From Phascolomyces articulosus (Eukaryota > Mucoromycota > Mucoromycetes > Mucorales > Lichtheimiaceae): a stretch of 64,000 nucleotides of DNA. The position numbers were made by a program, and so were the translations under genes. The notes under the pieces are model-generated. The model was not told where the DNA came from and searched no databases. It worked only from the letters and a program-made list of their open reading frames with translations. Positions 1 to 64,000 of this stretch are shown here, piece after piece. The first letter of the stretch is position 1; the number at the start of each line of letters is the position of its first letter. The stretch covers positions 248,001 through 312,000 of the forward strand of contig JAIXMP010000018.1 of NCBI GenBank assembly GCA_025677815.1. Reading direction: 5' to 3'.

Positions 1-52
1 AACACATTGGGAACTGATCATAAACAAAAAACCCATTGATATGAATACACAG

Positions 53-1044
53 CATGGATGAGTTGATGCAAGAAGCTCGTTATTATCGTATTGCTGGTAA
101 GTTGCTTTTCTTGATCTACCATGTTAATCTAGCTGAATTACACTAACAATCATAAATGTTTAGATCTCTTGAGACTTCGATGGATGGATTTACCTCTTAT
201 TACACAAGGTACATATATTTATCAACGAGTCAATACAATAAAGATTACAACTTTATTTTTTATAAACATCTCTAACACAGTTCTATTTTTCTTTTTCTTT
301 TCTTTTTCTTTTGTAGATGAACTACACCAACTATATCCATTATCCCCTCCTCCTAGCAGAGAACAAACCGTATTCGACTTGCAAGGAAAAATGCTTGCTG
401 GTTTGGATTTCTCTGGCTATCGTATCGATCCAAGATCCACTTTTTCTGGCAGCAATCTCGAAAATTGTAAATTCGAAGACGCTTTGTTTGGATTTGACTT
501 TGAACACACTGTGGATTTTTCTCATACGTATTTGAAAGGTGTTCTATTTCCAAGTGATGAACGTACTCCTCCAGGTAATATATACGCATATATAAGAAAC
601 GTGTGTTTCTTTATACTGTTCATTGTTGCTTACTTTTGAAAGAAATAGCAATCCTCACTTATACTATGTGAATCATTTTTATATATTTATAGGCGTGGAT
701 TTCAATTTCGAAGGTGCTTTACCACCCATGGGTAAAAAACGTCAATCTGTGCACTTTTCCTAAGAAAAAATGACAATATATTCACCCATTTACTTTTATT
801 TATCACCCTTCATCAAACATACGTGGATCCATCGTCGTATATATAGTATAAATATATAAATATACCTTTTTTATCCATTACCTCCTCTTTCTATCTTTTC
901 ACCAAACTTATTACTTTGATGTGATATAAAAAATATTGAAAAAAGACATTTTATTGTTTATACACAGGGGAAAACAACGCCATATTTGAGAATGAAAGAT
1001 TTATTGGTAGCACACATGGGATATCGTTCTGTTGGAACCCTTAA
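53..1044 (+). CDS. BTB/T1 (KCTD-like) protein with pentapeptide-like tail, 5' end missing
   Basis: Proposed exons are 53-96, 164-208, 317-574, 693-731 and 968-1044, all with GT/AG borders. The first visible exon starts after an acceptor at 51-52 with a split codon, so the true start lies left of the window. It reads MDELMQEARYYRIADLLRL, which resembles the end of a potassium-channel-type BTB/T1 domain (L..EA.YY.I..L). The following exon has loosely five-residue spaced phrases (LAGLDFSGY, SNLENCKFEDALF, VDFSHTYLKGVLF), as in pentapeptide-repeat tails of KCTD9-like proteins. Such BTB proteins usually act as oligomeric adaptors; the role here is inference. The last intron (732-967, 236 bp) is the least certain step. 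Without it, translation stops at 761-763. Confidence 0.6.
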
Positions 1045-2698
1045 ATAAAATCTATGTTGATTGGATCAATATACTACCAATATTATGTACACCAAGTAGT
1101 TTCCTGTTGTTGGAAATAAATTGTATTGTCGAATATGTACTTTTGCTAAAAGTTGATACGTTAATTGAATCATTTTCTATGAATCTCCTTTATGTTGATA
1201 TTGTAAAGAATAGGACACCCGCATAAATGTCCCAGGGAACAAACAGTTGAGATGGACGTCTATGATCAGTAAATAGTGGTTTGGTTTCCATAAATGTATG
1301 CGTACATATTCTTTTTTATTAATGAACCTATTAAAAAAATGAAAGATGCTCCTTGTCGTATATAGTAATAAAAGTATAGAATTATCACTGTACAAGCACC
1401 GGTTATTGATATTTTAATTGATATTATTATTGATGCTGCGCAATAATAAAGTGGAAATTATACTTGCGTGTAATAAATTATGAAATCACTTTATATATGG
1501 ATATGGTTGAAAACAACATAGTAACGGATTTGTTGAAACCATGTTGTTTTATTGACATGATCTGTGAATTTGGAAGTCTTCCGAAGCAAAAGAAAAACGA
1601 TTGATCATGACAATGAAAAAAAAAGATACGAGATCTTTTTCGATCGTTGAAAAAACAATTGTGAATGTATTAAAAAGCAGTTGCTCTTTATATAATAAAA
1701 AAAATATCAACAGAATAGTATCATTTTCATTATTTATTATTATTTTTAAGGGGAGGGGACAGCTGAACCAGCTCCAAGATTTATTCAAGCTATTGTAACA
1801 GGAGGAAGCTTACCCCATTCGGTAAGGTTGGTCTACTCCTACGTAAAGCATATCCCAATCGATATGAGTGTTCTGGATAATAAGTGAACTTATTACAGGT
1901 AAAGCACACCTTTTTATGTGGTGCTCTTAATAACCATAACCGTACCAAGGGTTTGATCTAATTGCTCAAAGAAAAAAAAAAGGAAAAGAGAAACAAAAAA
2001 AAAGGTGGCCTTTTTACACCCCTATTTTTTGTTTTCGCAGCATCTCTCTTTCTGTGTGTGTGTGTATGTGTGTGTGTTAATGATACAATAAAAGAAAGAA
2101 AGATGTTAAAAAGGTGAATGTCAAAAAAAAGTAGACAATGTCGTTGTCATGGAAACTTAAAGTGGTACCTGGCTGTGTGTACCTGTAAAAGGGTTTAATT
2201 TTTTGATTCCCCCCGCCAAATTTCATTCTACCAATTTACTATGCAATATCATGGTGTGATCGTGCTCCGAAACACAATTAATATGGAAAATTGTATACGA
2301 GTGTTCGTAGTAATAAAATCCTTATATATACTACGTCTATTCAATTATTATTATTATTATTATTGAAAAAAAAAGAGAAAATATCCTATAACATATCAAA
2401 GGTAGAGTGAGGTGGTGATAACAATAATAAGAAAAAGATAAGAGAAGAATATATATGTATGCTAAACAAATAGGCAAAATAAGAGTTATTGGATATACAA
2501 ATATTTTGGGGACTGTGATAAGAAAAAAATAAGAAGGAAGATGCACTAAGAATAAGTAGAAGAAAAAAGAGAACGATTTACAATGATGTACAGTATAAAA
2601 AAAATATTTGGAAGCAGTTTGTTAACTATAAATGTTGAATATAAGTGTGTTGTTGCAAGAGAAATACTTGTTTTTCTTTCAATAGTTGATTCTCATTT
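1045..2698. other. Intergenic stretch between the BTB gene and the Zn2Cys6 gene
   Basis: No supported gene. It contains the first copy of the dispersed inverted repeat (1551-2165), a GT-rich microsatellite near 2053-2078, poly-A tracts, and an ATT microsatellite near 2343-2364. The rest is AT-rich spacer, presumably the 3' flanks of the two neighbouring genes. Confidence 0.6.
1551..2165 (+). repeat. Dispersed repeat, copy A (inverted partner at 19047-19668)
   Basis: Compared by eye, this block matches the reverse complement of 19047-19668 along its whole length with only scattered mismatches and small poly-A/T length differences. Homology starts near ATTGACATG and ends near TTAAAGTG; sequences outside do not match. 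It contains short hairpins kept in both copies, for example AATAAGT-GA-ACTTATT near 1881-1896 and an AGCACAC...GTGGTGCT stem near 1903-1926. The open frames across it are not convincing genes. It could be a MITE-like or solo-LTR-like repeat, or a duplicated structured RNA locus. I saw no clear terminal inverted repeats or target duplication. Confidence 0.75.
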
Positions 2699-5600
2699 TC
2701 AAGCAGGCGGTCGGGTATTATTATTATTCGTACTACTATTATTATTTGGTGCGGTAGTAGGTGAAGATGCGATGTTTGCAGAAAAATCATACAGCCAAGG
2801 TTGATCGTCAGTTGAAGAAAAAGGAGGAGTACTGTTATTGTTATTCATTTGAAATATATTTTGATTGGGAAAACGACCTAACGCTTGCATGGAGGCTGCT
2901 ATGTTTTTGGTATTATCCCCTCCCAATATCCAATTCGTCCTTGATGCTCCATCACTGGTCGATTGTGCTATATCTGCTAATGACATACCACGGAAAGGTG
3001 GCATATCTTCCATGGGTGATGTTGCTGATACAAAAGATGAAAAGGCTGGTGGTACGGATTGTTCAGCACCTCCTCCTTGTGGCATAGGTTGTTGTTGTTG
3101 TTGTTGAAGCCCTGCAACGGGTGACATATTCGTTGTATTAGCCGCTGGCCATTGTTGCCTTACAGCAGATTCAGCTGCTACCATACGTTGTTGTTGATGT
3201 TGTTGCCAATGCTCATTTTGTGTATTTTTCATGGATGCTTGTTTTTGTCGCATATAGTTACTATGCATGGCGTAGAGATCACGAATCATAAAATACAGCT
3301 TGTCAGCCATGGCCCAATAAGTCCGTACAGTCTAAAGATCATCATAATGAGTCATTCTTCATAATAAAGAGTTGATATTGCTGATATAATCAATTTTTTT
3401 ATTAACTACCTGTAATAATGCAAAATGCTCTGTAAGCGCAGATCGTGCCTTTTTTGCTTCTTCAGCTTTTGCAAAAAATGCATTATTCACCACAATGGTA
3501 GCCACCGTATATGTCAAATAGGTCATAAACGGTGAAATCAAAATAGTGTCGTTTTTGATGGTGCTTACAATTTCGGTGACTTTATCCACAGCATCAAGAC
3601 ACTTCTCTGCGCTCTTATTGAAAAAGTCTTTCAGGTTTTGTTGTACTACACTTGAATTCATTGTATCCATGAGAGCTAGCGCAGGTCGATTTAATAAAAT
3701 AATAAGCGTGTTGTACATAACTTGGATCTATTGTAATATAAACATGTGGAATGGATGTATATGTTAATTGAAAACAAGGGTAATGAGCCACCTCTGTGCA
3801 ACAAAACAGAGTGACATCTTTGCATTACTAATCAGCTCTCCTCTAAAAACCACAAACAAATCAATTTACCAGCATATTACGGCATGCATCCACTGGATTT
3901 TCTTTTCTGTATCGTTCAATATGGGATGGTTTTGTTTTTAAATTGTCAGGAAGTCGTTCATACCATGCATCAATCTGTTGATCCAATTTGATGAATTCTG
4001 GATCGGGTCCTTGAGCAGTAAACATTTTACGTTCGCGACCTCCTCGATTGATAAATGCTGTCACTCTTCCTAGTAATGAGGCTCCATAATTCATTTGTGC
4101 AAGTGAACCCAACTGAAGCTGATTATTATTGGCATCGTTGACGGGGGATACCGGATCAATTGAAGTAGAGATACCAAGCAAGTTGCTGTCTCGTAACGCT
4201 CGTACATTAAACACAACTACACGACTGCCATTCACTGTTTCTGTATAGAAATGTCCCTTGGTCCATCCATCTTCATCGCTCGGTAATAATACCTCACAAT
4301 CCTCTTCTTGAAGAATGCCTGGTCTACCTGTAGATGCACTTAAGAACCTTTTTATTATTAAAAAAAGATAGTTAATACCAAAAGATAAGTATGAATAATA
4401 TATATGTTAAACATCACAAGAAAAAAAACATACTTGTCAAGAGAAAACACTGCCCAGAACACTCTACGTTGCAATTCTTGTTCTGTCCATCGATCGGTTG
4501 ACATGCTTTTCCCAGAATTTTCTTCCAAATCAGGCTCTTTATTCAATCCAAGTTCCATCGCCATTCTAATTATAAATACATATCTCATTTAATATCCACT
4601 TGTCGTATTTCTTTAAAATTAAGGAAATTAAAAAATATACCTTATTGCCATTCCAGAATACATCCAACTCCTAAAAATTAAAAAAATCAAAAATCATCGT
4701 TGAGTAAAAACGATAGAGGATAATATGAAAAAGGTACCGGGAAAATGATTTTACCTTGGACCCCTTGCACAACCATATTCATGCAACGTCAATAAAATGA
4801 GAGCTTGCACGTTTGACAAACTTGGGGTATCGATTGCATTCAATAAAAGTTCCCGAGCTTTGGATGCATACTTTTCTCCGGAATGCCACGGTGGATCTTC
4901 TCGAACATCAGGGCGTTCAGAAAATCTAAATTATTTTTTTTGATCGATGACAAATCAATGACAAAGTTCAAATTTCTAACCCATTCTCATGTTTTTTTTT
5001 ACTCTCGACCAATGGATTTTCATTATCATTTTCTTGGTAATCAAGAAGATACAATTTTGCTGTGCTGAATAATCCCCGCAAAACTATCATACATCATAAG
5101 AAGTGCTTACCTTGCTGAAGCAGCCAATATACACAATATCAAAAACTCAGAACATCGTTGCTCACGAATATCACGCATCAAAGTTTCACGATGAAAAATA
5201 GGTGTGTAAAAGTAAATGTTTTCAAAATAAAGTTCAACAAGATGTAAAATGATATCCATACAGGGTAATTGGGAACTTTTGCCATAAATACACGTATCAA
5301 GATTGACGGCTGTATTCGCACACGCTGCTGCTACAGCTGCTGCCGCTGATGCTGCTGCCACTTGTTGTTGTTGTTGTTGTTGTTGTTGAGCTGTAGCAGG
5401 ATTGGTAGTTTGAGTAGGTGACGCATATGAACTTGAAGATGCAAGTGAAGCTGATCGTCCATGTTGTAAATCACTATCATTTCCTTCCCTTACTGATCCC
5501 GTTGCATTAGTGTTTCCATTGGTATTATTATTTGACGAAGAAGAAGTACCAACCATAGGTTCTTCATTATTATTATTTGTATTACTCTGACTGCCTTCAC

Positions 5601-5965
5601 TTGCGCGCGATAACATTTTTTCCATTTTATCCAATCGTTTCTCTAACATTTCAATATAACCTTGGCGTGGACCACGTTTTTTCACATTGGGATTATATGT
5701 ACATTGTCGACCTAGTTTTTCACAGTTGGCACACGTGGGTCGTGCTCCATCGCATTTAATCTAATTCCAAAAGTAACAAAAAATAGATATCAACAGACCC
5801 AGATCGATGACTTAATTCTTAAAATAAATAAATATCAGATAGAGAGAATTGAATGTTGAAGGTAGTTCTTACCTTTTTTCGTCGACAAACATCACATGCT
5901 TGAGCAAGTCTTTTACGTTTCGGTTCAGGTGCATCGTCATGTGCGTTTTGTTCAACATGATCCAT
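2699..5965 (-). CDS. Zn(II)2Cys6 fungal-specific transcription factor
   Basis: Eight exons close in phase to 834 aa: 5873-5965, 5111-5760, 4755-4925, 4641-4670 (30 bp), 4434-4565, 4347-3870, 3727-3410 and 3331-2699. The N-terminal zinc cluster has the spacing CX2CX6CX6CX2CX6C (starting CDVCRRKK) and is split by the first intron. A basic linker KKRGPRQGYIEMLEKRLDKM follows, typical of the linker and dimerisation coiled coil in this family. The middle part fits the fungal transcription factor domain (PF04082-type), with FLSASTGRP followed by VLLPSDEDGW. Ser/Asn-rich stretches, an eight-Q run with alanine repeats (encoded near 5340-5390), and a Q/N-rich C-terminal tail suggest activation regions. 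It should bind DNA as a nuclear dimer; targets cannot be told from the sequence. Nearby genes give no cluster clue. Confidence 0.9.
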
Positions 5966-6203
5966 TTTTTCTTTTTATAATGCTGGTTTTATGTTTTTGA
6001 GTAGGGAAAAAGGAAAGAACAGTATGGTATGAATACAAAGTATTCAGAAAAGAAAAAAATAAAAAATGGAAAGTAAACGTACTTCACCTACCCTTTTGGG
6101 AATTGGAAATCTGGACTAAAAACTTTAATGCTGCGCATTATTCTCTCAAAAAAAAAAAGGTCGTTGTGGTGACAGTCCAATCCAATCAATCGATCATTTT
6201 TGG

Positions 6204-7236
6204 ATGAGCTATATTTTTATATTCATAGAAAAAATTTATATGACAGCAAGAGCTTTATTCAAAATACGACGTCGTTCCTTTGCCCCCATGTCGTTAACAA
6301 CAGCATTTTACCATGCAGCACCTGTATTTCACATGCCACCCATGGTGCTTGTTGATTTTGATGAAACCATTTCGACCATTGAAACAACCCCATTATTAGG
6401 TCAATTCGGTTTGGACACCAATAATAACACTTTGCCCTGGCAGTATTTTATTGATACCTATATGGAAGATTATAATCGAATCGAAGCCTCGTTACCAGAA
6501 ACCATCCAACCAGAAGATCGAATTAAACGATTTAGAGAAGCTGAAGAAGCTTCCTTGACAAGACTGAACGAACATCATGTGTTTCAAGGTTTGACAAGAC
6601 AACAAATCTTTGATAAAGCTACCGATATGGCGGGTGAGATCCTGAAAAAGAATGCATTACTTACATTAAAGTCTGCCTCTCGATCGAATCGTTTACGTGT
6701 GATATCTCTCAATTGGTCCAAGGATTGGATCCGCGGTTTTTTGGCCCCTTTGGAATTATCTTATGAACAAATTTATTGTAATGATCTGGTGTATGATCGA
6801 AAGGGCAAGGCTACAGGCGAGATCAAGATGGATGTTTTGACTTCCTATGATAAAAAGGTCCTTATGAAACGTATCAAGAAGCATCTTCGCAAAGGTACAC
6901 CCATTATCTATATTGGTGATTCAGGAGGTGATGTTTTGCCATTAGGTAAGGAATAAATCCAAAGTTATATAAAAAATTTATCAGGCACATATATACATCG
7001 AGAAAAGAAACTAACGCAATATATATATTCATTTAGTGAACGCTGATGCTGGTATTGTGATTGGTAATAGATCAAGTTTGTTACGTTCGCTCAAGGAAGA
7101 TTTCAATCGCACCGTGATTGAAAACACTCTTCCAGCCTTGAAAAAACAACCGACCATTTACCGAGTTGATAATTGGGATCAAATCAAAGATAGCAAAATC
7201 CTTTTACCCCCTCATCATTATAAAACAAAGCCATAA
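6204..7236 (+). CDS. HAD-superfamily phosphatase (phosphoserine-phosphatase-like)
   Basis: Two exons, 6204-6945 and 7037-7236, close in phase to 313 aa. The HAD motif I nucleophile is in VLVDFDETIS (DxDxT type), a motif II-like segment is RVISLNWSKDW, and motif III/IV is IYIGDSGGDVLPL followed across the intron by NADAGIVIGN. This order and spacing match small-molecule HAD phosphatases with an all-helical cap (residues about 70-160, LEEA-type helices). The substrate is not predictable. Before motif I there is an Arg-rich, acid-free stretch (MTARALFKIRRRSFAP, from an ATG at 6240) that could be a mitochondrial presequence, so the downstream ATG may be the real start. The last exon is basic and short. 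Confidence 0.85.
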
Positions 7237-7308
7237 TCATGTGAATATGATATATTCATATAGATGTATAGAGTTTATTATATGTAATTATCAACCATTG
7301 TTATTACT

Positions 7309-8917
7309 TTATCGTGTCGATCCTTCAGTAGAAAGCAAGTTTCCATATCCAAATCCCTAATAAATATATAGTGTTAGTTCTATTTCCCCACCATATTATA
7401 TATAACAGTAATAAAAAATGATCCTTATTACCTTGGGTCCATGTAACTTGGCATAACATCCCCTGCAATATAAATCGAAATCCTTATCCACCATATTCGT
7501 TGAACTTAATAATTTTCCACATTCTGTACATTTCAAACAAAATTTGTGATACTTGTTTCCGGCACCCATCGCCTAATAATAATAATAATTCATCAGATTA
7601 GATCAATTTCAATAGAATTTCAGTTTTAAGTTTTATGCGCGGGAAACCGGCAGGGGAAAGAGCGCCGAGATGATTTATTGTTCTGTCTCGGGTTTTGCGC
7701 CGAGAAATCTCTTTAGTTTCCTCATTTCTCACATCAAAAAAATATATAAATATATAGCTACTTACAAGCTCAGCTGCATAAACTGATTTTCCACATTTCG
7801 TACATGTGTCATTTTGAATATTAATGTTGACCTTTTTTGGAGTATAAGAAGTATTTAAATAGGCCGGTTTTGTGGCCACCGAGGGCTGTTGCGGACGAGG
7901 TGGTGTTTGTGGTGGTCGATTGGGAAGTGCTGGTGCTGGTGACGCTGAAGAAGATGGCGGTGAGGGTGATAATCTCATGGACATGACAGTAGGCTTTGTA
8001 CTGCTTGGTACCAATGGCTTAGTTGGGACAGGAGGCTTTGTACCTGGAACACCTTGTCGAGAAGACCAAAATGATGTAGCTGGTACAACTGGTGGTGATT
8101 CGGGTTCTCTTTGTTGTTGTTGTTGAATGGATGGTGACGGTTTGCGAGGTGGTAATTGAGGTGTTGTACTATTCGCAAATGAAGAAGGAGAAGATGGGGC
8201 ATGTTGTCCTTGTTGTTCTTCTAAAATATCTTTCGGCATTTTGCTTTCTGTGCTCAAAAACGCAGCACCCGAAGCTATATGTATATCCATTTAATCATCC
8301 AATTAGGAGAGATCATCCCTTCTCTTCTCTTTTTACTCGTTTCATGATGAGAGATCGAATAAATCCTTACCAAATCCATAACCTTTTGGTCCCCATTTAC
8401 GATTATAACATACTTTACAATAGGCCTATTTTAAAAAAATCAATTGATACATGAATATAACTAAACAACAAAAAATATGATCCATACCTCATTATCACGT
8501 TCGGTTAACGTAGTCGAATCAAGACGTTTATTGCATTCCTATATCTCATATAAAAAGGTGACTTTTTTTTAGTGAAAAACTGTGATATGAATGATAAATC
8601 AAAGTATTAAAAGGTACGGATCCATTTTTTAATATTTACCTTACAAGTCAAACAACTACGATGATAAGCACCACCCGGTCCAATAACCTAATAACACGAT
8701 CCTCTTTACGATTAAAAATCCACCACAGTTCCTGTCGTTCGACCTACGTCATTTGACTTTTGAAAATTTACCTGTTCAGCCATATAGACCGCTATATAAT
8801 TATAATATTTATTCATGGCGATTAATAACAATTTCATCCAATCAATATTAATGAGAGTGTTATATACTTACATTTATTACATCGTTGACATTGAGGTGCT
8901 CCTCCAAACACAGGCAT
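7309..8917 (-). CDS. CRP-like protein with two LIM domains and a Pro-rich linker
   Basis: Eight exons close in phase to 305 aa: 8872-8917, 8772-8791 (20 bp), 8640-8687, 8488-8538, 8371-8425, 7766-8274, 7432-7572 and 7309-7356. LIM1 starts MPVFGGAPQCQRCNKSVYMAEQ, continues AYHRSCLTCKECNKRL and ends AYCKVCYNRKWGPKGYGF. LIM2 is at the C-terminus (CTKCGKSVYAAEL, KYHKFCLKCTECGKLL, YCRGCYAKLHGPKGFGYG). Both carry the GPKG(Y/F)G(F/Y)G tail typical of cysteine-rich protein (CRP) family LIM domains. The linker between them (about 120 aa) is rich in Pro/Ser with PPRKPSP, KPPVPTKP and PPQTPPRPQQP stretches that look like SH3 ligands. The family usually binds actin cytoskeleton partners; a scaffold at the fungal cortex is inference. 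Confidence 0.93.
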
Positions 8918-10397
8918 CGAGAAAAAAATACAGTTATGAAAAAGAAAAAGAGTAGTTTGCGAAAAGTACTAAAAAAAGACTGTGTTTCAATTTTGTTATG
9001 CAAGGTCATTCGGCTCGGCTCCATTCTAAAAAGCATTCCACTCCTTCTATCCTTACTCACCCGTGATGTTCTTTTATATTTCTAAAGAGTATAAAAGCAT
9101 ATATTATTTAAATAGACACTGTAGACTATGATATTCTCTAGGTAATTGCCAAGATAGAATGATATTCTTTTTATTACTATTCAAAAAAAAAGTCGTCCAA
9201 CAATAAATTGAATCCAAATGTGACTATTCCTTTGTTCAGCACGTTGAGGTCACTGTTGCTATCATAATTTTAAAGCTGTTTTGCTATCACTATTAAAACG
9301 TGTTACAGAACACAAAGTAATTAAAAGAGTTTTCTTAATTTTTTTTTTTTTTGAAATGAAAACATGATTTCCCACATTACTTAGGGAAGAAGTTATAAAA
9401 AGCATCACCATAAACATGTTCATACTAGAAGAATAAAAAGTAACTTGCTATATTCCATATATGAAAGTAGCATTTATACTATGGTTTCTATTAGTTTCTA
9501 CAAGTTGGACAGCATCACAATAATAGGAATATTAACCCCCCCCCAAAAAAAAGTTTATATTTTATTACGCACTGATGATGCATTGTTTGTTGTATAAATA
9601 CAACTTCTTGTACATACTTCATCTTTCTGTATATAAATTACCTCGTGTTTTTCTGAAGATACGCTGAATATGAAAGAACCACTCTATTGTTATGGCGATT
9701 GAGGTGAAGAACTGCTAGAGAAATACCTTCATTGAATTATATCGTGCATTCTTTTACATAGCAAGTCGTATCATCCATAATTTTTAATATCTATCGATTG
9801 TCTACCTTTGCTAATTATATATTATTATATATAAAACTTTATTTTAACTGCTTGCTTTTTTGTTTGTTGGTATTTACTTTTCCAGTTTACATGTGTAAAT
9901 GACGGTTGGTTATAATTGTATTTTTCACTTGCATTTGCTTTTTAAAAGGCAATGGATGATAATGAAAATATATATACCATCCATTCGTCAAATAGAATTG
10001 TTTAAAATAAGATATATAAGGTGCAAATATATATAACAAAAGATAAATAGATAGGATGAGTTTTGTGTTGCTCAAAAAAAGTGTGCGAAATGTTCATGGT
10101 TGGATTGTTATTTTTAACAGTCAACCTAACTAACCTTACTTCATTTATCTAAAGATATTGACAAACTCAGCCTTTTTGCACTACACGTACGTTCCCACTA
10201 GCACAACTTGGAAGCAGGGTTCTCTTTTTTTGGGCCTGGTTCTTTTCTTATTTCTCTCACTCTTTATATTTTCTAATTTCTCTTTATTTTTATTTATTTA
10301 TTATTATTATTATTATTTTGTATTTTATATCTTTTTTATTATAGTATATATATATTTTTACCTTTCTATTCCTTTTTTAAATAATTTATCAACATCA
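8918..10397. other. Divergent intergenic region between LIM and Sec2-like genes
   Basis: No supported gene. The sequence is AT-rich with a C9 tract joined to an A-run near 9535-9551. Long T-rich tracts near 10220-10390 lie directly upstream of the Sec2-like ATG and look like a fungal 5' leader or core promoter. An open frame through that T-rich part would add a very hydrophobic Tyr/Phe-rich N-terminus, which I do not accept as coding. Confidence 0.55.
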
Positions 10398-12413
10398 ATG
10401 GAGCTGCAAGACCAAGAGATAGGGGGTGTATTGCAGCAAAAGATACACAACAGGGCTGAAACTTACCCGTCTTCTACTTCAAAACAACAACCACTCCCAC
10501 CACGAATAGATAATATTGCTCATCTTTATAGTCAACTTCAAGCCGCATTTGACAAGTCGTCGTCGTCTCCTTCCTCCATCACAACCCATAACACTAGGAA
10601 CAGTAATCATATTCACCATTCTGTTCATAATAAACCGACCCGCGTCAGCTTATCAGACATGTCTAATCAACAACGGTCGTCATTGTCATCGTCTACGTCC
10701 GTTCCTAGTACATGTCGTTCATCAACCGAAAGCGGGTTTTATACCCCTAGCAACAGCAGTTCGAATACTAATAGTCCCATCACGCCATCCCATAATATCG
10801 TTCATCATCGTCACGAAGAATCACTTACGGCAGCCCACCATCTTTTGGATGTCTGTCCCTGTCACCATTGGCTTGTATCGATCGATTCTGAACACTGTGG
10901 TCTTTGTGACGAACCATTACCTCAATTACAAGCATGGCAACAAGAACGTCATTTGGGTTTTCAAACCATTGACCGAAGTCAGTCCCAATTACAACGGTTA
11001 CGAGAAAAACAACAAGAATACCAGGAACAAATCGAACACCTTGTCAAAGATATCCATCAAAAGGAATCATCGATCGAACGTCGTACGATCGAGTTGGATT
11101 CTTTGCAACAAGATCTCAAAATATTACATAACAAATGTAATGGGGAACGTATGCAAGTCAAAGAAATTCAAAAATCCAAAGAATCGGTCAAGCGTGAACT
11201 GGAAGAACTCTCTCAACGATTATTTGAAGAAGCCAATGAAATGGTCCAGATTGAAAAGAAGGAAAAAGAACGTATCCAGGTCGAACATGAAAAATCAAAA
11301 CAAGCTTTGGAACAAGCACAACAAGAACTTAAAAAAGTGGAAACTGAATTACGCGCATTGCGCAAAGATATCAACTCCTTGGTCGAATCAACGTTACCCC
11401 CTAGACCTTCCTCGGCCCTTTCTGGCTATTGTGAATCGGTATCACAGCAACAACAGCAAGATGGAAATAGTATTCATAATGGAGAAGAGAATGGGTCAAC
11501 AGTTGGAACACCAGTGACAGGGGCCGTTACCATGGGTCCGGAAACTGTCATGATGCGTGCACAAATTGATCTTGCCGTTCAACACAACAGCAATAATACC
11601 AACATTATGATGCCTTTACAAATAGAAGCTTCCGAAGATGATCATTGTTTGATGGAGTTTCGACAATTTATTGATACTGCCAGTACTGTGTCTCTTCGAA
11701 AACTCCATTCGCTGCCCTATATGAAACAATGTTTGGAAGATGATGTACGACCTACCCTTCGATTTGGACCGAATCCCAAGGTTACCAGTCGTAAAATTAT
11801 TGATTCGATTTTGGTCAAGACATGTTTTGTCGAGACATGTCCTCGTGGATTTGTGACGGAACAATTGAAACAACAACAGGCACCAACAGAAACTATTACA
11901 AGTTTATGGGAACGATTTTCTTCATCACCCGCTTTTGAGGGTTGTCAAGCATGTGGTCGTCATGTGGCAACAGAGGATCGAGAGCAAGTCCTTGCCTATC
12001 GATTCCGTACCTCTTATTTTGATGAGTGGACTTGTATTGATAGTTATTGTCGTGATCGTATTGAAGCTGTTATTCAATTTTATTCCTTTTTACGACAGTT
12101 ACGTATCGGTGCTTATCGTCATCGATCATTGACTGAAGTATATCAAGAATGTTCTCGTTTACGACTACAAATGTGTCTCAGCAGGTAAATATACATATAT
12201 ATAATTGGAATGCATTACAAATGGATGGATTGAGTAACAAATGTCGTTTTTTATAGAATGGGCACATTACCTGCTGTTTTACAAAGTTCAGGGTTTGATC
12301 CAAATTCACTTGCTAGAGCTACACCTGGAAGTAGTAATATTGGACAACTCACTGTGGATGATGCCAGTAGTGCTCGATTATCCAGTTCTACAGCTTCTAC
12401 ATTAACTCTTTAA
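10398..12413 (+). CDS. SEC2: Sec2/Rabin-type Rab guanine nucleotide exchange factor
   Basis: Two exons, 10398-12184 and 12257-12413, close in phase to 647 aa; the ATG after the T-rich leader gives MELQDQEIGG. The central coiled coil (residues about 205-330) carries the Sec2 signature RLFEEANEMV, which in yeast Sec2 and animal Rabin8/GRAB forms the exchange surface for Sec4/Rab8. The C-terminal part also looks like Rabin8/GRAB: an FIDTASTVSLRKL segment and a final region with CRDRIEAVIQFYSFLRQLRIG followed by LRLQMCLSRMGTLP. The expected role is activating a Sec4/Rab8-type GTPase on secretory vesicles for hyphal tip growth. Unusual is a Cys/His cluster at residues about 151-175 (VCPCHHWL...CGLCDEPLP), a possible zinc-binding motif ahead of the coil. 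A CX2C pair (CQACG) occurs near the C-terminus. Confidence 0.88.
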
Positions 12414-13327
12414 AATAATATATATAGTCTATATTTCTCTTACTTATTACAACTCTTACTATTTACCTATTTTATCATATTAAGCATTCCTTCATTTTTT
12501 TCCCGTCTGTTAAAAAACACCAACTCCTCCTGTCGACAATTACCACTATTTTCACCCATAACGTACCTATTCAGTATTATTAGTATTATTATTATTTCTT
12601 TTTCACTTTATATACCACTATTTTTCTTCTTGCTAGTTATGTAAATCTTTATACTATTGGTAATTTACTTATTAAAAATTCTATACAGGTAACTCTTTAA
12701 TATTTTATAAAAAAAACATGTATCTTTTTATTATTATTATATATTCGTGGATTGTATCTTGTATGGATAGAGAGAGTTGAGGGAAGGGGATAAGTGGGTA
12801 GGGTTATCAAGTTTCTAGAAATCTCAGAGTACAGAAAAACTATTTTTACTCCCTCCTCTCTTTGTGTTCATCTTCTTTACGCCATTCTATATACTACCTC
12901 GTGTGTCAGGATTGAACCTGTGTATAAATCCATTGCTTGTTATATCTTCTAATGCTCTCCTTACTTTATTTCTATTTGTTTACTATGAAATATAGTAAAT
13001 GAATATACTGTAGGCATTAACCATCCAAGGAGAAAAGTATCATGTTATTAAGAAAACAAAATCAAGAAGAGGTATCACCCGTTGTTTTTTTATTTTATTT
13101 TATGATTTGATCCAAAAATGGCTATACTGGATCAGTGAGATTGGAATGATTCAAAAAACAACCTATTGAATTTTTTTGGTTCGTGCACAGTCCAACACGT
13201 CGTCATTCAACAAATTGTATTATTTTTCACATGATTGGCTGCAGGAACAACCTATTTTTGGTACCTCTTTTTTTATTGTTCATTTTTTATTTTTTTTTGG
13301 TCATAATAATACAGCCATTACCTATTC
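12414..13327. other. Intergenic region upstream of the cis-prenyltransferase
   Basis: No gene recognised. Pyrimidine-rich and ATT-rich tracts near 12475-12620 are probably the 3' flank of the Sec2-like gene. T-rich blocks near 13080-13310 lie just before the next ATG. A sequence near 12907-12921 resembles a Pol III B box on the minus strand, but no tRNA cloverleaf forms around it. Confidence 0.5.
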
Positions 13328-14831
13328 ATGATTTCATCCATCATTGATTACAGCTATGCCACAGCAGAGAAAGCAGCCATCAGTGTATTAAGTCGTGGTA
13401 GAATACCACAACATGTTGGATTCATTCTTGATGGCAATCGACGTTACGCACGAAAAGCGGGTGCTTCAAATACAAAATTCGGTCATTATGAAGGATTCAA
13501 ACAATTAAAAAAGGTGAGTTTATTCATTGCCTATGGCAAACATCCCATGGATCAGAAATGGATTCATCTCGATCTAAAAAAAAAGTTACTTATATAAAGC
13601 GACAAGTAGGTATTGGACTTTTGTATGCGGTTAGGTATTCAGTCCATCACAGTTTTTGCTTTCAGTATTGAAAATTTCAAACGGTCAGAAGAGGAGGTAG
13701 CCTATTTAATGCAATTGTTTCGTGAAGCCTTTACTATCTTTGCCGAAAAAAAGTAAGGAATAGGATATAGGATATAATGTACAAAAACAAAGGGATAGAT
13801 CTATATATTGATTCATATATAATAAAAAAAAAAGTGAATTGATAGATCAATATCAAATTGGGATTCGAATCTGTGGTCACCTTAGTTATTTGCCACCCGA
13901 TGTGCAAGAATTAGCAAATAAAGTGATGGAACGAACACAGCATAATAAAACGTAAGTTATCTTTTTTCACTTCCTCCTTCATTAAGTAATAATAACAACT
14001 GAAAAAAAAAAAAAAAACTTATACTCTTTCTTCCATTTTGACATATTATATGATATAGTCGATATTTTAATATTTGCTGTCCATATACTTCAAGAGATGA
14101 AATGACAACAGCCATTAAAGAAAATGTACAGCTTGTGGAACAAAATAAAATAAATGCAGAGTAAGTTAACCCGAATAAATAAAAATATATTACCATGGCA
14201 ACACATCTAAAGATAACCTGTTACTGAAATTGGATAAAATTATGTACAAAAATAGTGACATTACGGAAAAATCGATCCAGGACCATTTGTTTACCTCAGC
14301 AAGTCCGCCTTTAGATATCCTTGTACGTACTTCTGGTGAAATTAGACTCAGTGATTTCTTACTTTGGCAGGTAAAATAATATTTCACGCGTTTTCAATTT
14401 GCGGGTTGAGGAGCGGGGAAATAGAAGAGAGTGGATTAGAGAGATAAAGATAGAATGAAAAGAGATTGAGAAGGGTAATAAAAAGAGGTACATCAAATGG
14501 GGAGACTCTTCTTTTTTGAGTTGGGAGAAGAGAAGAAGGGGAATATTATAAAACATATATAATATAATATATATAATACATAGGATCAATATATATATAT
14601 ATATATAAAGATAGGGCTAACTCTTCCTTAATTGTATAATAGGCAAGCGATAAATGTCAAATACAATTATTAAATTGTTTTTGGCCAGAACTTACATTTT
14701 GGAAATTCTTACCCATATTATTAGAATATCAAATATACCATGATGATACATCATCACGCAACAATAATCATAACGATTCTCTGGTTGATAATAATAGTAG
14801 TAGTAATCATACCAATGGAATAAATGAATAA
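13328..14831 (+). CDS. RER2: cis-prenyltransferase (dehydrodolichyl diphosphate synthase type)
   Basis: Six exons close in phase to 283 aa: 13328-13513, 13610-13752, 13835-13951, 14059-14160, 14256-14370 and 14643-14831. Landmarks of the undecaprenyl/dehydrodolichyl diphosphate synthase family are all present in order: [15 protein letters not shown] (catalytic Asp), [29 protein letters not shown] and [18 protein letters not shown], then the PELTFW segment. The enzyme extends farnesyl diphosphate with isopentenyl diphosphate to long polyprenols for dolichol, acting at the ER with an Nus1/NgBR-type partner. The exon 4-5 junction was set by phase: the acceptor at 14254-14255 keeps the frame, the nearer one at 14209-14210 does not. 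The tail after FLPILLEYQ is Asn/Ser-rich and probably variable. Rer2 versus Srt1 cannot be separated here. Confidence 0.92.
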
Positions 14832-15186
14832 AAAAAAGTCGGCTGTCGAATTAAATCTACTAAATAAGGGTAGAGGCTAATTGAGAGAGAAAGGGAGTGG
14901 ATTTTTTGTAAACCCCCTTTGGGGTTATTTTTGCCAGAAAAGTATTATTTTTAAAACAAAAAAAAAAAACCTTTTTCCTTGTAAAGATTACACAAATTCA
15001 CTTTTTCTGTTTGTTTGCTTGCTTGCCTTTTTGCTTTGTTCTTCTTCTTCCTCACTTTTTTTTTCACTTCAATACTTTTTGTTTTCATATACAAATTTAT
15101 TTATTTATATATATATTTATATTTATTTATCTATCTACCTTATAATTAAATTATTCATATAATATAGTAATAATAAGAAGCAAACC
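14832..15186. other. Short intergenic region between cis-prenyltransferase and GT2 genes
   Basis: No gene. Poly-A, then pyrimidine-rich blocks (about 14995-15075) and a TTTA/TATA-rich run up to the ATG at 15187. This looks like the core promoter and leader of the GT2 gene. Confidence 0.5.
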
Positions 15187-16824
15187 ATGTTGTATCTTAC
15201 AGATGACTTGGGAATGCTCCCATTCTTTTTACCATTAGGTGTCATTGGGTTTTATCGTTATTTATGGTATTTTATTCGTATTATTGCATGGCTCACATAT
15301 AAACCTCGACGACCCAAGAAAAATCCTACTTATCGACCCGAAGAAGATGTCACTATTATTGTACCTACCATTGATGCTGGTGAAGAATTCAAGATTGCCG
15401 CAAGAAGTTGGTTAGCATGTAAACCTAAAGAAATCATCATCATTACCGAAACATCCATGAGAGGACCCTTAGAAGAACTTGCCAATGAAGTCGACCCATC
15501 TAGAATTCGAGTCCTTACTGTACCCAAGGCTAACAAACGATTACAAATGACAGCAGGTGTAAATGCAACCAATACAGAAATATTGGTATTTGCGGATGAC
15601 GATGCCATTTGGAAACCTACCATGCTTGAATATATTTTGGCTTGCTTTGAAGATCTCAAAATGGGAGGTGTAGGTACTTCTCAGACCGTCCATGCTGTGG
15701 ATCCCAATGGTCATCAAACGCTTTGGGAAATTCTAGCTGGTTTCCGGTTAACGTCTCGTAATATTGAAATTGCTGCCTCCACCCATATCGATGGTGGCAT
15801 CTGTTGTTTATCAGGTCGTACAGCCGCCTATCGTACACTTATTTTAAAAGATCCCGCCTTTCAACATTGTTTTACCAATGATTTATGGCTTGGAAAATAC
15901 CCATTGAATTCGGGTGATGACAAGTTTTTGACTCGATGGATGTGTTCTCATGGCTGGAATACATATGCCCAAGTGTGCAAAGAAGCCGAATTGTATTCAA
16001 CATTTAAAAACAACTGGCGATTCTTGAAGCAGGTGCTTCGTTGGACTCGTAATACATGGCGTTCGGATTTTCGGTCGTTATTCACCGAACGTTATATTTG
16101 GCGCAGACATCCTTATGTAGCATTTACCATGGTCGATAAACTCTTTAATCCATTAACTTTGCTGGCTGGCCCTATTCTAGTGGGTGTTTTCACTTCATTG
16201 CAAGAAAAAAATGCAGGTCCTTCCAACCCACCTTTGCCGGGCTGGAACGTCGCTGTTTCTTATATTGTATGGCTACTGGTCACTCGTTTTGTGAAATTGT
16301 TCCCTCATTTCATGCGTCGTCCTTTGGATATTTGGGTGCTTCCATTTTGGTTGATCTTCAACTATTATTTTGCCATTATGAAGATTTATGCATTGTTTAC
16401 ACTTCATGTTACAGCTTGGGGTACTCGTACCTTTGAGAATGTAAGTGTTAGCTTTTGTTCATTCATTAATGCCTCCTGTGCAATTCTTTTATAGCAGGAA
16501 AAAAGTGTAGATCTTTTGATATTCACTAAACCGTTGACTAACTCAATATACCAATTTTATTATTATATTCAGGGTGAAGGTCTTGGCGCACCAATGGAAG
16601 ACGAAAAGAATACAGATCTGACTGATCCAACTACGAACGGATATCAACAGCAAGTAAAAATTGAAATGAGCGAAATGAGTCAAGAACAACAACATTATCA
16701 ACAACACGTTGCCAGGGATCCCTTCTTGGATGGTGCAGAAGATGCAGACGAACAATACCAACATCAACAGCGCCAATTGCAACTACAACATCATCCTAAC
16801 AGTCCATACAGCCAATATCATTAA
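15187..16824 (+). CDS. Membrane GT2 polysaccharide synthase (Cps1/hyaluronan-synthase-like)
   Basis: Two exons, 15187-16440 and 16573-16824, close in phase to 501 aa. An N-terminal membrane helix (residues about 10-38) is followed by a GT-A domain with VTIIVPTIDAG, an FADDDA metal-binding motif, GGICCLSGRTAAYR, SGDDKFLTRW and a QVLRWTRNTWR motif (QxxRW), the processive GT2 signature. Three or four C-terminal membrane segments follow (about residues 325-420). This is the layout of hyaluronan/chitin-synthase-related enzymes and of the fungal Cps1-type glycosyltransferases. It should make and extrude a beta-linked polysaccharide at the plasma membrane; the sugar is not predictable. The C-terminal cytosolic tail is rich in Gln/His and acidic residues and is probably not catalytic. 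An alternative ATG eight codons downstream (MLPFF) is possible. Confidence 0.9.
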
Positions 16825-19800
16825 TTTATTATTGCAAACTTTTATGCGCCACATCATTTATTATACATAAAAAACGAAACCAATGATGGAGAATATCGAC
16901 AAACATAGATGCTTTTTAGCCATAAAAGAAAACTGTTCAGTTTTCTTTTTCTTTTTCTTTTTTTGTCAATCCAACTTATTATTAGTAACCACTGCACTTC
17001 ATTCACTTACCCATCCAAATCTTTACTTCCATTATATATCTCACATCATTTTTTTTCCTTTTGCAAAAACAAAAGCTCATTACGTATACACAACACATTT
17101 CACTTTTTTGTTTCTTTATTCGTTAACCCCTCCTTTTTTTTTATTTGCTAGTACATTCTTCCCTCCCAGTTTCCCATGTAATTTGTTTTATTTGCATCCT
17201 TGTTCTTTTATTATGCGTATGTGAAGAATGTTTTTTTTAATATCCATTTACCATTACATATAAAAAAACAAGCTTTCTTTCTCATTTAATATCACTAATA
17301 ATAAAAAATGAGTTTATTTTAGACCATTATTATATAACGAAACAAAAAAATATGAATTGGTAAAAATAAACTGTAACGGTTAATACCCCTCTTTTTATCG
17401 TTTATAGTGTTCAAAAACCTAACTCACGATTGAATGTAAACGTGCTCTATGACTCCTCTTTCTTATTTATCCAAAACGCATGCATGATAAAAAAAAATCT
17501 TTCGCTGCGCGTAAGGATCTGTCATGTTGTTTTTATAGCCAATCTCATTGGATGGTTTTAAAAAATGCATGTGCTTTTTATTTATCGGAAGAGATCGACA
17601 GGAAGCAGCAGGGAATTGTACTACTATTTACAATGAATCAAATAAAAACAAACAAATAAATATTTTTCAAGCTTCTCGTTTGTTTGGCTGTCTCCTTTTT
17701 GTTTACATACCTCAACCCAATACCACTGTACTGAGAAAAGACGATGGATTGGTTTTTTAATATTAAATAATTGTTGCGTTCATATCTAAAAATATGAGGA
17801 TGGATTAAATAATAGTTGATGCATAATAATAGATAACAGGTAATCAAATTACATTACTGCTGCATACAGCATAAGAAGCAGGCACTGTTATTTTGCTGGT
17901 CATTATGCAAATAAATACAAATGATCATTCGTTAAGTGACGACATTTATACCGGAACCTAAGCGAGGACCTTCCGCCTTTAAATAACAGCTAATTTTAGA
18001 ATTCAATTTTATATACTTGATGTAACATCTACCCCAACAAAGCCCTTTCAGTGTTCAGTGTTTATCCAATTCTAGTCATATATACATTGACCTCATATCT
18101 TTATTATTTATATGTATGGGTGTCTTATGTATACATTTGGTTTAAATCATAAAACCACCGCTTGATCTTGTTGCTGGATAGTATATGGGTAGAGTTGTTG
18201 TTTTGTAAAAGGACACCAATTGATAACATAATATCAAGGTTGGATTTAATGTTCTATGTTAAGCTGTGGATAACTCATAGTATATTCTTGTCACAACTTC
18301 ATATCCAACTTTTCACCTCAGTTTGAATTGTTTATAACTTAATCAAAGTCGGCATTCAAAAGAGTCATATATCGATGGATTATCGGTAGATTATTTATAT
18401 CAGTATGGATGTTCGATCAACCTTTCATCATTAAGACAAATATAAAAAGGAAGACATTGTTATCCAAGATCTCATATCGTTTTTTCTTTATATATTTGGT
18501 AATCTTATTTTACAATTTATATATTATCCTCAGTCCTAACTGAACCTAACTCTACGTATACAGTGTTAGACAATGTGTTTTATAGGAGAACGACACTTGT
18601 TTTTTGAACACAGCCTTCAATTTCATGCGGCTCGGGGAACAAATGAATGTCCATGGAGAAAGTACGTCGCCTTAGTTATTAAGATTATGTGTACACTCTT
18701 TGACTAGGACATGTAATACTTTGATAAATTATCTTGGACTATTGTATGAAGCGACAAATGAAGTACAAGTCCTGTTCAATATTGGTCAAAATGTTTATGA
18801 TTATCTTTATATATGATGATAGCATTAATGATTTTATGATCCGTTTTTTTTTTTTTACTTCATTGGAAGAGAGGTTCTCAGTCCTATAACTGTTCGCTTT
18901 TTTCATCCCTGCCATATAAAAATTTATATTTGTTCGATTGTGAATTGAGGATACCAAAAAAAAATGACTAAAGTTCCCTTCTGGTACTTTATTTTTCTTG
19001 ACTATATCTATCGGCACTACGAAGAAATATATACAGATTCTCCTTGTGGTCACTTTAATTTTCCATGATAACAACATTATCTAATTTTTTTTTACACTCA
19101 CCTCTTTAACATCTTTCTTTTTCTTTTTTATTGCATCATTAATACACACACATACACACACACACAGAAAGAGAGATGCTGCGAAAACAAAAAATAGGGG
19201 TGTAAAAAGGCCACCTTTTTTTTTGTTTCTCTTTTCCTTTTTTTTTTCTTTGAGCAATTAGATCAAACCCTTGGTACGGTTATGGTTATTAAGAGCACCA
19301 CATCAAAAGGTGTGCTTTACCTGTAATAAGTTTACTTATTATCCAGAACACTCATATCGATTGGGATATGCTTTACGTAGGAGTAGACCAACCTTACCGA
19401 ATGGGGTAAGCTTCCTCCTGTTACAATAGCTTGAATAAATCTTGGAGCTGGTTCAGCTGTCCCCTCCCCTTAAAAATAATAATAAATAATGAAAATGATA
19501 CTATTCTGTTGATATTTTTTTTATTATATAAAGAGCAACTGCTTTTTAATACATTCACAATTGTTTTTTCAACGATCGAAAAAGATCTCGTATCTTTTTT
19601 TTTTCATTGTCATGATCAATCGTTTTTCTTTTGTTTCGGAAGGCTTCCGAATGCACAGACCATGTCAATAGAATATAAAAAAAGTCTTGGGCGTCTATGT
19701 TCAAACTTTTTTTTTTCTTAATCGTTTTGCAGTTTGAAGAAGGTTCATTAAATAATGATAACGATCAACAATAAAATTTTTTTTTATATATGTTTCTCTT

Positions 19801-21317
19801 TTATATGTGGATTAGCATAAATAAATATCAAATATGTGTAATACTTTTACCTTTGTTGCGATAACAATAGTCAATGAATCTTGTGGTGTAGAAAACTTGT
19901 GTAAAACTTTGATTGTGAATGGGACCTTAACGCTTAAGCTTCCTTTACTTTATCTTTTTTATTCATCAGGTCAATCCATAGAGTACGAAAATAAAAAATA
20001 CAACTTGCACAACAACTGTTTCTACATGGTTATGAGATTCTTATACGTTAATCCAAAAATTTACAGTGATAGTCTGATTGACAATGCTTTATATTTCCGG
20101 TTTTTCCCAGAAATGGTAACCTTTAGTGGTAGATACGTAGTTATTAAGAATGTGAGAGTATTTTTTTTTTTTTTTTACCTCAATCCATGACTCATCAGTA
20201 TATATATATATATATCCCAATAAATTTTCCACCGTGCTAAACAGTACTTTTTGGTAACTATAACTCTCATCCTCCGGAGACCTGCCCTGGTGAGTAGTAT
20301 CATTACGCTGGTCATATAGCCGGTTTGAGTAACTCATGTAAAGGAAAGTGCTGCCCATTCAACATCATGTTTTTACAAACCAACGATTGAGGTCCTTGTG
20401 TATGGGCGTGCATTAACATTTATTCTGACATGTTTGTAATATTAATTAAATTAGAAATGATGTCAAATCGAATCTCCAATGCCTTGGTTGCCAAATCAGG
20501 TTAACTCTAAAATCAGATAAATGGACCAAGAGAGATGATTTTAGTATGTTCGCTCACTTTTTAATATAATGAGATTTAACTGTATTAGAAGCGTTCTGTA
20601 TTATAATATAGGAATCATTTATAATTCCGTATTACTAAATCCTATGAGTATATGTAAATCCTCGATGTTGATAAAAGGTAGTATATTGCCATCAGATAAC
20701 TTGGATGAAATCTTTCCATGGGTGAAGGTGGGGAAATCCATTTTTTCAAGAACAGCGGGAAAGAAATCAGCATGATGCCGATGGTTTAGCCCCGGCTAAA
20801 ATGGCCATCCTAAAGACTGGTAATGCGATCGTATTATACTATTCTCACGAAATATTGAAAAAGCTTTCTATACATTTTGACTATATCTATCACCCCTATG
20901 ATATAATATGTATATTAAATATATAAGCGTCATTGAACTGTAGCATCTTTCTTATAAAAACAACTTTTTTTTAAAAAAAAGGAAAACCTGTTTTTTAGTG
21001 ACTATTTAAATAGTAGAAAAAGGAATGGAACCAGTAACGAACGTGAACAGAATGGAATATTATTCATTACATTCTCACGTTATAATACCAAATCATCTGC
21101 GTATTGAATTTAGCAAATGCTTCAAAAAAAAAAAAGCATATGTGGCTATTTTTACATGTGAAATATAAAAAAAAAGCTCACTTTGCTCTTTTTTTTTTTT
21201 TTTTTCTTTACCCCACACTCTTCTTATTTATTAAGTTGTGAACTTCTTTTATTTATTCACTTTCTTTTTCTTTATTCTTCATCTCAATTTTTAATCAATA
21301 AATAAATAGTAACAATA
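16825..21317. other. Long gene-poor region with repeat copy B
   Basis: About 4.5 kb without a gene I can support. It begins with pyrimidine-rich 3' flank of the GT2 gene (16930-17200). It contains the dispersed repeat copy B (19047-19668), a GC-richer patch near 20240-20340 that forms no tRNA, and a hairpin-forming segment near 20779-20811. Poly-A/T tracts cluster at 21121-21205, just before the thiolase leader. Open frames of up to about 118 codons here are Phe/Tyr/Asn-rich and match no family I know. Confidence 0.55.
19047..19668 (-). repeat. Dispersed repeat, copy B (inverted relative to 1551-2165)
   Basis: The reverse complement matches copy A almost base for base, including the GT/CA microsatellite (19142-19168), the poly-A/T pair (about 19216-19250) and the hairpin AATAAGT-AA-ACTTATT. 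Differences are a few substitutions plus homopolymer length changes. The two copies flank roughly 17 kb of ordinary host genes, so they are separate insertions or duplications rather than the arms of one element. Confidence 0.75.
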
Positions 21318-23059
21318 ATGACCGGTGCTAATCTTGCTAAAGTATATGTTGTTGGTGTTGGCATGTCCAAGTTCATCAAGCCCCGTGGTGAAGTTGATTA
21401 CCCTGGTAATGTTTTATAACAAGCAACTTCCAAAAAAAAAAAAAACGGAGACAGTGGCGTAATAAAAGGCTAATATATCTATTCCTTTTCAAAATAAAAA
21501 AGAATTCGGTCTTGAAGCAGCTGTTAAGGCTTTGAACGATGCTAAAATCAATTATGACGACGTCAAATATGCCGCTTGTGGTTATGTTTATGGTGACAGT
21601 ACCGCTGGTCAACGTGTACTTTATCAACTTGGCATGACTCAGGTAAGACAAGCTATTTCATATATTTAGTATTTTTTTTTTGAAGGATTGGATAGAGAGT
21701 TGACATGACAAAAAAAACAGATCCCTGTCATTAATGTCAACAACAACTGCTCGACTGGTTCGACTGCTTTGTTGCAAGCTCGTATTGCTGTTGGATCTGG
21801 TATGGTCGACTGTGCTATGGCTCTCGGTTTCGAAAGAATGGCTCGTGGTTCTTTAGGAAGCACATTTACTGACAGAACCAATCCTATGGGTAAATATTAA
21901 TGAGTATGGCAAATAGGCACACTTTTTTTTAAGTATACCATATGTACTTACATAAACTTTTATGAATTAGATCACGTTACAATGGTGATGGCTGGTGAAA
22001 AGGGTTTTGAGCCTAAGGCTCCAGGCGCTGCACAGATATTTGGTAATTTGGGATTTCTTTGCTTGTCCACTTAAAATGGGAATGAAAAAAAGCCATTCTA
22101 ACATGTTTTTTTATTAATTAGGTAATGCTGGTATTGGTTATATGGAAAAGTACGGTTCTACTGAAGAACATTTGGCCAAGATTGCAGAAAAGAATCATCG
22201 TCATAGTTCCAAGAACCCCTACTCTCAATTCCGTGATATCTACACTTTAGATCAAGTCAAACAATCCCCTAAGGTTTACGGTCCCTTGACCAAGCTTCAA
22301 TGCTGCCCTACATCCGATGGTGCTGGCTGTGTAATCGTTGCTAGTGAAAAATTCGTCAAGGAACACGGTTTGATGGATCAAGCTATTGAAATCTGTGCTC
22401 AATCCATGGCCACCGATTCTCCTCGTTTATTGACTACTGATGCCATCCAATGGGCTGGTTTTGACATGACTGTCGCTGCTGCCAAGGAAGCCTATTCTAT
22501 TGCTGGTATTACACCCAATGATGTCCAAGTAATTGAATTGCACGATTGTTTCTCTGCCAATGAATTGTTGACATATGATGCTCTTGGTTTGACACCCCCT
22601 GGTAAGGCACATACTCTTATTGATTCCGGTGATAATACCTACGGTGGTAAATACGTTGTCAACCCTTCAGGTGGTTTAATTTCCAAGGGCCACCCTCTTG
22701 GTGCCACTGGTTTGGCTCAATGTACCGAATTAACTTGGCAACTCCGTGGATGGACTGGTGATCGTCAAGTCCCTAATGTCAAATATGCTCTTCAACATAA
22801 TGTCGGTCTTGGTGGTGCTGTTGTCGTTGGTATTTATAAGAAGGCCAATAACAACCCTACCCAACCCCATGTTGGTTATAACCCAGTACGTATTTTTTTT
22901 ATTTACATTCCCTTCATTAAGTATAGCATTATGTATAAAATTACTAACTAAAATGTGTTGTTTTTTTAGGCTGTTGAAGCACGTCCTATTACTCAAGAAG
23001 ATTATAATAAGGCATGCTCTAAGACCAAGCGTGCTGAATTCTTGGAAGCTAAACTTTAA
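21318..23059 (+). CDS. SCPx-type thiolase (peroxisomal acyl-CoA thiolase) ending in AKL
   Basis: Six exons close in phase to 440 aa: 21318-21405, 21503-21642, 21721-21889, 21971-22042, 22122-22885 and 22970-23059. It starts [19 protein letters not shown]. The active-site Cys is in [13 protein letters not shown], a conserved HD pair in [15 protein letters not shown] and the GHP motif in [14 protein letters not shown]; the glycine-rich end is [13 protein letters not shown]. This is the sterol-carrier-protein-X/thiolase branch, which cleaves 3-oxoacyl-CoA (in animals also branched and sterol side chains). The last three residues, AKL, are a canonical PTS1, so import into peroxisomes is expected. 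The SCP2 lipid-binding domain fused to the animal enzyme is absent. The promoter region is poly-T rich and codon use looks biased, consistent with high expression. Confidence 0.95.
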
Positions 23060-24493
23060 ATCATCTTTCTATGTTCTGAAAGGATGGGCATTAAGCAACA
23101 ACTGAATATGCTATCCTTACCATTATATATCTTACACCATCTTCGTTTTATAATTATATAAGAAATATGTAATGCGTTTTTTTTGGTCATATATATCTTT
23201 ACAATAACAATCTGTAGTAAATAAAAAACTAAATATTTTTATATATATGTACATATAACAAGTATTAAGCGGTATTTAGATAATGTATTTCATTTTATAA
23301 AGTAAAGAGCTAGGTATGAGGATAGATTGTTTTCTTTGTGCTTGTGTCAAAGATGAAATGGCTGAACTATACTTGTTTTTTCCGCACACTAAAAAGCCTC
23401 TTGGTCTGGTGTGCGATTTTGGAATGATTTGACGGGTGAAAACTTCCATGGTGCTGGATATTATAGCATTATCTACAACTTTCAAGGGTGAATTAGTGGT
23501 TCCATCAATACGTCATTCTTTTTTGATATTTTGGATAAGTTTCACAGATCCGTCAAATGTTAATATTTCAATGCCAAATCCCAAATCCCAAATGTTTTAA
23601 CTGTTGAATGTTACGATGAGCTTGCTGTGCTTGCTGCTTTTTTCTTTTGTCAATTGATTATATACCAAATACATCCACATTGCGCTGGAACTGGAAATCA
23701 TTAAACGAGCCTCTTTCGTCACTTCTTTCATAATCAAATATTAATAGCAAAAAGAGTAGTGTACATTTAGAAAATAAGGTATGTTATTACATGTTAATGT
23801 TTATTATCATAGATTTTGTTTAAATAGAAAGATAATTCAACATTGCCTGTATAACACGCATCTAGAATGTTAACTGCTTTATATATCAGCATTGTCCATG
23901 ACCTACTTTACTCGAAAATAGATGGGGATACTAGTTCATATTTTGGGAGAGCTCCATTAAAAAAGAACAGAAAGGAATTTTATATAAGCATAAAGCACTA
24001 CAGCAAACAAATAATTAGCAGGACTATCATCCCACTACCTCTACGCTTTTGTCTTTGTTTGAGGAACTAACAGCTTCCTTTACTTTAGATACACTAGAAA
24101 GAAAAAATGGATTAGTAACGGAGTGGAAAAAAAGGAATAAGAAGGGGTGCTTAAAAAAAAGGAAATAAGCTACCTGTTTTTGATGGACGTGATGTGAACA
24201 CGAGGTGGATGACGGTTAAGTAGTATGGCCCTTTCTTCTAGGACGAATGCAGAATATAGTAGTATATTTATTGATGGTTATTTCTAAAAAGTAACGAACA
24301 ATATTCTTTTGGTACAACAGCAATAGCAACATTATTATAATCAGTTTGAATCAATTATTTACATATGAAACAACCAGCATTTTGCTAAATATGAAAAGTT
24401 TTGATAAAATAACAAGTATTTTTTTTCTGTATAGGTGATAAATACACGCCATTTAAACAGTTTTAAAAATCTTCGCATTTATATTTTACTTTT
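23060..24493. other. Intergenic region between thiolase and HET gene
   Basis: No gene recognised. AT-rich spacer with the thiolase 3' flank at the left and the HET gene 3' flank at the right. Short open frames have no recognisable domain. Confidence 0.5.
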
Positions 24494-26305
24494 TTACTGA
24501 ATTAAAAATGTTTGCTTGGGTAAACTACAGTCTGAGAAAAATTGATGTCCATATTTTATTTCACAACATCCTATAGCTTTGTAGTGTGTTTCTCCTTGCT
24601 TTTTGTTAATCATAGGATATAATGTCGAAATATTATCTAATTTAAACGAGATGTCAGAAAGTATTACATACTGTTCGGAAAGATCATTCAGCCTGATATC
24701 CTGGGTCAAATTATTAAAATTAAACCTTGTAGCCATTCGATACTCGTCGCTTCTACTATGACACCAGCACAAGTTTTCCATCTTTATGTCCATAAACTTT
24801 GGCAATTGTTGTAGTTCTTTAGATATTTCGTCGAGAGAATCGTTATCCATTTTAAAAATATAATGATAACTATGATGCGTTATTTGGATTCTTTTTTCTT
24901 TGCTTGTTCCAGGCAATTGAATAAGTAAACACAAATAGTAGTTGCGCGGGTTTCCACTGCCACCATTGATATTGTCAGGAGGAGGTGGCAAATCTTCTTT
25001 TCGTAAAGTGAATGGCTTGTCATCAATGTGTTGATTGTTATTCGTAAAATAAGCACTTGTCAAATGTATAGTTTTTCCAATGATATTATAGTTTTGAAAA
25101 GGTGTTGATACATTTTCCAAAAGGTGTTGTCCATGAATACCGGTCCATGATGGCAAAAATGTATACTTTTGAATATGCGTGGAATTATAGTTTTTAGTGA
25201 TTTTTTCAAAAAGTAAAATACTAATATCTTTTTCTGCTAAAAGACCGTAAAATAGAATCATCAACTCCTCAAGGGGTTGATCATAATCGACATTGATTTT
25301 CTTGCCAATATACTTTTTGGTTGAAAAAACTTCAAAAAAACGCCTTCTTATCCACTTTTTGATTCGGTGATGATCGTCTTTTTGGTCAATAAACTCCGGA
25401 AATAGGTTGAGAAGTGCAAAAACACGATCGTGATTTTTGGTGCTTGTTCGTTGATGTGCATAATATAGAATTTGTGATACCATGAGGTTGGATGTTGGGC
25501 TGATTAATTCGTGGATTGAACTGTAACGCACAAAGTTTTCTCCCCATCGATGAATACTCTTGCCGACAAAAAGTAATCTTTTTGATTTGATTGCTTCTTC
25601 TAAAGTCCATAAACGTTTAAAATATTCTTCGGATTCGGATAAATATTCAGTAAATTCAGGCACCAATGCGACAGTGGCATAAGCATGACTGTAGATGTGA
25701 TGCATGTTGCGTATTTCACGTTTCTTTTCTTCCTTGTCGTCTTGGTTGATGCACATTTGATCGAGCCATATATATTTGATGTTAAATTCCTGACATATTT
25801 TCTGAATGATACCTTCAAATTTGACGTATTTCATATCGTTTATCAAATGGCTATATTGATCATCCAAAATTTCCAAAACATTCCTTATTTTTTTCAACCT
25901 TTTAACTTTATCCATTCTGTCTTCATCAATCAAATCGTGAACAAACTTGATCTCGCCATCATAAACAATTTTCTTAGGATCAATATGCTTGCAAAAAACA
26001 ATCTTATGTTTTCCTTCATCGACACGCCTATATTTCGCAGCAGTTTTATCTAGTACCATGTCTCCAGATTGATTCCAGGAATAGGAAAGCGCACAATATC
26101 CTTCGTTCACTTGAGAACTATAAACCAGTTTCATGTCAGAGATACGGACAAGTTTGGTTGGCATGAATTCTGGTTTGGATAATCCATCGGGAACGATTTT
26201 GTTTGGCTGGTTATGTTTAATGTAACGTCCTTTTTTTTCATCCCAGTCATACTGTGAGGTTTCATAGGTAATATACATTTTTTTTTGTTCTATGATAATG
26301 TTCAA
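24494..26305 (-). CDS. HET-domain (heterokaryon-incompatibility type) protein
   Basis: A single uninterrupted frame of 603 aa. The HET core (PF06985) is visible in order: YCALSYSWNQSGD (about residues 70-82), then after a charged insertion KYIWLDQMCINQDDKEEK (about 180-197), IRNMHHIYSHAYATVALVP (about 200-218), and RLWTLEEAIKSKRLLFVG. In ascomycetes this domain triggers programmed cell death on recognition of non-self. In Mucoromycota such proteins occur but their role is not established. The C-terminal 330 aa are not recognised; they contain a Pro-rich stretch (EDLPPPPDNING) and no transmembrane segment. The absence of introns, while almost all neighbours have several, is notable. A second ATG ten codons in (MYITYETS) is an equally good start. 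A TATA-like run lies at about 26378-26392. Confidence 0.85.
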   Translation of the reverse strand: MNIIIEQKKMYITYETSQYDWDEKKGRYIKHNQPNKIVPDGLSKPEFMPTKLVRISDMKLVYSSQVNEGYCALSYSWNQSGDMVLDKTAAKYRRVDEGKHKIVFCKHIDPKKIVYDGEIKFVHDLIDEDRMDKVKRLKKIRNVLEILDDQYSHLINDMKYVKFEGIIQKICQEFNIKYIWLDQMCINQDDKEEKKREIRNMHHIYSHAYATVALVPEFTEYLSESEEYFKRLWTLEEAIKSKRLLFVGKSIHRWGENFVRYSSIHELISPTSNLMVSQILYYAHQRTSTKNHDRVFALLNLFPEFIDQKDDHHRIKKWIRRRFFEVFSTKKYIGKKINVDYDQPLEELMILFYGLLAEKDISILLFEKITKNYNSTHIQKYTFLPSWTGIHGQHLLENVSTPFQNYNIIGKTIHLTSAYFTNNNQHIDDKPFTLRKEDLPPPPDNINGGSGNPRNYYLCLLIQLPGTSKEKRIQITHHSYHYIFKMDNDSLDEISKELQQLPKFMDIKMENLCWCHSRSDEYRMATRFNFNNLTQDIRLNDLSEQYVILSDISFKLDNISTLYPMINKKQGETHYKAIGCCEIKYGHQFFSDCSLPKQTFLIQ

Positions 26306-27729
26306 TAAATTGTTGTCAAGAAGTTAGCTTCAATAATAGTCATTGATAGAAACTCAAAAATTCGTGTTATCGTTTTACATATATATATAAAAGCTGCTAT
26401 ATACAAAAGATGAAATTATTGGTAAACCTGTTAGTGTGGAAACAAGCAGAGGAAATTGATAAGGTACGATGATGCTCTTTTCTCAACAAATCGGTACTCG
26501 AGTGATAGTAAATAATTTTGAAATGGCAGGAAAAAAAAAAAGAATGAATGAAAAGAAAGTGTTTTTCGCAAAAAAAAAAACCAAAAACCAAAAACCAAAA
26601 TGGTTTATAAATATACCTTTTATATGTGTAACATGTTACAAGGTAACCAAGCCTAAAACCAAAAAGACTTGAATTATCAATTTCACATGTATAACAAATT
26701 ATGTATTAATCTTTAATATTTGATGAAAGCATGTTTATATCAGCAAAAAAAAAAAAGAACTATCGCTACAACAGCAAAAGTTATTTCTTGCATAAATAAT
26801 ATTCTCATGGTGTACACATAAGCTACTACTAGCAACATCATTGAAAATATGTAAAGATATAGATGAATCATGTTTTGCTTCTTCTTGAATATATATAGGC
26901 TTGAATCTGATCCCTGGTATATCCCTGGTATATCCCTGGTATATAACAGCAAGAGAGGGTACAGAAGTCATTAACACTAAACAAGTCTAAATTAATTTTA
27001 TCGAAGTATGTACTGAAATTGGAGAGTGTTAAAGATATTGGCAAATACAAAATGATTTCTTTGCTTCAGCCGTAAATGCGTAGAAGACCGGTGCGCAGCG
27101 TTGTACAAATAAGGTTAACGCTGATTTCAAGTGTATAAAAATGTGAGGCAGCTAGATGAAAGAGAAGGTGATAGCTTGTTTAAAGAACTCAGTGATTAAA
27201 CAAACAGGAGATCACATCGACAACACTGAATTGAAGGAAAGGAACTCGCTGTTGTCACCAGATATTACATACAAATTCGCTACGTAATTTTTTAATTATT
27301 TTCTATATTACCTAAAGACAATATTCACTTTTTCAAAAGAAATAAATAATATACAAATCATACATAATCATCGTATTAAAACCTGTATATTTTAATTTCA
27401 TTTCGTCCTTGATTCTATTTTTTCTCTGCACATAAAACTATACTATGGTATTATTTTTCACCGATTCTTATACATAAAATTATTGCTAAAGTTATAGAAT
27501 AACCATTCTTGTAATATCACTTTTAATGACAGTCCTGGAAAAAAAATAGACACTAAGTAGCATAACAATGCCCGCGCTTGGAATTTTGGTCACACCCTCC
27601 AAAATAAGAAATCCATTGCTTTCCTTTTACCCAACATAACACGTTTTTTCTTTTCTCCTTGGCTCATTATTCTATATTTTATAACACGATCTTTTCTCTA
27701 TCCATAATAATATTAATAATAACAGTAAA
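26306..27729. other. Intergenic region between divergent HET and dysferlin-domain genes
   Basis: No gene. Contains a small minisatellite (26912-26944), several A-runs, and the presumed promoters of both flanking genes. Confidence 0.5.
26912..26944 (+). repeat. 11-bp minisatellite, three exact units
   Basis: The unit CCCTGGTATAT occurs three times head to tail without mismatch, preceded by GAT and followed by AACAGC. It lies in noncoding DNA. Confidence 0.85.
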
Positions 27730-29043
27730 ATGACAGTAGACCATTCACAACAACGCCCATTTCGCGTTAGTAAATCTTTTCGGGAACTCATTCGAAAACC
27801 ACGACAACAAAAACATCAACACGATTTGACACTCCCATTGCCCTCATTACCTGATGATGCTGGTTCCCCTGATGACTATGTTTATGACATTTTATATGAA
27901 TGCCAAAGAGGGTAAATTGCGGTGGTGTCATTTACAAGAGTTTTATTACTTGATGATACTAATATTATATACTGTGCAAACTTATTTTGCAGGTCTTGGA
28001 TGGTTGGATATAGTTCAAAAACGTAAGCGATCGTTATTTTTAAAAGAGCCAATAAATATTTGTCTCTCTCTCTCTCTCTTTCTAAACAACCAGTTTCTAT
28101 TGTGTTCCATAATCATTATAGGCTTCTACAGTTTGATGCAAGTCCATGGTGTGATGCTAATATGGAGTAAAGATTTTTTCTGTCTTTTTTTATTTATGCA
28201 AAAAATGCAAGTTTACTCTAATGCAACGAAATATTTTATATAATAGGTATACCCCGATGGACACCAAAACCTACCAATTACCAGATCCAACTTGGCAATG
28301 GGTTAGCAAGGAGTGGATGGTGGATATGTCTAATGATGTTGATGAAGGTAAATATAGTGCTATAATCTATTCAGCATGAACTATCATTTTTTTTCTGCAT
28401 ATTGATATTGAACCAATATATGAATAATTTAGCTGGATGGCAATATTCATTAAAATTCCATGGTGCCGTTTGGCACGGAAATTATAAACACTTTCGATCA
28501 TTTGTACGAAGACGGCGATGGATTCGTTTACGACGTCGATTATCAGATCCAGAAGAAACAAAAAAGCAAATACAAAAGCAACAAAAACCCAATCGCGTCA
28601 AACTTGTCGATGATGATACAGCTATAGCAGCAGCATCATCCATCAGCAAACCTTCATCATCCGAAACCAGCCAAGAAGATTTAATTTATACATTAACAAA
28701 GTGTCGAATGGACCGAGAGCGACTCGTAGTATTTGAAAAGGCGTTATCAACTATACCAAATGCATCGAAACGACTTTTCAGTTTGAAATTATTAAATTCG
28801 TTTGATTTTGAAAGAACAAAGTGCATTGTTTTACGGGTAAAGGATATATTTTCTCCACTTGTTGCATAATTTAAACATAATTTAGAGACTAACTTAAATT
28901 ATGTATAGCGAGTTCTCGAGTTACGATATGTTTCACATGGATCATCAATACAATTAACAGCAGAAGAGAAGCAATTATTACAATCACTCGGGTTTTATTC
29001 AGATATGCAAAATATTCTTAAAGAATATGAAAAATCCCACTAA
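27730..29043 (+). CDS. Dysferlin-domain protein (Spo73/Mug65/Pex23-like)
   Basis: Six exons close in phase to 298 aa: 27730-27911, 27993-28022 (30 bp), 28122-28166 (45 bp), 28247-28347, 28433-28836 and 28909-29043. After an N-terminal basic segment, the DysF N-part reads YVYDILYECQRGSWMVGYSS then LLQFDASPWCD, followed by WQWVSKEWMVDMSNDVDEAGWQYS, and the DysF C-part is HFRSFVRRRRWIRLRRR. That W-rich, Arg-ended pattern is typical of dysferlin domains in fungal peroxins of the Pex23/30 group and in sporulation proteins such as Spo73 and Mug65. Unlike the Pex23/30 peroxins I see no transmembrane helices, so it resembles the soluble Spo73/Mug65 type. The last 130 aa are charged and helical. A role at ER-peroxisome or forespore membranes is inference. 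Confidence 0.85.
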
Positions 29044-30696
29044 ACTATTTACCTCCATTGAAAGAATCTTACCTTTTTCCCCTTCAATCATGCATCATCA
29101 TTCATATTTATAAAAAAAATAAAACTATTCTTCCTCATATCCAACATTCATATACTACTGAAATCTTTCATGGAATATATCATGGCCATTTGTCGTAGAT
29201 TGCTTGTGCTATCAAAGTGAGATCTTTGCCTAATAAAAACACATAAAAAATGTAAGTTTTAACATATTCTTACATCATATTTAAAATAATATTTCCATTG
29301 TTTAAACAGTACTCGGCACAAGGAAAAAAATCCGGTAAAGTGTAAGACATGGATGTTTTGCTCTTCCGCACAGTTTTAAGTATAGAAGTTGTGGTGTAAA
29401 TGCCAACATCTAACTAGGTAATAGCGCGGGTAAAGTTAAAAAAAAGGCTTGGAGATAAACTTACCATATATGTTAAATGCAGGTGGGCACTCATGTACCA
29501 TTATAGATACATGATGGATGGTCAATCATGATGGATGGATGGGTTAATTCAATGGATGGATGGATTAACAATATGGATGGATGGAGGAAGAGAATGAATT
29601 AGCAGAGAAGCGGTGTGGTGTGGATGATTTTGCCAACATTTCGGAATTGACTTGTTGCACCAATTTCGTAGTACTTCTTTAAAAGCCCGGTGAATATTAG
29701 AGAGACACTAACGAGGTGTCTTAACCAAATATTTATAGCCGCTATGAGTCACACATAAAACTTTGGCGTATAAATACAATTCAATCAATCACACTAGAGT
29801 CTAATTGTTCTAAAATAAAGCTTAACCGTGAGAGAAAGTACACCTATAAAGTTTCTATTCAAAGCAAATATTTTTATTATTGTTTTATTTCTTTCGTTGT
29901 TTCTGTTGCACATTCCGGTTCTAGTTTCTATATACTTGTTCCGAGTTAAAGTATGGAGTAATTGAAAGTTGAATAATGGATTGAAATAATTCCATTATAT
30001 AATATTGTTCTCCGATGGTACGGAGAAAGGGATGGAAGACTGGTAGCAGCAACAAATAGGAACAGTACATTTAATATTTTGGTTCCACTGCTTTTCATCA
30101 AGACAACAAATAGGCGCATTTTTCCTATGTAAAAATGGAATATCAAAAAAGAATTGCAACAATTGGGGGATGAGCAGTAGGAGGGAGTGCTATTATACGC
30201 ACACGATCACACGATAGGTGTTAACAAGAAACATACAATTGCTATTAATCAGCAGTAGTGTCTAAAATTAATTATTGGTAATGCAAAAAGTCATGGCTCC
30301 TCCTTTTTAAGCCATCTAAAATGAAACAAAAGATTCTTATTCAAATTAAGTTATACATCAAATATCAAAGCTATTAAAATTACAGATGGGAGATCACTAT
30401 TCCAACTTTATCAAAACAATAACACAGGTTGCCAATATTGGACAACATGGAAAAAGTTAAATCCATAATATTACTCACGCTCGTTATGTTTGTATTTATT
30501 GATTTGTAAATTCTTTGCTATAAACAAGGAACCCAACAAAATGCATTTAATAACAGCCCAAAAACAACAAATTTTGTATTATATATTGAAGGCAATTTAT
30601 TTATTTGTATATTTATTCATATAAAGAATATATTTATAATCAGTAGAAACAACGGAAAAATAAAAAGGGTATGTATACTAAAAATAAAGATACGGT
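29044..30696. other. Convergent intergenic region with GGAT-rich patch
   Basis: No gene. Includes a GGAT/ATGG-rich low-complexity stretch at about 29511-29586, then AT-rich spacer. The neighbouring genes converge here. Confidence 0.5.
29511..29586. repeat. ATGG-rich low-complexity tract
   Basis: Irregular runs of GATGGATGG separated by short spacers. This is a degenerate tetranucleotide microsatellite; a similar flavour recurs near 59021-59230. Confidence 0.7.
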
Positions 30697-32460
30697 TTAT
30701 ACCGGGTAATCTTTTCTGACGCTTAAAGTGGTGATATTATGGTTATCATTGCTATTATGAAGAAGAAGCAATTGATTTTGTATTTTAGCACATTCTGCAG
30801 TCCAATCTACAGTAAATAAAAACAGTAATTGTGCTAAAGCATAAATAAAGTAACCAATCCCAAATGCGACCCAAATGCCATTCAAGGACCAATAAGAAGT
30901 ATGGAAAATAAGGGTGTAACCGACTGGAACAGTGACTCCATAGAATGTTATCAAAGAAATAAAAGCTGATATCTGCTGCCGACCAAATCCACGCAAGACA
31001 CCCGATAATTGACCAGCGATCATACCAAAGACTTGGTAAGACGCTAATAGAGGCAAGCCTGTCGAGATAAGCTTTGCAACATCCTCTTGCTCTGTAAATA
31101 AATACGGAAATGTATCTCGGAATAGCCAAAAAAAGACAGTGAGTGGCAACGATAATAAAAGCGAGACCCAACAGCCCATGTGGAAACTTTGACGCGCACC
31201 CTGAGCAGATCCTTGACCGATATGGTGACCCACACGCGTAGCAGATGCGGCAGCCAAGCCAATGGCAACTGTGTGTGAACTTATGTGGGACCGTAAAAGA
31301 ACAGACCCAGAAGCAATGATTGATGTACTGTTGGGAAGATAAGAGATCGCCAAAATAGAAAGTTCCGCAACGTAATACTCGGAGCAAATCACAAACACGT
31401 TGCAGATGATTAAGTTGAAAAATTGGAACCATTCACCATTTTTATTCGCAGTATTACTCTTCAATGGGAGGCATCTTCGAAATGACCAACCGCCCCAGCA
31501 ATTGATATTTGTTTGGCGAATGAAATGCGTGTAGAAAAGTTGAGCGCCAAGCATAAAAATGTAGACAATTGAAAGACCAAAAGGTGCGCCGATGAACCCC
31601 ATGTTGAGATAGAATATTAAAAAGTATTGTATCAAGGCATTCATGAGCACACCTATCATTAGGATGTATACCGATATTATTGTTTCTCCTTGTGATTGAA
31701 GGTACTTGCGATGCGCGTCAAATGTTACATATATAATGGCACCCGGAAAAATACACCGTATATAAGATCCTAATGATTTATTATATCATAATAATGAGTT
31801 GACATATAAAAGAATCCATAGTGACAAATTGTATAATGAATGACAAAACTATCACAGTGTTATTGTACCTGCAAAAGCAGCAAGTTCAGGTTCCTGTCCC
31901 AAAGCAATCAGAATGGATGTCCCATTATAAAGAACAATTCCCATCAAGATGGACCAGATTATAAGAACCGAATACACACGTTGAAAATACACACCGACCA
32001 TGGTCTTGTCTTTGGCCCCCGTATAAGCTTGCGAACATAATGTCTCCATTGTATTCGCAATTCCTCCAGCTATACAATAATATACAACTGCCAATAACAT
32101 ATTTCCCAGTGTGGCCGCTGCTAATTCACGGGCACCCTATAAACATCATTTTTAAAAGTGTAATTTTTCAACATCCTTAATTTTTATCGTTCAATGCTTC
32201 TCTATATTATTTCCGATATGTGTAGTAACAATTATTATTACCAAATGACCAATCATAGATATATTTGTCAGCTCCATCATTTGATGTAATAATATTGTTC
32301 CTGCAATGGAGGATCCTTTCTTGAGTAGCCATCGGAAATCTTGGTTTGGTGTAGTGGCATATTGCTCATTTTGAGATGCAGTTAATAGAGCAGTTCGTTC
32401 ATTATCATTATCATTATTATAAGATGTTTCCTCTGTCCAAAACTTTTGTTCCAAAGTCAT
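30697..32460 (-). CDS. MATE-family multidrug/toxin efflux transporter
   Basis: Three exons close in phase to 519 aa: 32242-32460, 31869-32136 and 30697-31769. After a soluble N-terminus of about 50 aa, the first MATE motif spans the exon 1-2 junction (MELTNISMIGHL then GARELAAATLG). ANTMETLCSQAYTGAK follows, and the second half has AASATRVGHHIGQGSAQGARQS and GVLRGFGRQQISA. About 12 hydrophobic segments are visible, the usual number. Fungal members (Erc1 type) are proton-antiport exporters at the plasma membrane or vacuole. The substrate cannot be told. The C-terminus ends in a soluble tail. Confidence 0.93.
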
Positions 32461-34349
32461 AGCTATTTGTTTGTATTATTAATAATTATGGTGTCCACAG
32501 GAAATGAATCGACGAAAAGAAGAGAAGGAAAAAAAATAATAGCGAGATAATACAAAAGAGGGTATTCTTATTCTAGTTGTATATATTTGGATTTGGTTGT
32601 GGTACTATTTTGGTTACTACTTTTTTTTTATAGATTTCTATAGGTACACACTTGATAGTAAGATTATTGTGTATGAGCTGTTAACTGTCGAATTATCCTT
32701 CTTTTTATGAAAAAGTGTATTTACCAAAAATATATTATGTACTACATCAATGAATGTGCTGTTATCCTCATCTCTTATCATCAATTACAAATATAATGGA
32801 CTTTAAGAATAATACTTACATGGTGAGATTCCCTCATCATACCGAAATTGATCGTGAAAAAACTGGATACTCCAGCTATTTTGTTGATTTATTATGCAGG
32901 AGTTGTTTAACGTTGCACAACCTTTCTGAGGAATTTGCATGTAGTTACACAGGAAATGACTTGACTTCTCATCACCATCAAAACAAAACACTGTGGGATG
33001 TCCTTGATCATGGTATTATAAAGTTTGATTATTTGTAAATAACAGATGCTTTGAATTAAATTCCGGTTTCTTTTGGTAATGAACAGATTCATGGAGCGAG
33101 ATTAATTTAATAATTCTCAGCGCAAATTTAGAATGGGAGAGATCTTGGATGAAGTCTCACAATAATATACTATGTATAGTTTCAAAATGTAATAATAGTT
33201 CTGAGTACAAGGTTGAAAAAAATGATATTTCATGGCAATCCTGTTCTCCAGAATTTTTTTAAGTAGATCAATGGAATTCCAAAGATTTTGATAAAGTGAA
33301 GCTGTTACAAATAGAACATATCTAGCTTTCATTCCATGCTATTTTTTAAGAAAGTGCCACCATTTTAAACTCAGACGTATGCTGTATCTCGAAATCAATC
33401 ATCTTTTTATTTTGCTTTTTTAATATTCATCTCATTATGCAAAAGACTGTAGTCCTGGGTAGAATATAGGGTCTTGTGTCAATCTCTGTTATTGATATAT
33501 GCACACAGCTTTTCTCTTTATTATAATTATTTATAATATGGTGATGTGCATAATAGTATACATCCCATGTAGAAGTATAGGCTGAAGCTGCTAGTCAAAC
33601 CTTTAGGAAATTCATACGGCTACTGGTTCATTATGTTGAGATATAAGAGATATGTAAATAGTGATGCATTAGCATGGCATTCGGCTTGATACTCTTATTT
33701 GACAGATGGACAGTAATCTTAACGCTTACTGGTACTTTTTTTTATTTCTCTTAAAAAAATGTTTTATATCAAATAAAGCAAGTAATGGACCTTTTAAAAA
33801 AATATATAGAAAACGCACGCACGATACAATGCAGGAATTCATGTGGAGGAGTGAGATATAATTATTTGTAGTATTTTATTTTTGATGTCGAGGAAATAAT
33901 ACTCCAGTAGGTATAAAATCAGAATCAGAATGCTTTACTTTTAGTCCCTCTAACTTTACCTATAAAAGCCCTTCATCATTTCAAGATCTTTTTTTTTTGA
34001 TAAAAAATAATGAATATATACAAATGAAAGTTCTATAAATTTATATAAAAAAAAATAATATATATTAATACCAGGTAGTGCACAGAAGATATCAGAAACG
34101 TTTACATCGTTTGACATTTCGTCTTTTACCACCATCGCCATGTACTTGGTCGATAACGATACTTCTATTATATTTATTTTATTATCAGATCAATATTACG
34201 ACCTTACATTTACTAATATGTTCCTCCGTAAAAAGAGATGAAGTCGAACTTAATGCCATAGGGTTATACATTTAAATTATAAGCAAATAATAAATAATAC
34301 TAGAAAATGACATTACTTTTTATTTTAATGAGGTAAAATATTGCAGCAA
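32461..34349. other. Intergenic region between MATE and first MFS gene
   Basis: No gene supported. AT-rich spacer. A frame of 94 codons at 32754-33038 has no recognisable domain and no neighbouring exons with coding character. Confidence 0.5.
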
Positions 34350-36850
34350 TTAGATCTTTGCAAGAAATTTTGGATTCATTCTTAATTTAACTACAAGACC
34401 AAGTAACGCACAAATTATGTAACCCGCTCCAGACACAACTTTGCAGTAGAAATATGGTCCCATGCTGGTATCCAATGTCTCCAGATATGTAGCTACAAAT
34501 GGTCCAACAACACTGAATATGGTTGCTAGTGCTCGCAATCCCAGTGCTTATAATATTGAATCAATATTGTCATAGCAAATGAAAAAAAACGAATAAGGTG
34601 AATTCTCTTCGTCTATAGGTACAATGAATATAGCATATTATTAAAGCTGCTACCATACCTTTTGGATAGTTTTCCATTCCAACGATAGAAATAAGAATTG
34701 ATGTTGCTGTATATAAAAATTATTGTCCATCAAAAAACAATATATAGTCAGAACTAATGCGTTGGTGTGTCTTGTTCCAATAGCACGTACTCTTTAAATT
34801 CATTATGAAATAATTCAAATAAATACTTACACACTGTAAAAAATGATGGAAGGACAAAACCAATAATGAGACTAAATACCATCAGCCCTGCTAATGTATG
34901 TGTTAATATCCAAAGCAAAAACACAGATAATGCAGCAATGGTGGAGCATGTGATAAATGTATTAAAGTTTCCAAATTTGTCAGCTATCATCCTATACAAG
35001 TATTATAATGGAGAGAATTATAGTATTTTATAATTTGGCCTAGATTGTTGGCATAAAAATTGCATTAAAATAGCATAATAGGTATGAATTATATTTATAT
35101 ATTTACCCGATAATGATTGCCCCAACAACCCCTGAAGCACTTGCAACTGTAACAGCAAGAGCTCCTTCTTCATCTGAGAGACCGATGGCAGTAGCTGAAG
35201 CTGTTTATACATGTGTTATTATTTATAGTCTTTGTTAGTACAATGTCATATTATAATAAGATATGGGATTATTTAATATATACTACTGATCATGTACTAT
35301 ACTCCAGTTTTAAATATACAACATGTGAACTTACCTGGAATAAATGCTGTTTTAATAACTATAGTGCACAAGTAAATTGGACCAATGATAATCCATAACA
35401 CCAAGTTTGAGTTCTTTAACAAGTCAAAACCGAACATATCGTAGATTGACTGTGTTTGTTTCTTCTTACTCTCTTCCCCCGATAAACCGTGTTCTTTTCG
35501 TTCTGTAATACATGGGAAACCAGTTAAAGTACATACAAACACCACAATTGCAAGTATTCGATATGTCCTGTATTTTATAAAAAAATGGATTGTTATATTA
35601 ATACGTAAGTGAAAATAAACTCTTTGAATTTTATACGTTCGATATTAAGATATTATTAACGATCAGCGCTAATAAAACTAAAAAATATTACCATATGGAT
35701 CCAAGAATTTCGTTTAATTTGTTAGTGAGAGGCGGTAATACGACTCCTCCAACTCCAAGTGACGCAGAAAACACACCACTTGCTGTACTGACACGACGTT
35801 TGCTAAACCACTGTGGTATTATGCGATAACCAGTCTATTTGTCATAAAAAAAAATACTTTTTTAACTCATGATCTTTATATAGTACTTTACCACCAGTGT
35901 TACTGTTTATCTGTAATATTTAATTATAATATATAAGCTTCAAACACTAACAAGAGTTAAAACAGCAGCACCTGTTCCACAGCACAAACTATAGGTAAGA
36001 TAAAATTGCCAGATCTATGGCTCATAAAGATACAGATGCATTAGTTATGAATAAAAAGAAGCATGGTTATTTAATATAAAATTCTGAAATGTTGAAATTC
36101 AACGGTTGATACTTACCGATGTTACAAGTGAAGATAATACCAATCCAAGCACCATCAAAGTCATACCAAAAACTAGAACCAATCTAAATCCTATAATTGG
36201 ATAAAGAATATTTCCAAGAAATATGCAGAACCGAAAGAATACATCATATAAAGCACCTACAAACGTCAAGCGCATGACTAGATTTTTTTCTGGGAATAGC
36301 TCCGTTCTGAGATAATAATCCTGCATCACTCCTAATGTTGAAATCATTTATAAAAGAAAAAAAAAACTAATGAGTTCTATAGGTTACATATACTTCTTAT
36401 TCATAGTAAACGATCATTGGATTAAGTACCCCTTTTCACATAAAAAATATTAAAAATGATTATGGTCAGTCATAGTGAATGTCAATATGATGTTTATCTT
36501 TGCAGTGGAAAGTTTTATAATAGTATATACTATTATTGAACATACCATGGTATATGTAAACCATTGAAAATAGTTATTAAGACAAGGCCAAATAAAATAA
36601 TCCATGCTCGTTTACCATCCTGCTGGGGCAAGCGTGCAGTAATAGCATCATTATCAACAGGATTATGATCTATTACTATTTCATATTTAGTATTACTATT
36701 ATCATCATTATTATGTGATATTGAGGTATTATCTTTCCCGTGTGCCTCTTGCTTAGACTGTTTTCCACAGCTTTTTCCAGCTTCATTGTTGTTCTTGTCA
36801 ATTGTCATACAGCTCGTTTCTACATCGCATAGGACATTATCATTAATCAA
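34350..36850 (-). CDS. MFS transporter, monocarboxylate-transporter-like (paralogue 1)
   Basis: Nine exons recognised: 36546-36850, 36117-36331, 35952-36014, 35692-35834, 35335-35567, 35107-35200, 34831-34991, 34659-34706 and 34350-34546. They give about 486 residues with a cytosolic N-terminus, the first helix GKRAWIILFGLVLITIFNGL, then LGVMQDYYL, CCGTGAAVLTL, a cytosolic KKKQTQSIYDMFGFDLLKN loop, and GIIIADKFG-type and IVGMENYPKALGLRA segments. The order resembles the MCT/MCH branch of fungal MFS carriers. Exon 1 ends in phase 2 but exon 2 must start after phase 1, so one small piece (length 2 mod 3) is missing between 36332 and 36545; the same gap occurs in the paralogue. The exon 3 donor is GTTAGT. 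The substrate is unknown. Confidence 0.82.
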
Positions 36851-37375
36851 AGGAAGAAGAGTATATTTTTCAATAGAAAATAAAATATGTGTATAAAAAG
36901 AACGTGCAATAAAACCTTTATGCTATTTTGTAGTATTATTTTCTTATTTGAGAGACTGAACGCTTGTGCTACGGTTTTTGGGGAAGATTTACAAATAAAA
37001 GTGAAAAAGAAAAAAATAAATGCAATATCTTTTCTCCTGATTATTACAGAGCATTATATGTTAATAAAAATAAAAATAAAAAAAAAACAAAAACAAAAAA
37101 GCAACAGTGCTTCTATAATTTTCATGTTGCATGTATTTTTTTCCATAAGAAATACTAAGACAACAATTCTTTTTTTTTTAAAAAAAAAAAGTAATATCGA
37201 TTTCTGTAAATCATCATTCTCTATTGCCTGTTAACCATGTAATTCCCTAATTATTTTGAGTCCAATAAAAAGGTTATAAATCGGAGCACTGTAGCACAAT
37301 GCGCCTCGAGGAATCTGGTTGGTACGTTTGTGGTATTGGCGGACCTAGTACCTAATATGCAAAAGCAAATGATTT
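36851..37375. other. Spacer upstream of MFS paralogue 1
   Basis: No gene. Contains A-rich tracts and a T9-A11 palindromic run near 37168-37190. The left arm of the inverted-repeat element begins at 37376. Confidence 0.5.
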
Positions 37376-37595
37376 ACAGCGTTGGAAATTGAATTTGGCC
37401 ACACAAACCTAAAATGAGCTATGATATTGAAAATGGGCCACATTTTTCAAATTGAGCTATCTGAGGGAAATTCAGTTACGAAACCTTGAAGTTGAGCCAT
37501 GGCATGTAAATCTAGATGTAACCAGAGCAACAACGCTACAATGACGCTTACATACATAATTTTTTGTCTCAGAAGTCAAAATGGAAATCATCCAT
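37376..37595 (+). repeat. Left inverted arm of the foldback-like element
   Basis: Pairs with 39126-39345. The few differences are single substitutions and a one-base run change. Confidence 0.85.
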
Positions 37596-37984
37596 TATTG
37601 GCTACCAACAGAAAGTGGAATAGTGATTATCAAACGAAAAAAAAAATAGAAGATATGGATTATCTTTTATTGAAAATGCTTATTTATAATCTTGGGTATT
37701 AGGTTGTGAGTACTTTGTGATAATATCAAACAATTGTTTTTGTTAATCTTTTCAATATACTCATGTGGGGAAAATAAAAGAATTTAATGAGACAGATGAT
37801 GATGGTAAAAAATGATGAGGAAATGAAATAGTAAAAATGATAAGGTATTATGATGATAGTGGAACAACCGTAGACGATCATAGAAAATGGATAATAATGA
37901 AAATAATGCACAGAACTTCATGTAGTGGGGTGTATTGGATGTGTAGAAATAAAGTGGAGTGAAGGAAATGAATGCTGAAAGAAA

Positions 37985-38621
37985 TTAATTTGTATTTTTA
38001 CGAGATTTTTTAGTAGAACCAGAGGCGTTCGAAGATTGAACTTGATTATCAATACTGGGAGAATATGATGGAGGAAGTGGACTTGGATTACCAGTTGCCG
38101 ATGGCGGGACGCGGGTTCGACAGCACAAAGAATAAGTGTCATCGATAATGGCTTTTCCATATGAAACTAGTTGTAGCAGTGACACGATCTTCAAAACATA
38201 GTCATCATTATCTGATGGATACTCGAGTTCATTTGTTCGTCGAATCCTTACAATATGACCATCCGGAATATCCGCATATATTAAGCAAACAGAATCACCT
38301 ATCGTATTTGTTTTTTGTTTTAGCGCATATATTCTCATCAGTCTTGTATTATTATTACTATTATTATCATTGATTTGCATACATACCATTTATGTTGTAG
38401 CCGAGCACATGAACCTTATGTATGAGTGAAGGAAGACAGCTCACGCTTTCATTCAACATGTCCTTGAAAACGAATGGGAGTTTCAGCATGGAATCCTCGA
38501 ATTCTTTTGTATTATCTTTTGTAGGACCTGCCTCTAATCCACCCAATTCAATGCCCTTGCCAATATAAAGTGTATCAAGTCTTCGACTAATCTTTTCACG
38601 TTCAGCACTTCTATGAGTGGT
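37985..38621 (-). pseudogene. Broken fragment of the repeated hypothetical family (cargo of the foldback element)
   Basis: Two minus-strand pieces have coding character. About 38621-38392 gives REKISRRLDTLYIGKGIELGG, then KLPFVFKDMLNESVSCL and KVHVLGYNIN. About 38350-37985 gives LMRIYALKQKTNTIGDSVCL, then EYPSDNDDYVLKIVSLLQLV and a Lys/Ser-rich end. The order (KLP..FKDML, V.GYNI..., IYA, LP/YPS, VLKIVSLL) parallels the C-terminal half of the intact gene at 48995-50630. I could not find an intron that joins the two pieces in phase across 38345-38392, so it is probably frameshifted as well as truncated at its N-terminus. Confidence 0.55.
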
Positions 38622-39125
38622 GGAAATAAAAAAAAACAGTACTTGAAATAATCTTTTTTTGTTTCTTTTTCAATATTAATCAGGATTTTCGAAAAGTACT
38701 AGTAATGCACATTAGATGGCCTTGGTGGTTTCGTCCCAACAAGATCACCCTCTCTTGGGCAACGCTCGCTTTGTGTCTTTTTTTTTTTTTTTTTTACCTT
38801 TGAAATAATAACAATTGTTTTTTATGATTCCTTCCATTGATCGAGTTGCTGTTTATTCTATAAGTATACACGCTTTCTTATTAACATTATACAACGTTTG
38901 AACTTAATTTACTTTATACTTCTCACTTCTAGATGTACCTTTTGTATCAAAGAAAAAAGCATTTGCTAACAAGTAGCTGTGAATAGTCTATTGGTTTTAA
39001 GGCGGTGATGTATAGGAAGTTGCGCTAATTGCAACTTCAAGTTGTATCAGAAAACCTTACGAGTGTGCTGTTCGAGAAGGAAGGGATTCAGTCTTTCTTG
39101 TATCTATGCTCTAATAAAAGATTAC

Positions 39126-39345
39126 ATGGATGATTACCATTTTGACTTCTGGGACAAAAAAATATGTATTTAAGCGTCATTGTAGCGTTGTTGCTCTGGT
39201 TACGCCTAGATTTGCATGCCATGGCTCAACTTCAAGGTTTCGTAACTGAATTTCCCTCAGATAGCTCAATTTGAAAAATGTGGCCCATTTTCAATATCAT
39301 AGCTCATTTTAGGTTTGTGTGGCCAAATTCAATTTCCAACGCTGT
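39126..39345 (-). repeat. Right inverted arm of the foldback-like element
   Basis: Reverse complement of 37376-37595. Bordered on the right by ATTT, as the left arm is on its outer side. Confidence 0.85.
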
Positions 39346-40090
39346 ATTTGGTTTTGGTAACATAAAAGAAACCCATAAACATAGGAGTCTAAAAAAAGTA
39401 GTAAAGACACGACAGCAATAGGAGTCACTGTATATTGGCAGTGCCAATTTCTATAATAAACGCAGTTAACAAACAAGCAATCTCCAGTATGTTAAGTGTA
39501 CGAGCTTGGCCGTTGGAGTTCTTGTAACATAATAAAGTAAAAATTAAAAATAGACACCATGTTTATATCAAAAACAATTGTAGCTAAACAATTTTTGACA
39601 TGTTTATCGGGTAGCGCATGAAGCACAATCCAACTTCAAGGTATTAGCAGCGCCTGGTACCACAATAATAATTACTGGACCTACTTCACGAAGGATGGCA
39701 TGCTCCTCATGTGGCGAGATCACCAAAAATCAAAGGTTTATCATCACTATGCGAGAGGGTGGATTCAGTGATTGTCCACCCAGTATGCAACATTATTTAT
39801 TTCTTGTTAAGCGATAATATCTATAAATTTTTTATGTATTGTTCTTTTTATATTATTATAGCATGTTTCTCTCGAATAAAAAATGGTGAAGATGGTGGTA
39901 ATACATTCATTGGATTCACCACCCTAAATAATGCTGATATAAGGTTTCGACTTAAGTTTGGTATCAGCAAAAGAACGCATTATTGTGGCAACAAGTAATG
40001 AATAGAACAAGTAATGAATAGAACTAGAATATAACAAAGTGTGGTTGGAGATTTGCCTTTTATTTTAATGAGGTAAAAAAAATGCAGCAA
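39346..40090. other. Spacer between the foldback element and MFS paralogue 2
   Basis: No supported gene. A frame starting near 39711 has no recognisable domain. Confidence 0.45.
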
Positions 40091-42559
40091 TTAAATTTTT
40101 GCAAGAAGTTTTGGATTCATTCTTAATTTAATTACAAGACCAAGTAATGCACAAATCGTGTAACCCGCTCCAGACACAAATTTGCAGTAGAAATATGGTT
40201 CCATGCCAGTATCCAATGTCTCCAGGTAGGTAGCTATAAATGGTCCAATGATACTGAAGATAGTTACCAGTGCTCGTAGTCCCACCGCTTATTGTTTTCA
40301 TTTAATATTATCATGGTAAATAAAATAAATAAACAAAGTGAGCACTATTGTCCTTCCATTTCAATATATTCGTATTAGTATATCACAGTTGTTAGTATAC
40401 CTTTTGGATAATCTTCTCTCCCAACAATAGAAATAAGAACCGATGTAGCTAAATATTATAAAAACCATTGTCATGAATAATATAAATAAAACTAGAAGCA
40501 ATGTATAAATGACCCTTTTTCCAGGAACACATAAAGTATATATGCTTAAAATGACTTATAGCATATTTCAAATAATTACTTACACACGGTGAAAAATGCT
40601 GGGCAAGATAGGCCATGAATAACACAAAATGCCATTAATCCAACAAGACTATGCATCATCATCCAAAGTAAAAATACAGATAGTGCAGCAATGACAGTGC
40701 ATATAATAAATATGTTAAGATTTCCAAATTTATCAGCCAATATCCTTTAGGAATAGAAAAAAGAGGGTGAGCACATTTTTTAATTTGCTGTGATTTGTTA
40801 GGATTAATATGAGTACTATTTTGTTGATGATAACATCATTATATTTATTCATGATTTTCTTACCCAATAATAATTGACCCAGTAATTCCTGCGATGCTAC
40901 TAACTGTAACGGCAAGGGCTCCGTCTACATCTGAGAGACCGATAGCAGTAACCGAAGCTGTAAATATTTGTTGATTTTTATAGAGCTTTCTTATTAGTGT
41001 AATATCATTGTAATACAACACTACAATGTTATTTATTATATATTGCCCATAAAAAATACGATTATAAAAATAAAACATGAACTTACATGGAATAAATGTG
41101 GCTTTAATACATACAACACACAAGTAAATCGGACCCATAGTAATCCATAGGACCAAATTTGTATTTTTTAACAAATCAAAACCAAACATATCATTTATTG
41201 ATTGCCTTCGTTTCTTTTGATTATCATTTCCTTTCGATAAACTAGTCGCCTTTCGTTCCTTAATACACGAGAAGCCAATCAAACCACATACAAATATTAT
41301 TAGTGCAAGTATTCGATATGTCCTGTGATTATAAAAAAAACATATTATTATAGTAATAAGTTAGAATGGTCATTTTAATTTTTATATTAAGCTACTATTA
41401 ACGGTTTGTACTAATAATACTAAAAGAAATATTACCATATGGGTCCGAGTATTTCGTTCACTCTGTTTGTGAAAGGCGGTAGCACTATTCCTCCAAATCC
41501 AAGTGATGCGGAAAATACTCCACTTGCTGTGCTGAGACGTTTGGTAAACCATTGTGGCAGTATGCGATAACCAGTCTAGTATTTGTTAGAGGAAGATAAA
41601 TGTTTCGAGTTAGTCCACAATTTTTGTACACTTTGCTGTCATTATTCGTATTCATCAGCAAGATTATAATCCTCATACAATTTAGATACTAACTAGCGTT
41701 AAAACGGCAGCACCTGTTCCACAGCATAAGCTATAGGTAAGATAAAGTTGCCAGATCTATGATTCATAAAGATACAGATGCATTAGTTATGAATAGTAAG
41801 AAGCATGGTTAATAAATATAAAATTCTGAAAAGTTGAAATTCAATAGTTGATATTTACCGATGTTGCAAGTGATGATAATATTAATCCACCTACCATCAT
41901 GGTGATACCTAGAATCAGAACCAATTTGAAGCCGATAAGAGGATATATGATGTTTCCAAGAAATATAAAAAACCGAAAGAATACTTCAAATAGAACCCCC
42001 ACGAAAGTCAACCACATGACCAAGTTTTCTTCTGGGAACAACTTAGCTCTGAGATAATACTCTTGCATTACTCCTAAAGTTGAAGTAGGTCATGAAATAT
42101 ATTAGTTATTGATTTCTAGTAATGACTATTCTTAAAACTAACAATTATTGAATTAAGTACCCCTATTCATATTTCAAAGTTTATTAAAATATAGTATTTT
42201 TCAGTCAAAAACGTCAATATGATACCCTTTATAGCAGTAGTATAAGGTTTTACAAATAGTACATAATGTTGGTGATCATACCATGGTATGTGCAAACCAT
42301 TGAAAATGGTTACTAAGAATAAACCAATTACGACTATCCATGCTCGTTTTCCATCAACTGGAGGCAAATGTAATGAAATAGCTTCTTCATCTACAGGAAT
42401 GTGGTTCACCACCATCTCTTTCCTATATTTACTATCACCATTACTACATGATGTTAAAAGAGTATCTTTTCCGTGACCCTCTTGGCTAGACTGCCCTTCA
42501 CAGTGTTTCCCTCCGTTGAAGTTGTTGTTATCGATTGTCATATAGTTTCTGCTTCGCAT
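40091..42559 (-). CDS. MFS transporter, monocarboxylate-transporter-like (paralogue 2)
   Basis: Exons 42282-42559, 41859-42073, 41694-41756, 41436-41575, 41087-41322, 40864-40957, 40584-40744, 40401-40448 and 40091-40287 correspond one to one with paralogue 1, several with identical lengths (215, 63, 94, 161, 48 and 197 bp). It gives about 477 residues and clearly matches paralogue 1 along its length, for example KRAWIVVIGLFLVTIFNGLHIPW, GVMQEYYLRAKLFPEENLVM and PYFYCKFVSGAGYTICALLGL. It has the same orientation, so this is a tandem duplication. The same one-base phase gap occurs between exons 1 and 2 (42074-42281). The N-terminal cytosolic segment differs most (SSQEGHGKDTLL...). The exon 3 donor is again GTTAGT. 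The substrate is unknown. Confidence 0.82.
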
Positions 42560-44745
42560 TGTGTATTATTATTAATGGATTGGTAAAGACTATTTTTTTT
42601 TTTCAATAGAAAATAAAATGTGTAAAAAGGATGTTAAAAAAAACAATCATCAGTATTGGGTTATAAAGTTATAAAGCTGTAACTTTTTTCTCTACTAAGG
42701 ATTGAAACGCTCTATCCTTGTACTACTATTTTTTTTTTCGAGATAATAGACAAATAGATGCAAAAAGGAAAAAATTTAAAATAATAACAAAAAAGCAAAG
42801 ATGGTTGTTATGATTTTCATACTGCATGCATTCATTCGCATTGTGGGATTTATAAGAAAAAAGAAGATATAATTAAAAAGCTATTACCAGTCCTGTAAAT
42901 CACAATTAACAATGTCATTCTCCAGGCTCATGATATCTCTTACTGGAATTTCATGAAACAATCCAGGCCACAGTGGGACAGTCCATTTCAAGGATTCCGA
43001 ATTGTGTAGTACCAGAACAAAGTACGACTAGTTCAAAACAATAGAGTCATTTGGTAACATTTATAAAATAACGCCACAAAACATAACAATCTAAGAAAAC
43101 AGTAGTCACCACGCCATAATAACTACAAGTGCATCTCTAAAAGCAGTACCAAGATCTATGTGTTTAACCCTTTAAAATGTTTGTATACTACGATTCAATC
43201 GTTATTGACGGTTTATGCTTGGTTGTTTTTGATAATTATTAGAACTTCTAATCTAGGAATGTCCAAGTATGTTAGGTGTAGGTTATCATTTGGACACCTT
43301 ACGATATAAAAGTAGATATTAAAAGTAAAGCACGTTATTAATATGATTGTACTACTTGCACCCTTTGCATGACCAAAAACAAAAAGAAAAACCAGAGGAT
43401 TTTCCATGTTCTCCTTGTGAAACCTTTTTTCTTTGAAGCTTAATATTCTCTTTTTGAATGTATGAATCACAGATGTCTAAATCACGAAATGTTCATTGGT
43501 AATAGTTAATTGTACCAGTAATTAAGGAGGCATGTAAGTGGTCCAATCATTCACAATATAAATAGTTAACTTTGTTTCTGTACTAATATGATTGTAAATG
43601 ATTATATCGAATTTATACAAATCCTTTCTGTGCCAATTTTGATAGTTTTGAGAGACCTACGTGTCCCGAGCTGGTAATTCCTGAAAATATGCGTTGTAAA
43701 AATCTGATAAGTATCACGTATTAAATATATCCATGTTTATATTATATATTAATGCACTCCCATATGTGAAAACGTTTGTATAAAGCACTTCAATTTATTT
43801 TTGGTATTTGTGGATTAGTTTAATAAGGGAAAAGCTATAGAGTTTTAAGAAATGTATGAAGGAGCAGAGTAGAGAAAAAACATTTACGTTTTGGTGACTA
43901 CGACGTTCATTGAATTAACATTATGAAATATTTTCCCGATACGTATTGTACTTTGATGTGTAGTACTATTACCAAGAATGCTATTAGGCATAGTGAGAGA
44001 CGATTGTTGCATACGTATTTGCTATATAACAGGTTGAAGATAGCTTATAAATTAAGGGAGTAAAGCTGCTTGATGGAACTAGCTCTATATTATAAACATT
44101 TTCAAATTCTGGAAAAACACGTGTAGACATGTGTATTTATCTTCAAATTTGTGGTTTTTAAAGGACTTCAGCATATCAAACATTGAATATCAGCCAATAA
44201 TTATAGTTTATGGTATTAATTATTGAAATGTAGAGAACCCCCCTTTTTCTATTATCAGCAGCTTTATTCTCCTTTTTTTTGAATAAATAATAAACGCCAT
44301 ATATCTGCTCTGAATTATTATCCCTTTTTCAGTGATCTGGTTGGGTGTTTACGAAAAAAGTAACATAAATTATAATAATAGACTAGTTATTTCTGCATAA
44401 TAACGTTTACTACTACTGTGATCAATATTTATAATTAATATTTTATTAAAATTCAAAGAAAACTTTATCATATATTTCTATAATACTTACGTTTATTAAC
44501 ATAACATAGTTGTACCAAAAGAATTGAAAAGAATTGGTAAAAAAAAGATTGACTTATTATATTATAAAAAAAGCATGGGCACACATATGATTTCTCCTTT
44601 TTCTCCATGTCTTTCTCCCTTTGACAGATCAAATATTTAGGTTAAACATTATCCAGAAGAAACAAGCTTTTTTTTCTTTTTCTTTCGTTATTTTAAGAAG
44701 GGAAACGGTTTTTATTTAATAGTGCTAGCAGCGATACACCACAAT
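42560..44745. other. Intergenic region between MFS paralogue 2 and the M28 peptidase
   Basis: About 2.2 kb with no supported gene. A segment near 42968-42990 (GCCACAGTGGGACAGTCCATT) resembles one near 48115-48133 (GGCCACAGTGGACCATTTGG), possibly remnants of the same dispersed repeat. T-rich promoter-like sequence precedes 44746. Confidence 0.45.
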
Positions 44746-47700
44746 ATGCCATTACAACAAATCATCATCACACATATGCTGCCTCAAGAAGATGTTGCTT
44801 GGAACAGTAAAAATATGAAAGCAGTTGGTCATAGCAAAAATATAAATAAGGCCACCTTGAAAACAAAAATCTACAGGAAAAATAATACTCGAACCTTTTC
44901 AAGGGTTTTACTACGGGTCTTGAGTGTCGTTATTGTATTATTGGTCTTAAATACCAATATTGTTTATTCGCAACAATACAACGATGAGATAAGTACGTAT
45001 GAAAATGATCAAATATGTGGTTACACAAAGAGTATAAAATTTATTGTTGGTCATTTTTATATAACGATATTGTTCATTCATTATAATGGTAGAATTACGG
45101 CAGTTTACCAACCCTGATATCCCACACCAGCGTGTACTAACAATGGCTGAAAAGCTTATGTTGGAATTACCCTCAAATGATAGTACTCGTGAATTTTTGA
45201 AGTATTATACATCAGAATCACATTTGGCAGGTAGTGCTGCTGATAAACGTCAAGCCGAGTGGACCCGTGACAAGTTTATCGAGTTTGGCATTGCTGATAC
45301 AAAGATCGAAACCTATTATACGCTAATCAATCATCCAATCAAGAGACGCGTTGCTTTGATATCTGGACCAGAGGCATTACGTTATGAAGCTCTGCTTTAT
45401 GAACCTCCTATCGACGAAGATGAAACAAGCAAATATCCAAATGTGACACCGTCGTACCATGGTAAAATTAAAATTTACAAAAACCACAATGCAACAACCA
45501 TCGATGAGCAAGTTAGTTAATAATTATTGATGGATGTATTAATGCTGGTCCTTTTATTTACTAAAGGATATTCTAAAAATGGAAGTGTCACGGGACAAGT
45601 TGTCTATGCCAATTATGGACGTCCTGAAGATTTTGATTATTTGGCTAAACAAGGAATCAAATTAAATGGAACTATTGCATTAGTTCGCTATGGTGGTGAA
45701 ATGCATCGTGGACTCAAAGTACGCGCTGCAGAAATGTACGGATGTATTGGAGCATTAATTTACTCTGATCCCATGGAAGATGGCCCAGCGGGAAAAACTG
45801 ATCAAAATGGGAACCCTGCAAAAGCATATCCAGATGGTCTTTGGCGACCAGAAAATTCTGTAGAGCGTGGAACAGTAAGCTATGCGTCAATAATTACAGG
45901 TGATCCTACTACACCGGGCTATGCATCTACCAAAGATTCCCCTCGCATCAGGAAGGAAGATTCGCCAGGATTACCAAGTATTCCTTCATTGCCGCTATCT
46001 TATGGTGATGCATTGCCATTGCTACGAGCAACTCAGGGTCATGGAATTCGCGGGGGGAAGGATTGGATAGGTGGTTTGAAAGATGTGGATTATTTTAGCG
46101 GCCCAACTCAAGGGAACGCGATTCTGGTTAACATTGTCGATTACAGTATTACACCAATTTGGGACACTATTGGCGTAATTAAAGGAGAACAAGAACCTGA
46201 TAAGGCCATTATACTAGGTTTGTATTACTAATTTATTTACCCTAACTTATTATGATACTGCATTATAAGCGCATTTTAGTAATAAAAACATGCTTGCTGA
46301 TTTGAACAACTCCCGTTTCTAATATATAATTTTCTATGTGTTTACGCACCAGGAAATCATCGTGATGCTTGGGTTTATGGTGCCAATGATCCATCTTCGG
46401 GTTCTGCTTGCTTGGTAATAAGAGTTACTGAAATTACTTATAAATAAGAACCAATTGTCATTATTGTAATGTCTTAAAAGCCTTACACTGTACATAATGT
46501 TTGTTTTAAATATAGATTGAATTAGCGCGAGTTTTTGGTGAACTTCTCAAGACTGGATGGCGACCAGCACGTACCATAATTCTCGCCTCGTGGGATCAGG
46601 AAGAGTTTGGATTGGTAACCAAGTTAATTTAAATAATCATTAAAAACAGTACTGTACTATTTATTAGTATTTACTATCACAGGACTAATAACTTTGCAAT
46701 ATGCTCTAGGTTGGTTCTACAGAATGGGTTGAAGATAACCGTGATTGGCTGAGTAAAGAAGGAGTGGCCTATATCAACGTCGATGCTGCTATAATCGGTA
46801 CGCCTAACCTTATAGCGCAAGCGACACCTTTGTTTAATCAACTATTGTATGATGTAACCAAACAGGTTTTGGATCCACGAACCAAGAAGACCGTATATGA
46901 AGCGTGGGGAGAATACACAAACCGCACGATTAAACCAACTGCGCAACCTTCAATTGGTCAATTAGCTGCTGCATCCGATTTTTGTCCGTTTTTTGAACAT
47001 TTGGGAATACCCAGTATGCTCATTTCTTTTATCGGAGATAATGGTGTTTATCATAGTGTATATGATAGTTTCCATTGGGTGGAAAAGTTTGGTGATCCGA
47101 ATTTTCATTATCATAAAACCATGGTTAAAATCTGGGGTTTGCTGGCACTTCGTTTGGCCGATAGTACAATTTTACCTTTGCATCCTGGTGATTATGCAAG
47201 TTCATTGAAACAGTATGCTCATCAAATAGAAGAACGTGCTTTTAAAAGTGAAATCACGCGTAATGACAAGAATTCTGCTGATACATTCTCATTCCCGAAT
47301 TTGAACCGAGCTATACAAGAGTTTTCAACCGTTGCTAATAAATTCGAAAAATACAGGAATGAATTGGAAGTTCATGTTCAACATCGCGATGGATTGGATG
47401 ATGATGATAGTAGCTTGCTTTACGACCTACTACCGTCCTCGAAACTATCTGACAAGATTGCAATTATCAATGATTGTTTAGCCTATTTTGAACGTAAATT
47501 TCTGGACCCCGAAGGTATCAGTAAAAAACGTGCGTGGTTCAAACATATTGTGGTACGTATAAATGAAGATTCACTTTATCAGTATATATATGAAGTAAAT
47601 GTCAATTAATATAATTATCATTTAGTTTGCACCAAAAATATGGACGGGATATTCTGCACAAATATTTCCCAAAATTTCTGATGCATTAGATGAAGGAGAC

Positions 47701-47838
47701 AAAGAATTGATAGAATATGCTGAGCAAAAAACAGCATCTTGTATTGAAGATGCCAGCAATTCCCTCAAAATGTTTGATGATACCACTTCTCCTTCCTCTG
47801 ATAATCCCCTTTCTTCAATCCTTGATTTACTCTTGTGA
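44746..47838 (+). CDS. M28 metallopeptidase, glutamate carboxypeptidase II (NAALADase) type
   Basis: Seven exons close in phase to 827 aa: 44746-44992, 45093-45461, 45567-46217, 46353-46414, 46516-46614, 46710-47552 and 47626-47838. A basic cytosolic N-terminus is followed by one membrane anchor ([19 protein letters not shown], about residues 53-72), giving a type II topology. A PA-like insert ([32 protein letters not shown]) precedes the catalytic domain, where zinc ligands appear in order: [35 protein letters not shown] and [10 protein letters not shown]. The transferrin-receptor-like dimerisation domain forms the C-terminus. GCPII-type enzymes trim C-terminal acidic residues from peptides; here it probably acts in vacuole or secretory lumen. 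The 45461 donor was chosen because it keeps [10 protein letters not shown] in frame. Confidence 0.93.
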
Positions 47839-48994
47839 TGTAGAAGCTATTATACCTATTTTCTTGAAATTCTTATAAAAATATTTATTGCCGTCGTTAT
47901 ACTTCTCTTTACAAGAAGAGTTGGCTTTTATACATACCAAAATAACTAATAGAGTAAACGATAAAAGTATATAGCGTTTACCTACCAAATCTTTGAAAAA
48001 TAAAGGTTAACCGTATTTTCGTTACTTGCATATTGCATAGCAACCGCATGATACTGTGTTTATATATCGGAACGGGTAATAATACATTACTCATGCTATC
48101 AGTGCTATAGGACGGCCACAGTGGACCATTTGGTATTTATTTTATAATATAAGTTCAAAAATATAGAAAACGTGTTTTCTTACGGTTGCAGTTTGTAACG
48201 CGAAGATGCTTGTAAGAATGTAACTGAAATAGCGGCAAAGAGAGTAATAATATATAATGGCTGGTATTTATTTAACAGTCTTAATAAAAGGATAGTTTAT
48301 TTACTGGATAGAATTTCTTGCAAATACGGGAAATTGGTAACAATCCTGACAGAATAAATTATAAAGAAGTTACAATAATCTAAGTTATGTAACATTGAAA
48401 TCTCGAACAATCCAAATTGGTCCAAACACTTACTAATACGCTGAAACACCACTTGTTATCGAAACGGTAGCAGTTATGGCAAATAAAATTTGGCTGCTGA
48501 AGAGTGTATCATTTACACTAAATAGTTGTCTTGGTAAAAAATAAAATTCTATTATGGCTGTAGTTTTAGTTACACATACAGGGTTTCTAAAAAGTGTATC
48601 CAAATGTATAAGCAATTATTTTTGTATTATAAAAATTAAACCCAAGGTTGAACTCCCACATCATATTTAGTAGACACAGATAACATAACCAAGTTAAGCA
48701 GAGACAATTTCGTAATTAATATAGATATACATATATATCTATCGATGTATGTATAGTATATCACCACTGTCCTTTATTATATTATAGGCATTAAATATAA
48801 ACTATGCCAATCGATAACTTCAATAAGTGTAAATCAAGAAAAGCTTGTCTAAATACATCATGTTTATATAAAGCAAACACTATAACCCTTATGAATAATG
48901 TTTATTTAAGAAAATAGAATAACATGAATAATTTTTTTAGTAGAGTTATAACATGAATTATTGAAAATACGATTGGTATGAGATTAAGATGAAT
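47839..48994. other. Convergent spacer between the M28 peptidase and the hypothetical family gene
   Basis: No gene. A segment near 48576-48604 (TACAGGGTTTCTAAAAAGTG) looks like the start of a Tc1/mariner-type terminal repeat, but I found no partner end or transposase. TATA-rich runs occur at 48720-48760. Confidence 0.45.
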
Positions 48995-50630
48995 TCAGTG
49001 AGACACCAGGTTGTTTGGTATAGATGGTGGTGGGGAATCTTTTTGCCGAGGAGGGATCCAAGTTCCTCGTACCCACCAAGACTTGGGTAGTATAGAATGT
49101 TTATCCTTGGTGGCACTATTATATTTGTTGCCTTTAACTGATGTTCTCTTAGACTTTTTAGACGACTTTAGGTTATCAGATGCATTACAAACTTTGACGG
49201 CTTCATCTCGGAAACATAACAATTGTGTGACAGTCTGGAGATAGTTATGATAACTTTGGAGACGATCGTCAAGATGGACATGGTAAACTTCATTACCAAC
49301 ATAAAGACCATTTACAGGTAAGGATAAAGACATAATCATCATTTCAAGTCCACAGAATTGGATACAATAGAGAGTATCAACATCGTGATTATCAAGTAAA
49401 AGGTTATCAATGATAACTTTACTCTCTGAAAATAACTTGCACCTATCCGATTGGTACTTGAATGATCCCGGGTCTCCCTTGGCTGCTTCTGCCACCATCA
49501 AATCTCCTTCTTCACTATAACGCTGAACCATTGCATCATTCAGAACCCTCATATCAACTTTGAAATTCCCATTGGTGCCAATATCCTTCATTGTTAATAC
49601 GGTATCGCCCCATTTTAATCGCAAACCGGTACCGACAAATAACCGTTCTAGCAGGGGACCCCAGAACTTAACGATGTAGTCCCATTCTGATTTATCAACA
49701 TCGTCATTAAAAATATACTTGTGATGCTTTTGCAAATGAAGAAGTGAGCGGTAAAAGTACAGGCAAAAATCCACGTCACGGAGCGACTCCTCCAATTCTG
49801 GATTATACTGACTTTGCAAACTTACAACTTCTTTGAACATACTGATCCAGTTATTTTTATTCGGTTTGCGATCTTTATAAGCGTTGAATATCGGTTTTAA
49901 AATATTACCAAGAGCCGCATACGAGCTACCATCAAGCTGCCTTGGGGGGTACATTTTTGTCAGATCATGCCACTGCGTCTTGTTGAATAAAACCGTTTGG
50001 CGTTCTGGGTACTTTGCAGAGAGATCAAGGATTGAATTCAAACCTAAGCTATTTTAAAATGTTAGAATAAAATATTGATTTTTTATTTGTCTATAATTTA
50101 ATAAATATATGTATATATATATACCATATGATTGATTGGCAGTTTGGATCAAGATGCTGGTAGAGAGAGTGTTTTTGAATAGCAGCATTTTTTATTTTGG
50201 TGCCTACAGACACTTCAACACCATCTACGTAAACCCCATCCTTTTCAATAACCTACATATGTATCATTTGTGTGAGTATACATATACAAAAAAAAAAGGT
50301 CCAGTTAAAAATACGGGCTGAATTACATACTTCTATTGTTTGAGAAAGTAATTGTTGCCGTTTCATTTGCTTTTTCACTTTTTCTTCTTTTCTCGCAACT
50401 TGTTTTCTCATTTGTTCCTCCATGTCATATGCGATAAATACGTTCTGTAGACCTTTTCGTCGCTTATTTGACTGATCGATTTTTTCTTGAATATCAATCT
50501 AAACAAATGGGGTCATTCATTAGTAAATCACCACATGCTGTAAGGTTATCAGTTTCTTGATGATTCTCACTGTCTCATCACTCGAATCGTTTTCCTTGAT
50601 ATCTTGATCCTCGTAATTTCTCTTTGGCAT
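48995..50630 (-). CDS. Intact member of an unrecognised repeated family, possible PD-(D/E)XK-like core
   Basis: Four exons close in phase to 469 aa: 50571-50630, 50331-50498, 50125-50252 and 48995-50048. The start MPKRNYEDQDIKEND leads into a basic coiled coil (EEQMRKQVARKEEKVKKQMKR). A central domain contains VDFCLYFYRSLLHLQ, WDYIVKFWGPLLERLF, LRLKWGDTVL, then NFKVDMRVLND followed about 20 residues later by DLMVAEAAKGD. A later block is LYCIQFCGLEMMIMSLSLPV, and a Lys/Ser-rich tail ends in NNLVSH. I know of no name for this family; similar fragments occur within this window (37985-38621). The Asp ... Glu-x-x-Lys pattern within a strand-rich region hints at a nuclease-type PD-(D/E)XK fold, but this is inference from motif spacing only. 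Confidence 0.7.
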
Positions 50631-51725
50631 TGTAAATAAGATTTATTGAGTGAATAAAAAAAAAAGTGAAAAAGAAAGTGTCCAACCGCGTCAAAGAAAG
50701 TTTTGTGATTAATGGGATTAATCGTTTCCAGAAATTAAGTCATAAAAAGAGAAAAAACGGCGGTCCTACAATGCTCAGGGGATTTTCGCCCAATGATATT
50801 TCGATATAGTGGAGCCAATCAAAAAGCTCCATTACATTATTTTAGTCGTAGTACTGTTAGACTGTCACACTAAATCAATAATTCAGAATAAATAAACGGC
50901 TGATCCATACCCAAATATAATAAGAAGACAGAGATATAGCGACTGCAACAACAGAGATACAACGATGACAATAAAAGATAAAGACTGAAAGCGAGCGATA
51001 CAAAACAATAAGATGAGTTAAATAACTATATCGACATTATTTCCATTAATAAACTATAAATTATCCTTAATCCAAATAGACTTCTTGTTCCTTCATATAC
51101 TCGAGTTATGATAAAGACGAAACCAGCGCGAAACTAGATCAATAAGGCGAAAATTTTATATGATGAGAAAAGAAGAGAAGGGAGGTGTTGTTGCTTTATA
51201 TACGGTATCAAAATGCTTAAATATCAATGCTCATTCAAAATAGGAGAACCTTGACTGAATATAAAATATAATAGAACTACGTCATTACAATTTCCTTATT
51301 GCTACAGTAGGTATATATACTTGTTTCATGTTGCATTTGATGAATTTTAAATTTCTATAAAAAAAGATTCCGTAGTGGACTAACTTATCCAAGTGCGAAA
51401 GAGGCGAATAACAACCTGATTTGCATACAATTAATATTTAAATAATTTACATATTCACATCAATCCATTGCAGCTACTACACATCACAGTGAATGTGTAC
51501 ATTATTATATACAACCTATTTCATTGTAAGTAATGATCCTGTAGGTGTGAATATATTTATTAAAACTATTAACTATAAATAATACTTCTCATCAAAAGGA
51601 GCGTTGTTTATAAATTTCGGAATTTTTTTTTATTTGTGGGGTAAACCCGAAAACACGCGACGCGCTTTTCTTCTAAACTTTATTTTTTTGTTTCCTCCAT
51701 CACTCACATTGTAATATGAATCCAA
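50631..51725. other. Divergent spacer between the hypothetical family gene and the Fanzor locus
   Basis: About 1.1 kb with no gene. The right end has a short GC-richer patch (51640-51680, GTAAACCCGAAAACACGCGA) just upstream of the Fanzor ATG, likely promoter. I looked for a terminal inverted repeat matching DNA beyond 58060 and did not find one by eye. Confidence 0.5.
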
Positions 51726-54700
51726 ATGTCGACTTCAACAGCAACACCACAGCAAGCTGCAACCCTGATTAAAGAGGGATCTTTGGAGACAGGAAAACGG
51801 AAATACACAAAAACATCAAAGATTGACAAAGAAACAATTATCGAATTACTAAATGAAGTATTACAACAAAAGCTTAAGGAGATCGTTCATGAAAATGCAT
51901 CAAAATACACCAAGGACGAGTTTGTTACTTTTCTGGAAAAGAGAATCAATTGCCCTAAAGGTACAATGGAAATGGTAGCACAATTAGCCAAATAACGACA
52001 TGGAATAGATCGAACCGCCAAACAAATCAGCAAGATTTTAGGGGGACGACTAAAAGCACCTGGCAGATGATCAAAAAAACATTATGAAAACTGTATAATG
52101 AATTTAAAGATAATGCTTCTACAAACAAATCAACAACAGCAACAGCAACAGCAACAAAAAAATCTTCTAAAAATGACAACGACGACGAAGACAAGGTTGA
52201 TGATAAAAACAAACGCACAAGCTCAATCATCGGGATCAGCAACATTTTACGGGAAGACGTGTCTCATGAACATGTGCAAAAAGCGATCAGTCAAGCTGCA
52301 GCTCATACCACAACGGCTGTCTCAAACGTCAGCGTTTTGGTGAGAATGTCCTTATGCAAGTTGGCTCAGCATCAAATCACTATCAAGGATGACAATGCTC
52401 AATTAAAAAAAGAACAATCTGGCTTCCAAATGTCAAAAGTATTCCCAGCGTCTTTTACCATACGAGATAAAAGACCTATGGATGAAAAGGGGAAGGTTAT
52501 GATTTCAAAATCAAACATTCCATTGAAAGAGAAACTTGAAAAAGTATACAAACCAAAGACTGGCGCCAGTGATCTGCAAAGTCTGTTTTCTAACAATCAC
52601 CTCCAGCACATACAATCACATCATCTCAGGGATAAAAAGAACAGCACAAACGACCCGAATCACCCTTTTTGGTATGATTTAACGTTCAAAAACTGCAACC
52701 TTCCCTCCATACCACAAGGCATAAGCACCACTATAGAATCTGACATAAAGGAGTTTAGTACAAACTTCAAAAACATGTGGGACGGGACAAAAATCTATAA
52801 GCGTGTAGAAAGAAAAGTTATTCGCGTTCTTTTACGACTTCATCTCGCCCCAACACGTGAAGCTACATATATGGAACGTGTAAAAAAAGCAAAGCAGGCC
52901 GCGTCAAAGAAAATGCTAGGTATTAACAAGACGCAACAATCTGATGAAATGGGCCAACCATCCAAAACTCTATCTCGAAAACAAATCAAGTCAAAGATAC
53001 AGCATGAACGTCTTCAAATTAAAAGGCATCAGAAAAAAGCCCAATCCGACGAAAGCAACAAAGAAAAGTACCATAGACGAATACATTCGTGTGAAAAACG
53101 TATACATAAATTGGAATCTTTGATGGAGAATCTAGACCAGGTACTGCCCATATTGATTACTTTTATGATTTTTTTTAAAAAAAGTTAAATGATTTAGATG
53201 ACTTACTAACAACTCTACAGAGAGATGAATCCAATATATATCCCAATGACAAAGAGAGGAGCACGACACCGGAAATACTTAAGGTAATTCATAATTAGTG
53301 CAGTTTTATTATCGACGTAAAAAAATACTTATTTATTGTACTTGTACCTATATCAATATAGTCTGCTGTTCAAGACGCAAAAACTCTTGGTGCCAGTGAT
53401 ATAATCGAAAAATGGGAAAAAGAGGCAGAAGAAGCGGAAGAAATAGAAGGAGAGAAAGATGGTGAAGTAAAAAGGAAAGCACAAGATAGCACTGGAACGA
53501 CGGGAAGTAAAAAGGCCGAAAAAGCGACTGATAAACAGCAACAACAACGAAAGGATACAAGTGCAGGACGTATTCGAATACTGGAAGGTAATACAATACT
53601 TAAATGAAATCATTCTATTTGATGAAAATGTTCCTTAAGTTATAGAATCTAAAGATTATCTGAAATGTTTATAGGTGTGATCAAGGCACTATTAAAAAGC
53701 AAAAAAATTGACCGTGCTGGCAATTTAACCGATGAACAAATCCTAAAAACCAGCCATAACAAATCACTCAAAGCAAATGAAGTAGAGACAATCAAGCTTA
53801 TAACAAATCAACTGCTACCATACTCACCTGATTCAGAATCCATGTGTCTATTGACACAGTTGCCTTTCATCATGTTAGGAAATGCGATTTTGATGGCTGC
53901 TGGGTACAATGATTATGTTCAAGATATTTCCCCTGATGTTCCTCCTCACAAGATTCATACCTTAGCTATCAACCCAGCCATCATATATGAAACATTAACA
54001 CCACATGAAGATGATATTCCTCAGGGTCCATTTCAAGTTACCCCTGTTGGAAGCAGCGAACCAATTACTTCTTCATATGCTGCTCGCAAAGATGGGGACG
54101 CTATGTGGTGGTCTTTCTTCGATTACATGAAGGTCAAGAGATTGTGTGATATGCATAAGATGGTTTTTGCCAACCGGGTGGTGGTTCGTCCTGACAAGAC
54201 AATGTCCTTACTAGGCACAATCAAAAACAATCACACACCAATTATATCAGAATACGAGAAACGACAAAAGAAGAAGCGTAAAAGCAAGAAGAGTAGTTAT
54301 ATCACCATCCTCCCTCATCTTGTAGGAAAACCTAAAAGTCAGTTGGAACAAGATCTGGAATCTGTAGAAGGATCGATCACTGAGCTACAAACAACCCAAA
54401 CTGAATTGAAAAAGCAATCAGGGCAAGCAACCAAAGTATGGCAAACTACAAAAGACGAATTGAAGAATAGCAAGGGCAAAGTGAAACAATTACTTAGCAA
54501 AAAACTAAAAGATGATGTCCAAGAGAAGAGAAAAGCGAATAGTTTGCTCTAGCTTGTGCAAAGGAAAATCAAGGACTTTTGTAGTATGAAATATCAGTTG
54601 AACAAAGTGGCTATCTTTATTGTTATTCTTGTATTATTTAATCTTTTTTTTTTTGCGTTTCTTATTAAGCTCCTTATGTTACCAATAGGCCATTGATCAT

Positions 54701-56461
54701 TATGGAAAAAATGACCCGCCCTCTTCTGTTCCACCTACAACACCAACACCAACTAGAATGCAACATGAAGATATTTCAGCAAATATTGATGTTTCTAAAC
54801 TTGATATGAACAAATGTGTATATGGAGCAACAGATTATGGCCATGTAGTGTTATCTCAAACAGTTCCATTAACGAACAACGATATACGCTTCCATGTGGA
54901 TTTGTACAACAAGCAACAACAACACCAACAACGACAGCTACAAATTATTGATAATATGCAGGATACTGAAAAAACGGAACAAGACGTTGTTGAAAAACAA
55001 CAGCCTGATATGAAACATGATGTATCTGACGAAAAAAGCAAATCACAGGATTTACAACAGCAACACGAGCAGTTTGAGGAAATGCATTGTAACCGGGTCA
55101 TACATTCAAGTCATGAAGTTGATTTTATATCATTGACAGATGATGCTTTAAAAAATGACCAGCTGGAAAAACTAGGGATAATGCTGGATAATGAGATCAA
55201 ATTTATGAAGACAGTGTTTTCCGTTGAAGATCTGAAATTAACAAAACCATTTTCAATAACAAACGAACAAGTCCACAAAGAGTCATTTGCCACGAAGTTT
55301 GCCAGAAGGAGGGAAAAGCGTAAAAAGGTTGGTGACTGAAGATATATAAAAAGTAAAAAGTAAAGTAACCATTAATATATTGAGTATTGTACTCTTTCAA
55401 TATTTCAATAGCGAAAAAAGAATAAGAAGGTTGTTCTTGCTGAGGAACAATTAAAGTCATGCTCTTTTACTGGTATTATTGACCCAGATGAATTATTGCG
55501 CTGTCAAAAGGTAATCATCCTAAGAGTTATATATTTTTGGAATATAGTATGATTGCTCATCATTTTATATATATATATATATATATATGATAGGTACGAC
55601 TTTTTGTAAAAAATGTTCTTCGTGAATTTTACTATTGCCCAGCAACTATGAACGAACATCGACATCAGTACGTGGCGAGTCATAATATTTATGTCAAGCT
55701 GGCCCGGAAAGAACTTTAATATGTTAAAAAATCATGTGCTGCCAAACTCCCGTACCATCGAAAGCAATTAAAAGTAATGATGCTGTAAGTCTTTTTTTAT
55801 TATTCTATTGATAAATGTGTTCAATTCTTTGAATCTATCCTTTTTGATATCATTTCAAGATTAAGACTAACCTTACACACATGAATTAATAGTATTGGTC
55901 TTGCAGGGATGGGTTTCAATACCTTTCTGAAAGGAAGGCCCCGAAGAGGAGGCAAGAGGGTTCGAAAGGCGCACCGCACATCAACAACAGTTGCCTTGCA
56001 GAATGAACTTATGCCAAGTCAGATATGCGTATTTTGTTTCCAACCACCCAGTCTACTGCCAGCAACTATACTCAAAGATGGAAAAAAACAAAAAAAGCAC
56101 TCGCATGGTACGCTTACATGCAACAACAGTAACTGTCCAGCAGTATTAGCCGGATATACTACTTTCAACAGAGATGCTGTTGGCGCAACCGGTATTGGGT
56201 TAGCTGCGGTCACAACAATTTTTTCAAGCGACAAGAAACCTCTCCCGCCCTATAACCCATCAGCATCCACAACTACCACAGCAACTACCACCAGTCATTT
56301 CGAACTGGATCAAATCTATCGTTTGGTCTCGCCATCATCAACTTTTTTGCATGGTACGTAAATTTTTTATACTTCTACATAATAAATTTTATAACTTAAA
56401 AAACATCAAGCTACAAATACTTATTTATTTGTGTATAGGTGCAGGTCAAACATCCATGTAA
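51726..56461 (+). pseudogene. Fanzor (eukaryotic TnpB-like RNA-guided nuclease), probably decayed
   Basis: Exons with coding character: 51726-51960 or longer, 52140-53140, 53185-53283, 53362-53587, 53675-54606, 54689-55327, 55412-55510, 55594-55784, 55893-56353 and 56439-56461. RuvC-I is KCVYGATDYGHVVLSQTVP (Asp codon 54833-54835). Near the end come LIGLAGMGFNTFLKGRPRRGG, a Glu in LQNELMPSQICVFCF, a CX2C...CX4C zinc finger (CVFC, CNNSNC) and FNRDAVGATGIGLAAVTT, the TnpB-type NRD RuvC-III motif. Length and Lys-rich inserts fit Fanzor1 proteins. Breaks: TAA 51993, a frameshift near 52055, TGA near 52089, TAG 54550 and TAA 55717. The first three could be skipped by an in-frame intron 51961-52139 and TAG 54550 by a GTATGG donor at 54436. 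I see no way round 55717. The usual GD at the LIGLAG site is missing. Confidence 0.82.
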
Positions 56462-56689
56462 TTTCATGGACTTTTTCGTAGCACTTTAATGTAGTCACTC
56501 CGCCTTCCCCTAGACATATTATGTGTACCGAAAAAGCAACCGACTAAAATTGTCCTTTGTACCAGAACGTTTTATTTTATAGTTTACTTATTAATTATTA
56601 CTAACAAACAACTTAATGTTGTTTTTATACACGTTTATATAGATCAATTTTTTTTTATCTTAGGAAGAGTTTGTTGTGTTGAGGATATG
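56462..56689. other. Short gap between Fanzor and MULE 3' ends
   Basis: About 230 bp, AT-rich. It starts with a small hairpin overlapping the Fanzor stop (CCATG-TAATTT-CATGG, 56454-56469). It is the region where a Fanzor guide RNA could overlap the 3' UTR, but no structure stands out beyond short stems. Confidence 0.4.
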
Positions 56690-58060
56690 AAGAATCTCTT
56701 CTAGTTGATCACTAGTACTGTTTTAATTTTTTTTTAACTTTTTCATTGCACTTTTCAAGTGCACGAGAAACAAGTTGTTGAAGGTCTTAGTGATAATGAT
56801 GATGATGTTATTTCCTTGCTGTAGTTGTTGAATGTGTTGATTTGAAATATATTTTAAGGGATGAGTTCGAAGTGGTGATTTTCGATGCGGTTGACAAGAA
56901 ACATATGTTTATAAATGGTACGTAGTGTGGCGAAATCAAATTTAAAACAAGTATATGAAACAATAATAAATTGGTCGACAGAAGATTGTTCAAGGGATAT
57001 AGTGTATGAATGATAAGTCAATAATATATGATTTATATTGTAGTCACTGTATTGATATTAAAATAGGAAACATAGCCAACAGCGACAGCATCACTAAGTT
57101 CATATCCACATTGTTTTCTTTGTCGTTCTTTTACTGATAACCACACCACGTTCGATTTGAAGTGCATCTTTCTGAAAATCCAATTCAACACGCTCAGTCA
57201 ATATAAATAAAATACGATTAACACGATGATTTCGAGAACTATCAAGATACAACCTTCGACCAGGTTATTTGTATGAAAAGATGTGTCCTAAAAGATATAT
57301 CGTAAAGTCAGTATTATTATAAATTGCATGACCTGTTATTATAATAGAGTTAAGCAAAAACAGCCTACCTGTCTTCAAGCTTTGCACCGTTTACCTCTCT
57401 TCTCGTGCAAATAATCCGATACATAGCCATAGAAAGAAACACATTTGTTTTGATCATACCATGTAATTTTGAATTGATCCCACAGAGTATCGAATTCTTG
57501 AACATATTCAACAGGCAACAATGAGCTTAAGTTTGCACGAGCTTGGTCTTAGTTGTTTGTTATCTGAGTTCCATTTATAGGTGATTTGACATTACTTGAC
57601 TAGATTTTTTTCCCATGCTCTTTTAATGTTCCAACAATGGCACAACAAAACTTGCACAGCATCTTGATATTCATCACGGATAGGTTTCATTTCAACAGGG
57701 TCAAAATAGACAATATTCTTCAACTATTCAAGCCAGCGAGCAGCCGACACACTTGCTTCTTTGTTTGTAATCATAGAACCAACAGTACAACACTTGTGTA
57801 TAATAGTATTCTTGCAAACAATAATAAACAAGTAACATTCGTTATTATCAATGGGACTTACTGGTTTCGTGGGTAGAATCAATGCAGATTTCATCTTGTC
57901 TTTGTGCCATCCAAGCAGTTGTAAAAACCTTTTCAACTTCATCAATACGCAACAGCATATCGAAACCTTTGGCAGGTCATGCACTAACGAAAAATACAGG
58001 CGTTTATAAAAAAGACCATATGTACTTTGAATCCAGCATCCGCTGGCTGACAACATGAAC
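56690..58060 (-). pseudogene. MULE (Mutator-like) transposase relic with SWIM-like C-terminus
   Basis: Read on the minus strand from 58060, pieces in shifting frames match a MULE transposase in order: AWMAQRQDEICIDSTHETSK (first catalytic Asp region), IIVCKNTIIHKCCTVGSMI then TNKEASVSAARWLE, VLLCHCWNIKRAWEKNL (the C/H motif after the second Asp), PVEYVQEFDTLWDQFKITW, FHTNNLVE, RVNRILFILTERVELDF, and finally FKFDFATLRTIYKHMFLVNRI, which aligns with a SWIM finger that has lost cysteines. Stops (e.g. after RWLE) and at least two frameshifts interrupt it, and the N-terminal third is not recognisable, so it is inactive. It converges on the Fanzor locus with about 230 bp between. Confidence 0.75.
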
Positions 58061-61000
58061 TAAAACTAGTTACGTGTCAAAAAGTACTCCTTTTAGGAGG
58101 GAGAGAGAAAGAGGGTAAACTATATAAGCTGATAAATGGAGCAATGAGGTTATATTAGTTGAGTGATCTTCAAATACTACATCTTCATCTTAAACGGTTT
58201 AAAAACTATTAACTTACCAATGCAAATTAAAAAAAAAAAACATAAAAGAAATGTGCAAAAAGAAAAAGATCTAATAGAAGAGAATTAATCATTAGAATAC
58301 ATAGATAAATATCAATATTCACGCATTAACTTGATGATACACCTCTCCAATACCCAACTAAGCATCATGATAATGAAAGTCATATATATCTTGAAATAAG
58401 CAAAAAAAAAAAAAAAAGGGGGGGCGAGTTTAAAGACACCCTGGGTCAAAGCATGACCAAAAATAGACAAAGGGTAGATATTTCAGTAGGAATGACATGA
58501 TACGGCAAAGGATTAAACCAACATATATGATGAAAGATGGACGATATAGCGTGACGATGAATCGGTACAGCATACATGATAAAAGTTTGTTCAGGGTGGC
58601 TTGATCAACGGGTGTTCATGATGCAACATAAAGTAGAACCAAAGACCAAAGATCATGTGACACAACAAAGAATTACCAAAGAAGGATGGCTTGACACACG
58701 GTAGTAATAAAATGATCCCATAGTACATACGATCAATGGAAACATACAACATAGTGCATAGTATGGGTGACCGAAGGAGGTTGATACGAGAGAGCAACAA
58801 CTTGGATGACTAATAAAGAAGATGGATAACACAAAAAAAAGATTTGTAAGTATTATCAACAGGTAGAAAACACATTATAAATATAATACGATCACGAAAA
58901 AAAAAGGTGTCAAAATAAATTCAATAGCATACCATAATATATCGCACCATGTTTGGGAGGAAAACAACAGAAAACAATGTTATATGACCAAAAAGATGAG
59001 TGAGACGACAGCCGCAGCAAGGATGGATGGATGAAACGATCAACAAAATGGTGAATCAGAGCAGAAACATCTAGACAAGGATGATCATAAAAAGTTTACC
59101 AAGAGAATGAAGGGACAGATGAACCGTGGGAGTTTGACCGGATGGATTGGAGCCAGAGAACCATGGATGGATTGAGCAAGACCTTGTTGCATGATGGATT
59201 GTGATGAAAAGAAATAATGATGGATGATAAATGATTGGATGATTAAATAAATAAAAAAAAGAAAGAAGAAAGAAAAGGTACGGTGATAATTTTTACAATT
59301 TTGGGGGCTATTTTGAACCCTTTTTATACTTTTTCAACATTGAAACAATGAACCATTTTTCAATCCTTTATAGCTTTATCAATTTTGATATATATAAGAC
59401 GAGATGAGTCTTGTTTTAAAGCTAATAACCTAGACTTTTTTGATATATGTTTTTCATTATAATGATATTTGATGATATAGTTATATATTTATTTAAAAAT
59501 AATAAAGTAATATTTTGACAAGATGATCGTATGACAACTTCTAAAAACGGAAATTTCAAAATAGTTGTGACATCTAAACGGAAGATTTTTTTATTGGATG
59601 GGTGATAAAGTTGATAAGAGAGGCTTGCTTTTTTTTAAAAGAGTATACTGGATGATTGATGTATTGATTAATAGGAGGATGATACCATTTCTATGTACGT
59701 AATTAAAGAACAATAAGCATGTTCTTTATATATGTCGGGCAAAGACGGAGAGGATTTTTTTTAAAAAAGAAAGAAGCCATTGAACTTAATTGAATTTATT
59801 GACATGACTTTACTAGACATTCAATAATAAAACTGACACGATTAGAAAGAGAAAAAGATGGGCTTTCTGCCAATATATCATTACAGATCTAAAGTGAATG
59901 TTTTTGTTGAGTTAAAAAGTATTTGAAATGTCATGATTATGGATTACTCATTAACAAAAGTAGAAATTATTATTATGGAAACAATGACGAAAATGATTAA
60001 TGATATCGGATTCAATTTAATAAAGAGATAATATGATGATATCATCTTGTCAAAAGTAATTGTTTTCAAAGAAAATCATGCATAATAATGAATCTTATCT
60101 TCCAGCCAAAACAGGATGATGGTTTTTTTTTAAAAAAAAAACAAGCCATTGAACAAGATCGCGTTAATCGACGTGATGTTACAGAGTAACCATTAATAAA
60201 ATTAGGATGATTATAATGAGAAAAAGATGGGTTCTTTGATGATATATATAATACATAAATGTAGATAATGATTTAAAATTAAAGACTCTTATATGATAGC
60301 AGATCATTAATTAACAAAAATAGAAATAGAAAAATATCTTATCTAATCATGAAAACAATGTCAAAAATGGCCATTAAAAACGAAAAGGATTGTGTGCTTT
60401 ATTCTTTTTTTAATTGGATACCAAATGATAGTAGCAAAGAGATAGAAGACACGTAATAAGGAACAAAATGGACTATAATGGAAATATAATTAATATCTCA
60501 GAAAAAGGATCTTTCTCATGCTATTAAAAGGAAAATCCAATTGGTTTGGTTTTCAGTGTATTATATAATGAGGCTATTATAATAAAAAAAATCATAGAGT
60601 GAGGTGACCCACACTAATATATGATAGATCCACTCATTCATAAATAATCGGTTAAACATGATACAATCAATGATACACTATATTACTCTTGATTTGTTGT
60701 TCATTATTAATAATCTGGAGTACAAAAGAAAGATTGTGAAGAATAGAAAAGAAGTAAATTGATTACTAAACAGGGCAATAAAAAGATATACCTAACAGTA
60801 CCATTTTTTATTACATTCCATTTCATCTCATACAGAAATAATAATTTTTCTGATAAGATTCTTTATCGTGACTCTACTATAAAAGAGGACATGATGCTCT
60901 TTCTAATGCTCACTCTTCCACATGTGCTTAATCATTGCTTTCAGAGAATTTAGAAACTGTGGTGTCCTAAAAATAAAAATATAGAGTATTCGAAAAATAG

Positions 61001-61274
61001 GATTCGTATCCTTGATAATATTGTAGAACACCTGTACATAGAACAATAGAAATAATCTTTATCTTTGATTCTATCTTTATTTACAATAAATCGTATTTCA
61101 AAAGACCTCTCTTTTTTTGAACTATCTATTCTACGTACAACACAGAAACGTATAAAAACAAACATTGAGTACATCAAACCTTTCATTATTAATTATATTA
61201 TATTCCTTGCTTTCACCATTATGATAAGAATTAAAACAGACAGCAAACACATATAGGGTGCACACCTTTTTAAC
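58061..61274. other. Gene-free, low-complexity region right of the MULE relic
   Basis: Over 3 kb without a credible frame. From about 58560 to 59250 it is rich in GATGA/GGATGG words. Two diverged copies of a roughly 250-bp block lie about 360 bp apart (59750-60010 and 60112-60380). The rest is AT-rich. It may hold the eroded MULE N-terminus and terminal repeat. Confidence 0.5.
59750..60380. repeat. Two diverged direct copies of an approximately 250-bp block
   Basis: Both blocks begin with a T-run joined to an A-run, then GCCATTGAAC, a CATTAATAAAA/CATTCAATAATAAAA segment, GAGAAAAAGATGGG, a TATAT-rich part, CATTAA(T)TAACAAAA-TAGAAA, and GAAAACAATG-CAAAAATG. They are clearly related but heavily substituted, so this is an old tandem duplication in noncoding DNA. 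Confidence 0.5.
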
Positions 61275-61870
61275 TTGGTTTATTTCGAAGATCAAGTCTT
61301 TTATATGCAAAATGGTGATGAGGTTTTTTTTACTGCATTGCTTTTTATTTCAAATATACACTGTTGGTTGCCAATAAATTTACATCACTATTTCCATAAA
61401 TGGAAGGCGTTACGTTATAGACAGACAACTAAACGCAACTGTAATGATAATCAACACCTATCTCGCAATCATGTTATATCTTGCTTCAATGTCCATACAC
61501 TTCTTAATATACCATATGTTGTCCCTGATCCGATATCATTCGTGCTCAACTCACTACCAACCAAACGACCAACATCCGATTCAAAAAAACGATACTGGAA
61601 ATATATTTGGCCTCGACTTACTAGACTTATGAAAGAAATTGACCGCCTATGCCATGACGATGACTTGCGAGAAAACGACTCAGATCAACCACTCAGCATC
61701 AAAAATGATTTCATAATGTGGATCGATCAACCAAATACAGATTCAGCTCACAGATCACCTTCTACTTCTCAATATACTCTTACACAGCATTCTTCTGATT
61801 AATCTTTCCCTTTTCTTTTCCTATATCTCAACTATATTAGTATCTACATCAACCAAAAAAAAAAAAAAGC
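61275..61870 (+). pseudogene. 3' end of a LINE-like reverse transcriptase, 5'-truncated
   Basis: A frame ending at 61802 reads SCFNVHTLLNIPYVVPDPIS then FVLNSLPTKRPTSDSKKRYW and KYIWPRLTRLMKEIDRLCHD. It resembles, from memory, the extreme C-terminus of non-LTR reverse transcriptase polyproteins common in Mucoromycota (…LP..RP....KRYW...WP...+....ID.L). No RT or endonuclease motifs precede it, which fits 5' truncation. An A15 run at about 61855-61870 would serve as the 3' poly-A tail. The family call rests on this short segment only. Confidence 0.45.
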
Positions 61871-62650
61871 AAAACATACATATTCGTTAACCAAGTTCAT
61901 TCTTTAAATATATAACAATACCCATATTCTCTTCCTTGTTTTAGCACTTTATTTCCCTTCAGCTAGCATTTTACCCTTACGATAGTTCACTTTTTCTTCT
62001 TTATTCATTTTCCCCCTCTATCTTATGGGGTTTTTTTCACCAGTCCTTGAGATCCGGCTTTAGCGGGTATGCGATTTGCGAAGCGCTTTTTTGAAGCCTT
62101 TATTATTTTGTAAATGATAAATAAACTATATTAAGTTTGATCCAGACAGGCAGCCAAACCAAATCCTAAAGGCGCTTTTCGTACTCCATATAAAACACCT
62201 TAAAAGGGAGCTGAGTTAGTGGCGGCTAATTTAATTTTTTCATGACGTAGATTTTTTTTGGGGATGATTAGATTTTTCGAGTTTGCTGAAGTGATCCACC
62301 ATCATGCTTCGATAATGGTGTAGGTAAAATTGCAGGTAACTAATCTTTTCATTTTAATTTTTATAATAAGATATACTCACTTTTCTTTTATTTAAACCCT
62401 TCTGGATCAATCCTAAATCTAATTAGAAAAATCAGAAAGTTAATCGAAAGCGGCAGGCTATCATCTGTGCATTATGAGCGTTATTCTAATACTCTGGCTA
62501 ATATGGACTGGGTAACTATCCATAACTTTGAGACACTCCTAAAGTCTTTTTTCCAATAGTACAATAATGCCTAAATTAATCTCCACCAAGCAGTTTGACT
62601 CAATAATAGACTATAATGGTAACCTGGTATTAAATCAATCAGTTAATTAC
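61803..62650. other. Noncoding stretch before the tandem repeats
   Basis: No gene. A GC-richer patch at about 62039-62100 and segments at 62400-62560 look unlike the surrounding AT-rich spacer and may belong to the same repeat family as the tandem array, but I cannot align them to it. Confidence 0.4.
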
Positions 62651-63712
62651 GCTACCTCAGTCATGCTTTAGTCCGGCCGGGCTTCTGGTTTGATAGAGGA
62701 ACCATACCTTCGCGTTGTGAACCACCATAGTGGGGAATTTGCGGGTAGTAATGGCATTCAAAGAGGTCTGCGTAGTTACCACATCGTATAGGCTGATCAT
62801 CACTATCTTTATCTACTTATAATGGAGCCGTTATAAGCTGGATAAGAAGCTCTATATTGTTCTTGAAGCTCGAGACTAGCACCTTAGTGCGTGGTCTTCT
62901 TCGCTGATAGTGTGTGATTAGGCAGCATCCCGAAGGAATCTATTATAAGGGAAGTTTTGTATATTTTTTTTTAGAAAAATTATTTGATTGAAACATTTGA
63001 TTGAAATGCTAACTATTTCCTTTAACTATTTTTTTTAGTTGGAGCTACGCTACCTCATCAGCCATGCTTTAGTCCGGCCGGGCTTCTGGTTTGATAGAGG
63101 AACCATACCTTCGCGTTGTGAACCACCATAGTGGGGAATTTGCGGGTAGTAATGGCATTCAAAGAGGTCTGCGTAGTTACCACATCGTATAGGCTGATCA
63201 TCACTATCTTTATCTACTTATAATGGAGCCGTTATAAGCTGGATAAGAATCTCTATATTGTTCTTGAAGCTCGAGACTAGCACCTTAGTGCGTGGTCTTC
63301 TTCGCTGATAGTGTGTGATTAGGCAGCATCCCGAAGGAATCTATTATAAGGGAAGTTTTGTATATTTTTTTTTAGAAAAATTATTTGATTGAAACATTTG
63401 ATTGAAATGCTAACTATTTCCTTTAACTATTTTTTTTAGTTGGAGCTACGCTACCTCATCAGCCATGCTTTAGTCCGGCCGGGCTTCTGGTTTGATAGAG
63501 GAACCATACCTTCGCGTTGTGAACCACCATAGTGGGGAATTTGCGGGTAGTAATGGCATTCAAAGAGGTCTGCGTAGTTACCACATCGTATAGGCTGATC
63601 ATCACTATCTTTATCTACTTATAATGGAGCCGTTATAAGCTGGATAAGAATCTCTATATTGTTCTTGAAGCTCGAGACTAGCACCTTAGTGCGTGGTCTT
63701 CTTCGCTGATAA
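62651..63712. repeat. Noncoding tandem array, 401-bp unit, 2.6 copies
   Basis: Units start near 62651, 63052 and 63453; the marker GTCCGGCCGGGCTTCTGG begins at 62671, 63072 and 63473, giving a period of 401 bp. The third copy ends inside the unit at about 63712. Copies differ at only a few sites, for example CTCAGTCATGC versus CTCATCAGCCATGC, and AAGCTCT versus AATCTCT. Each unit has a GC-rich half with hairpins (GCAC-CTTA-GTGC inside AGAC...GGTCT, and TTATAA-tggagccg-TTATAA) and a T/A-rich half with a duplicated TTTGATTGAAA. No frame is open across it. It is not a 5S rRNA, tRNA or spliceosomal RNA that I recognise. Confidence 0.85.
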
Positions 63713-64000
63713 TGTTTGATCAGATATCATGCACTGCACTCGTAGGAAGAAACCAGCAACTTTAAATGGCTACAGATTCTTTGGTGGATCAAGTTTGGGG
63801 ATGTTAGGAAAGGCGTCCCGATTTTTTTGTAAGTAAAATGAACAAAGATCAATAAAGCGTAAGAGTTACTTATAGCATCTACAGCAAACACGCTGTGCTT
63901 TTTTTTTTTAAAAAAAAAAGTAGCGATCCAGCAGAGTTGCTATTTCACCCACTAAATTTGAAAAGCAAAGCCATTTTCCCCCAACCATCCATATGCAGAG
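63713..64000. other. Unassigned right end of the window
   Basis: No gene. Contains a palindromic T-run/A-run of about 20 bases at 63899-63919. Confidence 0.5.

Follow-up and report, generated by a model that had tools for sequence, protein, structure and literature searches.

A broken Phascolomyces articulosus mobile element encoding a large, unusual Fanzor relative

Fanzors are eukaryotic RNA-guided DNA cutters, and the initial annotation of the window, the 64,000-nucleotide stretch analyzed here, proposed that one of them is encoded at 51726..56461. The locus raises the question of whether this gene is a Fanzor, whether it is intact and what carries it. Phascolomyces articulosus is a bread-mould-like fungus of the Mucorales, and we find that the window element encodes a large, unusual Fanzor relative.

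A broken gene in a selected family

The proposed span was borne out exactly, with an ATG at 51726 and a TAA ending at 56461. The multi-exon layout was also right; about ten exons had been claimed and our splice model has nine, all on the forward strand: exons 1 (51726..53140), 2 (53221..53283), 3 (53362..53587), 4 (53675..54606), 5 (54689..55327), 6 (55412..55510), 7 (55594..55784), 8 (55893..56353) and 9 (56439..56461), the last carrying the stop codon. The eight introns are all GT-AG and 78-108 nt long. The NCBI model of the C45 copy (P0003) has the same joins at KAI, KKRK, QKVR, MMLIGL and GAGQTSM, among them those of exons 6 and 9, and it omits the Glu-bearing stretch, which we count against the explanation preferred below.

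Twelve loci of the family were counted in the genome, including the window copy, and four other long copies are 92-95% identical to it in DNA. One sister copy, C22, is 94% identical to the window and when spliced gives one open frame of 1342 codons. Compared with C22, the window copy has three stops in register and four indels whose lengths shift the reading frame, with an in-frame stop and a frameshift in exon 1, another in-frame stop in exon 7 and an altered donor after exon 4. We conclude that the mobile element in the window is dead and its gene broken. Outside Phascolomyces, Circinella minor has a protein of 1280 aa, P0001, with 56% identity across the 723 C-terminal residues that were searched, and Zychaea mexicana P0002 belongs to a sister Mucorales family; the database names of these relatives are hypothetical or uncharacterized only. 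Because four long copies match at 92-95%, C22 is open and Circinella has a relative, the window gene is more than a product of chance. Among the five long copies, a sample without C23, C32 or any copy with a truncation or deletion, dN/dS was 0.29-0.50 in nine of ten pairs and 0.74 in the remaining pair, and the family protein is under purifying selection. A search of viral contigs gave 120 pattern matches and no confirmed relatives at the sensitivity used.

Relation to Fanzor1

The catalytic residues named in the initial annotation are all present in the window copy, where they lie in the C-terminal half in the order Asp (ATDYG), Glu, C4 zinc finger and NRD. The RuvC-I Asp of GATDYG is at 54833-54835 in exon 5. 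Exon 8 holds the Glu within LQNELMPSQICVFCF (56005-56007), the Cys codons of the zinc finger, whose first bases are 56026, 56035, 56119 and 56134, and the RuvC-III Asp of FNRD (56173-56175). The annotation had likened the Glu to the shifted catalytic residue of Fanzors, which Yoon et al. (2023) describe as an alternative Glu six residues ahead of the zinc finger. This likeness is exact in C22, where six residues separate E1224 from the first zinc-finger Cys at 1231, and the same spacing occurs in Circinella P0001. Bao and Jurka (2013) give the Fanzor motif as D ... [TS][TS]xx-C4 zinc finger ... RD, with 125-275 residues between D and [TS][TS]. Its residues are present in C22 and Circinella, and the broken window copy has PS for the Ser pair; the gap in C22, which contains a Gln-rich insertion, is 301 residues and exceeds the published range. 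RuvC-I reads ATDYG in all five long copies and in Circinella P0001 and P0004, whereas Yoon et al. describe DPG as near exclusive in Fanzors. A strict DPG definition excludes the DYG family, which we therefore file as a divergent variant and not as a typical member.

The claim of a Fanzor-type protein with a shifted Glu is supported as the likeliest reading, with qualifications. Mixed profiles matched solved Fanzor1 proteins first, whereas profiles of the DYG family alone gave no match to solved Fanzors. A mixed profile with the sister Mucorales family had SpuFz1 as its top match (E 9.7e-5), and one that included a canonical Fanzor row (C23) matched PpFz1 (1.7e-8), SpuFz1 (9.4e-7) and GtFz1 (2.4e-4). 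Because that canonical row could have carried the strong scores, we repeated the search without it, and PpFz1 of Parasitella (1.5e-4) and SpuFz1 of Spizellomyces (5.1e-4) scored more weakly but were still ranked at the top. The sister family alone, as a single sequence or a two-row profile, did not match solved Fanzors, nor did phmmer find anything among solved structures with the C-terminal half. The suggested HMM check against TnpB/Fanzor profiles returned Pfam TNB below threshold (E 0.038 and 0.07), single exon pieces gave only chance Pfam matches, and NCBIfam returned no TnpB name. When the DYG and sister families were aligned as separate profiles, hhalign gave a value of 97.5% and an E of 8.7e-12 for a match that takes in the zinc finger and RuvC-III. 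P0001 and P0002 are also collinear (25%, E 2e-10) over a stretch that lies within the end of exon 3 and exon 4 and may be called REC/WED-like by its position only. AlphaFold2 models of the Zychaea relative and P0003 had mean pLDDT values of 46.1 and 34.8, too low for use. Support for Fanzor1 membership from matches to solved Fanzors depends on having the sister family in the profile.

Like the solved Fanzor1 proteins (PpFz1, SpuFz1 and Guillardia GtFz1), the family has the Asp, the Glu six residues before the finger, the CX2C...CX4C pattern and NRD, a motif at which GtFz1 itself has Asn. It differs from them in its length of 1342 aa, in the lack of a detectable terminal inverted repeat and in having DYG instead of DPG. 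The sister family, read in C31, C33 and C1 of the Phascolomyces genome and in Zychaea P0002, differs from it in having DPG at RuvC-I; its C31 piece matches Pfam TNB at E 9.5e-5, just under the cut-off. We take the DYG family to be a homologue of Fanzor1 that probably acts in a similar way. As an exception to the published DPG fingerprint that is conserved, under selection and common to two genera, it offers a test of what an RNA-guided nuclease of eukaryotes needs at RuvC-I.

Element ends and a candidate guide RNA

The whole element, about 5.77 kb, occupies 50760..56529 on the forward strand. Similarity among long copies spans about 50746-56535, and the limits were set against the target-site duplications, GAAAAAACG on the left (50751..50759) and GAAAAAGCA on the right (56530..56538), the latter also being the start of the presumed guide region. 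Across copies these duplications measure about 7-11 bp, with 9 bp in C22 and C13b. GAAAAA starts the duplication in all seven left flanks examined, and RGN lies directly upstream of it in six of the seven. For the six copies with both ends, a set that excludes C21b with its possibly decayed left duplication, only the true left/right pairing of 720 reached the observed score. In ten right ends the 3' end shifts by no more than one or two bases, and the 5' starts are ragged, varying by up to about 20 nt. A search for terminal inverted repeats was negative: the two ends align no better than 281 of 2000 shuffled pairs. Pfam scans of five exon pieces, the C22 C-terminal half and the whole of Circinella P0001 found no recombinase or transposase domain, and the serine recombinase TnpA that defines Fanzor2 / IS607 elements is accordingly missing from these scanned parts. 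The window gene is the only recognized gene of its mobile element, and the copies, common right end and target-site duplications agree with the description of Fanzor1 genes as cargo of eukaryotic mobile elements. SpuFz1 is similarly described as carried by an element whose right end adjoins the gene.

A scan for further right-end-like sites gave 49 matches against 40 in the reversed control, so its weak matches are meaningless; two sites, C30 and C21:164155, were set aside because inspection by eye revealed nothing else in common with the family. C46 may hold a short relic of the right end, but the case is ambiguous.

Folding predicts a candidate omega-RNA scaffold at 56439..56535 on the forward strand, its 5' limit being provisional. 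Its predicted parts are a hairpin around the stop codon (56453-56458/56465-56470), a helix of 56481-56484 with 56523-56526 and a helix of 56472-56478 with 56529-56535, in which six of the seven 3' bases belong to the target-site duplication. GAAAAA, or its A-run, pairs with the right-end UUUUUCG in the minimum-energy fold of seven of ten copies, and this helix is missing from that of C61, C13b and C2. Dinucleotide-shuffled right ends gained as much in 0/400 cases for the window, 4/400 for C22 and 0/400 for C35, and C13b failed this control (400/400). The named scaffold pairs form in 90.3% of cells, compared with 31-53% when slid. Random genomic 9-mers equaled the true flank in 28/300 draws for C22, 88/300 for C66, 189/300 for C45 and 300/300 for C61. 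Compensatory changes are absent from the helix, and it scores no higher than its letter-shuffle control. Without the flank, the right end is no more stable when folded than its shuffled versions (z -0.86 and -1.34, or -1.41 with 39 more upstream bases), shows no covariation as a structured RNA by itself and gives one sub-threshold chance match in Rfam.

The pairing potential between target site and right end suggests that the omega-RNA scaffold incorporates the target site, so that the sequence duplicated at insertion may end up in the guide RNA of the element itself. A duplicated target has likewise been predicted to pair within the reRNA scaffold of SfAV Fanzor1 and Fanzor2* (Yoon et al. 2023); those elements have terminal inverted repeats and were studied by small-RNA sequencing, whereas ours is fungal, lacks detected repeats and relies on folding prediction. 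Since it has several copies that share a single target motif, the family would be a natural case of an insertion site folded into a guide-RNA scaffold.

Function and movement of the element

We think it likely that intact copies of the element, of which the window holds a dead one, encode a divergent Fanzor1-type RuvC protein with a right-end omega-RNA mechanism. Intact copies would make a large Fanzor1-type protein from a nine-exon mRNA, and the right end of the transcript, overlapping the stop codon, would be expressed as the omega-RNA. The GAAAAA duplication would close the scaffold stem with the right-end UUUUUC, leaving the host DNA beyond GAAAAA as the guide. The RNA-loaded protein would then cleave the corresponding site where a sister or homologous chromosome lacks the element, and repair would copy the element back in. 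Transposition to new sites would depend on machinery encoded elsewhere.

For the protein, a quite improbable alternative is that it binds guide RNA and DNA without cutting, in a regulatory or transposition-regulating role, its DPG having drifted to DYG. The substitution in all five long copies and two Circinella proteins fits this account, but C22 and Circinella retain the complete Asp, Glu and Asp set, and in bacterial TnpB, according to Yoon et al., the Asp usually precedes a hydrophobic residue. We give almost no credence to an ordinary fungal zinc-finger family that resembles Fanzor by chance: the misses by family-only profiles and the sub-threshold Pfam scores speak for it, but two separate regions are collinear with the DPG Fanzor family, the Glu spacing is exact and the gene lies within element ends and duplications.

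The Fanzor1-type reading is compatible with two accounts of how the element moves. Movement from the 3' end, one-ended or target-primed (Helitron2-like, or by retroelement machinery in trans), is a serious candidate with somewhat less than an even chance, favored by the near-fixed 3' end, the ragged 5' starts and 5'-truncated copies, the A-rich duplications of variable length, the possible C46 relic and the similar behavior described for Chlamydomonas CRe Fanzor elements and Mucor MCi-2. Against it, the copies retain introns, which is unexpected from spliced RNA, C35, C61 and C13a, which show no clear duplication at their left limits, may have lost their 5' parts later by deletion or decay, and the C46 relic is ambiguous. 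A MuDR-type transposase acting in trans, as proposed for three Mucorales Fanzor elements by Bao and Jurka (PMC3627910), who describe 9-bp duplications for such elements in Rhizopus, Phycomyces and Mucor, is rather unlikely here. MuDR-type elements combine 9-bp duplications with terminal inverted repeats, and C22 and C13b do have the former, but the repeats are undetected, duplication length varies and left ends differ. A close published likeness is the Mucor circinelloides element MCi-2 (Bao and Jurka 2013), compared by its description: its 6-kb 3' region hardly varies, its 5' ends are fuzzy, it lacks a terminal inverted repeat and its duplications open with a fixed motif. Those duplications are 11-12 bp, ATAATTNNNN(N), whereas ours are about 7-11 bp and open with GAAAAA. 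The element joins the unclassified Mucorales Fanzor elements. We regard as very improbable the joint proposal that UUUUUC in the right-end RNA recognizes genomic GAAAAA, Fanzor cutting there joining the fixed 3' end first, and that a transposase-free Fanzor element so inserts itself, 3'-anchored and 5' ragged, completing its own guide-RNA scaffold.

At the left end, a stretch with two CCAAT boxes (50780..50819, forward strand) is shared with other genome sites: it has 14 genome matches with up to three mismatches, nine of them away from the family's known left ends, and none in the reversed control. The motif was considered as the mark of a parent transposon and this was rejected, none of the sites checked (C28, C56 and two in C45) carrying the right end. 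At one C45 site, open reading frames resemble transposase scraps by eye and are unnamed by Pfam. Because the sites are without a right end and Pfam does not name the C45 frames, we regard the motif as promoter-like, and it would serve the element as a promoter.

A broken gene with an open relative

The locus initially annotated as a Fanzor gene of roughly ten exons at 51726..56461 is real, with an ATG at 51726 and a stop codon at 56461, and it is indeed a multi-exon gene, but the splice model has nine exons, with eight introns that are all GT...AG in the window copy. The window covers bases 248001-312000 of contig C21 from Phascolomyces articulosus, a member of the Lichtheimiaceae (Mucorales). 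A copy of the gene on contig C22 (L009) of the 47.4 Mb assembly is 94% identical to the window copy across 5.8 kb, and when spliced gives an open frame of 1342 codons. Compared with the C22 copy, the window copy carries three in-register stops and four indels not divisible by three, and its donor site past exon 4 is altered; the window copy of this Fanzor-like gene is broken. The remaining three long copies (C45, C21 near 541 kb, and C66) are likewise broken. When the five long copies were compared two by two, dN/dS was 0.29-0.50 for nine pairs and 0.74 for the tenth, so selection acted on the protein as the family spread.

The C22 protein has the ATDYG Asp at residue 925, the Glu at 1224, the leading Cys of the zinc finger (CX2C...CX4C) at 1231 and the Asp of NRD at 1280. 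Over the C-terminal 723 residues used as query, a Circinella minor protein (P0001) showed 56% identity, and residues 1-192 of P0001 matched the C23 copy (45%, E 1e-47). A degenerate stretch on C28 (L046, 2479-2892, minus strand) resembles the exon-4 region, with E 1.5e-5 to P0001.

Relationship to Fanzors

A sister family in P. articulosus and Zychaea carries DPG, NE[HF]RSSKTC and NRD, arranged as in the window family. BLASTP aligned P0001 with the Zychaea mexicana protein P0002 over two collinear stretches (E 2e-10 and 1e-7), and hhalign of the two families as separate profiles gave 97.5% (E 8.7e-12) across the finger and RuvC-III. RuvC-I was assigned from a MAFFT alignment and lies between the two BLASTP anchors. 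Joint profiles of both families placed solved Fanzor1s on top (SpuFz1 E 9.7e-5); neither family's profile alone reached a solved Fanzor1. A second joint profile, made without a canonical Fanzor row, gave PpFz1 E 1.5e-4 and SpuFz1 5.1e-4, and addition of that row gave PpFz1 E 1.7e-8, SpuFz1 9.4e-7 and GtFz1 2.4e-4. Because the single-family profiles miss these proteins, the proposed membership depends on a bridge through the sister family together with motif layout and not on a single direct match.

According to Yoon et al. (PMC10711439), DPG is near exclusive in Fanzors and a Glu six residues ahead of the finger is typical; the window family shares this Glu, but has DYG in place of DPG. Further Fanzor sources are Saito et al. 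(PMC10432273) and a 2024 structure paper (PMC11423790).

Three Fanzor-like fingers in the same genome exceed the Pfam TNB cut-off, at C23:1327991-1328215 (reading SEIRTSKEC...NRDVNAARNI), C45:1634757 and C27:718569. P. articulosus has at least three distinct Fanzor families, counting the window and DPG families. A literature search that left most subscription papers outside its range returned no paper on Fanzor under Mucoromycota or early-diverging fungi and none on Phascolomyces articulosus. A further 2023 Fanzor survey may, reportedly, list Mucorales members.

Element limits and target-site duplications

Similarity to the long copies spans about 50746-56535, and with the ends read against target-site duplications the element occupies 50760-56529. 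Genome searches found its right end at ten places, all of the window family, and its left end at 11, of which seven belong to this family and four fall outside it; both counts are lower bounds. The family has at least 12 loci, including the C23 copy, which lacks the 3' part, and internal pieces on C32. Both ends are visible in six copies, and the letters past the A-run agree best between left and right in the true pairing, the observed score being reached by one of 720 permutations, the true pairing itself. The window element's own duplication pair is decayed (GAAAAAACG / GAAAAAGCA). GAAAAA stands in all seven readable left flanks, while its frequency elsewhere in the window is 0.0015 per site. 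The right junction reads GTAC[CT]GAAA in six of ten places and is without that G in four (C45, C13a, C61 and C2), and the left ends are ragged, with a spread of up to about 20 nt. We detected no terminal inverted repeat in the element (281 of 2000 shuffles were as good), and domain scans of gene pieces and relatives recognised no transposase domain. Bao and Jurka (PMC3627910) report MuDR-type Fanzor elements in Mucorales whose duplications are 9 bp long. They also describe MCi-2, which has fuzzy 5' ends, lacks terminal repeats and makes 11-12-bp duplications with a fixed start.

Between ORFs at C46:305802-305828 (L054) lies a possible solo right-end relic, in which 21 bases match exactly (15 from the 3' end of the element plus GAAAAA), perhaps with a duplication of its own.

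The right end and its surroundings

Three old copies (C35, C13b and C61) match C22 at 86-90% over their final 91 nt; identity is 74-93% in the three 100-nt blocks before that and 46-81% in the five farther upstream, the farthest blocks of C35 being at or past the limit of its match. Folded without flank, the right end is unremarkable. Once nine flanking bases are included, an internal UUUUUCG is able to form a helix with the final C of the element plus the duplicated GAAAAA. Seven of ten copies (window, C22, C66, C45, C21b, C35 and C13a) show the helix, or just its U/A part, in their minimum-energy fold, and it is missing from that of C61, C13b and C2. Among four copies tested, 400 shuffled right ends gave an equal energy gain in 0 cases for the window, 4 for C22 and 0 for C35, while C13b gained nothing from its flank (400/400 shuffles as good). 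Shuffling the right end 5000 times produced TTTTTCG in 25 cases. Of 300 random genomic 9-mers, tried in six copies, those equalling the true flank numbered 1 (window), 28 (C22), 88 (C66), 300 (C61), 189 (C45) and 19 (C21b). The right-end alignment had 90.3% of cells paired against 31-53% in slid versions, a comparison that favours the predicted structure as it was derived from the same sequences; pairing values were not above the letter-shuffle control, and the alignment held no compensatory changes in the helix. The predicted pairing fits the view of Yoon et al. (PMC10711439) that Fanzor scaffolds incorporate the duplicated target sequence, as a prediction and not a demonstration.

Going beyond this anatomy, we infer the following as the most likely working of the element. 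Transcription starting from the left end, with its CCAAT boxes, would yield the protein, and the right end of the transcript would act as the omega-RNA. GAAAAA would complete the scaffold, so that the true guide would begin a few bases inside the flank. The complex would cut empty sites that match the flank, and repair off the filled chromosome would restore or spread the element; new sites would need other machinery.

A promoter-like motif at 50780-50819, GTTTTCTCGTCCAATGATATTTTGATATAGTG, has 14 genome matches at ≤3 mismatches (reversed control, 0), nine of them away from window-family left ends. The sole perfect match is downstream of an adenylate kinase-like gene (named by eye), and one motif copy lies about 1 kb from the degenerate L046 stretch. 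Directly left of the element, a 352-aa ORF (48998-50053, minus strand) has no Pfam match at E 0.01. A 609-aa ORF at 24497-26323 (minus strand) has a HET (heterokaryon incompatibility) domain (E 2.1e-15), and an ORF that starts similarly lies near a DPG-type Fanzor on C1 (L026). The repeat at 61434-62000, perhaps another mobile sequence, is 95-96% identical to DNA 5' of the DPG-type Fanzor loci on C33 and C1.
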